The notes under the pieces were generated by a model. The model ran no database searches, had not been told where the DNA came from, and saw only the letters and a program-made list of their open reading frames with translations. The translations under genes and the position numbers were made by a program. Positions 1-64,000 of a DNA stretch of 64,000 nucleotides are shown here, one piece after another. The DNA lies in contig NZ_FRCS01000021.1 in assembly GCF_900143005.1 (NCBI RefSeq), forward strand, positions 1 through 64,000. Reading direction: 5' to 3'. This DNA is from Cryptosporangium aurantiacum (GTDB taxonomy: Bacteria > Actinomycetota > Actinomycetes > Mycobacteriales > Cryptosporangiaceae). Within the stretch, counting starts at the first letter, position 1. Each line of letters starts with the position of its first letter.

Positions 1-190
1 GACCCGCGTGGGCAGCCGCAGTGGGAGCGACGGACCGGGCGCCTGGACGCTACCCCGCCGGGCACCGTCCTACCGCCCATTGAATAAGTAGCCGCACAGA
101 GGGTAGGCCTGTGCGCGGCGCCGGTGTCGTGCCACAGAGAGCGCTCGGGTCAGAACACATCCCGTGGACATGGCGAGCACCTCTCACCCG

Positions 191-226
191 TTGACTCGTA
201 TGCCTATATAGGCATACGATTTTGCC
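191..226 (+). promoter_or_regulatory. Promoter with ArsR operator palindrome
   Basis: A perfect 24-base palindrome occupies 196-219 (core TATGCCTATATAGGCATA). It lies between a TTGACT -35-like box (191-196) and a TACGAT -10-like box (215-220). The predicted transcription start falls at about 226-227, on the ATG of the downstream regulator, so the mRNA is probably leaderless. A repressor on the palindrome would block RNA polymerase directly, as expected for ArsR autoregulation. The palindrome is seen; promoter and operator roles are inferred. Confidence 0.75.
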
Positions 227-562
227 ATGGCACGAGCAGCAACGACCACAGATGCGTTCAACGCGATCGCCGAACCCCGACGCCGCGACATCATCGAGTG
301 CCTCGCCCGGGGCGAGCTCGCCGTGGGCGGGTTGGTCGCTGCGCTCGGCCAGAGCCAGCCGCAGGTGTCCAAGCACCTACGGGTGCTCAGGGACGTCGGG
401 ATCGTGACCGTGCGGGATGCGGGCCGGCAACGCCTCTACCGGGTCAACGGAGCGGCGCTTCGGCCGGTGCACCAGTGGGCGTCGCAGTTCGAGCATCTGT
501 GGAACCAGCGCTTCGATCGGATGGACCAGGTGCTGGCCGAGATGCCGGACGACGACAGCTGA
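227..562 (+). CDS. ArsR-family winged-helix transcriptional repressor
   Basis: A 111-residue protein of typical ArsR size. A winged helix-turn-helix spans about residues 10-90: the EPRRRDIIECLARGE start, a recognition helix around SQPQVSKHLRVL (about 46-57) and a wing ending in RQRLYRVN. No CxC metal-binding motif is visible, so it is probably not a metal sensor. It belongs to the common ArsR subgroup partnered with an AHSA1/SRPBCC protein, and that partner gene follows 47 bases downstream. The ATG sits at the predicted transcription start after a 24-base palindrome, which suggests a leaderless, self-repressed operon. The ligand is unknown. Confidence 0.9.
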   Translation: MARAATTTDAFNAIAEPRRRDIIECLARGELAVGGLVAALGQSQPQVSKHLRVLRDVGIVTVRDAGRQRLYRVNGAALRPVHQWASQFEHLWNQRFDRMDQVLAEMPDDDS

Positions 563-609
563 CTCGTGCGGCCCGACCCACTCTCACTCACCACGACCGA
601 GGAGTGCGC

Positions 610-1125
610 ATGAGCGAGACCAAGAGTGCCGCCGAGATCACCCTGCCCACGGACGAGCAGATCCTCATCACCCGGTACTTCGCCGCGTCCCCGGCGCGCG
701 TCTTCCGGGTGTGGAGCACTCCCGAACTGGTGCGACAGTGGTGGAGCGGCGACCAGGGCGCCACGACCTCGGTGGAGATGGACTTCACGATCGGCGGCCG
801 CTGGCGCTACGTCATGGTTGCCGAGGACGGTTCGCAGGTCGCCTTCCACGGCCAGTACCTCGATATCGTTCCGGACCGCACGATCGTCTACACCGAGGTC
901 TTCGAGGCGCCCGGAGAGGTGCCGGGAGGTGCGCCCGACGGTGCGCCCGGCGAGGTGCCGACGAACACCGTGACGTTCGACCCCGACGGCGAGGGGACGT
1001 TGCTCCGGCTGCTGGTCCAGTGCCCCACCAAGGACCTCCGCGACATGATCATGAGCTCCGGTATGGAGGCGGGCGTGCAGGGACAGATGGATCTGATCGA
1101 GGAGCTGGCGGGATCCCACGCCTGA
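610..1125 (+). CDS. SRPBCC (AHSA1-like) domain protein
   Basis: A 171-residue protein with the START-like fold of the AHSA1 family. Hallmarks are the ITRYFAASPARVFRVWSTPELVRQWW segment near residues 18-40, the GGRWRYVM strand, and a C-terminal helix (GMEAGVQGQMDLIEEL). These proteins form a hydrophobic cavity for small lipophilic ligands, and some members modulate Hsp90. A low-complexity insertion rich in G, P and E (about residues 98-118, EAPGEVPGG... repeats) lengthens one loop. ATG 610 is chosen over the longer upstream frame because it follows a purine-rich stretch and matches the family N-terminus. It is cotranscribed with the preceding ArsR gene. Ligand and precise role are unknown. Confidence 0.88.
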   Translation: MSETKSAAEITLPTDEQILITRYFAASPARVFRVWSTPELVRQWWSGDQGATTSVEMDFTIGGRWRYVMVAEDGSQVAFHGQYLDIVPDRTIVYTEVFEAPGEVPGGAPDGAPGEVPTNTVTFDPDGEGTLLRLLVQCPTKDLRDMIMSSGMEAGVQGQMDLIEELAGSHA

Positions 1126-1256
1126 AGCGGCCCCGCGGATCAGCGGCGGGATACCTGATCAAGCCGCGCAGCGCCGACATGCACGCGGCGGCGTTGATCG
1201 CGGCGCCGGTTGGGTCAGGCGTGTGCGCGACACGCGCAGCTAGATACAACCTGTGA

Positions 1257-1272
1257 TCGAACGCATGTTCTA
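1257..1272 (+). promoter_or_regulatory. Possible LexA (SOS) box with adjacent -10
   Basis: The site CGAAC-GCAT-GTTCT (1258-1271) fits the actinobacterial LexA consensus CGAAC-N4-GTTC, with inverted GAAC/GTTC arms. It overlaps a TAGGCT -10-like hexamer (1271-1276). The first small ORF starts at 1287, only about 11 bases after that hexamer, so a leaderless or nearly leaderless transcript is possible. The match is visible; control by LexA is inferred. The rest of 1126-1286 shows no gene. Confidence 0.5.
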
Positions 1273-1286
1273 GGCTGCGTGGGTGG

Positions 1287-1403
1287 ATGGCGGATCGGTG
1301 GTCAGGCATGCGGACCTCGCTGCCTGCAACACTCACCGAGGCCCGCAACCAGCTGGCGCCAGGGCAGGAGTGGATCCGCGTCTTCCCGCCGACGGAGCGC
1401 TGA
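1287..1403 (+). CDS. Small ORF downstream of SOS-like box
   Basis: A 38-residue reading frame (MADRWSGMRTSLPATL..., ending QEWIRVFPPTER). I do not recognise a family. It is supported by its position just after a LexA-like box and -10 hexamer, by GC-biased third positions, and by a TGA-ATG junction with the next small frame. There is no signal peptide or membrane segment. With its length it could be a chance frame, so the call rests on context. Confidence 0.35.
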   Translation: MADRWSGMRTSLPATLTEARNQLAPGQEWIRVFPPTER

Positions 1404-1523
1404 ATGATCACCGGTGCCCAGCAACACTTGGTGGTCGAGGGGCGGCGTGGGGGTGCGGGGACGGGTTCGGTCAAGCTGTCCGAGGCAGAGACTCGGAGCA
1501 GGGCGCTGGTTCGCCGATTTTGA
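1404..1523 (+). CDS. Small ORF, second in tandem
   Basis: A 39-residue frame (MITGAQQHLVVEGRR..., ending SRALVRRF). Its ATG immediately follows the stop of the preceding 38-residue frame, suggesting translational coupling. It is basic and glycine-rich in the middle, with no recognisable domain. The next gene begins 19 bases downstream. I cannot assign a function and it may not be translated. Confidence 0.3.
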   Translation: MITGAQQHLVVEGRRGGAGTGSVKLSEAETRSRALVRRF

Positions 1524-1541
1524 CCGTTCGGGTGATCTGCC

Positions 1542-1901
1542 GTGGGCAAGCGCGATGGGAGCGACAAGTTGACTGAGGTCCGAGTCGAGTTACGCGGCGG
1601 CCCGGCCGGCTACACAACCGTGCCGGTCTACCGCGACAACCGTCACCAGCTTCCGGCGACGGTCGAGGTCGGGGTGACCGGCGGCATCCTCGAGTACAAG
1701 TTGACCAGCGCGGTCACCGATCCGGATGGTTATCCCATCTACCGGTGTCCGACGAACTGGCGGCTGGCGGTGCGCCCGGCTCAGCCAGTACCGACCGCCC
1801 CGCCCTCGCCCGCCTCGGTCGGCGCGCCGACCGAGGAGATCGATCCGCTCGACGCGCTGCTCGCCGAACTCGACGCGAAGGACGCAGAGGGCCGTCGCTG
1901 A
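1542..1901 (+). CDS. Hypothetical protein, proline/acidic C-terminus
   Basis: A 119-residue protein starting at GTG 1542. The first 80 residues look folded and strand-rich (TEVRVELRGGPAGYTTVPVY, then EVGVTGGILEYKLTSAVTDPDGYPIYRC). They are followed by a proline/alanine linker and an acidic C-terminal helix (EIDPLDALLAELDAKDAEG). There is one cysteine, no signal peptide and no membrane segment. The family is not recognised. It is third in a run of short frames behind the LexA-like box. A TTG (1569, ahead of TEVRVEL) is an alternative start. Confidence 0.55.
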   Translation: MGKRDGSDKLTEVRVELRGGPAGYTTVPVYRDNRHQLPATVEVGVTGGILEYKLTSAVTDPDGYPIYRCPTNWRLAVRPAQPVPTAPPSPASVGAPTEEIDPLDALLAELDAKDAEGRR

Positions 1902-2164
1902 ACCCTGGGCCCTCGCCGACCACTGGGCCCTCGCCCACGACGCAACCGGGCCACCTGGCCAATCCGCGCCGCCGACGCTACTGGCCGGTGCGCCATCGTC
2001 GCGGCGAAGGCGTCGTCCTGCGCCTGCGCGCCGACCTGGAGTGGCTGGACGCGTGCGAACGCACCTGGACCGAGGCCGCCCGAAAAACCGAGGCCGCCCG
2101 AAAAACCGAGGCCGCCCGAAAAACCGAGGCCGCCCGAGACCCAGGCCGCCCGAGAGACCCAGGC
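1902..2164 (+). other. Possible ORF remnant with EAARKT repeats
   Basis: No complete gene is seen here, but one frame reads like coding sequence. It is a basic stretch (RRRRYWPVRHRRGEG, near 1965-2005), then RADLEWLDACERTWTEAARKT and a helical repeat. The frame runs without a stop into the damaged ABC ATPase at 2165. A GTG at 1988 could start it. It may be a former small gene now fused by loss of its stop, or an N-terminal extension of the ATPase. The family is not recognised. Confidence 0.3.
2069..2137 (+). repeat. 18-base tandem repeat, 3.8 copies
   Basis: The unit ACCGAGGCCGCCCGAAAA is repeated exactly at 2069-2086, 2087-2104 and 2105-2122, with a partial copy to 2137. In the open frame it encodes a six-residue unit (TEAARK), which would form a charged, rigid alpha helix much like an EAAAK linker. 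Exact identity between copies implies recent slippage expansion. Confidence 0.9.
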
Positions 2165-2872
2165 ATGGCGAAAGGCGGAGAAGTGAGCGGATCGGTGGCG
2201 CTGCGCGCGCGAGGCCTCGCCAGGTGGTACGGCCGGGGAAACACGCTGGTCCGCGCGGTGGACGACGTCGATCTGGACGTGCCCGTCGGGGAGGCGCTCG
2301 CGATCGTGGGCCCGAGCGGTTGCGGGAGTCCACGCTGCTGCACCTGCTCGGCGGGCTGCAACGCCCCACCGGCGGGGAGGTATGGCTGGCCGACCACCGT
2401 CTCGACACGATGAGCGAACGGGCGCTGGCCCGGCTGCGGCGCGCCCACATCGGCTTTGTGTTCCAGTCGTTCCACCTGATGGACGATCTGACCGCAGTGG
2501 AGAACGTCGAGCTGGCCGCATTGCTGGCCGGCCGCCCCGCCGGGCGCGGCAGCGCGCGCTGCACCTGCTGGATCAGGTCGGGCTTGCCGACCGCGCCACG
2601 CACTTGCCGTCCGCGCTCTCCGGTGGTCAGCGGCAACGGGTCGCGATCGCCCGCGCACTGAGCAACGACCCGCTGGAGGTGCTGCGGCTGTTCGAGGAGA
2701 TCCGCGCGGGCGGGCAGACGCTCGTCGTCGTCACGCACGACGCCCGTATCGCCGCGGTCGCCGACCGGGTCGTCGCGATGCGCGACGGTGCGTCGCCGCC
2801 GACACCCGTCTCGCCGCCGCCCTGGCTCCGGTGCGCGCCGCGGACGGCGTCACCGGCCACAGCGGGGCTTGA
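2165..2872 (+). pseudogene. Broken ABC transporter ATP-binding protein (LolD/MacB type)
   Basis: Homology to MacB/LolD-type ATPases is clear but spread over three frames. The N-terminus ([21 protein letters not shown]) reads to Walker A, where the lysine codon has lost one base: GPSGCG is followed by AG (2327-2328) instead of AAG, then TCC. The second frame carries [18 protein letters not shown] and the Q-loop region [12 protein letters not shown] shift near 2545 restores [14 protein letters not shown], the [15 protein letters not shown] signature and the H-loop [11 protein letters not shown] further shift near 2790 leads to the probable stop at 2870-2872. Between IARALSNDP and [10 protein letters not shown] the Walker B/D-loop (about 16 residues) is missing. 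No permease gene remains alongside. It is almost certainly non-functional. Confidence 0.85.
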
Positions 2873-2985
2873 CCTCCCCTCGGATCCGGCCGTCCGCTGG
2901 GCATCGATTTCCCAGGTCGCGGACCCGGGGCCGGGATGATCTACTCGGCGGGCCAGGTCGATCTGGCGGCGAAGGCGGTCACGGC

Positions 2986-4317
2986 ATGGCAAGCAAGCCC
3001 GAGGAGGCTGTCGCGAAATCTGACGAGCGCGCCCGATTCTCCGCTCTGCTCGAGGACAGCGCAGAGGATCTGTACGACAACGCACCCTGCGGCTACCTGT
3101 CGACGCTGCTGGACGGGCGGATCGCCAAGGTCAACGCCACGCTGCTGCGGTGGCTCGGCTACACCCGGGACGAGTTGGTCGGGCGCCGCGGATTCGCCGA
3201 CCTGCTGACCATCGGCGGCCGGATGTTCAACGAGACGCACGTGGCACCGCTGCTACAGATGCAGGGTCAGGTCAACGGCATCGCTCTGGAGCTGCAGACC
3301 GCCGACGGCGACCGGCTGCCGGTGCTGGTCACCTCCGTGGTCAAGACCGGCGGTGACGGGCAGCCGCTGCTGATCCGGACCACCATCGTCGACGCCCGTG
3401 ATCGGCGCGCGTACGAGGTCGAGCTCTTGCGCGCCAGCCAGGCCGCACAGGCGGCCCAGGAGCAGGCCGAAGCAGCGCAGGCGAAGGCCGAAGCGGCGCA
3501 GGCGCGAGCGGAAGCCGCGCAGGCGGCCGTCGAGGCCGAACGGGCCCGGCTGGCCGAACTCGCCGCCACACTTCAGAAGACCCTGCTGCCGCCGACGCTG
3601 ATCCCGGTTCCCGGCCTGGACGTCGCCGCGGCCTATCACGCGGCATCCGTGGAGGAGGTCGGCGGCGACTTCTACGACTTGTTTCCCCTGGCCGAGGGCC
3701 AGTGGGGGCTCTTTCTGGGCGACGTGTGCGGCAAGGGTGCCCAAGCCGCCGCGATCACGTCCCTGGCCCGGTACACGCTGCGGGCCGCCGCGGTCTACGA
3801 CAACGATCCGGCCACGGTCCTGCGCAACCTCAACACTGTGCTCCGCTACGACCATCAGGGGCGGGTGCCACAGTTCTGCACGGTGGTGTTCGGCATCCTC
3901 ACCCCGGCCGGAGCCGACGGGACGTTCTCGCTCACGCTGGCCGCCGGAGGCCACCCGCCAGCGCTGCTGATGCGCGCGGATGGCACCGCCCAGGCTCTGC
4001 ACACCCCCGGTGGTCAGCTGATCGGCGTCCTGGCCGACCCGCAAATCGTCACCACGACCGTACGGCTGGCCCCGGGGGACACCCTCCTGCTCTACACCGA
4101 CGGCCTCACCGAGGCCCACACCGCTCGGGCCGGCGCCCACCGCTACGGCGAGGCAGCGCTCCTGGACTTCGCCATCTCCCTGGCACCGACCACCGCGACG
4201 GACGCCGTCGACGCGGTGACCACGCTGCTCGACGTTCTCGGGGACGGCGTCGACGACGACACCGCCCTCCTCGCGTTGAGCGTGCCCGCCCGGGAAACCG
4301 AAGCGCGGCACCCGTGA
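2986..4317 (+). CDS. PAS domain / PP2C-type (SpoIIE/RsbU) serine phosphatase
   Basis: A 443-residue protein. A PAS sensor covers about residues 25-140 (NAPCGYLSTLLDGRIAKVNATLLRWLGYTRDELVGR). An Ala/Glu/Gln-rich coiled coil follows (about 150-195) with heptad copies of EAAQAKA/EAAQARA. The phosphatase domain (about 200-435) has metal-binding aspartates in GGDFYD (226-231), GDVCGKGA (about 245-252), LYTDGLTEA (about 370) and DDDTALL (about 424). Such enzymes dephosphorylate STAS anti-sigma antagonists in partner-switching control of stress sigma factors. The next gene encodes just such a STAS protein and overlaps by four bases, so the two probably act together. No anti-sigma kinase is present nearby. 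ATG 2986 is chosen at the start of the folded region; upstream in-frame sequence is low-complexity. Confidence 0.92.
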   Translation: MASKPEEAVAKSDERARFSALLEDSAEDLYDNAPCGYLSTLLDGRIAKVNATLLRWLGYTRDELVGRRGFADLLTIGGRMFNETHVAPLLQMQGQVNGIALELQTADGDRLPVLVTSVVKTGGDGQPLLIRTTIVDARDRRAYEVELLRASQAAQAAQEQAEAAQAKAEAAQARAEAAQAAVEAERARLAELAATLQKTLLPPTLIPVPGLDVAAAYHAASVEEVGGDFYDLFPLAEGQWGLFLGDVCGKGAQAAAITSLARYTLRAAAVYDNDPATVLRNLNTVLRYDHQGRVPQFCTVVFGILTPAGADGTFSLTLAAGGHPPALLMRADGTAQALHTPGGQLIGVLADPQIVTTTVRLAPGDTLLLYTDGLTEAHTARAGAHRYGEAALLDFAISLAPTTATDAVDAVTTLLDVLGDGVDDDTALLALSVPARETEARHP

Positions 4318-4685
4318 AGGCCCACCTCACGACCGATACCCGCACCACCACGGCCGGCCCCGTGCTGAGCCTCGCCGGGGAGCTCGATCACGCGACCGCT
4401 CCGCAGGTCCACGCCGCGCTCCTGGAGTTGCGGCTCACCGATGGCCAGCAACTGACGATCGACATGAGCGGGGTGACCTTCTGCGACTCCTCCGGCATCG
4501 GCTCACTCCTCGCGGCGCACGCCTACGCCGCGCAGGCCCACGGTGTCTTCGTCCTGTCCGCGGTGCCCGCACGCACCCGCTACCTGCTCGGCGTCGTCGG
4601 CCTCGACCTGGTCCTCCCGATGTTCCCCACCGCCGACGAGGCCCTCGACGCGTGGAGCGGCGACGGCGACTCCCCACCGCTGTAG
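4314..4685 (+). CDS. STAS-domain anti-sigma factor antagonist
   Basis: A 123-residue single STAS domain of SpoIIAA/RsbV type. The phosphorylatable serine lies in the motif DMSGVTFCDSSGIGSLL (Ser59/Ser60). It begins with GTG overlapping the stop of the upstream PP2C phosphatase (GTGA), a strong sign of translational coupling. In partner switching the unphosphorylated STAS protein binds an anti-sigma kinase and frees the sigma factor; the adjacent phosphatase would activate it. The cognate kinase and sigma factor are not in this cluster. It is cytoplasmic, of normal length and apparently intact. Confidence 0.92.
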   Translation: MKAHLTTDTRTTTAGPVLSLAGELDHATAPQVHAALLELRLTDGQQLTIDMSGVTFCDSSGIGSLLAAHAYAAQAHGVFVLSAVPARTRYLLGVVGLDLVLPMFPTADEALDAWSGDGDSPPL

Positions 4686-4712
4686 CCGGTCGGACCGGCG
4701 CACGCGCTCCGG

Positions 4713-5368
4713 GTGGTGTTCCTGGCGCCGGCGGTCCTCGGCCTGGTACTCGCCGCCCGGCGTAACCTGCCCGTCGACCACCGGCTGCGGTTCGCGGTCG
4801 GGGCGTGGGCCGGCCTCGCGGTTCTCGCGAACGGCGCGCTCTGGTACGGCATCTGCTCGGTGGTCTCGGCTACTCCGCGACGCTGCTGCCGTGGCGCAGC
4901 GGCGGCTACTACCCCGCGCCGGCGGTCTACCTGGTCACCGTCGCGGTCATCCTCATACTCAGTCGGTTCACGGAGATCAGCGCCGTCCGACGCAGGATGG
5001 GCCTGGCGCTGTCGGCGCTCGCAACCGGGTTGTTCCTGCTCTCACCGGCGCACAGCGGAGCCCGCGAGATGCTCAACGTCGCCCAGTTGCGCGACTGCCT
5101 GCTGACGCTGCCCTCGGACTCGGTGATCGGCTACGACCAGCCCGAGGGTGCGATCCGGCTGGAGCAGATCGTGAAGTTCCACGATCCCGCGTGGCACGGC
5201 ACCGTCGCCCGGATCGGCCCCGGCGACCCATGAGGCGTGCACAACTATGTGCCGGTCCATCAGCTCGACTACTACATCCGCACCAACGGGCTCGACGTGG
5301 ACGACGACTTCAAAGGCGAGGTCGTCTGCAAGACCTCCAAGTCCGAAGTGATGATGGTCGACCGCTGA
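4713..5368 (+). pseudogene. Disrupted integral membrane protein
   Basis: A membrane protein is recoverable only by joining frames. The first part (from GTG 4713) has two hydrophobic segments (VVFLAPAVLGLVLAARR, FAVGAWAGLAVLANGALWYG). At about 4860-4866 the frame shifts to GLGYSATLLPWRSGGYYPAPAVYLVTVAVILILS and a further hydrophobic helix. A TGA at 5231-5233 then interrupts the frame, yet the same frame continues sensibly (GVHNYVPVHQLDYYIRTNG...) to the natural-looking stop at 5366-5368. One frameshift plus one nonsense codon therefore separate it from an intact gene. The N-terminus may also be lost. The family is not recognised. Confidence 0.65.
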
Positions 5369-5373
5369 GGCCT

Positions 5374-5952
5374 TCAGATCCTTCGCCCCCGGTTGGTCAG
5401 GCTGGTGAGATGAAGGTCGAGGACGCTGACCGCCCAGTCGGTGCTCTCGTGCGGTTCTTGCCGGACGATGTGCAGCGCGAGACCGTCCGTCAGCGCGTGT
5501 AGGCGCTGCGCCTCCACCGTCCGCTCGGCGAGTGGGACGTACCGCGTCACCACCTGCTCGCAGATGTCGCGGATGGCCTGATGGACCGCGTGGTGAATGG
5601 TCCGCAGCGATGGGTCGGTCATCGCCGCGGTGCCCAGCGCTAGGCCGACCTCCATCTCCAGGCGCCGCGTCTCGTCGAGTGGCAGCAGTTCCATCAGCGC
5701 TGCCGTGGCCCAGCCGTCGCCAGGGGGGATTGCGGCCACCCGGGCGGCTAGGCGCTCGACGACCAGCTCGAAAGCCCGCGCGCGCACGCTCGCCTGCGTC
5801 GGGAAGGTGTAGCGCAGCGAACTGGCAGGCAGTCCTGCTTCGGCGGCGATCTTGCGCACCGATAGAGCCGGTATGCCGTCGCGCACCAGCACTCTCCAGG
5901 CGGCTTCGGAAACCACGCGGTTGCGTTCGTCGGCGTCGAGAGTGCGAGGCAT
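5374..5952 (-). CDS. TetR-family transcriptional regulator (next to SMR exporters)
   Basis: A 192-residue TetR regulator. The helix-turn-helix is at about residues 10-55 (GIPALSVRKIAAEAGLPASSLRYTFPTQASVRARAFE), followed by a ligand-binding helical domain. ATG 5952 gives the usual TetR N-terminus (MPRTLDADERNRVV); longer in-frame starts exist up to 6006 but run into the operator region. It is divergent from the paired SMR exporters, with two 20-base operator-like repeats between them. By analogy with QacR-like regulators it likely represses the exporters and itself until a cationic ligand binds. Its 3' end lies only five bases from the end of the broken membrane protein. Confidence 0.88.
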   Translation of the reverse strand: MPRTLDADERNRVVSEAAWRVLVRDGIPALSVRKIAAEAGLPASSLRYTFPTQASVRARAFELVVERLAARVAAIPPGDGWATAALMELLPLDETRRLEMEVGLALGTAAMTDPSLRTIHHAVHQAIRDICEQVVTRYVPLAERTVEAQRLHALTDGLALHIVRQEPHESTDWAVSVLDLHLTSLTNRGRRI

Positions 5953-5964
5953 GCCACACATTCT

Positions 5965-6019
5965 CGCACGACTGTGCGGAAACGTGCTATACCTGTTTTG
6001 GCACACTCGTACGGAAACG
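5965..6019. promoter_or_regulatory. Twin operator-like repeats between TetR and SMR genes
   Basis: Two direct 20-base repeats, 5965-5984 and 6000-6019, match at 14 of 20 positions and end in the shared CGGAAACG. The first contains an inverted repeat CGCAC-GACT-GTGCG (5965-5978). They are offset by 35 bases and flank an AT-richer segment (CTATACCTGTTTTG) that can hold a -10 box. The layout suits two TetR dimers controlling both divergent genes. Confidence 0.6.
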
Positions 6020-6035
6020 GTAGGAGAGGTTCACG

Positions 6036-6350
6036 ATGGCGTGGCTGGTGTTGATCGGGTCAGGGGTATTGGAGGCCGTCTGGGCGACCGCGATCGGTGA
6101 CTCGAAGGGTTTCCGGCGGCGTGGCCCGACCGTGGTTTTTGTTGTTGCTCTGGTGCTGAGCATGGCCGGCCTGGCCTACGCGATGAACTCGGTGCCGACC
6201 GGCACTGCGTACTCCGTGTGGGTCGGGATTGGCGCGGTGCTGACGCTCCTGATCGCGGTCGCTCGTAGGACCGAGACCCTCACTCTCGTGCGCGCAGCCC
6301 TTCTCGTCGGCTTGATCGGCTGCGTCGTCGGACTCAAGGCGGTGGCATGA
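6036..6350 (+). CDS. SMR-family transporter, Gdx/SugE-like subunit 1
   Basis: A 104-residue, four-helix small multidrug resistance protein. It carries the proton/substrate-binding Glu13 in SGVLEAVWATA with Trp16, the pairing typical of Gdx (SugE) guanidinium exporters, and the helix-3 motif VPTGTAYSVWVGIGAV. It sits in the cytoplasmic membrane and exchanges protons for small cations. The stop overlaps the start of a second SMR gene by four bases, so the two probably form a paired (hetero-oligomeric) transporter as in EbrAB or YkkCD. Control is probably by the divergent TetR. Good RBS (GGAGAGG) before ATG 6036. No guanidine riboswitch is apparent in the short leader. Confidence 0.92.
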   Translation: MAWLVLIGSGVLEAVWATAIGDSKGFRRRGPTVVFVVALVLSMAGLAYAMNSVPTGTAYSVWVGIGAVLTLLIAVARRTETLTLVRAALLVGLIGCVVGLKAVA

Positions 6351-6715
6351 TGCCGTGGATCGTGCTGTTCATCAGTGCCGCACTCGAAGCGGTCTGGGCT
6401 ACGGCCCTGGGCGCCAGCGACGGCTTCAGCAAGGCCACACCCACCATCATTTTCTTCGCGACGCTGGCTCTCAGCATGGCGACCCTGGCCTACGTGGCCA
6501 AGCACATCCCGATGAGCGTCGCCTACGCGATCTGGAGCGGCGCCGGCGCTGCGCTGACGGTCGCATGGGCCATGGCGACCGGCCACGAGACCGCCAGCCC
6601 GCTCAAGCTCGTCTTTCTGATCGGCATCATCGGCTGCATCGTGGGGCTCAAGCTGCTCAAGCCGCACCCGGTGAAGGCCCCCGCCGACGCCGAGGCCAGC
6701 ACCACCGCGGCCTAG
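6347..6715 (+). CDS. SMR-family transporter, Gdx/SugE-like subunit 2
   Basis: A 122-residue second SMR subunit, starting within the stop of subunit 1 (ATGA overlap). It has four hydrophobic helices, Glu14 and Trp17 in SAALEAVWATALG, the SDGFSKATPT loop seen in SugE proteins, and IPMSVAYAIWSGAGAALT in helix 3. A soluble tail of about 17 residues (KAPADAEASTTAA) extends beyond helix 4, which its partner lacks. Paired SMRs with unequal loops or tails often insert in opposite orientations, so this may set membrane topology. Substrates are likely guanidinium-type or quaternary cations (inferred). Confidence 0.92.
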   Translation: MMPWIVLFISAALEAVWATALGASDGFSKATPTIIFFATLALSMATLAYVAKHIPMSVAYAIWSGAGAALTVAWAMATGHETASPLKLVFLIGIIGCIVGLKLLKPHPVKAPADAEASTTAA

Positions 6716-6794
6716 CGGTGGTGCGCGACGGCGGGGGCTTGCCCGGGCAATTGGGCTTGAACCTCCACCTACTGGAGAGAGCAAGCTGATCGGC

Positions 6795-7739
6795 GTGGAC
6801 GACCTCTACTCGATCGGTGACCTAGCCCATCACACCGGTCTCTCGGTGCGCACGATCCGGTTCTACTCCGACGCGGGCGTGACGCCACCGACCGCCCGCA
6901 GCCCAGCCGGACACCGACGCTACGACGCTACCGCGCTGGGCCGCCTCGATCTCGTCCGCACCCTGCGTGACCTAGGGCTGGACCTGGCAACGATCCAACG
7001 CGTGCTGCAACGGCACGTCTCACTCGCTGACGTCGCAGCCGCCCACGCCGACGCGCTGGCCGTCCAGATCCAGACGCTCCGCGTCCAGCACGCCGTCCTC
7101 ACCCTCATCGCCGCGCGCGGCACCGAGCCCTCGGAGGCACCCCTGATGAACCGACTCGCCCGCCTCTCCGCCGCCGAACGCGAACGTCTCGTCACGACCT
7201 TCATCGACGAGACGTTCGCAGACCTTGACGCCAACCCCGAGTTCGTCGCGATGATGCGCGCAGCGCTCCCGGAACTGCCGACAGACCCCAGCCCTTCGCA
7301 ACTCGACGGATGGGTGGCGTTGGCTGAGTTGATCCAGAACCCACAGTTCCGAGCCAGCGCGCGACGGGCCGCCGAGCACCAGGCAGCAGAACGAGCAGCC
7401 GGCGACCAGACCGGGCTGCACGGGGCTTTGACCGACGATGTTCGCGCGCGTGTGGAAGACGCCATCGCCGCCGGAACCGACCCACGATCGCCCGAGGCCC
7501 AGCCGGTGATCGACGGCATCGTGGCCCGCTACGTCGCGGAATTCGGCACCAGCGACACCGCCGCCTACCGGGCCGCTCTGGTGACCCGAATCGAGATCGG
7601 CGGTGATCCACACGCCGAGCGGTACTTCCAACTGTTGGCACGCGTCAACGGCGTACCGGAAATGCCATCCTTGCAGCCAGTCGTGGGATGGCTCAGCGCA
7701 GCGCTGCGCGCGCACCCCGAGGCAGAAACACGTGGCTGA
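6795..7739 (+). CDS. MerR-family transcriptional regulator
   Basis: A 314-residue protein starting at GTG 6795. The MerR winged helix spans residues 3-72 (YSIGDLAHHTGLSVRTIRFYSDAGVTPPTARSPAGHRRY), followed by a dimerisation coiled coil (to about 115). The remaining 200 residues form a helical C-terminal domain (MNRLARLSAAERERLVTTFIDETF...) and lack the cysteines of metal-sensing members. This resembles the MerR/TipAS-like class, in which the C-terminus binds an organic ligand. It lies 79 bases after the SMR pair on the same strand and could sense a related toxic compound. Target promoters are unknown. Confidence 0.9.
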   Translation: MDDLYSIGDLAHHTGLSVRTIRFYSDAGVTPPTARSPAGHRRYDATALGRLDLVRTLRDLGLDLATIQRVLQRHVSLADVAAAHADALAVQIQTLRVQHAVLTLIAARGTEPSEAPLMNRLARLSAAERERLVTTFIDETFADLDANPEFVAMMRAALPELPTDPSPSQLDGWVALAELIQNPQFRASARRAAEHQAAERAAGDQTGLHGALTDDVRARVEDAIAAGTDPRSPEAQPVIDGIVARYVAEFGTSDTAAYRAALVTRIEIGGDPHAERYFQLLARVNGVPEMPSLQPVVGWLSAALRAHPEAETRG

Positions 7740-7922
7740 ACCGGGTCCCTATGGCCGCCCACTGGGCGGATGCCCGCCGATCTCGATCAGCTCGTCCCAC
7801 CCACGCTTCACAACGACTCCCCGTTGGCGCCAGTGATGCGCTGAGCGTAGGGACGCCACTACCCAACGGCAAGCGCGTCACGCGCTTCCCGCCACCCACG
7901 CATCCCGCGACTGCCAAACGAG

Positions 7923-9059
7923 CTACATCAGCATGTCTGCCACGAAGCAGGCGATCTCGCCGCCCTTCGTGCGGCCGATCCAGGTCGGGTACGAGCCGTC
8001 GCCGTAGCCACTGGCCCAGGAGATGACGTTCGCGCCGCTTTCGCCGAGATCGACCGTCTGCGTCGGACCGTGCTCGCGGTCGTGGAACTCGATCCAGCGG
8101 GGCTCGAGCAGAGCCGGAAGCGCGTCGGCGCCGGCCGCGTCGACGAAACACGCGGTCCCGGTGTCCACCCCGAATCCGTAGAACTCACCGTCGCCGAGGG
8201 CGATGGTGTCCTGGCCGGCGCATAGCGCCAACTCCCATCGTTCGACAGGTTCGTCGCGGATGACGAGGCGGGCCGCTGCGGTGGTGCCTGAGTCCGGTAG
8301 ATAGCTGATGATCACCGGATACGAACCAGGTGGAACGGTTTCGGTGAAGGGCTTGTTGCCGAACTCCAGCGGATACGGGTCCGCCGCGACCAGGCGTCCG
8401 GTAGGCATGCGCAGTTCACCGGCTTCGCGGAGCTCGACGATCGAGTCTTCAGTTGCGTCCTCGTAGGCCAGCCTCAGACGGCCGCCGTTCTGCAGTACGG
8501 CATCCAGATCCGGCTGTAGCGGCTGAGGTGGTCGCCACGGCGGCTCGGCCAGCGGCGAGGGCGCAACCTGTTCGGGCAGCGCGGCAGCGTCGACGCAGGC
8601 GAGGCATCTCAACCCGTCGTCGTGCAGCGCCGCTAGCGACGACCAGTCGCCGAACTGCGGCATCGGATGGTGCGCCCACCCGGCGTCGTTCCCGTCGGGC
8701 GCATACTCCTCGGTCTCCTGAGTGGCGGACGGGTCGAACTCGTCGTGGGCGGGATCGAAGTAGGTCCACTCGACGGCTTCGATGAGGAAGAGGTCGTCGT
8801 CGGCCAAGCGTCGTAAGTCGTGCTTGAGCCAGCGTCGCAACTCGTCGTCGAAGTGCCAGACCGTGCACGCCCGATACGCCCAGGCGATCTCCATGAGTGC
8901 GAACGGAACGTCGCCGACCAGCAGGAGCACGGCGTACTGCTCGCCGCGGCTGTCCCGGGCGCGCGCCACGGCCGGGTCGAGCACACCGACCACGCCCCGT
9001 GTAACGGGATCCCAACCCTCGCAGTAGACGGCATCCAGCTGAGGTATCACCTTGACCAC
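7923..9059 (-). CDS. DUF4241 domain protein
   Basis: A 378-residue cytoplasmic protein. The C-terminal half matches the DUF4241 pattern: a lead strand (GSYPVIISYLP), then GDGEFYGFGVDTGTACFVDAAGADAL, then ISWASGYGDGSYPTWIGRTKGGEIACFVADM. The N-terminal 170 residues are unassigned and acidic (FDPSATQETEEYAPDGNDAG). DUF4241 proteins occur in predicted immunity and toxin-associated loci as well as alone; no toxin gene is beside this one. No signal peptide. It is convergent with the MerR gene, and the 184 bases between them hold nothing recognisable. Function unknown. Confidence 0.8.
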   Translation of the reverse strand: MVKVIPQLDAVYCEGWDPVTRGVVGVLDPAVARARDSRGEQYAVLLLVGDVPFALMEIAWAYRACTVWHFDDELRRWLKHDLRRLADDDLFLIEAVEWTYFDPAHDEFDPSATQETEEYAPDGNDAGWAHHPMPQFGDWSSLAALHDDGLRCLACVDAAALPEQVAPSPLAEPPWRPPQPLQPDLDAVLQNGGRLRLAYEDATEDSIVELREAGELRMPTGRLVAADPYPLEFGNKPFTETVPPGSYPVIISYLPDSGTTAAARLVIRDEPVERWELALCAGQDTIALGDGEFYGFGVDTGTACFVDAAGADALPALLEPRWIEFHDREHGPTQTVDLGESGANVISWASGYGDGSYPTWIGRTKGGEIACFVADMLM

Positions 9060-9283
9060 CTGGGCTTTTTACCGTTCTCGCGCGCGGCGTCGGACGTTGT
9101 TCCCGACGAATGGGAATGCCGTCGAAGAGGCGCCACCGGGCAAGCCCGTCCGGCCTGGGTCATGGAAGGGTGAGCGCGTCGCCCCGGCCGGAGCCGACCG
9201 GATATCAGCTGATCGCCAGGTATCCGTGCTGGTTGATCGGTAGGTGACTGACGAGTCGTGAGCGAGAGGAAGTAGGCGCTGAC

Positions 9284-10459
9284 GTGCGGAACCGACGTCG
9301 ATTCAGGTTCGCGGTTCCGGTCTGTCTCGCCGTGGCCGGCATGTTGCTGTTATCAGGGGACGCCGCTTCTCGTCTTCGCTTCGGTCCGGCCGTCCTGGTT
9401 GCGGTGGTGGAGGGCTCTGAGAATCCCGGTGTGTTGATCGGTCGGTCGTTCGCCTATGTCGACGAGTCCGGCGTTGTGGCGGTCGATGCCGTCACCGGAG
9501 AACGCCGATGGACCGTTCGGGAGAGCGACCTGCGCGCGGGCGGGCCGGTGAACTTCGCTGACCTGGTCCTCGGCGCTCCGGGTACCGCGCCGACCGTGTA
9601 CGCGGCGGCGTTCGTGCTGCTGCCGGGCCCGCAACGCCGCGACGCGGTGCATCTGCTGGCTCTCGACCCCGCCACCGGTGCGCGGAGGTGGTCCACGCGG
9701 GTCGACGTACCGCCCGGCTCCACCGGTCACGCCGTCACGTTGGTCGGCGTGGATGATGACACGCTCGTTTTCCGGCAGAACAGAGCCGACGGGCCCATCA
9801 CCTACGCGGTCGATACCCGTAACCATCGCCTGCGATGGGCGGTGCGCGGCGTCGAGGCGATGCTCGTCGACGGACCGGTAGTTCTCGCGAAGATCGACGC
9901 TCCGGAAGGCCGGAGCCAGGTCGTCGGCCTGCGGACCAGCGACGGCACCCGCCTGTGGTCGGACGGGCCGCAAGGCCACAGCCTCCAAGTGGAGTCGCTG
10001 GGCAACGGGTTGATCTACGTGCACGGCGACTGGTTCGACGAGGACTACTTCGTCTCGTTCCTCCGCGCCGCCACCGGCGCCTCGGTCCGATCGATGGATA
10101 TCGACGATCGGCTGGACCAGTGTGTCTTCGATCAGCGGGAGACGATCGTCTGCGCCACGCATGACGAGACTGCTCCGGAATATGCGCTCGCGGTCGGCTA
10201 CGACGTCGAAACTTTTCAGGCGCGGTGGCGGGCGACCGGTACACGGGCGCCGTTGATCACAATGGCCTGGAACGGCGCTCTGTACGGCACGCGCGAAAAG
10301 CGATCGGTCGTCCTCGACGGGCGAAGCGGTCAGATCGTGGATGTGCTCGGGTTCGAACCGGTTCTAATGAACCGGTACGCGGCCGTCGCCGATGACCCTG
10401 ACCACCCCCGAGTCCTGCTCCACCCGGTCATCGGCCGTGGCCGGGACGCGGGCAACTGA
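9284..10459 (+). CDS. PQQ-like beta-propeller protein with N-terminal anchor
   Basis: A 391-residue protein with an N-terminal hydrophobic anchor (FAVPVCLAVAGMLLLSG, about residues 8-24) and an extracytoplasmic beta-propeller. Repeated WD/PQQ-like blades are visible: GVVAVDAVTGERRWTVRE, LALDPATGARRWSTRVDVPPG, AVDTRNHRLRWAVRG, GLRTSDGTRLWSDG and VGYDVETFQARWRATG. These blades are typical of PQQ-binding-like propellers; no enzymatic residues are evident, so a binding or scaffolding role is likely. GTG 9284 is preceded by GAGAGGAAG. The gene stands alone, divergent from the DUF4241 gene. Confidence 0.85.
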   Translation: MRNRRRFRFAVPVCLAVAGMLLLSGDAASRLRFGPAVLVAVVEGSENPGVLIGRSFAYVDESGVVAVDAVTGERRWTVRESDLRAGGPVNFADLVLGAPGTAPTVYAAAFVLLPGPQRRDAVHLLALDPATGARRWSTRVDVPPGSTGHAVTLVGVDDDTLVFRQNRADGPITYAVDTRNHRLRWAVRGVEAMLVDGPVVLAKIDAPEGRSQVVGLRTSDGTRLWSDGPQGHSLQVESLGNGLIYVHGDWFDEDYFVSFLRAATGASVRSMDIDDRLDQCVFDQRETIVCATHDETAPEYALAVGYDVETFQARWRATGTRAPLITMAWNGALYGTREKRSVVLDGRSGQIVDVLGFEPVLMNRYAAVADDPDHPRVLLHPVIGRGRDAGN

Positions 10460-10591
10460 TGCTCAGACCACGGATGAGCGCATGCCGGGCACTGCCCCCA
10501 CGTGCGCCTCCACGGCCGACGCCTGCTCACGTGCTGAGCATGCCTTACGGATCACCGCGCTTCGCACGACCAGGCTGCTGGGTGGGGGTGT

Positions 10592-11497
10592 CTAGGACGC
10601 AGCTATTCGGTGAAGGGTGCGGCGGCCCAGCGCGCTCATCGTCGGGTTGGTCCGGGCGTAGTACCAGACGAGGCCCATCGCCTGTTCGAACGCCCAGGCC
10701 CGGCCGCGGGCCCAGTCCAGGTCGTCGCAGGCCAGCGCCGCGCGGAGTACCTCCCGCGGCCCGGTGCCGAGCAGATGCCAGGCCGAGACGAGATCGAGCG
10801 CCGGATCGGCTGGGCCGAGCCCTCCGACGTCCAGGACGCCGACCAGCCGACCGGAGGCGACAAGCACATTGCCGGGAATCAGGTCGCGGTGGCTCATCGT
10901 GTCGGGCCGATACCGAGGCAGACGGCGCCAGGTTGTCCACATCGAGCGCAGCCGCTCGACGTCCAGCAGTGATTGGCTCTGGCGGAAACAGGTCTCCATC
11001 CAGGCGTCCGATGCCCGCAGGTCGCCGCCGCGGCCGGGCCCGCTGAACGTCCGGCCGCGGATGTCGAGGCGCCGGACTCCGAGAATGAACTCAGCGAGAT
11101 CTTCCGCGAACTTGTCCGACATCCCAGGATCGTCGTCGATCGCGGTGGTCCCCGGGATCCACGTCTGGACCGACCAGGGCAAGGGATAGCCCAAGCCGGG
11201 TTCGCCCAGCGCCAGCGGCTCCGGCGTCGGGAACCGCGTCCGGCCGGTCAACTCCCCGGCGGCTCGCGCCTCGGCTTCCAGCTGGTGTCGCATTGCCTCG
11301 GGGTCGCCGGGCGCGAGCGGAAACCGCGCTACGAAACGATCGCCGAGCCTGAACAACGCGTTCACTGTGCCGGTACTCGCCACCGGATTGACCGGCAGCC
11401 CGGCCCACCGAGGAAATTGGGCGGCGACAAGCCTGCCGACAACGTCCGTCGGTACCGAAAGCTGACCCGGATGCACACCGCGAACCTGCCGGGCCAT
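10592..11497 (-). CDS. Aminoglycoside phosphotransferase (APH) family kinase
   Basis: A 301-residue APH/choline-kinase fold protein. The nucleotide-binding N-lobe includes ALFRLGDRFVARFPL and the C-lobe carries the catalytic loop HRDLIPGNVL (His203, Asp205, Asn210) and the metal-binding DVGG (Asp223) followed by GPADPALDL. Family members phosphorylate small hydroxylated substrates, including aminoglycosides and macrolides, but many chromosomal copies act on unknown metabolites. Nothing in the context marks it as a resistance gene. It is convergent with the beta-propeller gene; the next gene lies 33 bases upstream on the same strand. Confidence 0.88.
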   Translation of the reverse strand: MARQVRGVHPGQLSVPTDVVGRLVAAQFPRWAGLPVNPVASTGTVNALFRLGDRFVARFPLAPGDPEAMRHQLEAEARAAGELTGRTRFPTPEPLALGEPGLGYPLPWSVQTWIPGTTAIDDDPGMSDKFAEDLAEFILGVRRLDIRGRTFSGPGRGGDLRASDAWMETCFRQSQSLLDVERLRSMWTTWRRLPRYRPDTMSHRDLIPGNVLVASGRLVGVLDVGGLGPADPALDLVSAWHLLGTGPREVLRAALACDDLDWARGRAWAFEQAMGLVWYYARTNPTMSALGRRTLHRIAAS

Positions 11498-11529
11498 CTC
11501 TGATCACGCAATCAGATTCCTACGCAGGC

Positions 11530-11802
11530 TCAGTCGCTGGTCTGCGGTGAGCTGGGCGCCCGCTGTTGCAGCAGCGTCGGCGTCGAGATCGACCACTCCT
11601 TGACCTGGCCCCATTCGATCCGCACCGCGGGCCGATCTTCGTCCAGGCACCGGTGGTACCGCGGCACCCGACGCCCGAAGTTGACCTCGACCTTGGCCCG
11701 GACGTCGTCCTCGCCGCGGCCGAACATCCGGATCGGGTAGGTCGCGTCATCGATGGTGAGACCGAAGCCGTATTCGGCAGGGGTACGCAAGCCACGAGCC
11801 AT
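11530..11802 (-). CDS. Small conserved-looking hypothetical protein
   Basis: A 90-residue protein using ATG 11802 (MARGLRTPAEYGFGLTIDDATYPIRMFGRGEDDVRAKVEV); a longer start at 11847 is possible. It looks like a compact alpha/beta domain with several charged residues, one cysteine, no signal and no membrane segment. It sits 33 bases upstream of the APH-like kinase on the same strand, so the two may be cotranscribed. The family is not recognised. Confidence 0.6.
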   Translation of the reverse strand: MARGLRTPAEYGFGLTIDDATYPIRMFGRGEDDVRAKVEVNFGRRVPRYHRCLDEDRPAVRIEWGQVKEWSISTPTLLQQRAPSSPQTSD

Positions 11803-11953
11803 GCCCGACAGGATACGTACATGCGTTCGATAAAGTCGAGACCTCAAGGGGATTTCGACCCCAAGGTGGATCAGACACTCGCCGGGGCGGCAGGGCTGAG
11901 AACCCCGCCGCCCCGGGACCGGTCAGGCGTCCGGATGCAGGCGCAGCAGTTCG

Positions 11954-12436
11954 TTACTGCCTCCACTGCTCCGTCGGCGATACACCGGGGAGCGGCTTGC
12001 CAATCAGGGCCAGCGGGAGGAAGAAGCAGACCTGGCCGATGGCCATGATCAAGGTGGCGAGCGCCTTGTCGTCGTACTGCTCGGACGCTCGGGTGTACAG
12101 CTGGTCGGGGACGCGCTCTCCCGACGGGCTGACGGTGAGCACAGCCTCGACCAGCTCCAGCGCGACCCGTTCGGCAGCGGTGAAGTAGGGCGCGTCTCGC
12201 CAGGACGCCACGGCGGTGATGCTTTCTTCGCTGATGCCGGCCTTCCGGAGGTTGCCGGTGTGCAGCATCGTCAGGTACGTGCTGCCGACGATCTGGCCGG
12301 CGCGTAGCTGCACCAGACCGATGGTGGTCTGCGGGATCGTCCCGTTGGCAGTCGCCTTGAACAGGGCGCCGCCGATGTCCTTGAGCTCGGGAACCAGGAC
12401 GGCGGGGTTGGGCAGGCGCGACTCGGTGGTGTTCAC
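11954..12436 (-). CDS. Carboxymuconolactone decarboxylase (AhpD-like) protein lacking the CxxC
   Basis: A 160-residue member of the CMD/AhpD family, started at GTG 12436 because AGAAGGG precedes it. The core helix normally reads GCxxCxxxH; here it is GSTYLTMLH, so the redox cysteines are Ser52 and Leu55 while His59 remains. The rest is well conserved (ASWRDAPYFTAAERVALELVEAV; DDKALATLIMAIGQVCFFLPLA). Alkylhydroperoxidase chemistry is therefore unlikely. CMD proteins are typical partners of ECF41 sigma factors, and such a sigma gene is divergent from this one. Both genes are preceded by the same promoter-like motif, so this is probably the sigma factor's main target. Confidence 0.85.
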   Translation of the reverse strand: MNTTESRLPNPAVLVPELKDIGGALFKATANGTIPQTTIGLVQLRAGQIVGSTYLTMLHTGNLRKAGISEESITAVASWRDAPYFTAAERVALELVEAVLTVSPSGERVPDQLYTRASEQYDDKALATLIMAIGQVCFFLPLALIGKPLPGVSPTEQWRQ

Positions 12437-12476
12437 GGTGGGCTTTCCCTTCTGCGATTCGGGGTTGCATTGCTTC

Positions 12477-12503
12477 GACGGATCGGTCGGCGGGAAGGTG
12501 ACC
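12477..12503 (-). promoter_or_regulatory. ECF41-type promoter for the CMD gene
   Basis: On the minus strand GGTCACC (12503-12497) is followed after 16 bases by CGTC (12480-12477). This closely resembles the ECF41 target TGTCACA/CGTC reported for this sigma group. The start codon of the CMD gene is about 40 bases downstream. The same motif and spacing occur on the opposite strand in front of the sigma gene. Confidence 0.7.
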
Positions 12504-12536
12504 GGTGCGGCGTTGGATCTCACCGGGGCGTTGCGT

Positions 12537-12563
12537 GGTCACCTTTGGGCGGTTCGCCGCGTC
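12537..12563 (+). promoter_or_regulatory. ECF41-type promoter for the sigma factor gene
   Basis: On the plus strand GGTCACC (12537-12543) is followed after exactly 16 bases by CGTC (12560-12563), the same motif and spacing as the divergent promoter at 12477-12503. The sigma gene starts at 12601. Two identical bipartite motifs back to back imply that the sigma factor drives both itself and its CMD partner. Confidence 0.7.
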
Positions 12564-12600
12564 AGCGGTACGACGCTGCCGAGAGAGAAGGAACGCCGCC

Positions 12601-13497
12601 GTGACGCCTCAGGATTTTCTGGCCGTCCAGTTCGAGGGACACCGCTCGCACCTGAGAGCGGTCGCCTACCGCATGCTCGGGTCGCTGAGCGAGGCCGACG
12701 ACGCGGTGCAGGAAGCTTGGCTGCGGCTGGCGCGTTCGGACTCCGGTGCCATCGACAATCTGGGTGGCTGGCTGACCACCGTGGTCGGCCGAGTCTGCCT
12801 GGACATGCTGCGGAGTCGTAAGGCTCGACGCGAGGAGTCGCTGGAGGATTGGCTGCCCGATCCGGTGGTCGGCCGTGAGGACGCCTCCGATCCGGAGCAG
12901 GAGGTGTTGCTGGCCGATTCGGTGGGCCTAGCGCTGTTGGTCGTGCTGGACTCCTTGCCCCCGGCCGAACGGCTGGCGCTCGTGCTCCATGACATGTTCG
13001 GATTGCCGTTCGAGCAGATAGCGCCGATCGTGGATCGGACCCCCTCGGCGGCCAAGAAGCTCGCCAGCCGGGCGCGCCAGCGAGTCCGCGGCGCGGCCCC
13101 GGAGCCCGACGCCGATCTGAGCGGCCAGCGCCGCGTGGTGGAGGCTTTCCTCGCCGCCGCGCGCGGCGGCGACCTCGAAGCGCTGGTGTCGATTCTCGAT
13201 CCGGACGTGGTGCTTCGCGCCGACGGCGGGGTGCTCACCGGCGGCATGAAGGCAATCCGGGGCGCCGCGGCTGTCTCCGGGCAGCTCGCCACCTTCCAGC
13301 GCATGGCCTCCAGCGCCGCCACGTATCCGGCGCGCGTCAACGGCCTCGCCGGCCTGGTCAACACCGTCGATGATCAGCTGATCTCCGTCATGAGCTTCAC
13401 GGTCTCCGACGGCAAGATCGCCGCGATCGACATCCTGTCCGACCCCGGCCGGCTTGCCCGGCTCAACCTCACCCACCCGGGCGGCGGGTCGAAGTGA
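12601..13497 (+). CDS. ECF41-type RNA polymerase sigma factor with SnoaL-like C-terminus
   Basis: A 298-residue sigma factor. Region 2 spans about residues 5-75 (HRSHLRAVAYRMLGSLSEADDAVQEAWLRL), the linker holds the ECF41 signature WLPDPVV (residue 84 on), and region 4 spans about 108-165 (LPPAERLALVLHDMFGLPFEQIAPIVDRTPSAAKKLASRAR). A SnoaL/NTF2-like C-terminal extension follows (about 175-290). In ECF41 proteins this extension controls activity in place of an anti-sigma factor. The usual DGGGK and NPDKL motifs appear in altered form (DGGVLTGGMK, SDPGRLARL). It is divergent from a CMD-family gene. GTG 12601 has GAAGGAA upstream; the longer in-frame start would overlap the promoter. Confidence 0.9.
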   Translation: MTPQDFLAVQFEGHRSHLRAVAYRMLGSLSEADDAVQEAWLRLARSDSGAIDNLGGWLTTVVGRVCLDMLRSRKARREESLEDWLPDPVVGREDASDPEQEVLLADSVGLALLVVLDSLPPAERLALVLHDMFGLPFEQIAPIVDRTPSAAKKLASRARQRVRGAAPEPDADLSGQRRVVEAFLAAARGGDLEALVSILDPDVVLRADGGVLTGGMKAIRGAAAVSGQLATFQRMASSAATYPARVNGLAGLVNTVDDQLISVMSFTVSDGKIAAIDILSDPGRLARLNLTHPGGGSK

Positions 13498-13514
13498 CCG
13501 GACTCGCCTCCGCT

Positions 13515-13532
13515 ATCTGCCGATCGGCAGAT
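13515..13532. promoter_or_regulatory. 18-base perfect palindrome
   Basis: ATCTGCCGATCGGCAGAT (13515-13532) is a perfect palindrome. It lies 17 bases after the ECF41 sigma stop and 70 bases before the membrane protein start. It has no loop and no T-run, so it looks more like a dimer operator than a terminator. The binding protein is unknown. Confidence 0.5.
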
Positions 13533-13602
13533 GTTCGACGGGGTGCTGAGCCGAGATCCTGGAGACACGCCGCCCGAGCGGGCGGACAGCCGAGGAGGCC
13601 TC

Positions 13603-14157
13603 ATGTCACTGGATACCGCCATCGCGGATCGTCTGCCCACGGGTGCCCAGGCCCACGTGGTGGCGCCGCCTCCGCGATACGCGGTGAGGGCCGCTTACGC
13701 GGCGGCCGCCGCGGCCACCATCGGCTTCATCCCGCTGCATGCGATCTGGGCGCTGGGCATTCCGCTCTTCGCCGACCCCGAGCTGTTCCGTCCCTGGTAC
13801 GAGGACGGCGGCGCTGTGTACCTGCTGACGCTCAACCTGCTGGCCCTGCTGCCGGCCGTGCTGGCCATTGCTCTGGTTCGCCCTTGGGGCCTGGTTTTCC
13901 CCCGCTGGGTACCGGCCTTCAGCGGCCGTCAGGTCCCGCGAATACTCCTTATCGCACCCGGCGTCGCGCTGTCGGTCGCGCTGTTCGCCTACACCGTGTT
14001 CGCCGCCGTCCTGATGCCGCTCCAGTGGAACAACCCGGACGCCATCTTCGACGCCCGCACCGGGATCTACGGAATTGGTCAATTCCTCATCTGGGTCGGC
14101 GGGCTGGCGATCGCCACCCACTCCTACACCCGCCGCACCCGTCGCAACGCCGGCTGA
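13603..14157 (+). CDS. DUF3995-like integral membrane protein
   Basis: A 184-residue protein with four predicted membrane helices: AYAAAAAATIGFIPLHAIWALGI, LLTLNLLALLPAVLAIALV, ILLIAPGVALSVALFAYTVF and GQFLIWVGGLAIATHS. The FxPLHAIWALG segment in helix 1 resembles DUF3995 proteins. ATG 13603 is preceded by CGAGGAGG. It follows the ECF41 sigma gene on the same strand, with a perfect 18-base palindrome in between, so it may be separately regulated. Function unknown. Confidence 0.75.
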   Translation: MSLDTAIADRLPTGAQAHVVAPPPRYAVRAAYAAAAAATIGFIPLHAIWALGIPLFADPELFRPWYEDGGAVYLLTLNLLALLPAVLAIALVRPWGLVFPRWVPAFSGRQVPRILLIAPGVALSVALFAYTVFAAVLMPLQWNNPDAIFDARTGIYGIGQFLIWVGGLAIATHSYTRRTRRNAG

Positions 14158-14258
14158 GCACCACGCCTCCCGCGCCACAGCACGGAACGAGCGAAAGGGC
14201 TCAACGCCGTGCCGAGCCGCTGGTAGAACGCGGCACGCAGCCTCGGATGGGTCGGGTC

Positions 14259-14924
14259 TCACGACCGGGCCGGGAGTCGACTTCCGGTCGCTGGTCGGCT
14301 GTGGAGCAGCTGGTGAACGTCGGAGCGCACTCGAATCTCCGGATCGAGCTCGAGCGTCGCCGCAACAGTGGACTTCAGCGCCGCCGCCGCGAGTTCGACA
14401 AGATCGCCGAGGTCGAGAGCCTGAGTTTCGATGCGGTCGAGCATGAGCTCGTCGAAGTAGGCCACCCAGGCGCGCATGGCACTCCGCAGCGTCGCGGGCG
14501 GCGGGTCGGGCACGCCGAGGCGGTGAAGGATGCGCGCGGCACCTACCCACCGCAACGTCTCCAACATCGAACGGAACTCCGGGTCGGTTCCGAGGCCGCC
14601 GCGCATCATGGCGGTGAAGCCGGCGGCGTTCTGGTCGATGTAACGGACGTGCCGCCCGAGCGCCTCGCGTAGCTGGTCCTCCAGCGTGTCACCCGTGAGT
14701 GGGGCGTCTTGCTCGGCGGCGAGTTCGGCGCCGATTTCTTTCATGACGGCGAGGTAGAGGCCGTGTTTGTTCTCAAAATGATGGGCGATCAGGCCGTACG
14801 CGACACCTGCCCGTTTGGCGATCTCGGTAGTGGTGACCTTCTCGTACGGACGCGCGGCGAACAACGTGCGTGCGGCGGTGAGCAGCCGTCGGCGGCGGTC
14901 CTGGCTCTGGTCGATGGAGGTCAT
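14259..14924 (-). CDS. TetR-family regulator of the SDR operon
   Basis: A 221-residue TetR regulator: residues 10-58 form the DNA-binding domain (RRLLTAARTLFAARPYEKVTTTEIAKRAGVAYGLIAHHFENKHGLY), and the helical remainder is a ligand pocket. It lies 12 bases downstream of an SDR oxidoreductase gene on the same strand, with a near-perfect 21-base palindrome in front of that gene. The operon is therefore probably autoregulated. The ligand is likely a substrate or product of the SDR (inferred). Confidence 0.9.
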   Translation of the reverse strand: MTSIDQSQDRRRRLLTAARTLFAARPYEKVTTTEIAKRAGVAYGLIAHHFENKHGLYLAVMKEIGAELAAEQDAPLTGDTLEDQLREALGRHVRYIDQNAAGFTAMMRGGLGTDPEFRSMLETLRWVGAARILHRLGVPDPPPATLRSAMRAWVAYFDELMLDRIETQALDLGDLVELAAAALKSTVAATLELDPEIRVRSDVHQLLHSRPATGSRLPARS

Positions 14925-14936
14925 CGTCAGGTGACG

Positions 14937-15770
14937 CTAGCCGAGCGGATCGATCGCGGCGGCTGTGTCGACACGGCCGCCGGCCAGCCGCGCTACCGCC
15001 CGTCCGACCATGGGGAATTCTAGTGGGAGCAGCGAGTAGGGCGGATAGACGAGCCGTGTGTCCCCGCGACGCAACGAGCGCACGATTCGTGCTGCCATGG
15101 ACTGCGCCGAGATCGGCGGAAGTGTTCTGGGTGGTGCGCCCTGCCAAGGCAGGTCGTCGATGTCGCGGAGCGCCGTGTCTGTCCCGCCGGGCACCACTTC
15201 GAGTACGCGCACCGGTGTGTTCGACAACTCCAATCGAAGGGACCGGGTGGCCTGTGCCAGGGCAGCCTTCGATGCCGCGTAGTACCCCAGCAGCGGCAAC
15301 GGCACTGCTTGAAGCGTCGAGGTGACGTTCACGATCGTGCCGGACCCGGCAGCGCGCATGGCCGGGACCACCGCGGCGCTCAGCGCGATCGGCGCCCACA
15401 GGTTGAGTTCGAACACCGCTCTGGCTGCGGCGTCATCGGCGTGGTGACTCAACGCGCCGGTGAGACTTGTCCCGGCGTTGTTGACCAGGATGTCAATGCT
15501 TCCCTCGAACGCATGGAGGCAGCTCTGACCCAGGCGCGCGGCGGAGCCAGGCACCGCGAGGTCGTCCGGGAGCAGGATCGGGGCAGGGTGGCCGCCGGCT
15601 GCGATCTCGGCCGCAAGCTCTTCGAGTAGCTCCACTCTGCGCGCCGACAGAGCGAGGCGAGCCCCGGCGTCTGCCAACTGCAAGGCCAGGGCGCGTCCGA
15701 TTCCGCTCGAGGCGCCGGTTACCAGGATGCGCGTCCCGTCGAGTGGAGCGTGTCGCGGCTTCATCGTCAT
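14937..15770 (-). CDS. Short-chain dehydrogenase/reductase
   Basis: A 277-residue classical SDR with Rossmann motif TGASSGIG (residues 18-25), NNAG (about 97-100), catalytic Ser151 and YxxxK (Tyr164, Lys168 in YYAASK), and the PGG segment after strand 6. It reduces or oxidises a carbonyl/alcohol with NAD(P)(H); substrate unknown. The C-terminal part (GDTRLVYPPYSLLPLEFPMVGRAVARLAGG) resembles membrane-associated SDRs that act on lipophilic substrates. It is first gene of an operon with TetR and is preceded by a TetR-type palindrome at 15788-15808. Confidence 0.92.
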   Translation of the reverse strand: MTMKPRHAPLDGTRILVTGASSGIGRALALQLADAGARLALSARRVELLEELAAEIAAGGHPAPILLPDDLAVPGSAARLGQSCLHAFEGSIDILVNNAGTSLTGALSHHADDAAARAVFELNLWAPIALSAAVVPAMRAAGSGTIVNVTSTLQAVPLPLLGYYAASKAALAQATRSLRLELSNTPVRVLEVVPGGTDTALRDIDDLPWQGAPPRTLPPISAQSMAARIVRSLRRGDTRLVYPPYSLLPLEFPMVGRAVARLAGGRVDTAAAIDPLG

Positions 15771-15787
15771 ATCCGCTCCTTCCAGCT

Positions 15788-15808
15788 CTTGACTGATAAT
15801 CAGTCAAG
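15788..15808. promoter_or_regulatory. TetR-type operator upstream of SDR gene
   Basis: Nine-base arms CTTGACTGA and TCAGTCAAG flank a TAA centre (15797-15799). The palindrome lies 18-38 bases before the SDR start codon. The TTGACT sequence could double as a -35 element, so binding would occlude the promoter. The second gene of this operon encodes a TetR regulator, the obvious candidate ligand. Confidence 0.8.
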
Positions 15809-15822
15809 CGCACGCACACGGC

Positions 15823-17328
15823 TCACGCCAAGGGCGCGGAGACCTCGAACGAGGCCGCGGCGCGGAACGCCGGGCTGCTGTCCGGCCGGTCGATCCAGAG
15901 TTCGTCGCCACGCAGGTGGAGGTATCGGTCCGGGTAGTTCGTCGATTGGAACGACACCGATCGGCGCGTGGCGCCCGTACGAGCGCAGAACGTGACGTCC
16001 TGCCGGAAGATTTCGGATCGGTCGTCGTGGTCGAGCCGGACGCGAAACGCGAAGTGCCGCAGATAGCGGCCCGAGGCGTCGCGGAATGACCGGCACGAGG
16101 GGTCGCTAAGGCCTCTCACCACGGTGAACGTCGCCTCCCGCCGGGACGCTCCGGAGCTGGATCGGCTCACGGGGGTGACGGCGGCCAGGTCGTCGACCGC
16201 CCGCACGTACCGATCCGGGTGCGCGACCGACCGGAGCGACCGGGAACCGGACAGACTCAGCGGCGCCGAGGCTGGTGACGCCACCGCGGTCGAACTGGAC
16301 GGCGCGCGTGGAGAACTGCTCGCCGACGGGGTCGTCGCAGCGGACGTTGCCCGCGCGGGCGACGGGGAGGCTGAGGGGGCCGCGGGCCCGATGCGCGTCG
16401 AGGTGGGCTCGGGTTGCGTCTTCCGGCTGTCGGCGTACGCCAGCAACGTGCTGATCGTCAGCACGACGGCGCCGGTGACCGCGATGAACCGGGCCGCCGT
16501 CGCCACCCATGGAATTTCCGCAGCGCGCCGTGCTCGGTCGATGAGCGCCGCACCCCAGGAACCGCCGGCCGGCTCCGGCGTTCGGTCGCACCGCGCGAGC
16601 AGTTCCTCGACGAGTGCGGGCGGTGGCGCCAACAACGGGCTGCCGCGCATGAGACGGTCGGCCGGGATCAGGTCGTCCGCTCGCGCCGAACACGTCGAGC
16701 AGTTTGTGGCGTGCCGCGTGATCTGACGACGTTGCCGATCGGACGGACGGCCGTCCCAATGCCGCAGCAGATCCGCCAGCTCCGGACACGGCGGCGCCGC
16801 GCTGAGCGTCCGAATTGTTGTTCTGGCGTCGTTGAAGTGGGCCTCGACCTGCCGAAGGCGGGTTTCGGCTTGCGCGGGCGTGAGCCCGCAGGCGGCGATC
16901 ATCTCTGCGCGGTTGAGTTCGCCGGACGCCTCCAGCCACCAGAACGAGAGCAGTGCGCGATCGTCGGCGACCAGCCATTGGACGGCGGCGTTCGCCTCTT
17001 CCCGCTGGTCGTGCGGATCGACCTGGACCGCAGGCCGGCCCGTGTCGCGCGGATTCCCGGCCTCCTCGGCTGCCCAGAGGAACCGCATCGCGGTGCCCAG
17101 CAGCCACGGCCGGAAGCTATCCGGCTCGGCCAGTCCTGGCATGCCGGAAGCGACGAGCGTGACGGTGTGGCCCAGCACATTGCCGACGTCGACCGTGGGA
17201 CTCGCCGCGCGGACGACCAGCGTGTAGAGCAGCGGCAGATGGGCGGTGACGAGCGTCCTCATAGCCCGGACGTCGCCGTCCTGAGCCGCTTGCACCATCG
17301 CCGGACTCGGTAACGGTGTCGATGCCAC
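15823..17328 (-). CDS. Sigma-70-like / zinc-finger / TM / AbfB fusion protein
   Basis: A 501-residue multidomain protein. Residues 8-90 and 112-172 resemble ECF sigma regions 2 and 4 (AAQDGDVRAMRTLVTAHLP; LNRAEMIAACGLTPAQAETRLRQVEAH). Next is a putative anti-sigma-type zinc site, HxxxCxxC (His206, Cys210, Cys213), in RQRRQITRHATNCSTCSARADDLIPADRL. A single membrane helix follows (about 276-298, ARFIAVTGAVVLTISTLLAYA), then a Pro/Ser/Ala linker (about 302-365). The extracellular C-terminus (about 370-501) is AbfB-like, a beta-trefoil carbohydrate-binding fold: SLRSVAHPDRYVRAVDD, CRSFRDASGRYLRHFAFRV, FQSTNYPDRYLHLRGDELWI. The arrangement suggests a membrane-tethered regulator sensing polysaccharide. 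It could instead be a degenerate sigma domain that no longer binds DNA. Confidence 0.82.
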   Translation of the reverse strand: MASTPLPSPAMVQAAQDGDVRAMRTLVTAHLPLLYTLVVRAASPTVDVGNVLGHTVTLVASGMPGLAEPDSFRPWLLGTAMRFLWAAEEAGNPRDTGRPAVQVDPHDQREEANAAVQWLVADDRALLSFWWLEASGELNRAEMIAACGLTPAQAETRLRQVEAHFNDARTTIRTLSAAPPCPELADLLRHWDGRPSDRQRRQITRHATNCSTCSARADDLIPADRLMRGSPLLAPPPALVEELLARCDRTPEPAGGSWGAALIDRARRAAEIPWVATAARFIAVTGAVVLTISTLLAYADSRKTQPEPTSTRIGPAAPSASPSPARATSAATTPSASSSPRAPSSSTAVASPASAPLSLSGSRSLRSVAHPDRYVRAVDDLAAVTPVSRSSSGASRREATFTVVRGLSDPSCRSFRDASGRYLRHFAFRVRLDHDDRSEIFRQDVTFCARTGATRRSVSFQSTNYPDRYLHLRGDELWIDRPDSSPAFRAAASFEVSAPLA

Positions 17329-17455
17329 TCATCACCTCACACCAGCACGCTCCGCCACAACGAGCACAGCGGCCCCACAAGTCACATGGCACTGTGCTCA
17401 TCACTAAACAGGTTGTGCTCACGCATGCCAACTCGTTCGGCGTCATCCCGGCCAA

Positions 17456-17785
17456 GTGTGCGGATTTAGGCAGGCGCGAGGGCTCGTTCTCAACCGGCGG
17501 GGCCGGGCGCCCAGTGGCCCGCTCGGCAGCGAATACAGCGTCGAGACGGAGGTCCTCGAGTGGGCTGCGATCGAAGCGCCGGTCGACCTGATCATCGGCG
17601 AGGACAGCCGAGGCGGTGAGCCGTACGGCACCGCGTTCGACGCGGTCGCGCAGATGACGCCGGGTGCGACCGTGCACGTGTTACCAGGGCAGGGGCACCT
17701 TGCGCACGTCAATGCTCCGGAAGCGCTAGGTCGTCTCGTCGCCGACTGTGTGTCGCCCACAGCGGTCCAGGACTCACCGGGGTAG
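17456..17785 (+). pseudogene. C-terminal fragment of an alpha/beta hydrolase
   Basis: From about 17520 the frame reads as the last third of an alpha/beta hydrolase: EAPVDLIIGEDSRG (acid-residue strand), then the catalytic-His region TVHVLPGQGHLAHVNAPEALGRLVADCV. The nucleophile elbow and cap are absent, and the upstream part of the frame (RQARGLVLNRRGRAPS) does not look like the family. It is a truncated remnant. Its 3' end overlaps the convergent kinase gene by 12 bases. The 127 bases before it carry only short TGTGCTCA repeats (17392 and 17413 area). Confidence 0.6.
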
Positions 17786-18577
17786 GCGGCGGAGGGCGCG
17801 GTCGAGCGCGTCCGCGTCGAATCGGGTGTCCGGGTCGGGGTCCAGTAGGCCCCGCAGCACACCGGCGAAGGCTGCGGCGTGCGGCGGGATCTCCGGCACG
17901 CGGTACTGGTCGGCGGTCAGGTCGATGTCGGGTGCCTCGCCGGTGAGCGCGACGTAGAGGGTCATGCCCAGCGCGTACAGGTCCGACTGCGGCGAGTAGA
18001 CGCCGGACCGCAGGATCTCCGGAGCGATGTAGGGCAGGCTGCCGGCGACCGGTCCGTCGGTCGCGCCTGCCGTCCGGCGGGGGACGGTCGCGAGCCCGAA
18101 GTCCAGCAGCACGACGCGGCCGTCGTCGCAGAGCTGGACGTTTCCCGGCTTGACGTCGCCGTGGATCAGTCCGGCGCCGTGGACCGCGCCCAGTGCGTCC
18201 AGGAGGTGTTCGGCGAGGTAGCGGGCTTCGTCGCCGCTCACCGGTCCGTACTGGTAGAGCACCGAGGCCAGGGTTCGGCCGGAGAGCGCCTCCATCACGA
18301 TCCAATCGACGCCGTCGCTGTCCTGCGCCACGAAGTCGTACACGGCGACGACGGCCCGGTGGTCGATGCGGGCGGCGGCACGGGCCTCGAGGCGGCCGGC
18401 GCCGGGGTAGGGGGCCAGCTCCCGGGGAATCTCTTTGACGGCGACCGTGCGGCCGAGTTCCTCGTCCTGGGCGAGCCAGACCGTGCCGGAAGCACCGCTG
18501 CCGAGACGCGAGTCGAGCCGGTAGCGCCCGCCGACGAGTGTCCGGGATGCGGTTGCCCGCTGATCGATCGTGATCAT
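17774..18577 (-). CDS. Small serine/threonine protein kinase (non-RD)
   Basis: A 267-residue protein that is essentially only a kinase domain. The glycine loop is GSGASGTVW (residues 26-34), the ATP lysine Lys48 (VAVKEI), the catalytic loop HGDVKPGNV (Asp141, Asn146), DFG at 159-161 and APE at about 185-187. The HRD arginine is glycine, so activation does not rely on the usual RD mechanism. There is no transmembrane or PASTA extension, so it is cytoplasmic. ATG 18577 (MITIDQRATASR) is favoured over a longer start at 18640. The gene is monocistronic and preceded by a hairpin that ends the upstream gene. Confidence 0.9.
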   Translation of the reverse strand: MITIDQRATASRTLVGGRYRLDSRLGSGASGTVWLAQDEELGRTVAVKEIPRELAPYPGAGRLEARAAARIDHRAVVAVYDFVAQDSDGVDWIVMEALSGRTLASVLYQYGPVSGDEARYLAEHLLDALGAVHGAGLIHGDVKPGNVQLCDDGRVVLLDFGLATVPRRTAGATDGPVAGSLPYIAPEILRSGVYSPQSDLYALGMTLYVALTGEAPDIDLTADQYRVPEIPPHAAAFAGVLRGLLDPDPDTRFDADALDRALRRLPR

Positions 18578-18656
18578 GTCCGCTCCACACGGTGCCTGAA
18601 CCTGTAGACACACTGTGCGGCGCCCGGCGCGGCCCGACATCGGTCAATTGACTCTC

Positions 18657-18689
18657 CGCTGAGGGAGCCGCTCGCGGACCCCCTCAGCG
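18657..18689 (-). terminator. Hairpin terminator downstream of SnoaL-like gene
   Basis: Arms CGCTGAGGG (18657-18665) and CCCTCAGCG (18681-18689) pair perfectly around a 15-base loop. The hairpin lies 12 bases past the stop of the minus-strand gene at 18701 and before the kinase gene. Actinobacterial terminators often lack a U-run, and this one does. Confidence 0.6.
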
Positions 18690-18700
18690 CTGGCTCCCGG

Positions 18701-19072
18701 TCAGCGGTGGTCGTTCTCGACGAGCGGGATCACCCACGCGCGGCGCTCGGTGATCTTGCCGTCGCGGATCACGAACACCTCTGCCATCGACATGCGCACC
18801 GGCTCGCCGGACTGTTGGGGAGCGGACCCTCGCAGCTCAGCCATGACGGTGTCGCTCTCCTCGACCATCCGCACGACCTCCAGCTGGGGAGGACCGACCC
18901 ATCCGGGTCCCTCGATGGCGTCGTCGTAGGCCTTCTTGCCGGTGAGCCGGAAGTGACCGAAGACGGTCCATGCGATGTCGTCGGACAGGCACGACAGGAT
19001 CTTCTCGTGGTCGTTGGTGCGGAAACCCTCGAGGTAGGTCTCGACCAGCTGCTTGTTGGGTGAGGTGCTCAT
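18701..19072 (-). CDS. SnoaL/NTF2-like protein
   Basis: A 123-residue single NTF2-like cone domain (KQLVETYLEGFRTNDHEKILSCLSDDIAWTVFGHFRLTGKKAYDDAI, then the strand pair MSMAEVFVIRDGKITERRAWV). Such folds serve as small-molecule isomerases, cyclases, or simple ligand-binding proteins; catalytic residues cannot be assigned from sequence. No signal peptide. It is a single-gene unit ending at a hairpin (18657-18689). Start ATG 19072 follows a GAGAGAAT-type RBS. Confidence 0.85.
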   Translation of the reverse strand: MSTSPNKQLVETYLEGFRTNDHEKILSCLSDDIAWTVFGHFRLTGKKAYDDAIEGPGWVGPPQLEVVRMVEESDTVMAELRGSAPQQSGEPVRMSMAEVFVIRDGKITERRAWVIPLVENDHR

Positions 19073-19173
19073 CCGATTCTCTCTACTCTCTCGTGCTCGG
19101 AGGCGGGTCTGGCAGAGAGGAGTCGTAGCCGATCGGCAGCGATCGACATCCGGCTCGCTGTGTATCCGAACGG

Positions 19174-19956
19174 TCAGCGGCTCTGGGTGATCTTCACGTC
19201 GCCGCGGGTGGTCCGCACTGCGATGGTGCGGGTAGCGGCGCTGTCCTGCCGGACGCTGACCTCGCGATCACCGTCCGCGGTCTCGACCGACACCCGGTAG
19301 GCGTCCGTGCGGGGAACCGCGATGTCGACGTTGCCGGCGGCGGTGGTCGCCCGCACGGTCTCGGGTGCCGCGGCGAAGCGCAGATGGACGTCGCCCGAGT
19401 TCGCGTGGACCTCCACCGGGCCGTCGCGCAGGCCGGTGGCGGTGATCGCGCCGGCGCCGGTCGTGACCCGAACTCGCCCGCTCGTGTCGGTGAGCGTGAC
19501 GTCGCCCGACGAGCCGCTGAGCCGCAGGTCGCCGGTCAGCCCGCGGACCTCGATGCGGCTCGTGCGGGTGCGCGCGTCGATCTCGACGTCGGCCGGCACG
19601 GTCAGCGTGTACCCGGCCGCGCAGTGCTCCCGGCTCCAGGCGGATTTCCGGCAGCGCGCGGTGATCCGCAGCGTGTCGCCGTGCCAGGTCTCCTCGACCG
19701 TGGGCCTTTCGCCGGACCATTCCAGCCGACGTTCGACCGCCACCTGGCCGGGTGCGCCGGCGGCGATGCGGATCGCGCCTTCATCGAGGTCGAGCTCGAC
19801 CCGGTCGACCGCGTGGTCGTAGGTCTCGCTCTGGGTCTCCCGGTCGACGGCCAGGTGGGTCACGCCCGACCACAGCACGGTGGTGCCGAGCAGGACGGCC
19901 AGGCAGGTGGCGGAGGCTCCGGTGATCCGCCAGGCGCGCCGGGTCGGGCTAGCCAT
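19174..19956 (-). CDS. DUF4097 beta-solenoid protein, membrane-anchored
   Basis: A 260-residue protein with an N-terminal membrane helix (about residues 13-33, TGASATCLAVLLGTTVLWSGV) and a DUF4097 repeat domain of short beta strands (SRIEVRGLTGDLRLSGSSGDVTLTDTSGRVRVTTGAGAITATGLRDGPVEVHANSGDVHLRF). DUF4097 proteins are putative adhesin-like beta-helices often next to two-component systems or exporters. Here it starts one base after the response regulator stop, so kinase, regulator and this gene form one operon. It may be the extracytoplasmic sensor or effector of that system (inferred). Two cysteines (CRKS, EHCA) could form a disulfide. Confidence 0.85.
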   Translation of the reverse strand: MASPTRRAWRITGASATCLAVLLGTTVLWSGVTHLAVDRETQSETYDHAVDRVELDLDEGAIRIAAGAPGQVAVERRLEWSGERPTVEETWHGDTLRITARCRKSAWSREHCAAGYTLTVPADVEIDARTRTSRIEVRGLTGDLRLSGSSGDVTLTDTSGRVRVTTGAGAITATGLRDGPVEVHANSGDVHLRFAAAPETVRATTAAGNVDIAVPRTDAYRVSVETADGDREVSVRQDSAATRTIAVRTTRGDVKITQSR

Positions 19957-19957
19957 G

Positions 19958-20599
19958 TCAGACCTTGAGAAAGCGCAGCACCGCGAGGACGCGCCGGTGG
20001 TCGTTGTCCGCCGGCGGGATGTCGAGCTTGGTGAAGATGCTCGCGATGTGTTTGGCGACGGAGCTGTCGCTGACCATGAGCGCCGTGGCGATGGCGCTGT
20101 TGGAACGGCCCTCCGCCATCAGCGCCAGGACGTCCGTCTCCCGTCGGGTCAGGGCGTCGAGCGGATCACTGCGCCGGCGGACGAGGAGCTGGGACACGAC
20201 TTCCGGGTCGAGCGCGGTGCCGCCGGCGGCCACGCGGTGCAGCGCATCGAGGAAGTCGGCGACGTCGGCAACACGGTCCTTGAGCAGATACCCGAGCCCG
20301 CCCGTCTCGCCGGTGAGCAGTTCGACGGCGTAGCGCTCCTCCACGAACTGCGACAGCACGAGCACCGCCATCCGGGGTCGCTGCTTGCGGAGCTGGAGGG
20401 CTGCGCGCAGGCCCTCGTCGGTGTGAGTGGGGGGCATGCGCACGTCGGCCAGCACCAAGTCGGGCAGGTGCGCCTCGGCGGCGGCCACCAGAGCGTCGGC
20501 ATCACCGACCGCGGCCACGACGTCGATGCCGCTGGTCTCGAGCAGCCGCACCAGCCCTTCGCGGAGCAGGACGGAATCCTCGGCGATCACGACGCGCAT
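19958..20599 (-). CDS. NarL/LuxR-type response regulator (system 1)
   Basis: A 213-residue response regulator. The receiver has acidic residues at E7/D8, phospho-acceptor Asp52 (LVLADVRMPP) and Lys107 (YLLKDRV). The LuxR helix-turn-helix is near residues 148-205 (LTRRETDVLALMAEGRSNSAIATALMVSDSSVAKHIASIFTKL). It overlaps the upstream histidine kinase by 13 bases. The same overlap length and nearly the same ending (DHRRVLAVL) occur in two other pairs in this window. Likely targets are its own operon and the divergent MMPL/ABC exporter genes (inferred). Confidence 0.95.
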   Translation of the reverse strand: MRVVIAEDSVLLREGLVRLLETSGIDVVAAVGDADALVAAAEAHLPDLVLADVRMPPTHTDEGLRAALQLRKQRPRMAVLVLSQFVEERYAVELLTGETGGLGYLLKDRVADVADFLDALHRVAAGGTALDPEVVSQLLVRRRSDPLDALTRRETDVLALMAEGRSNSAIATALMVSDSSVAKHIASIFTKLDIPPADNDHRRVLAVLRFLKV

Positions 20600-21846
20600 G
20601 GCAGGTCCGCGACGATAGTGGTCGGCCCCCCGGCGGGGCTGTCGAGGCGCAACGTTCCGTCGACCGACGCGGTCCGTTGTTCCAGACCGCGTAGACCGCT
20701 CCCGGTGCCGACGACGGCTCCACCGCGCCCGTCGTCGTGGACGGTGACGTGCAGCCGGTCGCCGACCTGCTCGACGGTCACGTCGACGGCTGACGCGTGC
20801 GCGTGTTTGGCGACGTTGGTCAGCGCTTCGGAGACAACGAAGTACGCGACCGCCTCCACGGCCGCCGAGACCGGCCCCGGAACCTTGACCCGTAGCCGCA
20901 CGGGCAGCGGCGCACGAGCCACGATGCCGGACAGGGCGGCGTCGAGGCCCCGGTCGTGCAGCACCGCCGGGTACATGCCGCGCACGAATTCGCGCAGCTC
21001 CGCCGATGCCTGCTTGGCCTCGTCGTGTGCGTTCACTATCGCCTCGAGCGCCGGTGCCGGCAGGTCGCTGAGGGTGGCGCGGGCGATGCCGAGGTTCAGC
21101 GCGAGCGACGTCAGCCGCTGCTGGGTCCCGTCGTGGATATCGCGTTCGATGCGTCGGCGTTCGGCATCAACCGCCTCCACGAGCGCGGCCCGGCTCGCAG
21201 TCAGCGACTCCACGCGCATCGCTAGCTCGTCGCGGCGGTTCGGCCCGAGCAGCCGGTGGGCCAGCCCGGCGTCCGCTGCGGCCAACCCGCGGGCGAGCCA
21301 CGGCGCGGCGAACAGCAGCGCCAGCCCGCCTCCCGTCAGCGCCGTACGCGCGAGGACGCCGTCCAGATCGGCCGGTAACAGGTCGGGTAGGCCTTCGGAG
21401 AGGACGAACGAACCGGTCGCCAGGAGCCCGATCGACCATGCCCCGACCACGGCCGCGGCTGCGCCGGGGCCGAACACGCCCGCGAACACGTGGTACCCGA
21501 ATTGCCGCCAGGTCCTGCCCGTGCGCGCTTCGGCGATCGCCCAACGCCAGACCGACTGGTCTCGGCTCTGCTGCGGCAACGGCGAGATTTGGACGTCGAT
21601 CAGAGCGGCGAACCGCGATCGCTGCCACGACGTGAACGTGCCGTTGAAGATGATCAGTTGCATGAGCATCACCGCCGCCAATACGACGGTCACCGCCAAC
21701 GTCAGAGTGAGGGCGGCCAGCACGACCAGGACGGCCGCCGTGAACAGGCCGATCGGCGCGCCGATGACCAGATGGCTGGTAGCCCACCAGGCCCGCGCCG
21801 ACCACGTCCGGCGGACGAACGTCACGAGCGGCACCAGCGCCTGCAT
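20587..21846 (-). CDS. Sensor histidine kinase (HisKA_3, system 1)
   Basis: A 419-residue kinase with an N-terminal membrane sensor region: helices around residues 27-48 and 50-70, and two further helices around 125-190. The HisKA_3 dimerisation domain holds the phosphorylated His238 in RRRIERDIHDGTQQRL, and the ATPase domain shows N and G boxes (SEALTNVAKHA; DDGRGGAVVGTGSGLRGLEQR). It phosphorylates the response regulator encoded 13 bases inside its own 3' end. Divergent from the MMPL gene with 131 bases between them. The signal is unknown; the linked DUF4097 and exporter genes suggest cell-envelope stress. Confidence 0.95.
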   Translation of the reverse strand: MQALVPLVTFVRRTWSARAWWATSHLVIGAPIGLFTAAVLVVLAALTLTLAVTVVLAAVMLMQLIIFNGTFTSWQRSRFAALIDVQISPLPQQSRDQSVWRWAIAEARTGRTWRQFGYHVFAGVFGPGAAAAVVGAWSIGLLATGSFVLSEGLPDLLPADLDGVLARTALTGGGLALLFAAPWLARGLAAADAGLAHRLLGPNRRDELAMRVESLTASRAALVEAVDAERRRIERDIHDGTQQRLTSLALNLGIARATLSDLPAPALEAIVNAHDEAKQASAELREFVRGMYPAVLHDRGLDAALSGIVARAPLPVRLRVKVPGPVSAAVEAVAYFVVSEALTNVAKHAHASAVDVTVEQVGDRLHVTVHDDGRGGAVVGTGSGLRGLEQRTASVDGTLRLDSPAGGPTTIVADLPCAS

Positions 21847-21977
21847 GGATGAACCGTATGGTCGGCGACCACGAGCCGTCTACGGTGCTAGCAACAGGTT
21901 CGGGGTGTACCTGGCACCCATTCGAGTCTGCATTGGGCACTGACGATTTCGCGTCTATAGGCGCCCATTCTTCTCGC

Positions 21978-24143
21978 ATGATGAGTCGAATAGGTCAATT
22001 CTGTTTCCGATATCGTTTCTGGGTACTTGGCGGATGGCTGGTTCTCTTCGCGGGCGGTGTGCTGGCCGCGGGCCAGGTACTCGACAACATCGGTGCCGTC
22101 GAGCAGCGGTATGCGCCGGAGTCCGTCAAGGCGGGCCAGGTGCTCGACGCCGCGGGCGACCGCGGTGATCAGATCGTCGCCCTGTTCGAAGGGGTCGACC
22201 CGCGCTCACCGGACGTGCGCGACGCGGTGACCCGCGCGAGCGATGACGTGGCGCGGATCGACGGCGTCCGGGATGTGGACGAACCGGTCCTCGCCACCGA
22301 CAGCAGCGGGGTCGCGCTCCAGCTGACGCTGTCTCGGATGGACGACGACGACGTCGTTGTCGAGCAGGTGAGCGAGCGGCTGCGCCGTACGAGCGCGGAT
22401 GTTCCCGGCATGACCGTCCGAGTGGGCGGCAACGCCGTGCTCAACAACGACGTCGGCGAAGCCGTTCAGGGCGACCTGGCCAGGGCCGAAGTGACCTCGC
22501 TGCCGCTGATCGCGATCCTCCTGGTGCTCGTCTTCGGCGGGCTGATCATCGCCGGTGTACCGCTGCTGGCAACGCTGGCCAGCACGGCGGGCGCTTTCGC
22601 GGTGCTGTTCGGGTTCTCGCAGTTCGTGCAGCTCGACGGCAACGTCATCACGGTCGTGACACTGCTTTCGCTGGGCCTGTCGGTCGACTACGGCCTGCTG
22701 CTGGTCGCGCGTTACCGCGAGGAGCTGATCCCCGAGTACCGCGCCGCGTTGGCTGCGGGCAAGCAGCGGCCGGACCGGTCCGGCCGAGCCGCGGCGCTGC
22801 GCCGTGCGTGGGGCACCGCGGGCCGCACCGTCGTGTTCAGCTCGCTGACGATCGCAGCCGCGTTGAGCGGTCTGCTGCTGCTGAAGATCACCAGCCTGCA
22901 GGCGATGGCGGCTGCCGGGATCTCGGTGGCGCTGGTGGCGATGTTCACCGCCCTCACGTTCACGGCCGCGATGCTGGCCGCGGTCGGTCGGTGGGTCCGC
23001 CCGTCGCGGCGCACCCTGCGCCGGATCGCCGCGACGCCCGGCGAGGGCGAGGACGAGAGCGCCGACGACGCCGAACGTGGCTTCTTCGCGCGGCTGGCCG
23101 GTGCGACGCAGCGGCGGCCACTGCTGGTGATGCTCGGCACCGTCGTCGCGCTGATCGCGGCCGGTGCTCCGCTGCTGGGCGTCGTCGTCAAACAGCCTTT
23201 GCTCGAAGGGTTCCCGCGCGGCATCGAGTCGGTCGCGGTAGCGGACGACCTGTCCGCTCGTTACGGCCGTACCGTGCAGCCGGCGGTCACCGTCGTCGCC
23301 CGCACGTCGCCGGACGCCCTCGACGACTGGGCGGCCCGGTGGCGCACCGACCAGGAGGTCATCCGGGTCGAGCCCGCACGGGCGGCGGGACCGGACCTGT
23401 CGGTCGTGGTGCTCGCGGTGCGCGGCGACGCGCAGGGCGACGGTGCGCAGGACCTGGTCCGACGGCTACGGGCGGACCGCCCGGCGGGCGGGGAGTCCTG
23501 GGTCACCGGCAGCGCGGCTTCCCTCGTGGACACCCTGACCACGCTGCGCCAGAACATGCCGTGGGCGATCCTGCTCACTCTCGTCGCCATGAGCATTTTG
23601 CTTTTTTTGATGACCGGCTCGGTCGTGGTGCCGCTGCAGGCAATCGTGACGACGGTCGTGTCCCTCGGCGCGACGTTCGGAGTGCTGGTCGGCGTCTTTC
23701 AGCACGGCTGGCTCTCCGGCCTGCTGGACACCCGGACGGTCGGCGGCCTCAGCCCGTTCGTCATCGGGCTGGTTTTTGCGTTCGCCTTCGGCCTGTCGAT
23801 GGACTACCAGGTGTTCCTGCTGAGCCGGATCAAGGAGTACGTCGACGGCGGCGTGGACACCGCGACGGCGGTACGGCGTGGGCTGCAGCGAACCGGCCGC
23901 ATCATCACCTCGGCTGCGTTGCTGATGCTGGTCGTGTTCGGTTGCTTCGGAGCGGCCAAGGTCGGCGACATCGAGGTGATCGGCATCGGGCTGTTCGTCG
24001 CGGTCCTGGTCGACGTCACGATCGTGCGGTGCCTGCTGGTGCCCGCGACCATGAGCCTGCTGGGCGGGTCGAACTGGTGGGCGCCGAGGCGCCTGCGGAC
24101 GCTGCACACCCGCTACGGCCTGCGCGAAGCTTCGGGAGCGTGA
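21978..24143 (+). CDS. MMPL-family (RND) transporter
   Basis: A 721-residue MMPL exporter with the typical 12-helix plan: helix 1 (FWVLGGWLVLFAGGVLAAG), a periplasmic domain (to about residue 165), helices 2-6 (LPLIAILLVLVFGGLIIAGV to the DYGLLLVARYREEL signature), a second loop domain, and helices 8-12 with MDYQVFLLSRIKEY. Such pumps move lipids, siderophores or antibiotics using proton flux. The start is set at ATG 21978, just ahead of the conserved SRIGQF; longer frames run back toward the divergent kinase. The following ABC ATPase starts within or just after its stop, so the MMPL pump, ATPase and permease share an operon. Confidence 0.92.
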   Translation: MMSRIGQFCFRYRFWVLGGWLVLFAGGVLAAGQVLDNIGAVEQRYAPESVKAGQVLDAAGDRGDQIVALFEGVDPRSPDVRDAVTRASDDVARIDGVRDVDEPVLATDSSGVALQLTLSRMDDDDVVVEQVSERLRRTSADVPGMTVRVGGNAVLNNDVGEAVQGDLARAEVTSLPLIAILLVLVFGGLIIAGVPLLATLASTAGAFAVLFGFSQFVQLDGNVITVVTLLSLGLSVDYGLLLVARYREELIPEYRAALAAGKQRPDRSGRAAALRRAWGTAGRTVVFSSLTIAAALSGLLLLKITSLQAMAAAGISVALVAMFTALTFTAAMLAAVGRWVRPSRRTLRRIAATPGEGEDESADDAERGFFARLAGATQRRPLLVMLGTVVALIAAGAPLLGVVVKQPLLEGFPRGIESVAVADDLSARYGRTVQPAVTVVARTSPDALDDWAARWRTDQEVIRVEPARAAGPDLSVVVLAVRGDAQGDGAQDLVRRLRADRPAGGESWVTGSAASLVDTLTTLRQNMPWAILLTLVAMSILLFLMTGSVVVPLQAIVTTVVSLGATFGVLVGVFQHGWLSGLLDTRTVGGLSPFVIGLVFAFAFGLSMDYQVFLLSRIKEYVDGGVDTATAVRRGLQRTGRIITSAALLMLVVFGCFGAAKVGDIEVIGIGLFVAVLVDVTIVRCLLVPATMSLLGGSNWWAPRRLRTLHTRYGLREASGA

Positions 24144-24148
24144 TTCCG

Positions 24149-25027
24149 ATGCTGCTCGAACTCGCGAACGTCAGCAAGGTGTATCGGGGCGACCTGACCG
24201 CGGTCTCCGACGTGAGCATGAGCATCGGCCCAGGTGTCCTGGGATTGCTCGGCCCCAACGGAGCCGGCAAGTCGTCGCTGATGCGCATTCTGTCCACGGT
24301 GACCAGGCCCACGGGCGGGCGGGTCACCTGGAACGGCACCGACACCGCCGCCGACCCGGGGGAGCTGCGCCGGGTGCTCGGCTACCTGCCCCAGGACTTC
24401 GGGGTGTACCCGCACCTGACCGCGCGAGAGTTTCTGTCCTACCTCGCGGCCGTGAAGGGGCTTGGCCGCCGGTCGGCCCGGCAACGCATCGATGAGCTGC
24501 TCGATCTGCTGAACCTCACGGCGGCTGGCAAACGGCCGCTCGGCAAGTATTCGGGTGGGATGCGCCAGCGGGTCGGCATCGCGCAGGCGCTGCTCAACGA
24601 CCCGCAGGTGCTCATCGTTGACGAACCGACGGCCGGGCTCGACCCGGAGGAGCGCATCCGCATCCGCGACGTGCTCACCGACCTCTCGGCCGACCGGGTC
24701 GTGCTCCTGTCGACACACATCGTGTCCGATGTGGAAGCGGTCGCCGCCGACATCGCGATACTCGCGCAGGGGAGGCTGCGACGTCGGGGCCGCCCGGAGG
24801 ACCTGCTGAGTGATGTCCGCGGGCAGGTGTGGGAGACGTTGGTGAGCTCTGAGCGCCTCGCCACGTTCCGCGGTCAGCATCTGGTCAGCCGCGCTGTCCG
24901 CACGCCGGAGGGGACCAGGGCGCGGGTGTTGTCGGCGGAGCAGCCGACGCCGTCGGCCACTCCGGCGGAGCCGGACCTGGAAGACGCTTATCTGTGGGCG
25001 GTCCGCCCGATCCCGGTGGTGTCGTGA
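24149..25027 (+). CDS. ABC transporter ATP-binding protein
   Basis: A 292-residue ABC-2-type ATPase. Walker A is GPNGAGKSS (about residues 35-43), the signature YSGGMRQR is near 134, Walker B LIVDEPTAGLDP near 155, and the H-loop is in LSTHIVSD. The 70-residue C-terminal tail is variable. ATG 24149 is used; an in-frame GTG at 24140 overlaps the MMPL stop (GTGA) and is an alternative. Its own stop overlaps the permease start (TGATG). Together with the permease it forms an exporter, possibly working beside the MMPL pump encoded first in the operon. Confidence 0.93.
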   Translation: MLLELANVSKVYRGDLTAVSDVSMSIGPGVLGLLGPNGAGKSSLMRILSTVTRPTGGRVTWNGTDTAADPGELRRVLGYLPQDFGVYPHLTAREFLSYLAAVKGLGRRSARQRIDELLDLLNLTAAGKRPLGKYSGGMRQRVGIAQALLNDPQVLIVDEPTAGLDPEERIRIRDVLTDLSADRVVLLSTHIVSDVEAVAADIAILAQGRLRRRGRPEDLLSDVRGQVWETLVSSERLATFRGQHLVSRAVRTPEGTRARVLSAEQPTPSATPAEPDLEDAYLWAVRPIPVVS

Positions 25028-26730
25028 TGGGCGCGCTGTTCGCACTGGCCGTCGCGGACTTCCGCGATCGGGTTCGCCGTCCCGCGTTCGGGATGACGCT
25101 GCTGGCCACGCTCGTGTTCGCCTACCTCGCCGCGCCGCCTGCCGAGGCCGGCTACGCGCTGATGCAGGTCGGTGATTTCCGGGGCACCTACAACAGCGCC
25201 TACGTCGGAACCCTGCTGGCGGTGATGACGGGTGGCTGGCTGGCCGTCGCCGGGTTCTACGTCGTGAAGAACACGGTCAGCCGCGACGAGCAGACCGGCG
25301 TGGGTCAGATCCTCGCGGCCACACCGTTGACCTCCCGCACGTACCTGTTCGGCAAGTTTCTGAGCAACTTCCTGGTGCTCGCCTCGATGGCCGGCGTCGT
25401 CGCGGTCATGGCAGTGGTGACGCTGTGGGTGCGCGGGGAGGCGTCGAGCCTCGACCTCGTCGCGCTGTGGACGCCGTTCCTGCTGTTCCCGGTCTCGCTC
25501 ATCACGCTGGTGGCCGGCGCGGCGGTGCTGTTCGAGGCGGTGCCACGCCTGCGCGGTGGGTTCGGCAACCTGGTGTGGGGCGTCGCGGCCAGCATGCTCA
25601 CGATCGCCAGCCAGGTGCTGATGCGGTTCGCGCCCGGGCTCGGTTTCGACCCGTTGGGCCTCACCGCGGTGTCCGACGCGATGCGCCAGGACGTGCAGGC
25701 GCAACATCCGGGCGCCGAGGACGTATACCTGGTCATCGGCCTGGTCACCCGCAGTGAGCAGCCCGAACGGTTCACCTGGACGTCCGGGCTCGACATCGAC
25801 GCGGGGCTGCTCCTGCAGCCGCTCGTGCTCATCACGCTCGGTCTGGCGTTCGCGCTGGTGCCGGCGCTGTGGTTCGCCCGGTTCGACACCGCACGACGGC
25901 GGCCGGCCGCGGCGCCGGTGGGCCCGGTCGATGGCGCGGCAAGCGTCGCGGCGGGTGCGGACGCGCCGGCGGCGGGTGCGGGTGCGGGCGCGCGGGGTGC
26001 GGGTGCGCCGGGTGCGGGCGCGCCGGGTGCGGGCGCGCCGGCGGCGGACGCCGGAGGCGGGCCGGGACCCGACGCGGACCGGCACCCGGAAAGCGTGCGG
26101 GCCATGACCCCGGCGCAGCGCGGATGGCCGTTCGGTCGCCTGGTGATCGGCGAGCTGCGGGTGCTGCTCAGCCGGACGCCACGCGTGTGGACGATCGGCG
26201 TGCTCGGCCTGATCGTCGCCGGCGCCGTCGTCCCGCTCCTGGCGGCGACGACGATCCTGCTCGCGGTCGCCTGGCTCTGGCCGGTCCTGATCCTGTCGCG
26301 GGTCGGCACCCAGCAGTGCGAGCACGAGCTGACCCCGATCGTGGCCTCGACGCCTGCGCCGCTGCGGCGCCTGCTCGCGGAATGGACGACAGCGCTGCTG
26401 GTCACCGTCGTCGTCGGGATCGGACCGCTGATTCGCCTGTTGAGCATCGGCGACAACGCGGGCGCGGCGGCCTGGATGGGCGGCGCCGTGTTCATCCCCA
26501 CCCTCGCACTCGCCCTGGGCTCCCTGAGCCGCAGCCCGCGCACCTTTCAGGCCGTCTACCTGTTGCTCTGGATCGTCGTTTTCACCGGTGAGCGCCACCT
26601 CGACTTCATGGGTGTGCAGCGCGTCGACGGTGTGCCTGCGGGGCCTGCCCCGGTGGTGGTGCTCGGTGTGGCCGCCGTGCTCGAACTGACGGTTCTCGTC
26701 GTGCAGTACCTGCGGCACGTGCGCCGTTGA
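25027..26730 (+). CDS. ABC-2-type permease, two half-domains joined by low-complexity linker
   Basis: A 567-residue membrane protein. The first half (about residues 1-293) has six hydrophobic helices and the coupling motif TVSRDEQTGVGQILAATPLTSRTYLFGKFLSNFL. A Gly/Ala/Pro linker (about 294-360) contains repeated GAGAP units. The second half (about 365-567) again has helices and a similar motif, QQCEHELTPIVASTPAPLRRLLAEWTTALLV. It thus looks like two related permease units fused in one chain, matching the single ATPase gene upstream. It overlaps that gene by one base in TGATG. The substrate is unknown. The operon ends before the TetR gene. Confidence 0.85.
   Translation: MGALFALAVADFRDRVRRPAFGMTLLATLVFAYLAAPPAEAGYALMQVGDFRGTYNSAYVGTLLAVMTGGWLAVAGFYVVKNTVSRDEQTGVGQILAATPLTSRTYLFGKFLSNFLVLASMAGVVAVMAVVTLWVRGEASSLDLVALWTPFLLFPVSLITLVAGAAVLFEAVPRLRGGFGNLVWGVAASMLTIASQVLMRFAPGLGFDPLGLTAVSDAMRQDVQAQHPGAEDVYLVIGLVTRSEQPERFTWTSGLDIDAGLLLQPLVLITLGLAFALVPALWFARFDTARRRPAAAPVGPVDGAASVAAGADAPAAGAGAGARGAGAPGAGAPGAGAPAADAGGGPGPDADRHPESVRAMTPAQRGWPFGRLVIGELRVLLSRTPRVWTIGVLGLIVAGAVVPLLAATTILLAVAWLWPVLILSRVGTQQCEHELTPIVASTPAPLRRLLAEWTTALLVTVVVGIGPLIRLLSIGDNAGAAAWMGGAVFIPTLALALGSLSRSPRTFQAVYLLLWIVVFTGERHLDFMGVQRVDGVPAGPAPVVVLGVAAVLELTVLVVQYLRHVRR
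25981..26040 (+). repeat. 15-base tandem repeat in permease linker, 4 copies
   Basis: Four consecutive 15-base units (GGTGCGGGCGCGCCG and close variants at 25981, 25996, 26011 and 26026; the last two identical) encode the five-residue unit GAGAP (first copy GAGAR). The repeat lies in the cytoplasmic linker between the two permease halves and keeps frame, so it is tolerated as a flexible spacer. Confidence 0.85.
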
Positions 26731-26812
26731 GCCAGACGCGGCCGGATCCGGTTGGCTACTACGGTGACGGGACACAGGGCGCGGGGGAGTGGTGATCAAT
26801 GGAGATGCCGTC

Positions 26813-27403
26813 GTGGTGAGCCAGCGAGAGCGCAGCGAGCGCACGATCGCGGCGATCCTCGAGGCCGGACGGGCATTGATGCTCGAGGCCGGGTACGCCG
26901 GAGTGACGGTCGACGACGTCACGGCCCGGGCTCGCGTGGCCAAGGGCGCCTTCTACCACCACTTCTCCTCAAAACAGGCGCTGCTGGACGCGGTCGTCGA
27001 CCAGCTTCAGGGTGAGATCGCCGACGAGCTGCGGGCAGACCGGCGACCGGAGCCGTTGTCGAGCGACGACCTGGCCGCAGCGCTGGAGGGCTATCTGAGG
27101 CGGGCCGCCCACCCCACGCGGCGACGGCTGGTGCTCGTCGACGGTCCGAACGTTCTGGGCTGGGAGCGCTGGCGCGAGATCGATGACGCCCATTTCGCCG
27201 GCATGACGCGCGCCGCCCTCGAAGCCATCCTCCCGGTGGGGACCGACCAGGAGCGGGTGTCGGCGGCGACGCGGCTGCTGCTGGGTGCCGTGATGGAGGC
27301 CGCGCTGGCGATCGGGCGCGCACCGGACCCGGACCGCGCGGCACCCCGCTACGGCGAGGTGCTGCGCGATCTGCTGTCGGGACTCACTTCGCCTTCGGGG
27401 TAA
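26813..27403 (+). CDS. TetR-family regulator (SnoaL/acyl-CoA dehydrogenase unit)
   Basis: A 196-residue TetR regulator: DNA-binding domain near residues 5-50 (TIAAILEAGRALMLEAGYAGVTVDDVTARARVAKGAFYHHFSSKQAL) and a helical ligand domain. GTG 26813 is chosen because GGAG lies eight bases upstream; GTG 26789 is an alternative. Only four bases after its stop there is a perfect 17-base palindrome (27407-27423), in front of the SnoaL-like and acyl-CoA dehydrogenase genes. It probably represses those two genes. Confidence 0.9.
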   Translation: MVSQRERSERTIAAILEAGRALMLEAGYAGVTVDDVTARARVAKGAFYHHFSSKQALLDAVVDQLQGEIADELRADRRPEPLSSDDLAAALEGYLRRAAHPTRRRLVLVDGPNVLGWERWREIDDAHFAGMTRAALEAILPVGTDQERVSAATRLLLGAVMEAALAIGRAPDPDRAAPRYGEVLRDLLSGLTSPSG

Positions 27404-27406
27404 AAA

Positions 27407-27428
27407 ACCGACTCGGAGTCGGTATGCT
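27407..27428 (+). promoter_or_regulatory. TetR operator overlapping promoter
   Basis: ACCGACTC-G-GAGTCGGT (27407-27423) is a perfect 17-base palindrome. A TATGCT -10-like hexamer (27423-27428) overlaps its right end, so bound repressor would block the promoter of the gene at 27470. The TetR gene ends four bases upstream. Confidence 0.78.
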
Positions 27429-27469
27429 TCGTCGGACCCGGTCCACGACGCAAGTCCAGGAGGGTTCCG

Positions 27470-27916
27470 ATGTCCGAAGTGCTGGCTCAGACCGAGGCCA
27501 CCGTGCACCGGCAGGTGCTGCAGCAGGCGTTCGACCGCTATCACGCGGCCTGGGAGGCGAAGGATCCCGAGGCGATCGCGGCGCTCCACACCGAGGACTC
27601 CACGTTTGCCCTGCGCAGCGGCGGCGCCCGGGTGCAAGGCCGGGCAGCGCTGCGGCAGCACTTCGCACAGATTTTCCTGGAGTTTCCGAACTACCGCTCG
27701 GAGGTCGACCGGCTGCTGCTCGGCGACGGTCACTGGGTCCTGGAGTGGACGATGGCGATCGAACTGCCCGACGTTGACGGCGGTACTTTCACCGCCCGCA
27801 TCCCCCTGGTCGATGTGGTCGACGTCGACGAGTCCGGGCTGGTCACCCGCAAGGACGTCTGGGTCGACGGTGTGCAGCAAGCCGCCGCGTACCGTCGCGC
27901 GGGCCGCACGGCCTGA
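27470..27916 (+). CDS. SnoaL-like nuclear transport factor 2 family protein
   Basis: A 148-residue NTF2-like domain (RYHAAWEAKDPEAIAALHTEDSTFALRSGGARVQGRAALRQHF, then DVDGGTFTARIPLVDVVDVDESGLVTRKDVWVD). ATG 27470 follows CAGGAGGG. It heads a two-gene unit with an acyl-CoA dehydrogenase-like gene 41 bases downstream, behind a TetR operator. NTF2-like proteins in such units are often hydratases, isomerases or carriers for the same small molecule; the exact role is unknown. Confidence 0.87.
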   Translation: MSEVLAQTEATVHRQVLQQAFDRYHAAWEAKDPEAIAALHTEDSTFALRSGGARVQGRAALRQHFAQIFLEFPNYRSEVDRLLLGDGHWVLEWTMAIELPDVDGGTFTARIPLVDVVDVDESGLVTRKDVWVDGVQQAAAYRRAGRTA

Positions 27917-27956
27917 TCTATGGTCGAGCCCGGCCGACCGGTGGAGGAGCGGACCT

Positions 27957-28967
27957 GTGTCCCAGTCCATGCGCGACGCCCAGCACATCGCCGACCAGGT
28001 CCTGTTCCCCGCGGCGATCGAGGTCGACCGGGCAGAACGCGTCCCGGAAACTCATCTGGAGCTCATTGCGGCAAAGGGCTTCTTCGGACTCGCGGCGCCG
28101 GAGGAGCTGACCACTCTTGACCTGCCGGACTACCCGGCGGTGCAGCGGGTGGTCGAGTTGCTCGCCGGTGGGTGTCTCACCACGGCCTTCGTCTGGGTGC
28201 AACATCACGGCGCGATGTCGGCGGTCGGGCAGACCAGCAACGAGGCCGTCCGCGCGGAGTACCTCGCACCGCTCGCCGCGGGTACCCGGCGGGCAGGCAT
28301 GGCGATCGGCGCGGCCGCACGTCCCGGTCCGCCGATGCTGCGCGCCACCGGCGTTCCTGGCGGGTGGCGGTTCAACGGCACCGCGCCGTGGGTGACCGGT
28401 TGGGACATGATCGACACGCTGTACGTCGCGGCCCGTCAGGATGACGATCTTCTGGTGTGGGCGCTCGTGGACCCGACGGAGGGCGCCTCGATGAGCGTCC
28501 GGCCGCTGGAGATGATCGCAGTGCAGGCCAGCCGGACCGTGACGCTGGAGTTCCACGACCACTTCGTGCCCGCCGACCGGGTCACCGCCGTCCAACCGAG
28601 GTCGGAGTACCTGGAGGGTGACGCCGAGTCGCTGCGGTTCACCGGATCCCTCGCCCGCGGGGTGGCCGACCGCGCGATCAGGCTCATGGGTGAGGACGGC
28701 GCGGCACTCTCCGCCGAGCTGGCTGCCGTCCGCGACCGGCTGCAGCAGGCGGCGCCGCAGGACGTCCCGGCCGGGCGGGCGGTCAGCTCCGAGTTCGCGC
28801 TGCGCGCCGCGGCGGCACTCTTCGTCCAGCAGGGCAGCAGTTCGGTGCTGGTCGACAGCCATCCGCAGCGGCTGCTGCGCGAAGCGGCGTTCCTGCTCAA
28901 CTTCGGCACCCGGCCGGCGATCCGGCAGGCCCTGCTGGATCGGCTCACCACGGCTAAAAACCGCTGA
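27957..28967 (+). CDS. Acyl-CoA dehydrogenase-like flavoprotein
   Basis: A 336-residue protein, shorter than the usual 380. It has the N-terminal helical domain (ELIAAKGFFGLAAPEELTTLDLPDYPAVQRVVELLAGG), the middle beta domain (FNGTAPWVTGWDMIDTLYVAAR... TVTLEFHDHFVPADRV) and a C-terminal helical bundle. The canonical catalytic Glu region of beta-oxidation enzymes is not evident, and the end (SHPQRLLREAAFLLNFGTRPAIRQALL) is closer to HpaA/DszC-like flavin monooxygenase relatives. It may be an oxygenase or dehydrogenase of a non-standard substrate. GTG 27957 has GGAGGAG upstream. It is in the same unit as the SnoaL-like gene and is probably repressed by the neighbouring TetR. Confidence 0.82.
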   Translation: MSQSMRDAQHIADQVLFPAAIEVDRAERVPETHLELIAAKGFFGLAAPEELTTLDLPDYPAVQRVVELLAGGCLTTAFVWVQHHGAMSAVGQTSNEAVRAEYLAPLAAGTRRAGMAIGAAARPGPPMLRATGVPGGWRFNGTAPWVTGWDMIDTLYVAARQDDDLLVWALVDPTEGASMSVRPLEMIAVQASRTVTLEFHDHFVPADRVTAVQPRSEYLEGDAESLRFTGSLARGVADRAIRLMGEDGAALSAELAAVRDRLQQAAPQDVPAGRAVSSEFALRAAAALFVQQGSSSVLVDSHPQRLLREAAFLLNFGTRPAIRQALLDRLTTAKNR

Positions 28968-28988
28968 GACAACACCGAAGCGGAAGAA

Positions 28989-29077
28989 CACACCACTTCG
29001 GGTAGATGCTTCCAAACCGATTGCCTCTTCCGTACTCCTCAGTAACTCTGATGCCCGATCGCACACCACTTCAGGGG
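28989..29077 (+). repeat. Direct repeat upstream of lipoprotein gene
   Basis: CACACCACTTCGGG (28989-29002) recurs as CACACCACTTCAGG (29062-29075), 73 bases apart with one mismatch. The second copy ends at the ribosome-binding region of the gene at 29083. It may be a regulatory iteron or a duplicated leader; no protein can be named. Confidence 0.5.
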
Positions 29078-29082
29078 CGCGC

Positions 29083-30468
29083 ATGGGTATCTCTTTACGG
29101 ACGCGACGGCTCTCGGCAGCCGCACTAGCCGCCGTCCTCACGGTCGGCGTCCTCGCTGCCTGCGAGGTCGGACAGACCACAGACCTCGGCGTGATCAGGG
29201 CCGTGGATCCCGGCCACGGCAACACGCCCTACTACACGAATCGCGACGCAGGATTCAGCGCGCGGCTGACCGGCACGAACGCGTCCGGCCAGAGCGTCAC
29301 CCGGGATCTGTGGACGTTCGGCGACACGGACGCCTGGAACGCGAACACCGGCGCCAAGATGCAGTACTTCAAGACGAACACCGCGTCCCTCGTGCCACCG
29401 GTGACGCCCGGCTCGGTGCCGGCCGTGCCGCCGATGCCCGTCGAAGTGGCCTACGTCAACGGCGCTCCGGCGTACTTCACCGAATTCATCACCGACGGAG
29501 CACGGCCCGCCTGCCCACCGCCAAGCAACAAACCAGCCAACTACTACTACCAGGCGCGCTGGCCGAGCAGCGTGATCCGGCTGCCGGACTCCGACGCCCG
29601 GCGGGAGACCGCGGTCGTCTTCTATCAGGACTTCTGCGTCCACCTGCCGACGCAGGCCGACCCTGACCTCGAGTATCTGTTCAAGACCGGCGGTGCGGCG
29701 CAGTACGTCTGGGACGCGCACAGTCCGGACGCCTCGCCGCACGCCACCACGCTGGCCAACGCGCTGTTCCAGCCGGGGACGTGGCGGGACCACAGCTGGG
29801 CCGTGAACAAGCCCGGTTACACCTACGGCGCCGGCGCGTACCTGTCGGACGGGCCGAGCAGCAACCAGAAGTACCTCAACGTGCTGGCCTGCGGTCAGAA
29901 CTCCGACTGCACCCAGGCGCGCTTGCTGGTCGACTCGACGAACCTGTCCGGCTCGCTGACCCGAATCGCTACCGCCACCAACTGGAGCTACCGCACCGAG
30001 GGCGCGTCCTCGGCCAACACCGACGACGCCTGGCAGGCGCTGCCCAGCAGCGGATGTGCGCCGACGCCGTACGTCACCTGCGGCACGTTGCCGCTTCCCA
30101 AGCCAGTCATCAAGGCCAGCAGTGACCCCCTGACCCAGGTCTCCGGCTCACCGTCCGTTGCGCACATCGGTGGCTATCTGTTCGTCGCGTACGCGGTTTT
30201 CGCTGACGACGAGGTGGCCGCGGTCCGCCTCGCCGACAGCAGCGGCGTCTTCGACCCGGTGGCCGGTAGCGGCCTACTCCCGGCAGGGAAGTGCGCTTCC
30301 GGATGTTATGCGCCGGTGATCCATCCCGAGCTGAACACCAGTGACGGCAAGATCGCGTTCAGCTACGTCGCCAACGCCGGCGTCACACCGCCGGGCCAAA
30401 CGCCGGTCGCCACCATGCGGTTGGGCTGGACCTGCCTCGAGACGTTCGACACCGGAGCGCCGTGCTGA
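29083..30468 (+). CDS. Secreted lipoprotein of unknown function
   Basis: A 461-residue protein with a lipoprotein signal peptide: RTRRLSAAALAAVLTVG and a lipobox LAAC at about residues 24-27. The mature part is rich in Trp, Tyr, Asn and paired cysteines (GARPACPPP, DFCVHL, ACGQNSDCTQ, SSGCAPTPYVTCG, GKCASGCYAP, GWTCLE...APC), consistent with a disulfide-stabilised extracellular beta protein, perhaps a propeller (VAHIGGYLFVAYAVFADDEVAAVRL, KIAFSYVANAG). ATG 29083 is fixed by the signal peptide. It stands alone. I do not recognise the family. Confidence 0.78.
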   Translation: MGISLRTRRLSAAALAAVLTVGVLAACEVGQTTDLGVIRAVDPGHGNTPYYTNRDAGFSARLTGTNASGQSVTRDLWTFGDTDAWNANTGAKMQYFKTNTASLVPPVTPGSVPAVPPMPVEVAYVNGAPAYFTEFITDGARPACPPPSNKPANYYYQARWPSSVIRLPDSDARRETAVVFYQDFCVHLPTQADPDLEYLFKTGGAAQYVWDAHSPDASPHATTLANALFQPGTWRDHSWAVNKPGYTYGAGAYLSDGPSSNQKYLNVLACGQNSDCTQARLLVDSTNLSGSLTRIATATNWSYRTEGASSANTDDAWQALPSSGCAPTPYVTCGTLPLPKPVIKASSDPLTQVSGSPSVAHIGGYLFVAYAVFADDEVAAVRLADSSGVFDPVAGSGLLPAGKCASGCYAPVIHPELNTSDGKIAFSYVANAGVTPPGQTPVATMRLGWTCLETFDTGAPC

Positions 30469-30495
30469 CCTCCTCACTGGTCATCCGCTGCGGTA

Positions 30496-31062
30496 TCAGG
30501 TGGTGGTGCCGGCGGAGCGGAGTGCGTCGCGGGTCCGGTCGACGATGGCAGCCAACGGCCCGGCGAGAACGTTCTTCGTGGCACTTTCGACCCCGGGATG
30601 GGGACGGGTCGGTGCCACGGCTTCCGCAGCCTTGACCGCCTTCGCCATCCCGGCCAGCGACGCGTCCTGCAGGCGCAGGCGCAGCTGGGGGAACTCGTAG
30701 CGTTCTTCGTAGCGGGCGTGGCTCAGTACCGCTTGCCGCAGGGCGAGCAGCCGTTCGCGGAAGTCTGGTGCGTCCGGCCCGTCGTGGTCGAGTGCGGCCA
30801 GGAGTTCTTTGGCTTGTCGTTCCTCGTCAAGGCGAGCGTCGATGACTTCGGCGCCGCCGTCGATGGAGCGCCGCGCCATCGGGTGAACGACCTCCTCCTC
30901 GGCGGTCTCGTGGACGGCGAGCAGCCGCACCAGCTCGTGAAACCGATCGTGTTGTTGGTCTCCGGTGGCGAGCAGTACCTCGCCGAAGAGCCGTTCGATC
31001 TGCGCGTGTTGGGCGAGGAGGAGGTCGATGACGTCCGGCTCGACGGTAACCGGGGCGGTCAT
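30496..31062 (-). CDS. Hemerythrin HHE domain protein
   Basis: A 188-residue protein. The HHE metal-binding pattern is visible: LLAQHAQIERLFGEV, the H-H-E helix LLAVHETAEEEVVHPMAR, and ALRQAVLSHARYEERYEFPQL. These non-haem diiron proteins bind O2, NO or store iron. It starts inside the stop of the ferritin-like gene (ATGA overlap), so the two are translationally coupled. Joint roles in oxygen or iron handling are likely. It ends 28 bases from the convergent lipoprotein gene. Confidence 0.9.
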   Translation of the reverse strand: MTAPVTVEPDVIDLLLAQHAQIERLFGEVLLATGDQQHDRFHELVRLLAVHETAEEEVVHPMARRSIDGGAEVIDARLDEERQAKELLAALDHDGPDAPDFRERLLALRQAVLSHARYEERYEFPQLRLRLQDASLAGMAKAVKAAEAVAPTRPHPGVESATKNVLAGPLAAIVDRTRDALRSAGTTT

Positions 31063-32276
31063 CGGTTGACCTCGTCCGCCGAGGCCCGCAGCCCGGCGAT
31101 CGGGTGGGGGCCCTCGGTCTCCAGACGGTACTCAGTGCCGAAGCGGGCACGGTGCTCGTCGATGACCCGCTCGCTCGGCGGCTTCTCGCCACCGTGGATC
31201 TGCTGCTGCATCCACTCGAAGCGCTCGTGGGCCTCTCGGACGTAGCCAGAGCCGAGCTTGGTCAAGTCCATCTGGTCGGCCATCAGTTCCCGCAGATAGG
31301 CCTTGTTGGACTCGAAACGCACCGGCTGGGGCAACGAGTCGCCGATCAGCTCCTCGGGCTCCCGGCCGTCGTGGCGGCGCAGCAGGTCGGCGGCGATCTG
31401 AAGGTGAGTGATCTCCTCGTTGAGGTGCAGTTCCCAGATCGCCTTCACCCGCCGATCGGTCTCTTCGGTGAAGAATGAGTAATACAGGTAGACCTCGCAC
31501 AGCTCGTGGTTGAGGAGCTGCTCCCACCAGGTCTCACCCGGGTCGACCAGGGACTCGTAGTGGGTCACGTGCTGCTGCTCGATCAGACCGATCTCCTGAT
31601 AAAGCTGGCGCGCGATCGGCTCCATGTACTGCGGGCCGACGTTCATGTAGTACGTGGCCACCTGCTGCTCGGCGGCCATGATCGTCAGCGCGTGCAGCTT
31701 CGACAGCGGGCTCGCGGTGTTGCGGTCGTAGGGCTCATTGACGTGATCGATCGGGTGGCGGTGCTGCTGGATCGTCGGCCGGCCCGGCATGACCTCCGTC
31801 AGTCCGTCGACGATCTTTTCGGCTTTGCGGCGCTCGACCATCTCGTACAGGTTCGCGTACCGGTAGAGGTGGTCGAAGTCCTCCAGCACCCCGAATTCGT
31901 ACGCTTGCTTGAGGTACGGGTCGGGCTCCATCCGGGCCACCCACGCGGTGAGGTCGACGGCGTTCTGCTCGTACCCCAGGGTCGTCTCCAACACGCTGGC
32001 GACCCCCGGCAGCAGCCAGTTCACCACCCGCTGCTGCTGGTTCTCCAGGTACCGGACCTCGGCCAGAGTGCGACGTACGTCCTGGTCCGGGCAACGACGG
32101 AAAAAATTGTGCTTGAAGGCGATCGATTCCGCTTCGATCGCGTTCAGCGCGATCACTCGGGTCGTCGTGTAGGGATCCGGCGGCTCGGGATCGAGCGGGG
32201 TGACATTTAGCTCCCGCCAGTTGCGGTACTGCTGCTCCAGGGGTATGCCTTTTTCGGCCAACGGGTTGAACGACAT
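31059..32276 (-). CDS. Ferritin-like diiron protein
   Basis: A 405-residue helical protein with ferritin-like metal motifs: two ExxH pairs (IEQQHVTH and NEEITH) on helices that also carry further glutamates (MAAEQQVATYYM, ELCEVYLYYSF), as in a four-helix diiron bundle. An N-terminal region of about 60 residues and additional His/Glu-rich helices (EAESIAFKHNFF) extend it. It is longer than bacterioferritin or rubrerythrin, so an oxygenase, peroxide-scavenging or iron-storage role are all possible. It is first gene of an operon with the hemerythrin protein. A stress-sigma-like promoter lies about 45 bases upstream of its start region. Confidence 0.8.
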   Translation of the reverse strand: MSFNPLAEKGIPLEQQYRNWRELNVTPLDPEPPDPYTTTRVIALNAIEAESIAFKHNFFRRCPDQDVRRTLAEVRYLENQQQRVVNWLLPGVASVLETTLGYEQNAVDLTAWVARMEPDPYLKQAYEFGVLEDFDHLYRYANLYEMVERRKAEKIVDGLTEVMPGRPTIQQHRHPIDHVNEPYDRNTASPLSKLHALTIMAAEQQVATYYMNVGPQYMEPIARQLYQEIGLIEQQHVTHYESLVDPGETWWEQLLNHELCEVYLYYSFFTEETDRRVKAIWELHLNEEITHLQIAADLLRRHDGREPEELIGDSLPQPVRFESNKAYLRELMADQMDLTKLGSGYVREAHERFEWMQQQIHGGEKPPSERVIDEHRARFGTEYRLETEGPHPIAGLRASADEVNR

Positions 32277-32328
32277 ATCGGGGCTCCGTTCAGGCGGCCA
32301 GCCCGGGGGCGGGCGAGGTCTGGTGCCG

Positions 32329-32354
32329 GTTACCCCCAGCAGGCGGGCTGAACC
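32329..32354 (-). promoter_or_regulatory. SigB/SigF-like promoter for ferritin/hemerythrin operon
   Basis: On the minus strand GGTTC (32354-32350) is followed after 14 bases by GGGTAAC (32335-32329), close to the actinobacterial general-stress consensus GNNT(T)-N14-16-GGGTA(A/C/T). Transcription would start near 32320, giving a leader of about 45 bases with a GGAG ribosome site. Confidence 0.5.
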
Positions 32355-32504
32355 CTTACTACTAAAAAACTCTTGATTGACGCTATGAGCAGGGGAAACG
32401 CTAAAAAGGCGTCCGCCGTTAAGCTGCGCAATCGGACGAACGGATAGCAATCACTCCGCACGGTTAGCGGCAGACGTATCCCCGAGAAAATTAAATTTTT
32501 ATTT

Positions 32505-32530
32505 GGTATCGGCTGCGATGTGCGGGGTAT
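32505..32530 (+). promoter_or_regulatory. SigB/SigF-like promoter for small membrane protein
   Basis: On the plus strand GGTAT (32505-32509) is followed after 15 bases by GGGTAT (32525-32530), again the stress-sigma pattern, mirrored against the divergent promoter at 32329-32354. It lies downstream of an unusually AT-rich block (32486-32504, AAAATTAAATTTTTATTT) in this GC-rich genome. The gene starts at 32570 after GGGAG. Confidence 0.5.
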
Positions 32531-32569
32531 AGCGGGGCGGCGCAACGACGTCTCAATCTTGGGAGAATC

Positions 32570-32869
32570 ATGACCACCGCTAACCCCACAAGTGACTACA
32601 CGGCCGGCAACACTTCGGACCGAACAGCCCGCACTAGGCGTCTGAGTACTGAAACGAAAGCATCGTTCAAGACGAGCGAACTGGTCGCATACGTGGCGGC
32701 CGTCATCGGCGTTCTCATTGCTTCCCAGGTCGTCGGCACCACCGACGGGCACAGTGACTACTTCCGGGCGGACCGGGCCTGGTTCTTCATCGTCCTTCTC
32801 ACGATCGGGTACCTGATCAGCCGTGGTCTGGCGAAGTCCGGTAGCCGCGACCCCTACGACGCCAAGTAG
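32570..32869 (+). CDS. Small two-helix membrane protein
   Basis: A 99-residue protein with a Thr/Arg-rich cytoplasmic N-terminus (about 32 residues) and two membrane helices (ELVAYVAAVIGVLIASQVVG and AWFFIVLLTIGYLISRGLA), separated by a short acidic loop (TTDGHSDYFRADR). It resembles widespread actinobacterial small membrane proteins of unknown role. A stress-sigma-like promoter with the right spacing precedes it, so it may be induced together with the divergent ferritin/hemerythrin operon. Good RBS (GGGAG). Confidence 0.8.
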   Translation: MTTANPTSDYTAGNTSDRTARTRRLSTETKASFKTSELVAYVAAVIGVLIASQVVGTTDGHSDYFRADRAWFFIVLLTIGYLISRGLAKSGSRDPYDAK

Positions 32870-32947
32870 GCCTCTCCCGCCCGGCGCGGCCGTCCTCGAC
32901 GGACCGCGCCGGCCGGGGCGCCTATCCGCCGCCGGGGACCGACTGCG

Positions 32948-34282
32948 TCAGCGTGTCGAACGCAGCAGCGCCTCGCGCAGCTCCGCGGCGGTGGCGAAAC
33001 CGATCGCGGGGCGGTCCTGTAACGCGGTGTCCAACACGTCGGCCAGCGGGCGGGGAATCGCCGGGTCGCGCTGCCGGATGGGGACGGCGGCCGTCTGGAG
33101 TACCGCCTGCCACGGGTCGCGGTCGGCGGGGAAGTCCCGGGGCGCCTCGTCGGTGAGCAGGAAGTAGAGGCAGGCGGCGAGCGCCCACACGTCCACGGCC
33201 GGTTTGGCGTGGCGGAAGTTCACGACCTGCTGGTAGGGCATGAACAGCGGTTTGCCCGCTGCGGCGCCGGTGCGAGTGAGCCCGCTCAACCCGGCCAGGT
33301 CGAACGCTTTGGCCAGCCCGAAGTCGGCGAGCTTGACCTGCGGCTTCGGATCGTCGGTGAGCAGGATGTTCTGCGGGGAGACGTCCCGGTGCACGATGCC
33401 CTGGCTGTGGGCGTAGTCCAACGCGTCCAGCGCCTGCACGGCCAGCGGCACCGCCTCGTCCGGCCGGAGGGTTCCGCCGCGGGCGAGCATCAGGTCGCGG
33501 ACGCTGCCGCCTCGGCAGTACTCGATCGCGAAGAAGAACGCCCCGGCGGCGCTGCCGGTGTGGTGCAGCGACGCGATGTTCGGGTGACGTAACGCCTGGC
33601 CGATCGCGATCTCGCGCAGGAAGCGGCCCCGGTCGGCCTCGCTGGCGGCGACCTGCGGCAGCATCACCTTGAGCGCGACTTCCTCGCCGGTCGTGGTGTT
33701 GCGCGCGAGGTACACCCGGCCCATGCCACCCGCGCCCAACTCTCGCACCACCTCGTACCCCACGAACCCGGGGCCGGCGTCGGGCAGCGCGTCGCGGACC
33801 AGCGCCGCAGGCTGGGCCCGACAGGACTGGCAGACGTGCTCACCGTCGTGGCCGCCGACCTCGTCCGCGATGTCGCGGCCACAGTGCGCGCACCGTGGCA
33901 TGACGAGGGTGGCAACTCGCCGCTGAATGCCGACCCGGAACGTCGTGCGTCCGAGCCGGATCTCGTCCCCGTCGGACAGGTCGTGCTCGGGGAACCGCTC
34001 TCCGGCGGCCTCCTCGGGTGTCTGGCCCTTGGCCCGCTGCCCGATCTTGACCCTGTTGAGGTAGGTCCCGTTGAGACTGCCGAAGTCCCGGATGCGCACG
34101 TCGGGCGGGTTGATGTCGATCAGACAGTGGTGCCGCGAGACCGTGCGGTGCTCGGTGTCGCTGGGCAACTGCGGTTCGCAGTCATCGGCGCGGCCGAGGA
34201 TGCAGGTAGTTCGCTCCTCGTAGCGGTAGGTTCGGCCGCTGAGTGGCCCGGCAACGATCGTGAGATGTACCGAGGGTCGCAC
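32948..34282 (-). CDS. FHA / zinc-ribbon / serine-threonine kinase
   Basis: A 444-residue three-part protein. An FHA phosphothreonine-binding domain covers about residues 5-118 (ILGRADDCE, VSRHHCLI, GSLNGTYLN). A zinc ribbon with two CxxC knuckles follows (Cys131/134 and Cys151/154: CAHCGRD...HVCQSC). The kinase domain (about 173-440) has GAGGMG, Lys205 (VALKV), HRD at 298-300, Asn305 and DFG at 320-322. The catalytic loop reads HRDVSPQN, with serine where lysine is usual, as in some bacterial kinases. No transmembrane segment, so it is cytoplasmic. Start GTG 34282 (VRPSVHLTIVAGPL) is fixed by the FHA fold; longer in-frame sequence is low-complexity. Divergent from a short kinase-like remnant. 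Confidence 0.9.
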   Translation of the reverse strand: MRPSVHLTIVAGPLSGRTYRYEERTTCILGRADDCEPQLPSDTEHRTVSRHHCLIDINPPDVRIRDFGSLNGTYLNRVKIGQRAKGQTPEEAAGERFPEHDLSDGDEIRLGRTTFRVGIQRRVATLVMPRCAHCGRDIADEVGGHDGEHVCQSCRAQPAALVRDALPDAGPGFVGYEVVRELGAGGMGRVYLARNTTTGEEVALKVMLPQVAASEADRGRFLREIAIGQALRHPNIASLHHTGSAAGAFFFAIEYCRGGSVRDLMLARGGTLRPDEAVPLAVQALDALDYAHSQGIVHRDVSPQNILLTDDPKPQVKLADFGLAKAFDLAGLSGLTRTGAAAGKPLFMPYQQVVNFRHAKPAVDVWALAACLYFLLTDEAPRDFPADRDPWQAVLQTAAVPIRQRDPAIPRPLADVLDTALQDRPAIGFATAAELREALLRSTR

Positions 34283-34339
34283 GGCGCACAGAATAGGCGA
34301 ATAACCCGCCGGGTGGGACGGCGTTGGTACGGTCCGGCC

Positions 34340-34459
34340 ATGACTGGCGGGTGGGCGGTCGGTGACACGGTCGCCGAGCGGTACCGAATCCTCCGGGTGC
34401 CGCGGGAGGCGTTCTGGACCCCGACCGGCCTGCCGCAGCACCCGTCAAGCCCTCAACTC
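34340..34459 (+). pseudogene. Possible truncated kinase N-terminus
   Basis: The frame MTGGWAVGDTVAERYRILRVPREAFWTPTG resembles the first 30 residues of a serine/threonine kinase (W-x-VGDTVAERYRIL), but it ends without a glycine loop or catalytic core and then runs antisense into the sigma gene. It may be the stump of a kinase deleted when the neighbouring ECF42 module arrived, or it may be chance. It is divergent from the intact FHA kinase, 58 bases away. Confidence 0.3.
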
Positions 34460-34473
34460 GTGAGTCGGAGGTG

Positions 34474-35700
34474 TCAGCCCAGCGCCGCCGCCTTGCGCAG
34501 CAGCACTGAGCGTTCGCGCTGGTTGGCGCAGAGCCGGGCGGCCAGCTCCAGCTCGGCGCGCGCCTCCGGGCGTCGTCCGAGCCTGGTCAGCAGCTCGCCG
34601 CGTACGGTCGGGACCAGATGCGAACCGGGGAGCCGGTCCAACGCGATCAGTTCGTCCACGATGGCCAGGGCTTGCGCCGGCCCGGAGGCCATCGCCACCG
34701 CGACGGCCCGGTTGAGCTCGACCACCGGCGAGGGTGCGACCCGGCCGAGCGCCTCGTAGAGCACGACGATCCGGTCCCAGTCGGTCTCCTCGACGGAGGG
34801 CGCCGACGCGTGGGCGGCGGCGATCGCGGCCTGCAGGCCGTACGGGCCGAGGCCGCGAGCCGACGCCGTGGACAGCGCGGTCAGCCCGCGGTGGATCGCC
34901 GAGAAGTCCCACCGCCGCCGGTCCTGGTCCTCCAACAGGACCGGCGAACCGTCCGGGCCGGTCCGGGCCGGGAAGCGCGCGGCCGTCAGCTCGCACAGCG
35001 CGAGCAGGCCGTGCACCTCCGGCTCGGTCGGCTGCAGCGCGGCCAGCGTGCGGACCAGCCGAATCGCTTCGTACGCGAGGTCGGGGCGCAGCAGCCGGTC
35101 ACCCGACGTGGCCGTCGACCCCTCGGTGAAGATCACGTACAGGACGCTGAGCACGCCGCCCAGCCGCTCCCGGCGTTCGTCGGCCGGCGGCAGCTCGAAC
35201 GGCACCCCGGCCGCCGCGATCGTCTTTTTGCCCCGGGTGATGCGGGCCTGCACGGTCGGCACGGGGACGAGGAACGCGCGGGCGATCTCCTCGCTGGACA
35301 GGCCGCCGACCACGCGCAGGGTCAGCGCCACCCGAGCCTCGGGGGAGAGGACCGGGTGGCAACTGATGAACATCAGCGCAAGGACGTCGTCGTCGATCCT
35401 GTCGGGGTCGATGTCTTCGTCGGCCGCTGAGCCGATCACCGGATCGGCCGCCAGCAGGGCGTATCGGTCCTGGAGGGCGGCCCGGCGGCGGATCGCGTCG
35501 ATCGCCCGCCGCCGGGCGGTGGCCATCAGCCAGCCGGCCGGATTGTCCGGAGCGGCCAGCGGCCACGACACCAACGCATCGGCCACCGCCTCCTGGGCCG
35601 CGTCCTCGGCCAGCCCGAAATCGCCGGTGAACCGGGTCAGCGCGGCGACGATCCGCGCCGACTCGATCCGCCAGACGGCCTCGATGTCGGCCGTACCCAT
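34474..35700 (-). CDS. ECF42-type sigma factor with TPR-like C-terminus (module A)
   Basis: A 408-residue sigma factor. Region 2 lies near residues 10-75 (RIVAALTRFTGDFGLAEDAAQEAVADALVSW... NPAGWLMATARRRAIDAIRRR), region 4 near 115-165 (LSPEARVALTLRVVGGLSSEEIARAFLVPVPTVQARITRGKKTI). A 220-residue helical, TPR-like extension carries the family signatures (YVIFTEG, EVHGLLALCELTAAR, AAIAAAHA, DRIVVLYEAL, PSPVVELNRAVAVA). ECF42 factors rely on this extension and lack anti-sigma factors. Its start overlaps the stop of the DGPF/YCII gene in TGATG. A matching TGTCGA/CGAC promoter precedes that gene, implying autoregulation. Confidence 0.92.
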   Translation of the reverse strand: MGTADIEAVWRIESARIVAALTRFTGDFGLAEDAAQEAVADALVSWPLAAPDNPAGWLMATARRRAIDAIRRRAALQDRYALLAADPVIGSAADEDIDPDRIDDDVLALMFISCHPVLSPEARVALTLRVVGGLSSEEIARAFLVPVPTVQARITRGKKTIAAAGVPFELPPADERRERLGGVLSVLYVIFTEGSTATSGDRLLRPDLAYEAIRLVRTLAALQPTEPEVHGLLALCELTAARFPARTGPDGSPVLLEDQDRRRWDFSAIHRGLTALSTASARGLGPYGLQAAIAAAHASAPSVEETDWDRIVVLYEALGRVAPSPVVELNRAVAVAMASGPAQALAIVDELIALDRLPGSHLVPTVRGELLTRLGRRPEARAELELAARLCANQRERSVLLRKAAALG

Positions 35701-36113
35701 CAGACCCGGCCGGTGCTCTCGGCCCGTGCCTCGACGGACCCCGTGGCGTCCTGGGGCGTCTCGTCGTCGCCGGCCACCCGCCGGACCTCGATCTTGGACC
35801 CGCGGGCGGCCGGCACCCGCTTGGCCCACTCGACCGCCTCCTGCTTCGAGACGACGTCGAGCAGGAAATAGCCCCCGAACAGTTCCTTGGTCTCGCCGTA
35901 CGGTCCGTCCGTGACCACCGGGGCCTCGCCGCTGAAGTCGACCACGACGCCCTGGCTCGGAAGGTCCAGGCCCTCCGCCGCCAGCAGAACGCCGGCCTTG
36001 ACCATCTCCTCGATGAACTGCCGGGTCGAGGCCATCAGCTCGTCGATGTCGGCCATCAGCGCTGCGTTCGACTCGTCGGTGCCCCGCATGATCAGCATGT
36101 ACTTCGGCATCAC
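35700..36113 (-). CDS. DGPF/YCII-family protein (ECF42 partner, module A)
   Basis: A 137-residue YCII-like protein with the DGPF motif in the form VTDGPYGETKELFGGYFLLDV, and N-terminal strand KYMLIMRGTDESNAAL. The last 30 residues are a disordered, acidic tail. It is translationally coupled to the ECF42 sigma gene (TGATG), the standard pairing for this sigma group. DGPF proteins are the usual regulon members; their chemistry is not established. ATG 36113 has GAGGAGAACG upstream. Confidence 0.92.
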   Translation of the reverse strand: MMPKYMLIMRGTDESNAALMADIDELMASTRQFIEEMVKAGVLLAAEGLDLPSQGVVVDFSGEAPVVTDGPYGETKELFGGYFLLDVVSKQEAVEWAKRVPAARGSKIEVRRVAGDDETPQDATGSVEARAESTGRV

Positions 36114-36159
36114 GTTCTCCTCGTCCGGCGGGGTCGCGTCTCGGCCCTCGCACCCACAC

Positions 36160-36186
36160 GTCGAACGAGCGGCCCGCGGATCGACA
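36160..36186 (-). promoter_or_regulatory. ECF42-type promoter, module A
   Basis: On the minus strand TGTCGA (36186-36181) is followed after 17 bases by CGAC (36163-36160). This matches the ECF42 promoter pattern TGTCGA plus CG(A/T)C as I recall it from work on this group. The DGPF gene starts 47 bases downstream. The second ECF42 module has the same motif and spacing. Confidence 0.72.
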
Positions 36187-36246
36187 CGCCTCCGGAGCTA
36201 TCTCGAGCCGCGACGGTCCGCGCTCCGAAATCCTGCCCGAACGGGC

Positions 36247-37143
36247 CTAGAGCAGGTCGGCGCGGCGCCAGATCTGGGTGCTTCGGCCGCCGATCAACCC
36301 GACTTCGGAGAGGAAGCCGGTGATCCGCTCGGCCATCCAGCGGCGCGTCTCCCGGTGGTGTGGGTTCGCCCTGGCCTCCGCGCGGGCACGTTCCGGATCC
36401 AGGCCGATCGACGCGTAGGCGCGCGGCCGGACGTAGGCGTCCACGACGATCGCCGCGACCGACGCGGTGACCAGCCTGTGCAGCTCGAGCTGCGACCTGC
36501 TCAGCTTCGGCACCGTCCGTGCGACCTCGCTGCGTGCGTAGCTGACGTGACGAGCCTCCTCGACGACGTGGATCCGGCTGACCGTCCGCAACAGCGGCTG
36601 GACCGTCTCGTCGGCCATTCCCTCGCGCTGCAGCCGGTCAAGGGTCTCCTCCACGACCAGGACGCTCGCGAACAGCGACGGGCCGCTGGACAGGTGGCCG
36701 TAGAGGCTGCCCAGCCGTTGCAGCCGGCGTCCCGGCCGGTAGTCGGGGCAGCCCAGCTTGGTGATCGTGCGGGCGAACATCACCGAGTGCCGGGTCTCGT
36801 CGCCGACCTCGGTGAGCGCGTACTGGGCGTGCGGTCGCCGGATGTCCATCCGCTGCACGTACCGGGCGAGCAGCTGCATCAGGACGATCTCGAACCAGAG
36901 CCCGATGCTCAGCATGCTCGCGGTCTCATGGAATGACAGCGCGATGCGCTGCTCCTCGGTGAGCTCGTCCCAGAGGGGCGTGCCGTAGAGCGTGACGCGG
37001 TGGAGCGGCATCGCCGGTGCGCCGTCGACCAGCGGGGCGTCCCAGTCGACGTCCACGGCCGGGTCGAACGAGTGGCGGGCCGACGCGGTGAGCAGCCGGG
37101 CGCCCACCTCGTCCCGGTCCCGTAGCGGAGCGGAGGGGCTCAT
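36247..37143 (-). CDS. AurF-like diiron oxygenase
   Basis: A 298-residue helical protein of the AurF (p-aminobenzoate N-oxygenase) diiron family. Metal-binding pairs are visible: LSFHETASMLSIGLWFEIVLMQLL, LTEVGDETRHSVMFARTI, VVEETLDRLQREGM and VVEEARHVSYARSEV. AurF oxidises aryl amines; many homologues have unknown substrates. ATG 37143 follows GAGGGAG. It is divergent from a TetR gene with a perfect operator-like palindrome between them, so it is likely induced by its own substrate. No other biosynthetic genes flank it, so a detoxification or tailoring role is equally possible. Confidence 0.85.
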   Translation of the reverse strand: MSPSAPLRDRDEVGARLLTASARHSFDPAVDVDWDAPLVDGAPAMPLHRVTLYGTPLWDELTEEQRIALSFHETASMLSIGLWFEIVLMQLLARYVQRMDIRRPHAQYALTEVGDETRHSVMFARTITKLGCPDYRPGRRLQRLGSLYGHLSSGPSLFASVLVVEETLDRLQREGMADETVQPLLRTVSRIHVVEEARHVSYARSEVARTVPKLSRSQLELHRLVTASVAAIVVDAYVRPRAYASIGLDPERARAEARANPHHRETRRWMAERITGFLSEVGLIGGRSTQIWRRADLL

Positions 37144-37172
37144 GATGTCTCCCTCGGGGAGGAACGATTTAT

Positions 37173-37197
37173 CTGGTACAGCGTGTACCAGTAATAT
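37173..37197 (+). promoter_or_regulatory. TetR operator and promoter between AurF-like and TetR genes
   Basis: CTGGTACA-GCG-TGTACCAG (37173-37191) has perfect eight-base arms. A TAATAT -10-like hexamer (37192-37197) abuts it, facing the TetR gene at 37208, which would therefore have a very short leader. The palindrome is 30 bases from the AurF-like start on the other side, so both genes can be repressed. Confidence 0.8.
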
Positions 37198-37207
37198 CGT
37201 GGAGCTG

Positions 37208-37921
37208 ATGTCGAAGACTGTCAACAGAAGCACCGACGGCCGGTCGGCCCGCTGGAGTGCCCACCGGGCCCAGCGGCGTGCCCGACTGGTCGACGCCGCG
37301 GTCGCGGCGATCGAGGAGCACGGGCCCGAGGTCACCGCCGGACAGATCGCGGCGGTGGCGGGCGTCGCGCGACCGCACCTCTACCGCCATTTCGACGACG
37401 CGGCCGATCTGCGTCGGGCGGTCATGACCAGGGCGCTGGCGCTGTACCAAGCCGGTCTCGCCCCGGTCTGGCATCCGGAGGGCACGCCGCGGGAGATGGT
37501 CCGCGCGGCGGTCGACGCTCATCTGGAGTGGCTCTCCACCCGACCGAACCTGCATCGGTACGCGCTCCGGGCCGCCAGGGACGTGGCCGGGGAACGTCGC
37601 GGGGCTCACGTCGGCGTCGCCGACGTCACCGATCCGGTCGACGTCACGCGCAGCGGGATCGCCGCGCACGTCGGCGCGCTGATCCAGGACGTGCTCCGGG
37701 CGCAGTCGCTGGACGCCGCGATCGCCGAGCCGCTCGCGTACGGGCTGGTGTCGATGGTGGACGCCGCGGCGACCCGGTGGATGGACAGTCCGGGCGGGCT
37801 GACCCGCGACGCGTTCGCGGGCCACCTGACCGACTGGGTCTGGAGCGTGTTCGAGACGGCGTTCCGCGCCGGCGGCGTGCGAATCGACCCCGATGCTCCG
37901 CTGACGATCGGTGGAAACTGA
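37208..37921 (+). CDS. TetR-family regulator of the AurF-like gene
   Basis: A 237-residue TetR regulator with a basic N-terminal arm (STDGRSARWSAHRAQRRARLVDAA), helix-turn-helix near residues 30-70 (GPEVTAGQIAAVAGVARPHLYRHFDDAADLRRAV) and a C-terminal helical domain. ATG 37208 lies 10 bases after a strong TAATAT -10, so the transcript leader is minimal. The perfect palindrome at 37173-37191 lies in the divergent promoter region and is the likely binding site. Confidence 0.9.
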   Translation: MSKTVNRSTDGRSARWSAHRAQRRARLVDAAVAAIEEHGPEVTAGQIAAVAGVARPHLYRHFDDAADLRRAVMTRALALYQAGLAPVWHPEGTPREMVRAAVDAHLEWLSTRPNLHRYALRAARDVAGERRGAHVGVADVTDPVDVTRSGIAAHVGALIQDVLRAQSLDAAIAEPLAYGLVSMVDAAATRWMDSPGGLTRDAFAGHLTDWVWSVFETAFRAGGVRIDPDAPLTIGGN

Positions 37922-37929
37922 CGTCCGGC

Positions 37930-38895
37930 TCAGCGTCGGTCGGGGCGGGGTGGCTCGAGCGTGTGTGCCAGACGGCTGACCGGGCCGACCTCGTTGACGT
38001 CCACGTGGCCGCGCAGCACCAGAGCACCGTTGCCCCAGGTCAACACGTAGGTCATCCCGAACTGGAAGACGCCCTTGTCGCCGTGGTGCCAGGTGCGTCG
38101 GCAGCCTTCGGTGGCGCGGCGGGCGATCTCGGCGGCCGCCGCCGGGTCGAACGCCTCGGTGACGTACAGCGCCGGTGGCCACGCGGTGCCGTTGACCACC
38201 TCCACGCCCGGCGGGACGTAGACGTAACCCCGGGTGTTCGGCGTATCGATCACGAGCGGGACGACCTCGACCGGCGATCCCAGCGCTCGGGCCGCGTGTG
38301 CGGGAGTGACCCACCGGTCGAGTGCGGGCGCTGCCGTGTTCACCGAGGACGGAAGCTCGAGGACGTCCAGCCGCTTCACCTGCCGCCCCCGCGTCGTCAG
38401 GTGCAGCCGTACCAGCGCGCCCGCGACCACCCGCGCGTAGTCGTCGCGCTTGACCGGTGTGCCGGCGATCCGGGTCCGGCGGCCGTCGTCGACGGCGATC
38501 CAGTAGTTCTTGATGTCGTCGTTCTCGCCGCTGTAGAGGATCTTCCGCTCCAGCACGCGGCCCTCCACGACGGTGGTGAACGCGTAACCGAGCAGGAAGT
38601 ACAGGGCCGCGACGACCGCGGCCGCGGTGGCAGCGGCCCCCCAGAGCGGTGGTAAGTCTGGGACGAACAGCATCGGCACTGCGACGCCGACGGCCATCCA
38701 GGTCAACAGCAATCCTGCCCACAGGCCCGCTCGAGGTCGGTAGCTGCCGCCACGGCCGTAGACGATCTCCTTGCCGGCCACTTGCGACCGACGCCGGGCG
38801 CGTGCCCGCCGTTCGTCCCGCACGGCGAACACGGCCCCGACGCCGACCAGCGCGACGACGACCACCCACGCGCCGATCTCCGCCAGCCCGTCCAT
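37930..38895 (-). CDS. Membrane protein of unknown function
   Basis: A 321-residue protein with an N-terminal membrane helix (WVVVVALVGVGAVFAV), two more (GLWAGLLLTWMAVGVAVPMLFV and WGAAATAAAVVAALYFLLGYAFTTVV) and a soluble C-terminal region of about 200 residues (VEGRVLERKILYSGENDDIKNYWIAVDDGRRTRIAG...). The soluble region, with its short strands and NYWIAVDDG segment, resembles DUF3592-type or PH-like domains, but I cannot assign one confidently. ATG 38895 chosen at the hydrophobic N-terminus. It is convergent with the TetR gene, eight bases apart. Confidence 0.72.
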   Translation of the reverse strand: MDGLAEIGAWVVVVALVGVGAVFAVRDERRARARRRSQVAGKEIVYGRGGSYRPRAGLWAGLLLTWMAVGVAVPMLFVPDLPPLWGAAATAAAVVAALYFLLGYAFTTVVEGRVLERKILYSGENDDIKNYWIAVDDGRRTRIAGTPVKRDDYARVVAGALVRLHLTTRGRQVKRLDVLELPSSVNTAAPALDRWVTPAHAARALGSPVEVVPLVIDTPNTRGYVYVPPGVEVVNGTAWPPALYVTEAFDPAAAAEIARRATEGCRRTWHHGDKGVFQFGMTYVLTWGNGALVLRGHVDVNEVGPVSRLAHTLEPPRPDRR

Positions 38896-38926
38896 GACCG
38901 TATTGTCCGCCGCGGGAGCAACCGTT

Positions 38927-39346
38927 CTACGCGAGAACCGCAGACTCCGCCACGGTGGACGGCCGATCGGCGGGCTCGGACGCACCGGCAACGCGCGGCC
39001 GGACCAGGTCGCGGGCCAACAGCAGCGGGACCCCGACGCAGAAGATCAACAGGAACACATGGTCGACCGGGAACCGGCCGTTGATGATGTGCGTGCACAT
39101 CGACGTCGTGTAAACGCCGGCGGCCCACCCGAACGAGAAGATCAGCGCCACCGGCGCCAGCCGTTGCGGCAGCAGGGCCGAGACGAGCAGCGTGGCGGAC
39201 AGCACCAGGTCGGGGACGAGGAACGGGTTGTCGCTCCGGACCGCGTCGGTGACCAGGAAGTACACGGTCATGATCGTGACGATGACGAGCGCGACGGCGC
39301 GCGCGCCGAGGAGCAGGGGCGGGCGGCGAGAAGCAGCGGGGGACAC
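38927..39346 (-). CDS. Small multi-helix membrane protein
   Basis: A 139-residue protein with four hydrophobic segments: LLLGARAVALVIVTIMTVYFLV, LVPDLVLSATLLVSALLP, LAPVALIFSFGWAAGVYTTSM and VFLLIFCVGVPLLLARDLV. GTG 39346 is preferred because GGAAGGAG lies just upstream; a TTG start at 39361 is less likely. It is cotranscribed with the membrane protein gene 31 bases downstream. Unknown family. Confidence 0.7.
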   Translation of the reverse strand: MSPAASRRPPLLLGARAVALVIVTIMTVYFLVTDAVRSDNPFLVPDLVLSATLLVSALLPQRLAPVALIFSFGWAAGVYTTSMCTHIINGRFPVDHVFLLIFCVGVPLLLARDLVRPRVAGASEPADRPSTVAESAVLA

Positions 39347-39502
39347 CGGGTCTCCTTCCAATCGGTTCAGGCGACTCCAGCGTGTCGCCCGGCGCGCCGG
39401 CGCAGAAGCGCACCAGTACCCGGTCCGGAGCGCGGATCCCGCACCGGAACGGTGCGGGTAGCCACACCGTCGCCGACCGTTTCGTCCGGCAGACTGGATC
39501 GC

Positions 39503-41074
39503 GTGTCAGTCACGTGGGAGACGCTCGTGGTCGGCACCAGCTTCGTGGCGGGCGGCGCCGTCTCGTGGTGGCTGCGGCCGCGCGTCCGGGTCGGCCCGTT
39601 GCTGGTGGCGGTCGGTGCGCTGTGGCTGGCCGCGAAGGTGCCGCCGGAGGACGCGTTACCGGCCGGGCTGGAGGCGGTGCGGGTCAGCGCCTGGGCCGCG
39701 GTGCTGGCACATCTCGTGGTCGCGTTCCCGACCGGCAGGCTGGTCACGCCGGCGCAGCGGCTCGTCGTCGGGCTGACGTACCTGAGCGTGGCCACGCTGG
39801 CCGGGCTCGAACTCGTCGGCCCACGCTCGGAGGGGTTAACTGCCGGGGCGACGATCGTCGTCGTGGACCTGTGCGGGGCCGCCATCCTCGCGCTGCGGCT
39901 CACCGCGTGGCGGCAGAGTCCGGCGACCCGCCGCAGGCACCTCACCCCGATGGTGGCGGTCGTCTCGGTGGCCGTCCTCGCGGTGATCGTGCTCAAGCCG
40001 GCTCGGATCGCGGGGTACGACGCGTCCGGACTGCTGACGCTGCTCCCGCTCGCGCTCGCCGCGGTGCCGCTGGGCTACCTGGGCAGCCTGCTCCGGCACC
40101 GGCTCGACCGGGGCCGGGTCGCCGACCTCGTCGTGAAGCTGCACGACACGCGCACGCCGACCAGCATCGAGGAGGCACTGCGGCGAGCGCTGCACGATCC
40201 GGAACTCCGGGTCGGCTACCGGATGGCCGGCACCGAGCGCTACGTCGACGTCGACGGCCGCGACCTGCCGATCTCCGACGACCCGGACCGGGTGACCACC
40301 CGGGTCGACCGCGGTCGGCACCCGCTCGCGATCCTCGTGCACGACCGTTCCCTGCTCGACGAGCCCGCGCTGATCCGCGCCGCTACCGCCGCCGTGGGGC
40401 TGGCGCTGGACAACGAGCGGCTGACGGCCGACCTGCGCGCCCGCGTGACGCAGATCGCCGAGGCGCGTGACGACGTCCTGTCGGCCGCCGAGGCCGAGCG
40501 CCGCCGGATCGAACGCGACCTGCACGACGGGGTGCAGCAGCGTCTGCTGTCGGTTCTGATGACGCTCGGGCTGGCCGGATCGGTGCTGCGGCGCAGCCCG
40601 GAGCGGGTCGGCCCGCTGCTCGCCGAGGCCCGGTCCGGCACCCAGGCCGTTCTCGACGACCTGCGCGCTCTGGTGCAGGGCATCCACCCGCCGATGCTCA
40701 CCGAGCGCGGCCTCGCCGCAGCGGTCAAAGAGCTGGTGGCGCTGTCGCCGACGCCGGTCGACGCGCGGATCGAGGTCCCGCCGGGTCCGCTGCCTGCCGA
40801 GGCCGAGTCGACCGCCTACTACGTCGTCGCCGAAGGACTCACGAACGTGGCCCGCCATGCCGAGGCGGACCAGGTGCACCTGGTCGTCGGTGTCGCGGAG
40901 GGTCGGCTGCGCGTGGAGATCAGCGACGACGGCCGAGGCGGCGCCGACCCGTCCGCGGGCACCGGCCTCGATGGCCTGCGGTCGCGCGTCGAGCGTGGCG
41001 GCGGGACCGTGAGCATCGACAGCCCGCCGAACGCCGGTACCAGGCTCGTGGCGGTGCTGCCGTGCGCGTCGTGA
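39503..41074 (+). CDS. Sensor histidine kinase (HisKA_3, system 2)
   Basis: A 523-residue kinase. Six or seven hydrophobic helices fill residues 1-195 (LVVGTSFVAGGAVSWWL to LLTLLPLALAAVPLGYLGSLL), forming a membrane-embedded sensor. A cytoplasmic GAF-like segment (about 200-310) precedes HisKA_3 with His341 (RRRIERDLHDGVQQRLLSVL). The ATPase domain has AEGLTNVARHAE and DDGRGGADPSAGTGLDGLRSR. Start GTG 39503 removes a long non-coding-looking extension. It overlaps its response regulator by 13 bases, as in two other systems here. Signal unknown. Confidence 0.93.
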   Translation: MSVTWETLVVGTSFVAGGAVSWWLRPRVRVGPLLVAVGALWLAAKVPPEDALPAGLEAVRVSAWAAVLAHLVVAFPTGRLVTPAQRLVVGLTYLSVATLAGLELVGPRSEGLTAGATIVVVDLCGAAILALRLTAWRQSPATRRRHLTPMVAVVSVAVLAVIVLKPARIAGYDASGLLTLLPLALAAVPLGYLGSLLRHRLDRGRVADLVVKLHDTRTPTSIEEALRRALHDPELRVGYRMAGTERYVDVDGRDLPISDDPDRVTTRVDRGRHPLAILVHDRSLLDEPALIRAATAAVGLALDNERLTADLRARVTQIAEARDDVLSAAEAERRRIERDLHDGVQQRLLSVLMTLGLAGSVLRRSPERVGPLLAEARSGTQAVLDDLRALVQGIHPPMLTERGLAAAVKELVALSPTPVDARIEVPPGPLPAEAESTAYYVVAEGLTNVARHAEADQVHLVVGVAEGRLRVEISDDGRGGADPSAGTGLDGLRSRVERGGGTVSIDSPPNAGTRLVAVLPCAS

Positions 41075-41709
41075 TCGCCGAAGACAGCACGCTGCTGCGG
41101 GAGGGGCTGATCCGGCTACTCGCCGAGGCCGGTTTCGTCGTGGAGGCGGCCGTCGAAGATGCCACGGCGCTGCTCGCGGCGGTCGCCGGGCTTCGTCCGG
41201 AGGTGGCGATCGTCGATATCCGGCTGCCGCCCACCGGCACCGACGAAGGGCTGCACGCCGCCCGGCGGATCCGGAGGCAGTACCCGGCCGTCGGCGTGCT
41301 GGTCCTGTCCCAGCACGTCCGGCAGACCTACGCCGCCGAACTCCTCGCCGACGGTGCGACCGGCGTCGGCTACCTGCTGAAGGACCGGGTGTCGGACGTC
41401 GACGAGCTGGCCGAGGCGGTTCGGCAGGTCGGGCGCGGCGGATCGGCGTTCGACCCGGTCGTCATCGACCACCTCCTCGGCCGTCGGCAGGCCCGGGAGG
41501 CGCCGCTGAACAGCCTCACCGAACGGGAGCGGGCGGTGCTCGCGCTGATGGCCGAGGGGCGGACGAACCAGGCCATCGCGTCCCGGCTGAGCATCGCCGA
41601 ACGCACGGTCGAGAAGCACTGCACGAACATCTTCACGAAGCTCGCGCTGCCCGGTCACCCGGGCGACCACCGCCGTGTCCTCGCGGTGCTCCACTACTTG
41701 AACAGCTGA
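41062..41709 (+). CDS. NarL/LuxR-type response regulator (system 2)
   Basis: A 215-residue response regulator: E7/D8 acidic pair, Asp52 in VDIRLPPTGTDEG, Lys in YLLKDRVSD, and a LuxR helix-turn-helix (LTERERAVLALMAEGRTNQAIASRLSIAERTVEKHCTNIFTKL). It starts 13 bases inside the kinase gene. Its sequence is closely parallel to those at 19958 and 63333, indicating paralogy. The targets are not evident; no exporter is adjacent. A hairpin terminator follows the stop. Confidence 0.95.
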   Translation: MRVVIAEDSTLLREGLIRLLAEAGFVVEAAVEDATALLAAVAGLRPEVAIVDIRLPPTGTDEGLHAARRIRRQYPAVGVLVLSQHVRQTYAAELLADGATGVGYLLKDRVSDVDELAEAVRQVGRGGSAFDPVVIDHLLGRRQAREAPLNSLTERERAVLALMAEGRTNQAIASRLSIAERTVEKHCTNIFTKLALPGHPGDHRRVLAVLHYLNS

Positions 41710-41714
41710 CGCGG

Positions 41715-41746
41715 CGGGCCGCCTCCCGATGCCGGGAGACGGCCCG
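41715..41746. terminator. Bidirectional hairpin terminator
   Basis: Arms 41715-41728 (CGGGCCGCCTCCCG) and 41733-41746 (CGGGAGACGGCCCG) pair over 14 positions with a single mismatch around an ATGC loop. It lies between the stops of two convergent genes (41709 and 41755) and can terminate both. Confidence 0.8.
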
Positions 41747-41754
41747 TTCCACGA

Positions 41755-42417
41755 TCAGACCGGGGGCGTGTCGGCCTCCGGGTAGTACGGCAGCGGGGCG
41801 TTCGCGACGAGCCCGTCGGCGGTCCAGGTGAACGTCCGGAGCCACGTGCCGCGCTGGTAGAGGAAGTGCCGGACGTCGATCGCGCCGAGCCGGCCGTCGA
41901 TGAACGTCACCAGGTGCGTGGAGCTGGACGACGCATCACCGGAGGTGATGAAGTCGCGCACCACCGGGCGGTAGGAACCCTTGGACGTGGTCGCCGAACC
42001 GCCCCACTTGAAGTAGTAAAGGTAGTGGAAGTTCGTCCCGATGTAGTTGTCGCTCCGCTGGCAGCTGAGCTTGACGATCGCTTCCGGCGCGTTTTCCTTC
42101 GTGACGCCGCCGAACTCCTCCAAGCGGATCGAGTAGTTGAAGTTGCCCACGGTCGCTTCCCCGACCGCTGGGATGTCCGGATCGGGCGTGAAGTCGATCC
42201 GGCCGCCCGGGCACACGGTGCCGTCCTTCAGCACGGCTCCGGTCCACGGCAAGTCGATCACCGCGTCGGCCCAGCGGAACTTGTCCGGATAGCGGGTCAG
42301 GCTCAGCGACGGTGGCGGGTCGTCCTCGGCCGCTGCGGCCGGCGACGGCGCCAGGGCCGCCAGCGCACCGGCCAGGACGGCCAGCAGCGCGACCGCTCGG
42401 GAGCGCGTTCGTGTCAT
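41755..42417 (-). CDS. Secreted protein of unknown function
   Basis: A 220-residue protein with a clear Sec signal peptide (TRTRSRAVALLAVLAGALAALAPSPAAAA, cleavage near residue 30). The mature domain is strand-rich with two cysteines (DGTVCPGG and VKLSCQRS) that could pair, and motifs such as FNYSIRLEEFGG and FHYLYYFKWGG. ATG 42417 is fixed by the signal peptide. It is divergent from the acyltransferase gene. The family is not recognised. Confidence 0.78.
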   Translation of the reverse strand: MTRTRSRAVALLAVLAGALAALAPSPAAAAEDDPPPSLSLTRYPDKFRWADAVIDLPWTGAVLKDGTVCPGGRIDFTPDPDIPAVGEATVGNFNYSIRLEEFGGVTKENAPEAIVKLSCQRSDNYIGTNFHYLYYFKWGGSATTSKGSYRPVVRDFITSGDASSSSTHLVTFIDGRLGAIDVRHFLYQRGTWLRTFTWTADGLVANAPLPYYPEADTPPV

Positions 42418-42522
42418 CCGTTTACCCCGTTTCTCACCGGACTCTCCGGCAACCCGGTCGAGGATGTCGAGCGTCACAGCGCGTTCCCAGGCAACGTCGG
42501 TTAGACGACACTATGGACTGTC

Positions 42523-43305
42523 GTGTCCCGGTTGAGCGTGAGCGGTTGTCCGTTACCCCCGGACGTCGGGATTCCGGCCCACGCGGCACTCCGACCGCTT
42601 AACCTCCCGTGGGTGGACATCGGCATCAAGACGTTGCTGAACCGGGGCGTGCTGGCCGGTTGGCGGTGGCTCGACCGGATGGGCCGGATCACGCCGGGCA
42701 CTCGAGCCGCAGCGGGGTTCGGCAGCTTCGGGGAGAGCTCCAGCATCGGCTTCCCGGCGGCCACTCTGATGAACCCGCGGTCGATTCACATCGGGTCGGG
42801 TGTCCTCGTCGGGCGTCAGGTGACGCTGTCGGTCGGCTACGGGGCGGACTACCCCGGGCTGCCCGAGCGCGGCCTGGTGATCGGTGACCGCTGCGTGATC
42901 GGTGACCGCTCCGGCCTGGTCGCGCACGAGCTGATCGAGCTGGGCGACGACGTGTGGTTCGGGCAGGACGTGTTCGTCTGCGACGCCAGCCACGGCTACC
43001 AGGACCCGGACATGCCGATCGGCGAACAGTTCGGCGGTCACCAGCCCGTGCGCATTGGGTCGGGCTCATGGGTGGGGCACGGCGCGATCATCCTGCCCGG
43101 GACAACGATCGGGCGGAACGCCGTGGTGGCGGCCGGTTCCGTGGTCCGCGGTGAGGTCGCCGACCACTGCGTCGTCGGTGGTGCCCCCGCGAAGCTGTTG
43201 CGCCGGCTCGAGCCCGGCGTCGGCTGGGTCGGTCGCCGCGGTGACGTGCGGCCGGTGCGGCGTGGGCATTTCGGCGACGACGAGAACGAGCCCGCGTCCG
43301 CCTGA
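42523..43305 (+). CDS. Left-handed beta-helix acyltransferase
   Basis: A 260-residue hexapeptide-repeat transferase (LbetaH). Repeats are visible at SIHIGSGVLVGRQVTLSV, LVIGDRCVIGDRSGLVAHELIELGDDVWFGQDVFVCDASHGYQD, and VRIGSGSWVGHGAIILPGTTIGRNAVVAAGSVVRGEVADHCVVGGAPAKLLRRL. The catalytic histidine is probably in DASHGYQD. It resembles maltose/galactoside O-acetyltransferases, which use acetyl-CoA. The N-terminal 75 residues are unusual. GTG start. It may modify an exported glycan or glycolipid (inferred). Confidence 0.88.
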   Translation: MSRLSVSGCPLPPDVGIPAHAALRPLNLPWVDIGIKTLLNRGVLAGWRWLDRMGRITPGTRAAAGFGSFGESSSIGFPAATLMNPRSIHIGSGVLVGRQVTLSVGYGADYPGLPERGLVIGDRCVIGDRSGLVAHELIELGDDVWFGQDVFVCDASHGYQDPDMPIGEQFGGHQPVRIGSGSWVGHGAIILPGTTIGRNAVVAAGSVVRGEVADHCVVGGAPAKLLRRLEPGVGWVGRRGDVRPVRRGHFGDDENEPASA

Positions 43306-43644
43306 CTGCGAAAAGCCCATTCGGGCCTTGGTGCGCCGTCAGGGCGAATATCTCCGGAAGAATTTGAGCTTTCTTTGAGCTTCCGAGACGGATTTCAGAG
43401 AAACCGCATTTGATTGCGCACGTTATCTCTTCGTGATCTAGCGGATGATTGGTTTTCCGAAACATAACCGCTAGTGTCACTGCCACTGGTACCGGTAGCG
43501 AGAGTGCAGCACAGCCGCTCACAATGTTGCTGGACGGCCCCTTTGCGCGGGCGTCAGCAAGCACCAGGATCCGGATCGATTAGCGCGGCCGCCAGATCGG
43601 CAAATTCTTCTGCGTCAAAATATTCGGAAGAGAGGGGCGCGACA
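43306..43644 (+). promoter_or_regulatory. Long upstream region of the secreted-protein pair
   Basis: There is no gene in these 339 bases, but there are ordered signals. An exact direct repeat TTTGAGCTT occurs at 43363-43371 and 43374-43382, an 11-base pitch as used by tandem-binding activators (SARP or PhoP type). A nested inverted repeat has CTAGCGG (43438-43444) and CCGCTAG (43468-43474) around GTTT-TCCG-AAAC (43452-43463). The region is AT-richer than average. Which protein binds is unknown. Confidence 0.5.
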
Positions 43645-44061
43645 GTGGGGAAGAAAAGGTTACGGCTCGCACTGGCAGCGGTCGGTGCAGCAATTTTGGG
43701 TGCGGTCTTCACCGCTGCGCCGGCGTCTGCCGCCGACGCGGGCGCGGGTCAGCAGGACTACAACCCCGCAGGTTGCGACGCGTTGCTGTACGTGAGCGAC
43801 ACGACGTCGCCCGGAAGGGTGGAGGGCTTCGGCGGGTTCTCGTGTGCGCAGTCCAAGAAGATGATCGGGAACATGACCGTGACCCTCTACAAAGGCGGCA
43901 CGAAGGTGTGCTCCAAGGGGGTCGCGTTCAACAAGGTCTCGACCTCTGAAACTGGATGTTCGGTTGCCGACCCCAGCGGAAATCAGAGCTGGAAATCGCA
44001 CATCCGGATCGTCGATATCTACGGCCAGATCTACTTCAGCACGGGGACGATCACGACATGA
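43645..44061 (+). CDS. Small secreted protein, four-cysteine (copy 1)
   Basis: A 138-residue protein with a Sec signal peptide (KKRLRLALAAVGAAILGAVFTAAPASAA) and a mature domain of about 108 residues. It has four cysteines (GCDALLY, FSCAQS, KVCSKG, TGCSVAD) and a beta-sandwich-like pattern (LYVSDTTSPGRVEGFGGFSCAQ, MTVTLYKGGTKV, HIRIVDIYGQIYFSTGTITT). It is homologous to the next gene, whose ATG overlaps its stop (ATGA). GTG 43645 follows GAGAGGGGCG. The family is not recognised. Small secreted paired proteins may be interaction or toxin-like factors (speculative). Confidence 0.8.
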   Translation: MGKKRLRLALAAVGAAILGAVFTAAPASAADAGAGQQDYNPAGCDALLYVSDTTSPGRVEGFGGFSCAQSKKMIGNMTVTLYKGGTKVCSKGVAFNKVSTSETGCSVADPSGNQSWKSHIRIVDIYGQIYFSTGTITT

Positions 44062-44465
44062 AGACTCTGTACGGGCTCATTGTTGCCCTCTCCACCGTGG
44101 TAGCACTGGTTTTGACGGGATCGGGAGCGAACGCTGCTTCGTCGAGCGTCGGCAAGAATAACTTTTACGGTACGTGCGACGCGCAGGCGCACGTGAGCGA
44201 CGCTACGACGTCGGGAAAGGTCGAGGTCTTCGGCGGGTGGGGCTGCCAGGTGAACAAATACTTCACCGGCACGCTCGTCTGCGCGATCTGGGTCAACGGC
44301 TCGGAGAAGTTCCGTACGACGAAGGACATCCTCCTGGCATCGTCGAGGGACTGCGCCGTCACGTACCCCGACTACAGCTCCTCTGATAGTTACGTGGGGA
44401 AGGTGATCATCAAGGGTCAGGGCGGCACGAACTTCACGCTCACCACCGGAGCCATCCGGACCTGA
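44058..44465 (+). CDS. Small secreted protein, four-cysteine (copy 2)
   Basis: A 135-residue paralogue of the preceding gene: signal peptide (KTLYGLIVALSTVVALVLTGSGANAA), then CDAQAHVSDATTSGKVEVFGGWGCQVNKYF aligned with the first copy, and the same ending (TLTTGAIRT against STGTITT). It also has four cysteines, but the third lies in a different place (LVCAIW), so disulfide pairing may differ. It is translationally coupled to copy 1 by ATGA and ends in a strong terminator. Expression at equal levels suggests the two proteins work as a pair. Confidence 0.8.
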   Translation: MKTLYGLIVALSTVVALVLTGSGANAASSSVGKNNFYGTCDAQAHVSDATTSGKVEVFGGWGCQVNKYFTGTLVCAIWVNGSEKFRTTKDILLASSRDCAVTYPDYSSSDSYVGKVIIKGQGGTNFTLTTGAIRT

Positions 44466-44478
44466 CCGATAGACACCA

Positions 44479-44512
44479 AGAGGGGCGCATCGCGGTCGCG
44501 ATGCGCCCCTCT
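44479..44512 (+). terminator. Strong intrinsic terminator
   Basis: Sixteen-base perfect arms (44479-44494 and 44497-44512, AGAGGGGCGCATCGCG and its complement) enclose a two-base GT gap. It begins 13 bases after the stop of the second secreted protein gene. It lacks a U-run but is the most stable hairpin I noted in the window. Confidence 0.9.
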
Positions 44513-44584
44513 GGCGTTCCCTTGGCACCACGATGAGCCAACCTGGCTCTGGCGGTGATGCCAAGTGTGTGCCACTATGGCGCC

Positions 44585-45103
44585 ATGGACTTGACGTCGT
44601 ATGTGAACAACCTCGGACGCGAGTTCGCGACGCTTGCCGAGGCCGGCGGCGAGGAGACGCGTGCGCTGGTCGAGCGCCTGACCGGGCCGCTCGAGTCGGC
44701 GATCCGGATGACGCTGCTCGACGCGCTGTCGGCGGCCGCCGACGAGATCACCCAGGACCTCGCTCCCGGCTCGGTGGAACTGCGGCTGCGCGGCCGCGAT
44801 CCGAGCTTCGTCGTGGCGTCGCCACCCGTGGTGTCGCTCGCACCCGCCGTCGAGGAACCCACGGCGCCGGCGGCCGATCTGCTGATCGCCGAGGACGGCC
44901 CCGCCGCCCGAATCAACGTGCGCCTGCCCGAACAGCTCAAGGCCGCGGTAGAGGAGGCCGCGGCGAAGGATGGGCGTTCGGTCAACGCCTGGCTGGTTCG
45001 AGCCGCCACCCTTGCCCTCCAGCGGTCCGACCGCGATTCGCGTCAGGAACAGCCCGTCAGCGGGAAGCGGACCCAGCAGAGCTTCACCGGTTGGGTGCGT
45101 TAG
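44585..45103 (+). CDS. Ribbon-helix-helix (HicB/Arc-like) regulator
   Basis: A 172-residue protein. The N-terminal 65 residues are helical (YVNNLGREFATLAEAGGEETRALVERLTGPLESAIRMTLLDALSAAADEI). The C-terminal region (about residues 95-145) holds a ribbon-helix-helix fold of HicB/Arc type: AARINVRLPEQLKAAVEEAAAKDGRSVNAWLVRAATLAL. No HicA toxin gene is nearby, so it is probably a transcription factor for the downstream DUF4097-DrrA-DrrB-MMPL genes rather than an antitoxin. ATG 44585. A GGGAC-GTCCC palindrome (45136-45145), 33 bases after the gene, is a candidate operator. Confidence 0.82.
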   Translation: MDLTSYVNNLGREFATLAEAGGEETRALVERLTGPLESAIRMTLLDALSAAADEITQDLAPGSVELRLRGRDPSFVVASPPVVSLAPAVEEPTAPAADLLIAEDGPAARINVRLPEQLKAAVEEAAAKDGRSVNAWLVRAATLALQRSDRDSRQEQPVSGKRTQQSFTGWVR

Positions 45104-45135
45104 CCCTCCCGGTTCAACCACGTCCCTGACCTGCG

Positions 45136-45145
45136 GGGACGTCCC
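45136..45145. promoter_or_regulatory. Possible operator before DUF4097/exporter genes
   Basis: GGGACGTCCC is a perfect 10-base palindrome 25 bases before the DUF4097 start; a GGGGAC half-site repeats at 45161-45166. CGTCCC at 45121-45126 can also pair with GGGACG, forming a small hairpin. Short palindromic or tandem half-sites of this size suit ribbon-helix-helix dimers such as the upstream protein. Confidence 0.35.
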
Positions 45146-45170
45146 ACCTACTCAGGTAACGGGGACACCC

Positions 45171-46010
45171 ATGCCCAAATTCGAAACTCCCGAGCCCATT
45201 TCCGTCACGCTCGAATTCGGCGTCGGCAACGTCCGGATCAGCGCCGGCGATCGGACCGACACCGTCGCCGAGGTCCGTCCGAGCGACGTCGACGACGAGT
45301 CCGACGTGGAAGCCGCGCAGCAGACCCGCGTCGACTACACGAACGGCACGCTACGGATCACCGGCCCGAAGCGTCTTTTCGACTTCTCCCGCAAGACCAG
45401 GTCGATCGAGGTGTCGATCGGACTGCCCACCGGCTCCCAGGTGTCCCTGCAAACCCAGCTGGGCGACTTCCGCAGTACGGGTCGGCTCGGGGAGTGCCGA
45501 CTCAAGACCTCGGTGGGGAACTTCTGGCTCGAACGAACCGGCCCGCTGCGCCTGGCCACGCTCGGGAACATCACCGCCGACGCCATCGCGGGCACCGCCG
45601 AGGTCTCCACCGGCTCCGGGAAGATCCAGCTCGTCGAGGTCGACGGCACCGCGGTGGTCAAGAACTCCAACGGTGAGACCACGATCGGCGCGGTCACCGG
45701 CGACGTGCGAGTGCGCTCGGCCAACGGTGACATCCGCATCGAGCAGGCCGGGGCCGGCGTCGACGCCAAGACCTCCAACGGCAGCATCCGCCTCGGCGAG
45801 GTGGTCCGCGGCTCGGTGGTCCTGGAGACCGCTGCGGGCGGGCTGGAGATCGGCATCGCCGAGGGCACCGCCGCCTGGCTGGAGGTCAACACCGGCTTCG
45901 GGCACGTGCGTAATCACCTGGAGAACGCCACCCGGCCCGAGGAGACCGACCGGACCGTCGAGGTCCGTGGCCGCACCTCCTACGGCGACATCATCATCCA
46001 CCGCGCGTGA
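45171..46010 (+). CDS. DUF4097 beta-solenoid protein, cytoplasmic
   Basis: A 279-residue DUF4097 protein with no signal peptide or membrane helix, unlike the copy at 19174. Short repeated strands run throughout: ISVTLEFGVGNVRISAG, QVSLQTQLGDFRSTGRLGECRLKTSVGNFWLERTG, AEVSTGSGKIQLVEVDGTAVVKNSNGETTIGAVTGDVRVRSANGDIRIEQ, GGLEIGIAEGTAAWLEV. It is second in an operon running from the RHH regulator to the MMPL pump. Its role is unknown; position suggests a partner of the RHH regulator or the exporter. Confidence 0.85.
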   Translation: MPKFETPEPISVTLEFGVGNVRISAGDRTDTVAEVRPSDVDDESDVEAAQQTRVDYTNGTLRITGPKRLFDFSRKTRSIEVSIGLPTGSQVSLQTQLGDFRSTGRLGECRLKTSVGNFWLERTGPLRLATLGNITADAIAGTAEVSTGSGKIQLVEVDGTAVVKNSNGETTIGAVTGDVRVRSANGDIRIEQAGAGVDAKTSNGSIRLGEVVRGSVVLETAAGGLEIGIAEGTAAWLEVNTGFGHVRNHLENATRPEETDRTVEVRGRTSYGDIIIHRA

Positions 46011-46029
46011 CGAGAGAACGGACAGAGCG

Positions 46030-46812
46030 ATGAGCACCACTCAGGCCCAGGGGCCTGCGATCCACGTGCAAGGCCTGACGAAGTCGTTCGGGAAGCTGGA
46101 GGTACTGCGTGGCGTCGACTTCGACGTCGCGCGCGGCAGCATCTTCGCCCTGCTCGGTTCGAACGGTGCGGGCAAGACCACGGCCATCCGGATCCTGTCG
46201 ACGCTGGCCAAAGCCGATGCGGGAGCCGCAGTTGTCAACGGCTTCGACGTCGCTACGCAGGCCACCGACGTGCGGGAGTCGATCAGCCTCACCGGGCAGT
46301 TCGCCGCCGTCGACGAGATCCTCACCGGCCGGGAGAACCTCGTGCTGGTCGCCCGGTTACGGCATCTTCGGAACCCCGGCAAGATCGCGGATGACCTGCT
46401 GAAACGCTTCTCGCTGACCGACGCGGGCGCGCGTCGGGCGTCGACGTATTCGGGCGGCATGCGCCGCCGCCTCGACATCGCGATGAGCCTCATCGGGAAC
46501 CCGCCGGTCATCTTCCTCGACGAGCCGACGACGGGGCTCGACCCCCAGGCGCGCATCGAGGTGTGGCAGGCCGTCAAGGAACTCGCGGGCCAGGGCACCA
46601 CCGTGCTGCTCACGACGCAGTACCTGGAGGAAGCCGAGCATCTCGCCGACCGGATCGCGATCCTCCACGAGGGTCGAATCATCGTGAACGGCACGCTCAC
46701 CGAGCTCAAGCAGCTGCTCCCGCCCGCCAAGGTCGAATACGTCGAGAAGCAGCCGACGCTCGAGGACGTCTTCTTCGCGCTCGTCGGAAACGACGAGAGG
46801 GGACAATCATGA
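46030..46812 (+). CDS. Daunorubicin-resistance-type ABC ATPase (DrrA-like)
   Basis: A 260-residue ATPase with Walker A GSNGAGKTT (residues 43-51), signature YSGGMRRR (about 140), Walker B VIFLDEPTTGLDP and H-loop VLLTTQYLEEAEHLADR. The Q at TTQ in place of the usual TTH histidine, followed by YLEEAE, is characteristic of DrrA-like exporters. It feeds the DrrB-like permease whose ATG overlaps its stop (ATGA). Substrates of this family are hydrophobic drugs or lipids. 19 bases after the DUF4097 gene with GAACGGACAGAG between. Confidence 0.93.
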   Translation: MSTTQAQGPAIHVQGLTKSFGKLEVLRGVDFDVARGSIFALLGSNGAGKTTAIRILSTLAKADAGAAVVNGFDVATQATDVRESISLTGQFAAVDEILTGRENLVLVARLRHLRNPGKIADDLLKRFSLTDAGARRASTYSGGMRRRLDIAMSLIGNPPVIFLDEPTTGLDPQARIEVWQAVKELAGQGTTVLLTTQYLEEAEHLADRIAILHEGRIIVNGTLTELKQLLPPAKVEYVEKQPTLEDVFFALVGNDERGQS

Positions 46813-47570
46813 CCAAGCATTTTTTGGCTGACACCGGCGTGCTGCTCGGACGATCCCTGCGCCACATCACGCGCAGCCTCGACACGATCATCACCACCAC
46901 GATCATGCCGATCGCGTTCATGCTGCTGTTCGTCTACGTGTTCGGCGGCGCGATCCAATCCGGGGCCGACAACTACGTCGACTACCTGCTGCCCGGAATC
47001 TTGCTCATCACGATCGCTTCGGGCATCGCCTACACCGCGTTCCGGCTCTTCCTGGACATGCAGGGGGGCATCTTCGAACGATTCCAGTCGATGCCGATCG
47101 CACGCTCGAGCGTTCTGTGGGCGCACGTGCTGACCTCGGTCGTCTCCAACCTGATCTCGGTCGTCGTGGTCGTGCTGGTGGCGCTGGTGATGGGCTTCCG
47201 CACGAGTGCTGACGTGCTGGCCTGGCTCGCGGTCTTCGGCATCCTGACCCTGTTCACGCTGGCGTTGACCTGGTTGGCCGTCCTTCCCGGCCTCACCGCC
47301 AAATCCGCGGACGGTGCCAGCGCGTTCGCCTACCCGCTCATCTTCCTGCCGTTCATCAGCTCGGCGTTCGTGCCCACCGAGACCATGCCCGGCCCGGTGC
47401 GCGCTTTCGCCGAACACCAGCCGGTGACGTCGATCGTCAACGCGATTCGCGACCTGTTCACCGAGCAGCCCGTCGGCTCCGACATCTGGATCGCTCTCGG
47501 CTGGTGCGGCGGGCTCCTCGTCGTCGCCTACCTGTGCGCCATGGCCGCCTACCGCCGCAAGATCTCCTAG
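46809..47570 (+). CDS. ABC-2 permease (DrrB-like)
   Basis: A 253-residue permease with six membrane helices: ITTTIMPIAFMLLFVYVFGG, LLPGILLITIASGIAYTAF, LTSVVSNLISVVVVVLVALVMG, LAVFGILTLFTLALTWLAVLPG, YPLIFLPFISSAFVP and IALGWCGGLLVVAYLCAMAAY. The cytoplasmic coupling region GGIFERFQSMPIARSSVLWAH is typical of DrrB/ABC-2. It pairs with the ATPase upstream. The MMPL gene follows after 11 bases, giving an ABC/MMPL export operon like the one at 21978-26730 but with DrrB rather than a double permease. Confidence 0.93.
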   Translation: MTKHFLADTGVLLGRSLRHITRSLDTIITTTIMPIAFMLLFVYVFGGAIQSGADNYVDYLLPGILLITIASGIAYTAFRLFLDMQGGIFERFQSMPIARSSVLWAHVLTSVVSNLISVVVVVLVALVMGFRTSADVLAWLAVFGILTLFTLALTWLAVLPGLTAKSADGASAFAYPLIFLPFISSAFVPTETMPGPVRAFAEHQPVTSIVNAIRDLFTEQPVGSDIWIALGWCGGLLVVAYLCAMAAYRRKIS

Positions 47571-47581
47571 GAAGGCTCCAC

Positions 47582-49789
47582 ATGTTCACGCGATTCGGGC
47601 GAACCATCGTCCGCAATCCATGGAAAGTCATCGCCGTATGGGTCGTGCTTCTCGTCGGCTCGTTCTTTGCACCCTCGCTGGCCGACCAGGTCAGCACCGA
47701 TCAGGCCAGTTTCCTGCCCTCGCGCTACGAGTCGGTGCAGGCCCAGGAATTGGCGGAGCGTGCGTTCGGCAACGGCGACGAGGCGACCGCGACGATCGTC
47801 GTGAAGCGCGACGACGGTCAGGCCCTCACCGCAGCTGACACGCAGCGGGTCGGTGAGCTCGCCGGGGCTCTGCAGAGCGCTGACATCGACGGGGTGGGCA
47901 CGGCGGTCACCGGGCCGCAGGCCGTCTCTCCGAACAAGCGCGTGCAACTCGTCAACATCGCGCTCACCGGCGCCCCCGCCGATCCTGAACTCGGCGAGGC
48001 CATCGGGTCGATTCGTGATCTCGTAGGGTCCACATTGGATGATTCTGGCTTGTCGCCCGCGGTGACCGGAGACGTCGCCTTCATCGTGGACAACCAGGAT
48101 GCGTTCGATAGTGCGCTGTTGGTCGTCAGCATCGTGACGTTGGTGCTGGTCGTCGGGCTTCTCCTCGTCATCTACCGCAGTCCGGTGGCGGCGTTTTTGC
48201 CGGTCGTGGTTGTGGGTGTGGTGTCGGCGGTGTCGAGTGCGGTGATCACGTTGTTCGTGAAGGCGTTCGGGATGCAGGTCGATCAGTCGTTGTTGACGAT
48301 CCTCACGGTGGTGCTTTACGGCGTCGGGACCGATTACATCGTGTTCCTGTTGTTCCGCTACCGCGAGCGGCTGCGTGCCGGTGACGCGTCGACGGACGCG
48401 CTGGGTATGGCGGTCAGCCGGGTCGGTGAGGTGATCGCGTCGGCCGCGGCGGCGATCGTGATCGCGTTCGGTGCGTTGCTGCTCGCGGTGTTCGGCGGTT
48501 TCCGGAGTCTGGGTCCTGGGCTGGCGATCGGGGTGATCGTCATGGCGGTCGCCGCGGTCACGCTGGTACCGGCGATCGTCTCGCTGATCGGCCCGAAGGT
48601 TTTCTGGCCGTCGAAGTCCTGGCAGCGCACCCCACGCGGCAGCGTCTTCCAGCGCCTGGGCCGGTTGACCGGACACCGACCGGCTCTGGTCGCGGTCGCC
48701 TCGGCCGGGATCATGGTCGTACTGGCGTGGGGTGTGTTCGGCCTCAAGGTCGACTACGACCAGGTCGGTCAGCTGCCCGCCGACACCGAGTCCGCCCGCG
48801 CCCTCGACGACCTGCAGACCGGATTCCCCGCCGGTGCGCTCAACCCCACCACCGTCTACGTCCGAGCCGACGACAGCGGGCGGCGACTCGACCCGGCGAC
48901 GCTCGGCCGCTACGCCCAAACGTTGACCAGCGTGCGCGGGGTCGGAAGCCTGATGCCCGCACCCGACGGCAAACCCGCCACGATCAGCGCCGACGGCACG
49001 ACCGCTCAGATCAACCTGCTACTGGACACCAGCCCCTACTCGACGAAAGCACTCGACCTGGCCGGCGACGACCTGCGAAAGGCCGCCCACGACCAGGCCC
49101 CGCCCGGCACGACCGCTCTGGTCGGCGGCGTCAGCTCAGTGTTCGCCGACATCCGCGACGCCAACAACCGCGACCTGCGGGTGATCTTCCCGGTCGCCGG
49201 CGTACTGATCGCGGTGATCCTGGGCCTGCTCCTGCGCAGCCTGGTCGCCCCGGTCTACCTGATGATCGCCGTCGGTCTCGGCTTCCTGGCGACGCTCGGC
49301 GCCACCGTCCTGGCCTTCCAAGGCATCGGTGACCGCCCCGGCCTGTCGTTCTCGCTACCGATCATCCTCTACCTGTTCGTCGTCGCGATCGGCACCGACT
49401 ACAACATCCTCATGATCGCCCGGCTCCGCGAAGAAGCCCGCGCCGGCAACGATCCCCGCACCGCCGCCGCCCTCGCGGTCCAGCACGGCGGACCCTCGGT
49501 CGCCGCCGCCGGACTCATCCTCGCCGGCACCTTCGCCTCGATGCTCTTCGCCGGCGTGTCATTCCTCGCCGAGATGGGCTTCGCAGTCTCAATCGGCATC
49601 GTGCTGTCCGCATTCGTCATGTCACTACTCCTCGTCCCCAGCATCACCGCACTGCTCGGCCACACCGCCTGGTGGCCGGGACACGGCGACGCCGCGGCCA
49701 GGGGCGGCACCAGGGGCATCCACGGGGGCGGCCCGGACGAACGGCGGCCAGCATCGGGTTATGCAGACGCTGCGCGGCCGTCGGCCTGA
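47582..49789 (+). CDS. MMPL-family (RND) transporter, second copy
   Basis: A 735-residue MMPL pump with the two-fold repeat of a large loop plus six helices. Landmarks are the N-terminal helix (NPWKVIAVWVVLLVGSFFAPS), the first helix set (LLVVSIVTLVLVVGLLLVIYRS... GVGTDYIVFLLFRYRERLRAG), and the second set (IGTDYNILMIARLREEARAG). It has the conserved GTDYxxF/I signatures of proton-coupled RND exporters. The C-terminal tail is disordered (GTRGIHGGGPDERRPASGYA). About 48170-48560 shows markedly more T/G-ending codons (GTG, TTG, GTT) than the C-ending second half, hinting at mosaic origin. Last gene of the operon. Confidence 0.92.
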   Translation: MFTRFGRTIVRNPWKVIAVWVVLLVGSFFAPSLADQVSTDQASFLPSRYESVQAQELAERAFGNGDEATATIVVKRDDGQALTAADTQRVGELAGALQSADIDGVGTAVTGPQAVSPNKRVQLVNIALTGAPADPELGEAIGSIRDLVGSTLDDSGLSPAVTGDVAFIVDNQDAFDSALLVVSIVTLVLVVGLLLVIYRSPVAAFLPVVVVGVVSAVSSAVITLFVKAFGMQVDQSLLTILTVVLYGVGTDYIVFLLFRYRERLRAGDASTDALGMAVSRVGEVIASAAAAIVIAFGALLLAVFGGFRSLGPGLAIGVIVMAVAAVTLVPAIVSLIGPKVFWPSKSWQRTPRGSVFQRLGRLTGHRPALVAVASAGIMVVLAWGVFGLKVDYDQVGQLPADTESARALDDLQTGFPAGALNPTTVYVRADDSGRRLDPATLGRYAQTLTSVRGVGSLMPAPDGKPATISADGTTAQINLLLDTSPYSTKALDLAGDDLRKAAHDQAPPGTTALVGGVSSVFADIRDANNRDLRVIFPVAGVLIAVILGLLLRSLVAPVYLMIAVGLGFLATLGATVLAFQGIGDRPGLSFSLPIILYLFVVAIGTDYNILMIARLREEARAGNDPRTAAALAVQHGGPSVAAAGLILAGTFASMLFAGVSFLAEMGFAVSIGIVLSAFVMSLLLVPSITALLGHTAWWPGHGDAAARGGTRGIHGGGPDERRPASGYADAARPSA

Positions 49790-49921
49790 GCAGGACACGC
49801 TCGACCGACTGCTGCGGGAGCGGCCTCGCGCTGTGGGCGGGGCCGCTCGATCCTCAACGGCGCCGGCGACGACGTGCTCGAGGTGGCAGGCACCAACCTC
49901 CGGCAGCTCGCGCTGGAGTGA
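49761..49921 (+). pseudogene. Possible remnant of a LuxR-type AAA regulator
   Basis: A frame starting inside the MMPL gene reads LRGRRPEQDTLDRLLRERP, like the opening of large LuxR-family AAA regulators (LxGRxxExxxLDRLL). A second short stretch before the TGA at 49919-49921 reads LNGAGDDVLEVAGTNLRQLALE in another frame. If related, nearly all of a regulator has been deleted between them. Evidence is thin. Confidence 0.25.
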
Positions 49922-49949
49922 GGCTGCCGCCGACCCTAGGCTCGCCGTC

Positions 49950-50825
49950 ATGACCGAGACACAGACCCACACGCTTGCCCTGCCCGGCGTCGATCTGGTC
50001 TACGACGTGCGCGGCCCGCTCCCGACGGCGGACGGGCAACCCCCGTTGCTCCTGATCGGCCAGCCGATGTCGGCCGAGGGGTTCGAGGCGCTCGTCGCCC
50101 ACTTCCCCGACCGCACGGTCGTCACGTACGACCCGCGCGGCTTGGGGCGCAGCGTCCGCACCGACGGCCGGTCCGACCACACGCCGCAGCAGCAGGCGGC
50201 GGATCTGCATCTGTTGGTCGAGGCGCTCGGCGCGGGTCCGGTCGAGGTGTTCGGGAGCAGCGGTGGTGCGGTGACGGGACTGGAACTCGTCGCGACCCAC
50301 CCCGAGGACGTCGTCACGCTGGTCGCGCACGAGCCGCCGATCAACGCCGTGTTGCCCGACGCCGCAGCCGCCGATCGGGCCCGTGCCGCGTTCCACGAGG
50401 CGTACCAGGCGAACGGCTTCGGGGCGGGCATGGCCGCGTTCGTCGGCATGACCGCCTGGCAGGGCGAGTTCACCGACGAGTACTTCGCCCAGCCCACGCC
50501 CGACGCGGCGGCGTTCGGCATGCCGACCGGCGATGACGGCACCCGCGACGACCCGCTGCTGTCGAAGAACTCGTGGGCGATCAGCGACTATCGGCCCGAC
50601 GCGAAGGCGCTCACCGCTGCGTCGACGCGGATCGTGGTGGCGGTCGGCGAGGAGACCGGAGAGACGTACACCGCGCGCACGGCTCTCGGTACCGCGGCTC
50701 TGCTCGGCCAGGAGGCCGTGGTGTTCCCGAGCCACCACGGCGGCTTCCTCGACGGCCGGTTCGGGTACGCGGGCAAGCCCGCGGAGTTCGCGGCGCGGCT
50801 GCGTGAGGTGCTGGCCGCTGGGTGA
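49950..50825 (+). CDS. Alpha/beta hydrolase
   Basis: A 291-residue alpha/beta hydrolase. The nucleophile elbow is GSSGGAV (Ser in GxSxG, about residue 107), the acid is probably in RIVVAVGEETGE, and the catalytic His in FPSHHGGFLDG. The oxyanion region IGQPMSAEGF follows the first strands. Substrate unknown; haloperoxidase-like or esterase members share this layout. ATG 49950 matches the family start. It is convergent with the DUF6318 gene; the stops are on adjacent bases (50825 and 50826). Confidence 0.88.
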   Translation: MTETQTHTLALPGVDLVYDVRGPLPTADGQPPLLLIGQPMSAEGFEALVAHFPDRTVVTYDPRGLGRSVRTDGRSDHTPQQQAADLHLLVEALGAGPVEVFGSSGGAVTGLELVATHPEDVVTLVAHEPPINAVLPDAAAADRARAAFHEAYQANGFGAGMAAFVGMTAWQGEFTDEYFAQPTPDAAAFGMPTGDDGTRDDPLLSKNSWAISDYRPDAKALTAASTRIVVAVGEETGETYTARTALGTAALLGQEAVVFPSHHGGFLDGRFGYAGKPAEFAARLREVLAAG

Positions 50826-51389
50826 TCAGAACACGGGTTGCGCGCCGTCGACGCTGCGCATCGTCCAGCCGCTACCGCTCCACTGCAGCCGGGCGTCGCA
50901 GGACGCGAGGGCCGCGCCTTCCTGGCGTCCGCGCGGGACGCCGAGCGGGCTCATGCCCTCCCGAGGGCTGCGGTCGTAGAAGACCGCGACGGTCATCAAC
51001 CGGCCGGCGAAGTCCTCGAATGTGGTCGCTTCCCGAACCGTGTAGGCGCCGCCGTGGATCGAACCACCGTCGCCGTAGGCACGCTCGATGTCCGTGATCG
51101 CCTGCGTGCACACGCGGCAGGCCCGGTCGCTGGCGGCGCGCAGCTGCTTGGTGTTTCCGGTCTCGATCGCGTAGCTGAGCAGCGCGAACCAGTGCTCGGT
51201 GAACGCGACGGCCCCGGCACGGTTCTGCTGCGCAGCGGCCGCCGGTGGCGTCGGCGTGGCGTGCTGCTCGGTCGACGGCGACGCGGCGGGCCTGCTCGCC
51301 GTGCCAGACGGTGCGTCCGGATCGGCGCAGCCGGCCAGCACCGTCAAGGCCAGCGCGACCGCCGCTACACCCCGGGTAACGGTAATCAC
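50826..51389 (-). CDS. DUF6318 family lipoprotein
   Basis: A 187-residue lipoprotein: signal sequence TVTRGVAAVALALTVLAGC with lipobox LAGC, a disordered Pro/Ala/Thr stretch, then the DUF6318 domain (FTEHWFALLSYAIETGNTKQLRAASDRACRVCTQAITDIERAYGDGGSIHGG... WTMRSVDG). A CRVC pair in the domain may form a disulfide. GTG 51389 is selected to give the proper lipoprotein N-terminus. It is anchored on the outer face of the cytoplasmic membrane; function unknown. Confidence 0.85.
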   Translation of the reverse strand: MITVTRGVAAVALALTVLAGCADPDAPSGTASRPAASPSTEQHATPTPPAAAAQQNRAGAVAFTEHWFALLSYAIETGNTKQLRAASDRACRVCTQAITDIERAYGDGGSIHGGAYTVREATTFEDFAGRLMTVAVFYDRSPREGMSPLGVPRGRQEGAALASCDARLQWSGSGWTMRSVDGAQPVF

Positions 51390-51426
51390 CCGAACGATGT
51401 TAACCACCGTTGGAGCCTCGCAGGGC

Positions 51427-52572
51427 TCAACGGCGCAGCTGAGCGTTGAGCCGGGCGGCCTGTCGCGTGAGGTGGCCGCGTTCGGCGAGGTTGGGGGCCG
51501 ATTGGGCGGCTTCGGCGTAGAGCCGTGCGGCGGTGACCCGGTCACCGTCGCGTTCGTGCAGGTAGGCCGCGGCGGCGGTGTAGCGGGGCAGGGCGGGGTC
51601 GAGGTCCGCGAGGGCGGCCAGACCGGCGCGCGGGCCGTCGGCCTCGCCGACCGCGACGGCCCGGTTGAGGCGGGCCACCGGGCTGTCGGTGAGGCGCACC
51701 AACTCGTCGTACCACTCGACGATCTGCACCCAGTCGGTCTCCGCGGCGGTCGGGGCGTCGGCGTGCAGCGCGGCGATCGCCGCCTGGGCCTGGAACTCGC
51801 CCAGTCGGTCGCGGGCGAGCGCGGCCTGGAGGATGGCGACGCCCTCGGCGATCAGGCCGGTGTTCCACCGGCTGCGGTCCTGCTCGGCGAGGGGAACGAG
51901 CCTGCCGTCGGCGCCGGTCCGAGCCGGGCGGCGTGCGTGGTGCAGCAGCATCAGCGCGAGCAGGCCCGCCACCTCCGCGTGGTCGACCACGGCCGCCAGC
52001 CGGCGGGTCAGCCGGATCGCCTCGGCGGCGAGGTCGACGTCGCCGGAGTAGCCCTCGTTGAAGACCAGGTACAGCACGCGCAGGACGGTGGCGACGTCGC
52101 CCGGCTGGTTGAACCGGACGTCGGAGACCGTGCGTTTGGCCCGGCTGATCCGCTGGGCCATCGTCGCCTCCGGCACCAGGTAGGCCTGCGCGATCTGGCG
52201 CGTGGTCAGGCCGCCGACCGCGCGCAGCGTGAGCGCCACGGCCGACCCCGGCGTCAACGACGGGTGCGCGCAGAGGAAGTACAGCTGGAGCGTGTCGTCC
52301 GCTGCCTCGGTGGGGCCGGGCTGAGGCTCCCGATCGACGACCTCCTCGCGCTGCCGCCGGGAGGCGTCGGCCCGGGCGGCGTCGAGGAACTTCCGCCAGG
52401 CCACGGTGACCAGCCAGCCCTGCGGGTCGCGCGGCGGATCGTCCGGCCATCCGCGAACGGCTTCGATCAGGGCGTCCTGCACGGCATCCTCGGCCGCCGA
52501 GAAGTCGGCGCCACGACGGACGAGGATGCCGATCACCGCGGGTACGAGCGCCCGCAGCAGCGACTCGTTCAT
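51427..52572 (-). CDS. ECF42-type sigma factor with TPR-like C-terminus (module B)
   Basis: A 381-residue second ECF42 factor: region 2 near residues 1-65 (LVPAVIGILVRRGADFSAAEDAVQDALIEAVRGW... DPQGWLVTVAWRKFLDAARAD), region 4 (LTPGSAVALTLRAVGGLTTRQIAQAYLVPEATMAQRISRAKRTV), and the TPR-like extension with LYLVFNEGYSGD, AEVAGLLALMLLHHARRPAR, AAIAALHADA and PVARLNRAVAVGEADGP. Its start overlaps the DGPF gene stop (ATGA). It differs clearly from module A (34474-35700), so the two are old paralogues, but their promoters share one motif. Confidence 0.92.
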   Translation of the reverse strand: MNESLLRALVPAVIGILVRRGADFSAAEDAVQDALIEAVRGWPDDPPRDPQGWLVTVAWRKFLDAARADASRRQREEVVDREPQPGPTEAADDTLQLYFLCAHPSLTPGSAVALTLRAVGGLTTRQIAQAYLVPEATMAQRISRAKRTVSDVRFNQPGDVATVLRVLYLVFNEGYSGDVDLAAEAIRLTRRLAAVVDHAEVAGLLALMLLHHARRPARTGADGRLVPLAEQDRSRWNTGLIAEGVAILQAALARDRLGEFQAQAAIAALHADAPTAAETDWVQIVEWYDELVRLTDSPVARLNRAVAVGEADGPRAGLAALADLDPALPRYTAAAAYLHERDGDRVTAARLYAEAAQSAPNLAERGHLTRQAARLNAQLRR

Positions 52573-52976
52573 TCAGTGACCGTGGGCGCCGCAGACATGA
52601 ACGGACGGATCTCGAGCCATTCGTGGATCGGCTTCCCGTCCGCACCCGGAGCCGCGGACAGCTCGGCGGCCAGTTCGAGCGCCCGCTCGTAGGTATCCAC
52701 GTCGATGATCATCCAGCCGGCGATCAGGTCCTTGGTCTCCGCGAACGGCCCGTCGGTGACCGGCGGCCGTCCCTCCCCGTCGTAGCGGACGAACGTGCCC
52801 TCCGACGAGAGCGCTTGGCTGTCCACGAACTCACCGGTGCTCTGAAGGCGGTTGGCGAAGTCGGTCATGTACTGCATGTGCGCGGAGACCTCCTCCGGCG
52901 TCCACTCCTCCATCGGCACGTCGTTGACCGGTGCCGGCGCGCCTCGGTAGTGCTTCAGCAGCAGGTACTTGGCCAT
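52569..52976 (-). CDS. DGPF/YCII-family protein (ECF42 partner, module B)
   Basis: A 135-residue YCII-like protein with the canonical VTDGPFAETKDLIAGWMIIDV motif and N-terminal strand KYLLLKHYRGAP. Expressed ahead of and coupled to the ECF42 sigma factor (ATGA). An ECF42-type promoter lies 42 bases upstream. Start ATG 52976 (MAKYLLLKHY) follows GAAGGAGAG. Biochemical role unknown. Confidence 0.93.
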   Translation of the reverse strand: MAKYLLLKHYRGAPAPVNDVPMEEWTPEEVSAHMQYMTDFANRLQSTGEFVDSQALSSEGTFVRYDGEGRPPVTDGPFAETKDLIAGWMIIDVDTYERALELAAELSAAPGADGKPIHEWLEIRPFMSAAPTVTE

Positions 52977-53017
52977 GATGCTCTCCTTCGTGGCGTTCTG
53001 ACTCTTGACGCACCAGG

Positions 53018-53044
53018 GACGGAGCCGGCTCCGCGTTCTCGACA
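53018..53044 (-). promoter_or_regulatory. ECF42-type promoter, module B
   Basis: On the minus strand TGTCGA (53044-53039) is followed after 17 bases by CGTC (53021-53018), matching the pattern and spacing at module A (TGTCGA-N17-CGAC). This position is right for autoregulated transcription of the DGPF and sigma genes. Confidence 0.72.
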
Positions 53045-53185
53045 CTCTGCCGGGGAGGAATTTTTTTCGCGGGGTAGCGCCTGCTGTACCTCGGTTCGCC
53101 CGCAGGCTTCATGGTTCCCGGCTCGTCCCGCTCCTAGCGTTCTCGGCATACCAGCTGAGCAGCGCGAACTCCGGAGAGGCGAGCC

Positions 53186-53968
53186 ATGTCCGTCCCTATT
53201 GGCCAGTACGAGAACGGGCCCGTCGCGGTTCGGGTCGAGCAGCTGACCCGCGTGTACGGCACCGACCGGCAGCGTGTTTCGGCGCTGGCCGGCGTCGACG
53301 CGGCGTTCCGTCGCGGCACGTTCACCGCGGTGATGGGCCCGTCCGGATCGGGCAAGAGCACGCTGCTGCAGACCGCAGCCGGGCTCGACCGCCCGACCTC
53401 CGGCCGGGTGTGGCTCGGCGAAACCGAGCTGTCCGGCCTCTCCGAGACGAAGCTGACCAAGCTGCGCCGGGACCGGATCGGCTTCATCTTCCAGGCGTTC
53501 AACCTGCTCGGCGCGCTCACGGTCGAGGAGAACATCGTGCTGCCGTCCCGGCTGGCAGGCACGCGCGTCGACCGGGCCTGGCTGGCCGAGGTCGTGCACC
53601 GTGTCGGGCTCACCGAGCGGTTGACGCACCGCCCTGCCGAGCTCTCCGGTGGCCAGCAGCAGCGGGTGGCGATCGCCAGGGCGCTGGTGACACGGCCGGA
53701 CGTCATCTTCTGCGACGAACCGACGGGCGCGCTCGACACCCAGACCGCGGCCGACGTCCTGGGCCTGCTGCGGTCGCTGGTTGATGCCCACGCGCAGACC
53801 GTCGTCATGGTGACCCACGACCCGGTGGCGGCCTCGTACGCCGACCGGGTGCTGGTGCTCGCGGACGGCCGGATCGTGCAGGACCTGCCGCAGCCGGGCG
53901 CCGTACGGATCGCCGAGGTCCTCGGGTCGCTGGGCCGACGCCGCACGATGCAGGGGGCCGACTCATGA
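53186..53968 (+). CDS. MacB/LolD-type ABC ATPase
   Basis: A 260-residue ATPase: Walker A GPSGSGKST (residues 51-59), Q-loop FIFQAFNLLGALTVEENI, signature LSGGQQQR (about 152), Walker B VIFCDEPTGALD (about 175-186), and H-loop MVTHDPVAASYADR. It is intact, unlike the related broken gene at 2165. Its stop overlaps the start of the FtsX-like permease (ATGA). Such complexes extract or signal with substrates at the membrane face (mechanotransmission), often for antimicrobial resistance. Confidence 0.94.
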   Translation: MSVPIGQYENGPVAVRVEQLTRVYGTDRQRVSALAGVDAAFRRGTFTAVMGPSGSGKSTLLQTAAGLDRPTSGRVWLGETELSGLSETKLTKLRRDRIGFIFQAFNLLGALTVEENIVLPSRLAGTRVDRAWLAEVVHRVGLTERLTHRPAELSGGQQQRVAIARALVTRPDVIFCDEPTGALDTQTAADVLGLLRSLVDAHAQTVVMVTHDPVAASYADRVLVLADGRIVQDLPQPGAVRIAEVLGSLGRRRTMQGADS

Positions 53969-56448
53969 TCGCGCTCGCCGCACGCATGGTGAGGTACCGC
54001 TGGGGCAGCGCGGTCGCGACGCTGGTCGCGCTCGCCTCCGGCGTCGCGCTCCTGATGAGCCTGGGCACATTCGTGGAGTCCGGGCTGCGGTATCGGGCCG
54101 AGCCGCACCGGTACGCCGCGGCCGACGTCGTCCTCGCCCGGTCGGAGATCGTCCGCACGGTCGAGGAGTTCGATGGGGAATCGACGACGAGCACCGTCCG
54201 GCTGCCGGGCGGTGGTGCGGTTCCGGAGCGGTTGGTCGCCAACGTCGGGAAGCTTCCGGGCGTCGAGAGTGTGGTCGGTGATACGGCGATCCCGGTCTTC
54301 GCCGGGTCGGTGCCCTCGCTCGGCCACGGCTGGAGCAGCGCGGCGCTCGGCCGGTACGGCTTGACCACTGGCGTCCGCCCGTCGGCTGACAACGAGATCG
54401 TCATCGGCAGCACGCTCTCTGACGCGGGCCTGCGGCCCGGAGAGTCCGTCGACCTGCTGATCGGTGGGGTGCTGCACCGGTTCACGGTGACCGGCGTCGT
54501 CGACGACGCGGACGCCGTGTTCTTCACCGACGCCACGGCCGCTGCGCTCAATCCGACGCCGGGTCACGTCGCAGCCGTGGGCGTTCGCGCCGCGCCGGAC
54601 GCGGACCGCGACGCGCTGGTAGCGGCCCTGACGACGCTGGCCGACGAGGTCGGTGCCCGCGCCTACACCGGCGACGACCGGGGGCTGGCCGAGCCGTCCG
54701 CGGAGCTGGAGGCGCAGGGCCTGCTGATTCAGCTCGGCGGCGCGTTCGGCGGTTACGTGGTGCTGCTGATCCTGTTCGTCGTGGCAGGCACCGTGGGGCT
54801 GGCGGTGCGACACCGCCGCCGTGACCTGGCACTGCTGCGCGCGATCGCCGCGACACCCGGCCAGGTGCGGCGGATGATCCTCGCGGAAGCGGCGCTCCTC
54901 GGTGGCCTCGGCGCGGTGCTCGGGCTGCCGCTCGGCGTCCTCGCGACGCGGTGGGCTCGCGGTGAACTCGTGGACCGGGGGTTCGCCCCGGAGTCGTTCC
55001 CGATCCTGCCCGGCGCGGTGGCCGCACCGACTGCGGTGCTGCTGACGTCGCTCGTCGCGATCGTGGCGGCGCTGGTCGCCGCACGTCGGGTCACCAAGAT
55101 CCGGCCGACCGAGGCACTCGGTGAGGTCGCGGTGGAGCCGGTCCGCGGCGGCCGGGTCCGGCGGGTTTTCGGGCTGGTGATGCTGGCCGCGGCCACCAGC
55201 CTCGGCCCGCTGACGCTCGGCACCGGCGGCCTGGTCGCGATGTCCTCGGCGACCGGCATGCTCTACCTGTTCGTCCTCGCGGTCGGCCTGCTCGCACCGG
55301 AGATCAACCGATTCGCCGCGCGGCTGCTCGATCCGTTGCTCCGGACGCTGTGGCGATCGAGCGGGTACCTCGCGGCCGCGAACCTGCGGGCGAACGCCCG
55401 GGGCACGGCGACCGTCCTCACCGCGCTGGTGCTCGCCGTCGGGCTCGGCGGTTCGGTCTGGTTCCTGCAGGACAACCTGGAGCGCAACACCGTCGACCAG
55501 CGCCGAGACGGCACGCTCGCCCAGCGGGCGCTGGTGTCGGACGCGGGGCTGCCGGCCACCGCGGTGGACGAGATCCGGCGGGTGCCCGGCGTCGAGGCGG
55601 CCACGCCGGTACGCAGTACGACCGTGGTCGCGCCGGTGTTGGACGGCATCGAGGCCGCCGGAGCCCAGGCCGTCGACCCGGCCACGCTGCCGGCCACCGT
55701 CGACCTGGACGTCACCGACGGAAGCCTGGACGCGCTGGACGAGCGGACAGTCGCGGTGTCCGACCTGCGGGCGTCCTCGTCGGGGTGGGGCGTGGGTGAC
55801 ACCGCGAACCTGCACCTGGCCGACGGCACGCCGGTCGAGCTGCGGGTAGTCGCGATCTACCGGCGCGGCCTCGGATTCGGCGACTTCACGCTCGCTGCGG
55901 CGACCGTCGGTGGGCCGGCCGACCAGGTCCTGATCCGGACCGCGCCGGGTGCCGACACCGACCGGGCACTCGCCGCGGTGGCGGCCCGGTATCCCGGCAG
56001 CGCGCTGGTGCAGCGCGACGACCTCACCGCCGGGCTGGCCCGCGACCTGGCGGTCAGCGCCTGGGCGAACAAGCTGCTGATCAGCGTCCTGGTCGGGTAC
56101 GCCGCGCTGGCTGCGGCCAACACGATGGTGGTGGCGGCGCTGGCCCGGCGCCGGGAGCTGGCCGTGCTGCGTCTCGTCGGACTCACCAAGGGTCAGGTCA
56201 AACGGATGGTGCACGCCGAGCAGGCGGGCCTGCTCGGCGTGGCACTGGTGATCGGCGGGGTGATCGCCGCCTGGACGCTGGCCTCGGTGGTCCGGGCGCT
56301 GACCGGCGACCTGGTGCCGTACGTGCCGCCGCTCGGTGGTGCGGCGGTCATCGGTGGGGCGACGCTGCTGGCGCTGCTCACGACCGTGCTCCCGATCGGT
56401 CGCCTGCTACGCACGCCGCCGGTCGAGCACATCGGGGTCAAGGAGTGA
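53965..56448 (+). CDS. FtsX/MacB-like ABC permease
   Basis: An 827-residue permease with two FtsX units. It has an N-terminal helix (YRWGSAVATLVALASGVALLMSLG), an extracytoplasmic domain (about 40-250), helices 2-4 (GGYVVLLILFVVAGTVGLAVRHRRRDLALLRAIAATPGQVRRMI...), a second extracytoplasmic domain (about 500-690) and the final three helices (NKLLISVLVGYAALAAANTMVVAALARRRELAVLRLVGLTKGQVKRMV). The two xRRRxLxxLRxxGxTxxQ motifs are the coupling helices to the ATPase. It pairs with the MacB/LolD ATPase upstream. The substrate is unknown. Confidence 0.94.
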   Translation: MIALAARMVRYRWGSAVATLVALASGVALLMSLGTFVESGLRYRAEPHRYAAADVVLARSEIVRTVEEFDGESTTSTVRLPGGGAVPERLVANVGKLPGVESVVGDTAIPVFAGSVPSLGHGWSSAALGRYGLTTGVRPSADNEIVIGSTLSDAGLRPGESVDLLIGGVLHRFTVTGVVDDADAVFFTDATAAALNPTPGHVAAVGVRAAPDADRDALVAALTTLADEVGARAYTGDDRGLAEPSAELEAQGLLIQLGGAFGGYVVLLILFVVAGTVGLAVRHRRRDLALLRAIAATPGQVRRMILAEAALLGGLGAVLGLPLGVLATRWARGELVDRGFAPESFPILPGAVAAPTAVLLTSLVAIVAALVAARRVTKIRPTEALGEVAVEPVRGGRVRRVFGLVMLAAATSLGPLTLGTGGLVAMSSATGMLYLFVLAVGLLAPEINRFAARLLDPLLRTLWRSSGYLAAANLRANARGTATVLTALVLAVGLGGSVWFLQDNLERNTVDQRRDGTLAQRALVSDAGLPATAVDEIRRVPGVEAATPVRSTTVVAPVLDGIEAAGAQAVDPATLPATVDLDVTDGSLDALDERTVAVSDLRASSSGWGVGDTANLHLADGTPVELRVVAIYRRGLGFGDFTLAAATVGGPADQVLIRTAPGADTDRALAAVAARYPGSALVQRDDLTAGLARDLAVSAWANKLLISVLVGYAALAAANTMVVAALARRRELAVLRLVGLTKGQVKRMVHAEQAGLLGVALVIGGVIAAWTLASVVRALTGDLVPYVPPLGGAAVIGGATLLALLTTVLPIGRLLRTPPVEHIGVKE

Positions 56449-56459
56449 CGGCGCTTCCG

Positions 56460-56975
56460 TCACACCGCCGATCGGGATGCCGAGGGTTCCTCCAGCGCGG
56501 TGCGCAGGCGGTTCCGCGCCCGGTGCAGACGCGTCCGGACGGTGCCCGGCGTCAGGTCGAGGATCGCGGCGATCTCGGCCGGCGTGCGCTGCTCCCAGGC
56601 CGTCAGCGTGACGATCGTGCGATCGACGTCGGACAGCTCGGCGAGAGCGGCGTCCAACACCGGGTGATCGCCGGCCGCCGTCGTCCGGGTGAAGCGGCCG
56701 AGCGCGCTGGCCAAGGCGTCGACCAGCCGGAGGCGCCGCCGGTGCCCACGGCTGTGGTTGGCCAGCGACCGATGAGCGACGCCGAACAGCCAGGGAAGGG
56801 CGGCGTCCCCGTCGGGGACGTCGTCGATGCGGCGCCAGACCGTGGTGAACACCTCGGCCAGCACGTCGGCGGCGTCCGCGGGCTGATCCGTGCGGCGCAG
56901 CAGGAACGCGAGGACCGGCGCGCGGTGGGCACGGTAGAGCGTCTCGAAGCGCGTCCGCGCCTCGGCGGCGCTCAC
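56460..56975 (-). CDS. ECF sigma factor
   Basis: A 171-residue minimal ECF sigma factor. Region 2 covers about residues 8-80 (RFETLYRAHRAPVLAFLLRRTDQPADAADVLAEVFTTVWRRIDDVP... ALPWLFGVAHRSLANHSRGHRR) and region 4 about 108-160 (ALAELSDVDRTIVTLTAWEQRTPAEIAAILDLTPGTVRTRLHRARNRL). Its start overlaps the stop of a membrane protein gene (ATGA), which comes first in the operon. It ends 11 bases from the convergent permease gene. Regulated genes unknown. Confidence 0.92.
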   Translation of the reverse strand: MSAAEARTRFETLYRAHRAPVLAFLLRRTDQPADAADVLAEVFTTVWRRIDDVPDGDAALPWLFGVAHRSLANHSRGHRRRLRLVDALASALGRFTRTTAAGDHPVLDAALAELSDVDRTIVTLTAWEQRTPAEIAAILDLTPGTVRTRLHRARNRLRTALEEPSASRSAV

Positions 56976-57757
56976 CGGCCGGCCCGTTCGGCGTCGGTCA
57001 GGTAGTCCGGCGCGTTGATCGAGGGGTCCGGTGTCACCGGAGCGCCGGTCGGCGAGATCTTGCCCGAGCAGTTCAAGTCGTAGAGGTAGCGGACCGACGG
57101 TTCGTCGCCAAGCCGAGCGGCCTTCGCGATCTTCAGGTAGTAGATGCCGTCGTCGTCGCTGCGTTCGCGCAGCACCCGCCAGTCGGGGATGTCGTCCAGA
57201 GTGCGCTGTGCCTGCGCCATCTGCGCGGCGTCACCGCGGTCGTGGCCCTCGAGCCAGTACCCCTGCCACTGGCAGGCGGACTCCATCGCGAGCTCCAGCC
57301 TGACGCCGGTCTCCTGGATGAGACCGGACTCGCCCGGACCGGCGTACGACCTGATGACCTGCAGCCTTTCCGACCAGTCGCCGCCCGGCGGCAGCGGATA
57401 GTCGCGGCCGTACTCCTCCACCAGCGCCGCCATCTCCGGCGAGTCGGCGCGGAGGTACTCGCTGGTGTCCTGCTCGGTCGTCCCGGGCGGACCGAATTGG
57501 CCGGTACGCAGGTCGATCCAGTCGGCCGCGGCCGGGACGCCGACCGCGAGCGCGGCGGCCAACGCGGCCGACGCGGCGACGATGACGGCCCGGCGGCGAC
57601 GGGGTCGTAACGACGGCCCGGCGGTTTTCCCGGCGACGATGCGTTCGCCGAGCGCGTCCAGGGCCGCGTTGATCTCCGGCGTGTCGAGGTCGGCCGTGCT
57701 CGGGCCGGTGCGGGCGGCCAGCAAGGCGTCGAGCTCGTCGTGCGGTTCGTGGGGCAT
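56972..57757 (-). CDS. Membrane protein, probable partner of ECF sigma factor
   Basis: A 261-residue single-span protein: cytoplasmic part of about 55 residues (HEPHDELDALLAARTGPSTADLDTPEINAALDALGERIVAGKTAG), a membrane helix (RRAVIVAASAALAAALAVGVPAAADW, about 56-80), and an extracytoplasmic domain with two cysteines (ESACQWQGYW and LNCSG). The layout matches an anti-sigma factor, but no zinc site (HxxxCxxC) is seen. It precedes the sigma gene, opposite to the usual order. An AAC-containing TGTAAC element about 50 bases upstream may be its -35. Role as anti-sigma is inferred. Confidence 0.72.
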   Translation of the reverse strand: MPHEPHDELDALLAARTGPSTADLDTPEINAALDALGERIVAGKTAGPSLRPRRRRAVIVAASAALAAALAVGVPAAADWIDLRTGQFGPPGTTEQDTSEYLRADSPEMAALVEEYGRDYPLPPGGDWSERLQVIRSYAGPGESGLIQETGVRLELAMESACQWQGYWLEGHDRGDAAQMAQAQRTLDDIPDWRVLRERSDDDGIYYLKIAKAARLGDEPSVRYLYDLNCSGKISPTGAPVTPDPSINAPDYLTDAERAGR

Positions 57758-57855
57758 CCGTGCTCCTCGGGTCGGGCGACACCCCTTCCTGTCCGGATCG
57801 GACCCCCAGCGTTACAGGGCCCAGCCGATTACTCCGTCGTGAGTTCGACGACGGG

Positions 57856-58752
57856 TCACCGGCCCGCGGTCACGTGGTCGACCGCGGCGTCGTTGAACGC
57901 GCGGACGCGTGCCGTGGCGTTGTCAGTGCGCCACAGAAGCCCCCACTGCAGCGGCGGAGCGTCCTGGAGATGGACGTAGACGATGTCGGGCCGCACGTAG
58001 TAGCGGCGCACGTTGGCGCCGACCGGGAAGACTCCGTGGCCGGCGCCGACGAGCGTCATCATTTCCTGGAACGTCGCTGCCGACCGACCGGTCCGGATCG
58101 GACGACCGGACGGGGTCACCTCCGGGGTGCGGTCGGCGCGCATCGACTCGGGCAGCGTGTCCGGTAGCTGGAGCATCGTGACCGAGGCGAGGTCCTCGAC
58201 GGAGAGCGTGTCGCGACGGGCGAACGGGTGTCCCACCGGAACGGCCAGGAAACGGGCCTCGGACACCAGCACCGGCCCGGTGACGATGTCGGGCTCCCGG
58301 ACCGGGAGCGTCGCCAGGGCCAGGTCGACGGTGCCTTCCTGGAGCCAGGGCATCAGCTCCCCGATCTGCGCCTCCCGGATCTGGACGTCGCAGTCGGGGT
58401 GGCGTCCCCGGAACAGGTCGGTGACGCCGACCAGCAACAGCCCGCCCGCCGCGCCGGTGAACGAGACCCGGAGCGTCCCGGTGAAACCGCGGCCGGTCTC
58501 GATCGCGCTGGTGAGCGCGGCGCCGATCTGCTCCCAGGCGGGCCGCAGGTCCGCGTAGAGCTGACGCCCGACGGGGGAGAGCTCCACCCGGCGGCTGGTC
58601 CGGTTGAACAGCGGCACGCCGACCCGCCGTTCGAGCTTGTTGATCGTCTGGCTGATCCGGGCCGTCGAGACGTGCAGCCGCTCGGCGGTGTGCCCGAAGT
58701 GCAGCTCCTCGGCGAGGACGAGGAACGCCTCCACCTCGTGCCGTTCCAGCAT
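57856..58752 (-). CDS. LysR-family transcriptional regulator
   Basis: A 298-residue LysR regulator: winged helix at residues 1-60 (HEVEAFLVLAEELHFGHTAERLHVSTARISQTINKLERRVGVPLFNRTSRRVELSP), then a two-lobe substrate-binding domain (from about 90: FTGTLRVSFTGAAGGLLLVGVTDLFRGRHPDCDVQI). It is divergent from a SnoaL-like gene and a BBE-like oxidase, with a LysR-type inverted repeat (58773-58790) in between. It probably activates or represses both genes in response to their substrate. Confidence 0.93.
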   Translation of the reverse strand: MLERHEVEAFLVLAEELHFGHTAERLHVSTARISQTINKLERRVGVPLFNRTSRRVELSPVGRQLYADLRPAWEQIGAALTSAIETGRGFTGTLRVSFTGAAGGLLLVGVTDLFRGRHPDCDVQIREAQIGELMPWLQEGTVDLALATLPVREPDIVTGPVLVSEARFLAVPVGHPFARRDTLSVEDLASVTMLQLPDTLPESMRADRTPEVTPSGRPIRTGRSAATFQEMMTLVGAGHGVFPVGANVRRYYVRPDIVYVHLQDAPPLQWGLLWRTDNATARVRAFNDAAVDHVTAGR

Positions 58753-58772
58753 GTCCGCACCTCCGCATCGTT

Positions 58773-58790
58773 AATCGTGGCTTCACGATT
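58773..58790. promoter_or_regulatory. LysR-type binding site
   Basis: AATCGTG-GCTT-CACGATT (58773-58790) has perfect seven-base arms and includes an ATC-N10-GAT core near the LysR consensus. It lies 21 bases from the LysR start and 87 bases from the SnoaL start, the usual place for divergent control. Confidence 0.65.
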
Positions 58791-58876
58791 GTCGCTCGGA
58801 TGCGCGTTGTTCCGGCGCCGCGCTCGTCCGAGGGTTGATCCGTACGAGATACCGATCGACCTGCGAAGGAATACCG

Positions 58877-59344
58877 ATGTCCGCTGCTCGCGTGGCGTTA
58901 TTGCACGACCGCGTCGAGATCCTCGACGCGCTCTACCGCTTCGGTCTCGGCCAGGACCGGAAGGACCGGGAACTGTTCGCATCGGCGTTCGCCGCGGACG
59001 CCGAGCTGGATTTCCGGCCGACGGCGGCCAAGTGGGGCGCCCAGGTGCCGCTGATGTCCGGCCGGGACACGATCGTGACGACGATCCTCGGAATGTTCGC
59101 CGGGCGGGTCGACACCACCCACCAGGTCACGAACCCGCGTGTGGAGATCGACGGTGACATCGCCCGGCTGACCGCTCTGGTCGAGGCCCAGCACCTGCTC
59201 AGCGCCGACCACGGCGTGTTCGCGCTGCTGAAGAACTTCTACGAGGTCGAGCTCGTGCGCGACGGCGAGCGCTGGGTGATCCGGCAGCTCCGCATCGACA
59301 ACGCCTGGTTCACCGGCGATCCGACCGCGATCTTCACCGCCTGA
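58877..59344 (+). CDS. SnoaL-like NTF2 protein
   Basis: A 155-residue NTF2-like protein of the SnoaL_4 type (RVEILDALYRFGLGQDRKDRELFASAFAADAELDFRPTAAKWGAQVPLMSGRDTIVTTILGMFAG, then HQVTNPRVEIDGDIARLTALVEAQHL and WVIRQLRIDNAWFTGD). SnoaL-type proteins act as cyclases, dehydratases or hydrolases on aromatic polyketide-like ring systems; Asp and His residues in LDFRP and HQVTNP are candidates. ATG 58877 follows GAAGGAAT. It is 15 bases ahead of a BBE-like oxidase, so a shared pathway is likely under LysR control. Confidence 0.85.
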   Translation: MSAARVALLHDRVEILDALYRFGLGQDRKDRELFASAFAADAELDFRPTAAKWGAQVPLMSGRDTIVTTILGMFAGRVDTTHQVTNPRVEIDGDIARLTALVEAQHLLSADHGVFALLKNFYEVELVRDGERWVIRQLRIDNAWFTGDPTAIFTA

Positions 59345-59359
59345 ACAGAGGAGAACCGT

Positions 59360-60682
59360 ATGAAGAACCTGCGCTCTGCCGTCCGCGGACGGGTGCTGTT
59401 GCCCGGAGACGCCGGCTTCGCCGACGCCGCGCGGCCGTGGAACCTCGCCGTCGAACAACCGGTGGCCGCGGTGGTCGACGCCGAGGACGCCGACGACGTC
59501 GCCGCGCTGGTCAGCCACGCACGCGCCCACGGGCTGACGGTGGCGGCCCAGCCCAGCGGACACGGCGCCACCGGTGACGTCGAGGGTGTGGTCCTGCTCC
59601 GCATCCGGCGGCTCGACGAGCTGCGCGTCGACCCGGACGCCCGCACCGCTCGCGTCGGCGCCGGCGTGACGTGGGGCCAGGTCCAGGCCGTCGCCGGGCC
59701 ACACGGGCTGACCGGCCTCCCGGGCAGCTCCCCGGCGGTCAGCGTCGTCGGTTACACGCTCGGCGGCGGGTTGAGCTGGTTCGGCCGCAAGTACGGGTGG
59801 GCTGCCGACAGCGTCACCGCGTTCGACGTCGTCGACGCCGACGGGCGCCGCGCCCGGGTGACCGCCGAAACCGACGCCGAGCTGTTCTGGGCACTTCGCG
59901 GGGGCGGTGGTGACTTCGCGATCGTCACCGCAGTCGAGTTCGGACTGCACCCGGCGCCCGCGCTGTACGGCGGGCGGGTGCTCTGGCCCGCCGATCGTGC
60001 ACCCGACGTGCTGGCGGCGTTCCGCGACCTCACCACCGACGCGCCGGACGAGCTCACGGTCTGGGCCGACCTGCTGCAGTTCCCGGGCGCTGCGCCGCTG
60101 GTCGCGGTCGACGCCACCTACCTCGGTGACCCGGTCGAGGGGCGAGCGCTGCTGCGCGCCCTGGACGAGGTCGGTCCGCCGATCTCGGACGGACGGAGTC
60201 TGCTTCCGATCGCCGACGTGGGCGCGATCACCGCCGAACCGGTGGATCCCGCTCCCGGCCTCTTCCGCGGCGAGCTGCTGACCGGGCTGGACGACGCGGT
60301 GCTCAAGGCGGTGGTCGCCGCGCCGATCGACCCGCTGCTGAGCGTCCAAATCAGGCAGTTGGGAGGCGCGCTGGCCGGGCCGTCCGACAGTCCGCACGGA
60401 CCGTTGACCGAGCCGTATGCGATCTACCTGTTCGGTGCGCCGACGCCCGCCACCGCGGCGGCCATTCGGGCCCGGGAGGATCAGCTGATCGCCGACCTCG
60501 GCCCGCACGTCGGCGGACGCAAGCCGTTCACGTTCCTCGCGCCGGGGGAGAGCGTCAGCGCCGCGTTCCACCCGGGTGCGGTCGCTCGGCTCCGGGCGGT
60601 CAAGGATGATCGCGACCCCGAGCGGGTGTTCCGCAGCAACTTCCCTGTCCATTCGGGTCAGATCCACAGCAGGCCCCAGTAG
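59360..60682 (+). CDS. BBE-like FAD-linked oxidase
   Basis: A 440-residue flavoprotein with a PCMH FAD-binding domain (about residues 30-205) and a BBE C-terminus (GRKPFTFLAPGESVSAAFHPGAVARLRAVKDDRDPERVFRSNFPV). The covalent flavin histidine is His68 in QPSGHGATGD. In bicovalent family members a cysteine follows near LPGSCPxV; here the residue is Ser124 (LPGSSPAV), so FAD is probably linked by one bond only. It oxidises an alcohol or catalyses oxidative cyclisation. Partner of the SnoaL-like protein 15 bases upstream. Its 3' end overlaps the convergent hydrolase gene by 25 bases. Confidence 0.9.
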   Translation: MKNLRSAVRGRVLLPGDAGFADAARPWNLAVEQPVAAVVDAEDADDVAALVSHARAHGLTVAAQPSGHGATGDVEGVVLLRIRRLDELRVDPDARTARVGAGVTWGQVQAVAGPHGLTGLPGSSPAVSVVGYTLGGGLSWFGRKYGWAADSVTAFDVVDADGRRARVTAETDAELFWALRGGGGDFAIVTAVEFGLHPAPALYGGRVLWPADRAPDVLAAFRDLTTDAPDELTVWADLLQFPGAAPLVAVDATYLGDPVEGRALLRALDEVGPPISDGRSLLPIADVGAITAEPVDPAPGLFRGELLTGLDDAVLKAVVAAPIDPLLSVQIRQLGGALAGPSDSPHGPLTEPYAIYLFGAPTPATAAAIRAREDQLIADLGPHVGGRKPFTFLAPGESVSAAFHPGAVARLRAVKDDRDPERVFRSNFPVHSGQIHSRPQ

Positions 60683-61998
60683 ATCGTCCAGGGGAGCGTG
60701 AGCGCGGCGACCGCGGTGAGGGCGCCGGTCCGGATCCGCCCCGCCGATGTCAGCTTTGACGGGCGGTGCCAGGCGGCCAGGACCGCGAGGGCAGCCACGA
60801 CGGTGCCGACGGCGAGCAGTTGCGTGAACAGCCAGGCGACCGGCCTCCCCGCGACCACCGGGCCGGTCACCTTGCCTGCGGAGGCCAGCAGAAAGAACAT
60901 GTAGCAGAGCGTCCACAGCACGCTGACCGGAGCGAGCACGGCGAGCCACCGGAAGGCCTTCGGGAGCCGCCCGGCCCGGATCAGGCCGAAGGCCAGCCCA
61001 CCGAGGACCATCACTGCTCCGGTGACCAGAATCCAGCGGGTTCCCGCGCCGACCGGGTCGGGCGTGGGCGCCTCCGGGGCGAGTTCGACGCCTGTCGGCG
61101 TCCGGGACGGATCGTGGATCCACGCCACCTCGGCGTCCGCGTATCCGGCCGGCAGCGTCGGCAGGCGGTCGAAACCCTCGTTCGCGGTCGTGTGCAGGTT
61201 GTGGTTCACCGACGCCACGATGCGGACGCTGTGCTGCGTGTTGCCGCCACGCTCGAGCGCCTCGCGGATCAGCCGACTGCTCTCCCTGGGCACGCTGTCA
61301 CGGTCGAACTCTCCCCACTGGGCGAGCACCGGCTGGCGCACGCGCTCCCAGGCCGGCACCGGGTCGAAGTCGTACTCCGGGAACAGGCCGACGTCGATCG
61401 CGGTGCCCAGCACGGTGGTCTGCAGCGTTCGCGCGAGGCGCCCGGTGACACCGGCGTGCTCGAGATACGGGCCGTACGCCCAGGCGGTCTGCGCCGCCGG
61501 GGTGACCCCGACCGCCCCGACCGTGATCACGAACGCCACCTCGTCGGATCGACCGGCAGCGATCGGCGCGACGAACGCTCCCTCGGACAGTGCCCAGAGA
61601 CCGATCCGATCGGGATCGACGCCCTGGCGGGTCCGCAGTACCCGGACGGCCGCCAGCGCGTCGTCGGCAAGCAGCCCGTAGTCCCGCTTCAGCAGCGAAT
61701 ACCCGACCGACCGCTTGTCGTAGGCCAGCGTCACGACACCGTGACGTGCGTAGGCCTCGGCCTCCGCACGCAGGTACGACCGGCCACGGTTGCCCGCACC
61801 CTCGAGCAGGACGAGGCCGGGCTGGCGCCCGGTGGCGGTGCGGGGGGCGAACACCGTGCCGTGCAGGGTGACGCCGTCGCTGCTGGTGAATGAAACCTCG
61901 GTGGTCGTGACGTCCGAGGCAGCGGACGCTGCGGACGATACGACCATCATCGCGATCATCGTCACCAGCGCCGCCAGTGCTAGCACTAGCCGTTTCAT
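60658..61998 (-). CDS. Membrane-anchored alpha/beta hydrolase
   Basis: A 446-residue protein. Signal-type helix (KRLVLALAALVTMIAMMVVSSAAS), then an extracytoplasmic alpha/beta hydrolase domain (about residues 35-320) with oxyanion GAGNRGRS, nucleophile elbow ALSEGAF (Ser in GLWALSEGA), and catalytic His candidate VNHNLHTTANEG. Four C-terminal helices follow (RWILVTGAVMVLGGLAFGLI, WLAVLAPVSVLWTLCYMFFLLA, WLFTQLLAVGTVVAALAVLAAW, LTAVAALTLPWTIYWGLLWI), anchoring it in the membrane. Such proteins may be esterases or peptidases acting on external substrates. ATG 61998 (MKRLVLALAALV). Confidence 0.86.
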   Translation of the reverse strand: MKRLVLALAALVTMIAMMVVSSAASAASDVTTTEVSFTSSDGVTLHGTVFAPRTATGRQPGLVLLEGAGNRGRSYLRAEAEAYARHGVVTLAYDKRSVGYSLLKRDYGLLADDALAAVRVLRTRQGVDPDRIGLWALSEGAFVAPIAAGRSDEVAFVITVGAVGVTPAAQTAWAYGPYLEHAGVTGRLARTLQTTVLGTAIDVGLFPEYDFDPVPAWERVRQPVLAQWGEFDRDSVPRESSRLIREALERGGNTQHSVRIVASVNHNLHTTANEGFDRLPTLPAGYADAEVAWIHDPSRTPTGVELAPEAPTPDPVGAGTRWILVTGAVMVLGGLAFGLIRAGRLPKAFRWLAVLAPVSVLWTLCYMFFLLASAGKVTGPVVAGRPVAWLFTQLLAVGTVVAALAVLAAWHRPSKLTSAGRIRTGALTAVAALTLPWTIYWGLLWI

Positions 61999-62133
61999 CG
62001 TGCCTCCTGTAGCTCTTTCCGTCATTGGCCACAGTGGTCGAGAGCGCGCGTGCGCCCCAGGGCGCCGACGCCTCGGTTCGCCCAGGTGCTGGCACCCTGC
62101 CCGGCCGGAGGTGTCGGGCCCTACCGTCAGGCC

Positions 62134-63345
62134 GTGCGAAATCGAGTGCGTGAGCTGTTGTGGCTGGCCGCGGGCGCCGCGCTGGGGCTGCCCGCGCCGA
62201 TCCTGATCGCGCTGGCCGTCGCCGCGGTGCCGGCGAGCCTCGCGGCGGGGATCGGCCTCGGACTACTCGCGGGGGTGGTGTGGGCTTCCCGGCTGCTGGC
62301 CGGATTCCAGCGACGTCGTGTCGGGATCCCGGTGCCCTATCGGCCGCTACCCGCGGGTCCGATCCTCCGGTTGCGAGCGGTGCTGGTCGATCCGGCCACT
62401 CGCCGCGACTTGGCCTGGCTGGTCTGCCAGTTCGTCGCCGGTACCGGGAGCTTCGTGGTGGCGCTCGTGCTCTGGTTGACCGCGTTGCAGTGCCTGACCG
62501 CGCCGATCCTGCGTGCGGCCCTCCCGGAGCGAGCCGGATACGACCCGGTCATCCTGGAACTCGTCGGAGGGTCCGGGCCGACCACGTGGCTGCTGGTGCC
62601 GGTCGGAGTGGCCCTGGTCGTCGTCGCCACCCGCGTTCCGCGTTATCTGATCCGCGGGCAAACCTGGCTGGCCGGAGCGCTGCTCGGTCCGACGGCAGCC
62701 GCCGACCTCGCGGCGAAGGTGGACCGGCTGACCACCGACCGCGCCGCCACCGTGGACGCGTCCGCTGCCGAGCTGCGCCGCATCGAACGGGACCTGCACG
62801 ACGGTGCCCAGGCCAGGCTGGTGGCGATGGCGATGAACCTCGGTGTCGCCGAGGACCTCATCGACGACGACCCGGCGGTCGCGAAGGTGATGTTGAGCGA
62901 GGCCCGCGCCGGTGCGGGCGCTGCGCTGACCGAGCTGCGTGACCTCGTGCGAGGAATTCACCCGCCGATCCTGGCCGACCGCGGGCTGGCCGAGGCCGTG
63001 CGCGCTCTCGTGCTGGGCAGCGCGGTCCCGGTCGACCTCGACCTGAGGTTGGAGAGGCGGTTGGCCGCGCCGGTCGAGTCCGCGGCGTACTTCGCGATCG
63101 CCGAGACCGTGACCAACGCGATCCGGCACGGCGCCGCGTCCCACGTGCTGGTGACGTTGATCGACGCCGGCGAGGCGTTACGCATCAGCGTGTATGACGA
63201 CGGGTGCGGTGGCGCGGATCCCACCGCGGGTACCGGCCTGCTCGGCATCCGGCGTCGGCTGTCGGCTTTTGACGGCTCGCTGAGCGTGCACAGCCCGCTG
63301 GGCGGACCGACCGAGATCGAGATGGAGCTGCCGTGCGTGTCCTGA
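62134..63345 (+). CDS. Sensor histidine kinase (HisKA_3, system 3)
   Basis: A 403-residue kinase. Four hydrophobic helices lie in residues 1-185 (LLWLAAGAALGLPAPILIALAVAAV; SLAAGIGLGLLAGVVWAS; LVCQFVAGTGSFVVALVLWLTAL; TTWLLVPVGVALVVVATRV). HisKA_3 has His222 (LRRIERDLHDGAQARLVAMAM), and the ATPase domain AETVTNAIRHGA and DDGCGGADPTAGTGLLGIRRRL. It overlaps its regulator by 13 bases, like systems 1 and 2. GTG 62134 chosen; an earlier in-frame start would add a non-hydrophobic tail. Divergent from the membrane hydrolase gene. Confidence 0.94.
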   Translation: MRNRVRELLWLAAGAALGLPAPILIALAVAAVPASLAAGIGLGLLAGVVWASRLLAGFQRRRVGIPVPYRPLPAGPILRLRAVLVDPATRRDLAWLVCQFVAGTGSFVVALVLWLTALQCLTAPILRAALPERAGYDPVILELVGGSGPTTWLLVPVGVALVVVATRVPRYLIRGQTWLAGALLGPTAAADLAAKVDRLTTDRAATVDASAAELRRIERDLHDGAQARLVAMAMNLGVAEDLIDDDPAVAKVMLSEARAGAGAALTELRDLVRGIHPPILADRGLAEAVRALVLGSAVPVDLDLRLERRLAAPVESAAYFAIAETVTNAIRHGAASHVLVTLIDAGEALRISVYDDGCGGADPTAGTGLLGIRRRLSAFDGSLSVHSPLGGPTEIEMELPCVS

Positions 63346-63971
63346 TCGCCGAAGACCAGGTGTTACTGCGGGACGGGCTGACCCGGATGCTGAGCGTCTA
63401 CGGCTTCGAGGTGGCCACGGCGACGCCGGACGGCACCCGGCTGGCGGAGGAGATCATCAACGCCCGGCCGGACGTGGCTGTGCTCGACGTCCGGCTGCCC
63501 CCGACGTTCACCGACGAGGGGATACGCGCCGCGCTCGCCGCCCGGCGCGCGGTTCCCGGACTACCGATCCTGATCCTCTCGCAGTACGTCGAACGGCTCT
63601 ACGCGCGCGAGTTGCTCGCCGACCGGGCCGGCGCGATCGGGTACCTGCTCAAGGATCGGGTCGGTGAGGTCCGTCAGTTCGTCGACGCGATCCGGACCGT
63701 CGCGGACGGTGGCACGGTCATGGATCCGGACGTCGTCGCGCAACTGCTCCGCGGACCGGACACGCTCGGCGCACTGACCAGCCGGGAACGGGACGTACTG
63801 CGGCTGATGGCCGAGGGACACTCGAACGGGGCGATCGCGGAGCGTCTGGTGATCACCGAGAAGTCCGTCAGCAACGTGATCAACACGATGTTCGGCAAGC
63901 TCGGCCTGCCGCCGGATGCCCATCACCACCGGCGGGTCCTCGCGGTGCTCAGCTACCTCGATCACCGCTGA
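63333..63971 (+). CDS. NarL/LuxR-type response regulator (system 3)
   Basis: A 212-residue response regulator with E7/D8, Asp52 (LDVRLPPTFTDEG), Lys in YLLKDRVGE, and LuxR helix-turn-helix (LTSRERDVLRLMAEGHSNGAIAERLVITEKSVSNVINTMFGKL). It is a paralogue of the regulators at 19958 and 41062, with the same C-terminal HHRRVLAVLSYL. Last gene in the window; no obvious target gene follows within view. Confidence 0.95.
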   Translation: MRVLIAEDQVLLRDGLTRMLSVYGFEVATATPDGTRLAEEIINARPDVAVLDVRLPPTFTDEGIRAALAARRAVPGLPILILSQYVERLYARELLADRAGAIGYLLKDRVGEVRQFVDAIRTVADGGTVMDPDVVAQLLRGPDTLGALTSRERDVLRLMAEGHSNGAIAERLVITEKSVSNVINTMFGKLGLPPDAHHHRRVLAVLSYLDHR

Positions 63972-64000
63972 TCGGGGTACCGGGCGGGCCCGATACCCCG

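Follow-up and report, generated by a model that had tools for sequence, protein, structure and literature searches.

The window, a 64,000-nucleotide stretch of Cryptosporangium aurantiacum DNA, encodes a protein in which a half derived from an ECF sigma factor, a zinc anti-sigma-like domain (ZAS), a membrane helix, and a carbohydrate-binding trefoil are joined in one chain. That layout, the headline of a first-pass annotation of this DNA, is of a known kind (ECF52/ECF53); the new point is that the sigma output appears to have been dismantled in this genus and the receptor kept. The sigma-like half is probably a pseudo-sigma in some form. On the fuller reading, belief and doubt are for us evenly balanced: the protein would be a receptor that binds sugar and whose pseudo-sigma has been repurposed to act by partner contact, not a tethered transcription factor.

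The first-pass annotation described a single chain of 501 residues without giving its strand. The open frame is found on the minus strand only, as the plus strand over 15823-17328 is interrupted by stops, and the layout holds there as sigma-descended regions, ZAS, membrane helix, and AbfB domain (Table 1). The single membrane helix was likewise borne out, since hydropathy gave residues 281-299 as the sole hydrophobic stretch of the protein and the structural model placed a helix at 275-300, with a pLDDT of only 39 to 55 and a disordered linker. A frame error or chance open reading frame was ruled out by four open homologues with 34 to 62% identity; the closest homologue in genome G001 is 62% identical to the window protein and spans residues 3-497. 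Translation from an internal start codon nearer the conserved core, downstream of the GTG, is possible. An SDR gene lies 52 bp beyond the end of the window gene, and a TetR gene comes after it, all three on one strand.

Table 1. Positions of the gene, its predicted domains, and its upstream element in the window
Feature	Position	Strand	Basis or remarks
Whole gene, 501 aa, GTG start	15823..17328	minus (17328 to 15823)	Open frame
Sigma-2-like domain, residues 10-92, degenerate	17053..17301	minus	D50N, Q53G, E54H relative to family
Sigma-4-like helix-turn-helix domain, residues 114-176	16801..16989	minus	R160 to Q, K162 to E, H153 to Q, D167 gained
Zinc anti-sigma-like domain (ZAS), residues 177-236	16621..16800	minus	C181/H206/C210/C213, motif DLIPADRLxRG
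Membrane helix, residues 281-299	16432..16488	minus	Hydropathy; model helix 275-300, low pLDDT
Ser/Pro/Ala-rich linker, residues 301-360	16249..16428	minus	Low pLDDT, weak constraint
AbfB/CBM42 beta-trefoil, residues 361-498	15835..16248	minus	Pfam, fold model, pocket pattern of PMC12493170
Upstream element TTGGCA-N17-TTTAGT	17403..17431	minus	Aligned in window gene, L003, and L005

Matches to the window gene were found in three of four Cryptosporangium genomes, its own (G000) included: the gene itself, two matches in G001, and two in G003. The fourth genome, G002, had none. No relative was returned when the window protein alone was used as the query, whereas an alignment of the five genus sequences, used as the query in a scan of named genomes, gave 229. 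The best 80 of these were fetched, 66 of the 80 were framed, and 55 of the 66 were aligned. Together with the window protein and L003-L007, these 55 make up a 61-row alignment from which near copies and two of three contig-cut frames were excluded by choice. The window protein and L003-L006 are referred to below as the clade, and the remaining 56 rows as the others; among the latter is L007, which is from a different genus within the same family and is itself divergent although counted with them.

At an E value of ≤0.01, Pfam found Sigma70_r2 in 56 of the 61 rows, CAP in 40, AbfB in 9, and Glyco_hydro_cc in 7. We therefore describe the family as constant inside and exchangeable outside (CAP, AbfB, or glycosyl hydrolase). 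The window protein shares the N-terminal homology over sigma-2, sigma-4, and ZAS, the C-H-C-C ligands, the membrane helix, and an outside domain, and by these sequence features it belongs to this actinobacterial sigma-ZAS-TM-exodomain family. The five clade members form one side of a branch (support, 100/99; stem, 0.92) in a tree that flags L007, L006, L004, L013, L005, and L033 as long branches and warns of false joins. L005 and L006 lack AbfB, and the outside domain of L005 has been lost. The domain order of the window protein recurs, at 31 to 38% identity, in the Micromonosporaceae members with intact sigma regions and an AbfB domain (L008-L013; referred to as the intact AbfB members).

The ECF sigma-like regions of the first-pass annotation proved to be sigma derived, although degenerate. 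The annotation's own test, a profile search for regions 2 and 4, failed in Pfam, which detected neither region in the window protein; the best NCBIfam sigma model reached an E value of 0.0061, far under the cut-offs of these models. The silence of Pfam on region 4 says little, because Sigma70_r4 or r4_2 was seen in only 1 of the 61 family rows. At the profile level, the distinctive loss is that of region 2, since the Sigma70_r2-negative rows are exactly the five clade members (0 of 5, against 56 of 61 rows overall); when the cut-off for the clade rows was relaxed to an E value of ≤10, L003 showed a trace of the domain (E = 0.15).

The homology was rescued by the relatives. A profile built from 12 intact members of the family matched the window protein with an E value of 1.5e-54, the next best match in that genome being 1.5e-13 (150 of 189 candidates scored), and in G001-G003 nothing besides the degenerate copies scored better than 2.9e-14. 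Among the candidates scored in these four genomes (150 of 160 to 189 in G000, G001, and G003 and all 149 in G002), none was an intact family member. In hhalign, the clade profile aligned to the intact profile over 241 columns (E = 6e-61). The 12-member intact profile matched 21 PDB sigma sequences (E ≤0.01), and one intact member alone matched 20 (E ≤1). Five intact sequences, used as an equal-depth control, gave 25 PDB matches, all named sigma factors or RpoE, whereas the five clade sequences matched no sigma factor in the PDB at an E value of ≤1.

An AlphaFold2 model was built from 17 sequences, 16 of which were intact relatives, with a mean pLDDT of 73 and a pTM of 0.47, a value at which the domain arrangement is unreliable. 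The pLDDT was mostly 74 to 92 in the sigma-like and ZAS helices and mostly 76 to 92 in the trefoil. With VIA-align, the match list of which was occupied mainly by trefoil matches, sigma-like residues 5-173 were superimposed on SigW (5wur; Z, 14.1; rmsd, 2.7; 154 of 157 residues aligned) and CnrH (4cxf; Z, 12.7; rmsd, 3.3; 153 aligned), and the Foldseek list was consistent with that of VIA-align. SigW is the main structural support, because Z scores under about 13 may be unspecific in helical folds. The fold prediction leans on the intact relatives and would suit a working sigma of new specificity equally well. Because of the intact profile, the hhalign result, and the SigW match of the model, we regard the two regions as sigma derived but degenerate.

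Region 2.2 of sigma factors serves core binding, and the −35 helix contacts the promoter. At columns that are at least 90% conserved in the 56 others, the clade keeps 29 to 71% in sigma-2, 61 to 67% in sigma-4, and 71 to 81% in ZAS, compared with medians of 97 to 100% among the others; L007 keeps 42, 45, and 67%, respectively, and the intact L013 keeps 81% in ZAS. In region 2.2, where the family pattern is DVDDVVQET, D50 is present in 56 of 56 others versus 1 of 5 clade members and Q53 in 55 of 56 (H in L007) versus 0 of 5, with the alignment of this region being uncertain for L004 and L006. In the −35 helix, H153 is found in 54 of 56 others versus none of the clade, R160 is invariant in the others and replaced by Q or E in all five clade members, and position 162 is K or R in 56 of 56 others and E in 5 of 5. 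D167 is found in the whole clade and in none of the others. The net charge of the recognition helix averages +3.0 in the others, with values from 1 to 4, versus −1 to +2 in the clade, and the linker averages 43 residues (range, 34 to 46) in the others versus 25 to 35 in the clade.

Residues 72-92 of the window protein carry a net charge of 0, compared with a family mean of +3.4. The charge of region 2.4 is reduced in three clade rows (0, +1, and −1) and kept in L004 (+4) and L006 (+3), and DVDDV is retained in region 2.2 of L003; the loss of sigma features in the clade is therefore graded. Alignment to Escherichia coli RpoE placed positions 160 and 162 at the two arginines of FRAR, which we take to be R176 and R178, assuming three extra residues in the chain. 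In RpoE, R178 is described as a contact to the −35 element as well as to the anti-sigma domain, and sigma regions 2.1/2.2 as binding the beta-prime clamp helices (PMC7406223). The comparison across rows shows that positions in contact with polymerase and promoter have been replaced in concert in the clade, and the window protein has neither the core-binding residues of region 2.2 nor the basic −35 helix of a working sigma.

The HxxxCxxC zinc site reported earlier was confirmed and extended: H206-x3-C210-x2-C213 together with C181 is identical in 61 of 61 family rows, with Pfam zf-HC2 itself remaining sub-threshold on the window protein (9.9 versus 22.2 bits). An NCBIfam anti-sigma model matched window residues 196-300 (E = 3.9e-5; 23.7 bits against a cut-off of 100). 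DLIPADRL-RG is invariant in all five clade rows, all of which also have R for L198 and have lost W199; K201 is replaced by R in four and by Q in one. The anti-sigma domain touches the same sigma positions, and the ZAS of the clade is altered together with them. These paired changes could represent a re-tuned intramolecular contact.

Outside the membrane, residues 364-496 matched AbfB (PF05270) with an E value of 1.4e-39, and the window protein is the sole AbfB match in its genome, which is 98.46% complete. In VIA-align, the trefoil of the model matched 1wd3 (Z, 17.1; rmsd, 2.7; 136 aligned) and the CBM42 of 9fnk (Z, 15.3; rmsd, 1.9; 117 aligned). The AbfB-like trefoil fold, on which the first-pass annotation had staked its proposal, is thus found by both Pfam and the model. 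The beta pocket of AtAbf43C is given as H70, Y73, and D89 and the gamma pocket as H118, N120, Y121, and D136 (PMC12493170), and these two pockets were compared. By pattern and spacing, the beta pocket is kept in the window protein as H425 and D444, 19 residues apart as are H70 and D89, with F in place of Y, and the beta His and Asp are present in all nine AbfB rows. The gamma His is absent from 3 of 3 clade AbfB rows and present in 5 of 6 intact ones; the gamma Asp is absent from the window protein and L003 and present in L004 and 4 of 6 intact rows. With the beta pocket kept and the gamma pocket lost, one arabinofuranose site is therefore expected, and the computation shows a predicted CBM42 trefoil with one arabinofuranose-type pocket.

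Polysaccharide sensing, previously suggested as plausible, is upheld as such by the neighborhoods of the intact AbfB members, with GH10 at four, GH43 at three, and GH62 at two of the six loci. L008 and L009 have GH43 and GH10 neighbors, those of L011 are GH43 and a GH10-GH62 protein, GH10 and GH5 lie near L013, and L010 has a GDSL esterase with CBM_4_9; the sole scanned neighbor of L012, where only about 365 bases upstream are covered, is a GGDEF/EAL protein. In tblastn, GH10 homologues were found at 4 of 6 intact AbfB loci versus 0 of 74 other loci (Fisher P = 9e-6) and, without L009, from which the query was taken, at 3 of 5 versus 0 of 74 (P = 1.3e-4), related genera being counted as independent in both tests. 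No GH10, GH43, or GH62 homologue was found at the window locus or the four other clade loci.

Seven chosen frames were scanned at the clade loci. L005 adjoins a GH36 melibiase, and L006 is near a protein with a GH120 insertion domain and a GH2 protein; Pfam matched nothing in the one scanned frame adjoining L004, and LOR and TIR proteins are encoded by the two adjoining L003. The clade members with sugar-enzyme neighbors, L005 and L006, are those without AbfB. Elsewhere in the genus, GH43 matches number four in G000, one in G001, four in G002, and one in G003, with three of the four in G000 and three of the four in G002 being above the cut-off. A sigma partner encoded next door was also considered, and none of the ten neighboring frames scanned was convincing; the only sigma found among them by Pfam is SnoaL bearing and lies at 12505-13497, 2.3 kb away on the opposite strand.

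Upstream of the intact genes, the motif GTTATC-N15/16-GGTCTC was present in its strict form at 28 of the 53 loci examined (13 of 66 were dropped because the start anchor was unmatched), compared with one match in 1.195 Mb elsewhere in the same loci. A matrix trained on 29 strict sites, which it then also scores, placed 58 of 71 genes above the maximum (10.4) of 710 shuffles, the 99th percentile of which was 7.7; the pattern had first been spotted by eye in some of these loci. No clade gene scored above 10.4 (window gene, −7.0; L003, −1.4; L004, −4.5; L005, 8.6; L006, −6.4), with L005 exceeding the 99th percentile of the shuffles. Five of the six intact AbfB genes also scored below 10.4, as did L069, L076, and L080 (apparently variant sites), and the sixth, L011, scored 20.8 at an unusual distance. 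The longer form, GTTATC-N15/16-GGTCTCC, had no copies in G000, G001, and G003; in six genomes selected for having the motif at their family gene, it occurred once in five and twice in one, and the reversed-pattern control gave 0. We interpret the motif as a putative self-promoter of the intact family genes. Its absence is not proof of sigma loss, because it is also missing from five of six intact AbfB members.

A different block, TTGGC[AG]-N17-TT[TG]AGT, lies upstream of three clade genes (the window gene, L003, and L005). By eye, it was not seen upstream of L004 and L006, which have another block in common, and a consensus promoter scan did not call it. A housekeeping promoter is an attractive interpretation, and the block may be a promoter or an operator alike.

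Nei-Gojobori omega values for the window gene against its closest homologue, L003, were 0.29 for sigma-2, 0.29 for sigma-4, 0.27 for ZAS, 0.39 for the juxtamembrane part with the helix, 0.89 for the linker (306-360), and 0.42 for AbfB. For this pair, the codon comparison shows the sigma half to be under purifying selection, and a pseudogene was rejected on account of the low omega. The omega of sigma-2 was 0.48 to 0.57 against L005 and 0.77 to 1.06 between the two subgroups of the clade, so that constraint on this domain is shown for near pairs only. The omega of sigma-4 was 0.25 to 0.64 in all clade comparisons.

These observations bear most directly on the tethered transcription factor of the first-pass annotation, a claim that finds no support here: all five clade members have substitutions at Q53 and at basic residues of the −35 helix, the clade profile finds no sigma factor in the PDB, and the upstream motif does not rise above the shuffle maximum. 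On the preferred reading, for which the odds are about even, the protein is a single-pass membrane receptor of a family that carries the sigma-derived half, ZAS, the helix, and an exchangeable outside domain in one chain. Its trefoil would dock on arabinofuranosyl side chains of arabinoxylan or arabinan, and sugar binding might change the membrane part or trigger its cleavage, as proposed for one-chain ECF receptors. The cytoplasmic output may then be a sigma mimic and zinc domain working by protein-protein contact, holding or releasing another sigma or anti-sigma partner and starting no transcription themselves. In weighing this explanation, the sugar-enzyme neighbors of L005 and L006 were counted for it; the graded loss of sigma features, the divergence of L007, the weak sigma-2 constraint between subgroups, the lack of a GH10, GH43, or GH62 homologue at any clade locus, and the absence of AbfB from L005 and L006 were counted against it. 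A bolder version, which we consider rather doubtful, is a membrane-tethered sigma mimic that lies in cis with an anti-sigma domain of its own and has an arabinose-binding trefoil as its gate. It would be a membrane counterpart of the PhyR partner switch, arising from an all-in-one sigma receptor turned decoy within one genus.

The protein could instead be a working one-chain ECF sigma receptor with a retuned −35 helix and core binding kept by what remains of sigma-2. The predicted sigma fold, the low omega against L003, the DVDDV of L003, the basic region 2.4 of L004 and L006, and the faint NCBIfam sigma trace (E = 0.0061) are all consistent with this, and the conserved upstream element of the three clade genes could be its own new promoter. 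We nevertheless consider it rather unlikely given the charge reversal at position 162 and the loss of Q53, each in 5 of 5 clade members, the less basic recognition helix, the shortened linker, and a clade profile that matches no PDB sigma factor. It is improbable that the protein is a plain membrane anti-sigma factor, the ZAS of which holds an ECF sigma encoded elsewhere and the sigma half of which is a structural prop: the sigma-like half is constrained as much as ZAS against L003, and the only sigma among the ten neighboring frames is the SnoaL-bearing one 2.3 kb away on the opposite strand. This reading does account for ZAS being among the best-kept parts (omega, 0.27 against L003; DLIPADRL-RG in 5 of 5) and for the below-cut-off NCBIfam anti-sigma match, and a CBM42 on an anti-sigma factor is known from RsgI5. 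That the gene is decaying and heading for loss is very improbable. One of the four genus genomes has no copy, the outside domain of L005 is gone, and the sigma-2 omega is close to 1 between subgroups, but the frames are open in 5 of 5 members with no internal stops, omega is 0.27 to 0.42 across the sigma, ZAS, and AbfB parts against L003, and E162 and D167 are clade-specific invariants.

The clade is a natural experiment, since its sigma output appears dismantled and the receptor has been kept, and it raises the question of what such a receptor does without a sigma factor. The family as a whole provides leads in a CBM42 of known ligand type, a promoter-like motif, and the xylanase neighbors of the intact AbfB members.

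Proteins joining sigma, zinc, transmembrane, and carbohydrate-binding parts in one chain are described under the name ECF52, and ECF48 and ECF53 are counted as its kin; activation of ECF52 and ECF53 by proteolysis has been proposed (PMC8999054, PMC5826349, and PMC10766802). Sugars outside the cell have been proposed to bring about the release of one-chain sigma receptors. The hydrolase or carbohydrate-binding domains of ECF52 and ECF53 are predicted, with validation yet to come according to a 2024 review (PMC10766802). As far as these sources describe them, ECF52 (SCO4117) and ECF53 resemble the window protein in their sigma domain, zinc finger, membrane helix, proline-rich stretch, and outside carbohydrate-binding domain and in their occurrence in Actinobacteria; unlike them, the window protein has a degenerate sigma, with ECF53 being compared by description only. 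Simple ECF52 membership was tentatively set aside: BLASTP found no similarity between L130, SCO4117-like by its Pfam layout (Sigma70_r2, Sigma70_r4_2, zf-HC2, and NPCBM) and not a proven SCO4117 orthologue, and either the window protein or L008. The Micromonosporaceae members L008-L013 differ from the window protein in their intact region 2.2 and −35 helix and in the GH10 found at four of their six loci. None of the literature matches listed dealt with a one-chain receptor whose sigma half is degenerate, which does not imply absence from print.

RsgI5 of Clostridium thermocellum (PDB 9fnk) is described as having a CBM42 outside, a membrane helix, and an anti-sigma domain inside, as in the window protein (PMC12203970 and PMC4711584); it differs in its separate SigI partner, its other type of anti-sigma domain, and its lack of a sigma-like half. 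PhyR, as described in PMC8103513, shares with the window protein a sigma fold, here predicted, with degenerate core- and promoter-contact regions, and its sigma-like domain works by binding an anti-sigma factor. However, PhyR belongs to the response regulators and has a receiver domain, of which Pfam found none in the window protein at an E value of ≤10, and its NepR is separate. In the window protein, by contrast, the sigma-like half lies in cis with ZAS in a chain that is membrane bound and AbfB bearing.

The promoter-like element GTTATC-N15/16-GGTCTCC is a mark of this family: of 71 loci, 58 (for example, L014, L017, and L081) carry it upstream of the family gene. One or two copies per genome were detected in the six genomes searched, which were chosen because their family gene carries the motif, and this rarity makes the element usable as a handle for finding regulons. 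In the Rugosimonospora genome that is home to the family locus L015, the second copy lies apart from the sigma gene and is possibly a second target.

Glycoside hydrolase genes neighbor L005 and L006, both of which are members of the window protein's clade without AbfB. The L005 chain (331 aa) stops about 20 residues past the membrane helix and carries no outside domain. A TIR-domain protein is encoded near L003, the nearest homologue of the window protein. At L008, a family member with AbfB and an intact sigma half, the GH10 xylanase is broken into two frames on the draft contig.

Coordinates of the motif copy, the homologue neighborhoods, and other frames in the window
Sequence	Position	Strand	Feature
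Window	12505-13497		ECF sigma factor; sigma regions 2 and 4 and a SnoaL_2 trace by Pfam
Window	17456-17785	plus	Short frame; sub-threshold Pfam match
Window	34474-36159	minus	ECF sigma-like, long C-terminal extension; by eye
Window	51427-52572	minus	ECF sigma-like, long C-terminal extension; by eye
L137	G031:C61:131455		Second motif copy
L005	1477-2472		Clade member without AbfB
L104	5981-8146		GH36, adjoining L005
L105	6009-7988		GH120-insertion-domain protein, close to L006
L105	12622-15123		GH2, close to L006
L102	10611-11978		TIR-domain protein
L008	836-2246		GH10 xylanase

Beside the upstream region of the window gene, a short frame matches only the C-terminal end of an alpha/beta hydrolase and is perhaps a remnant. 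Among the other sigma-like frames in the window, we take the ECF sigma factor with regions 2 and 4 to be SigJ/ECF41-like, and the two minus-strand frames are presumably ECF42-like.
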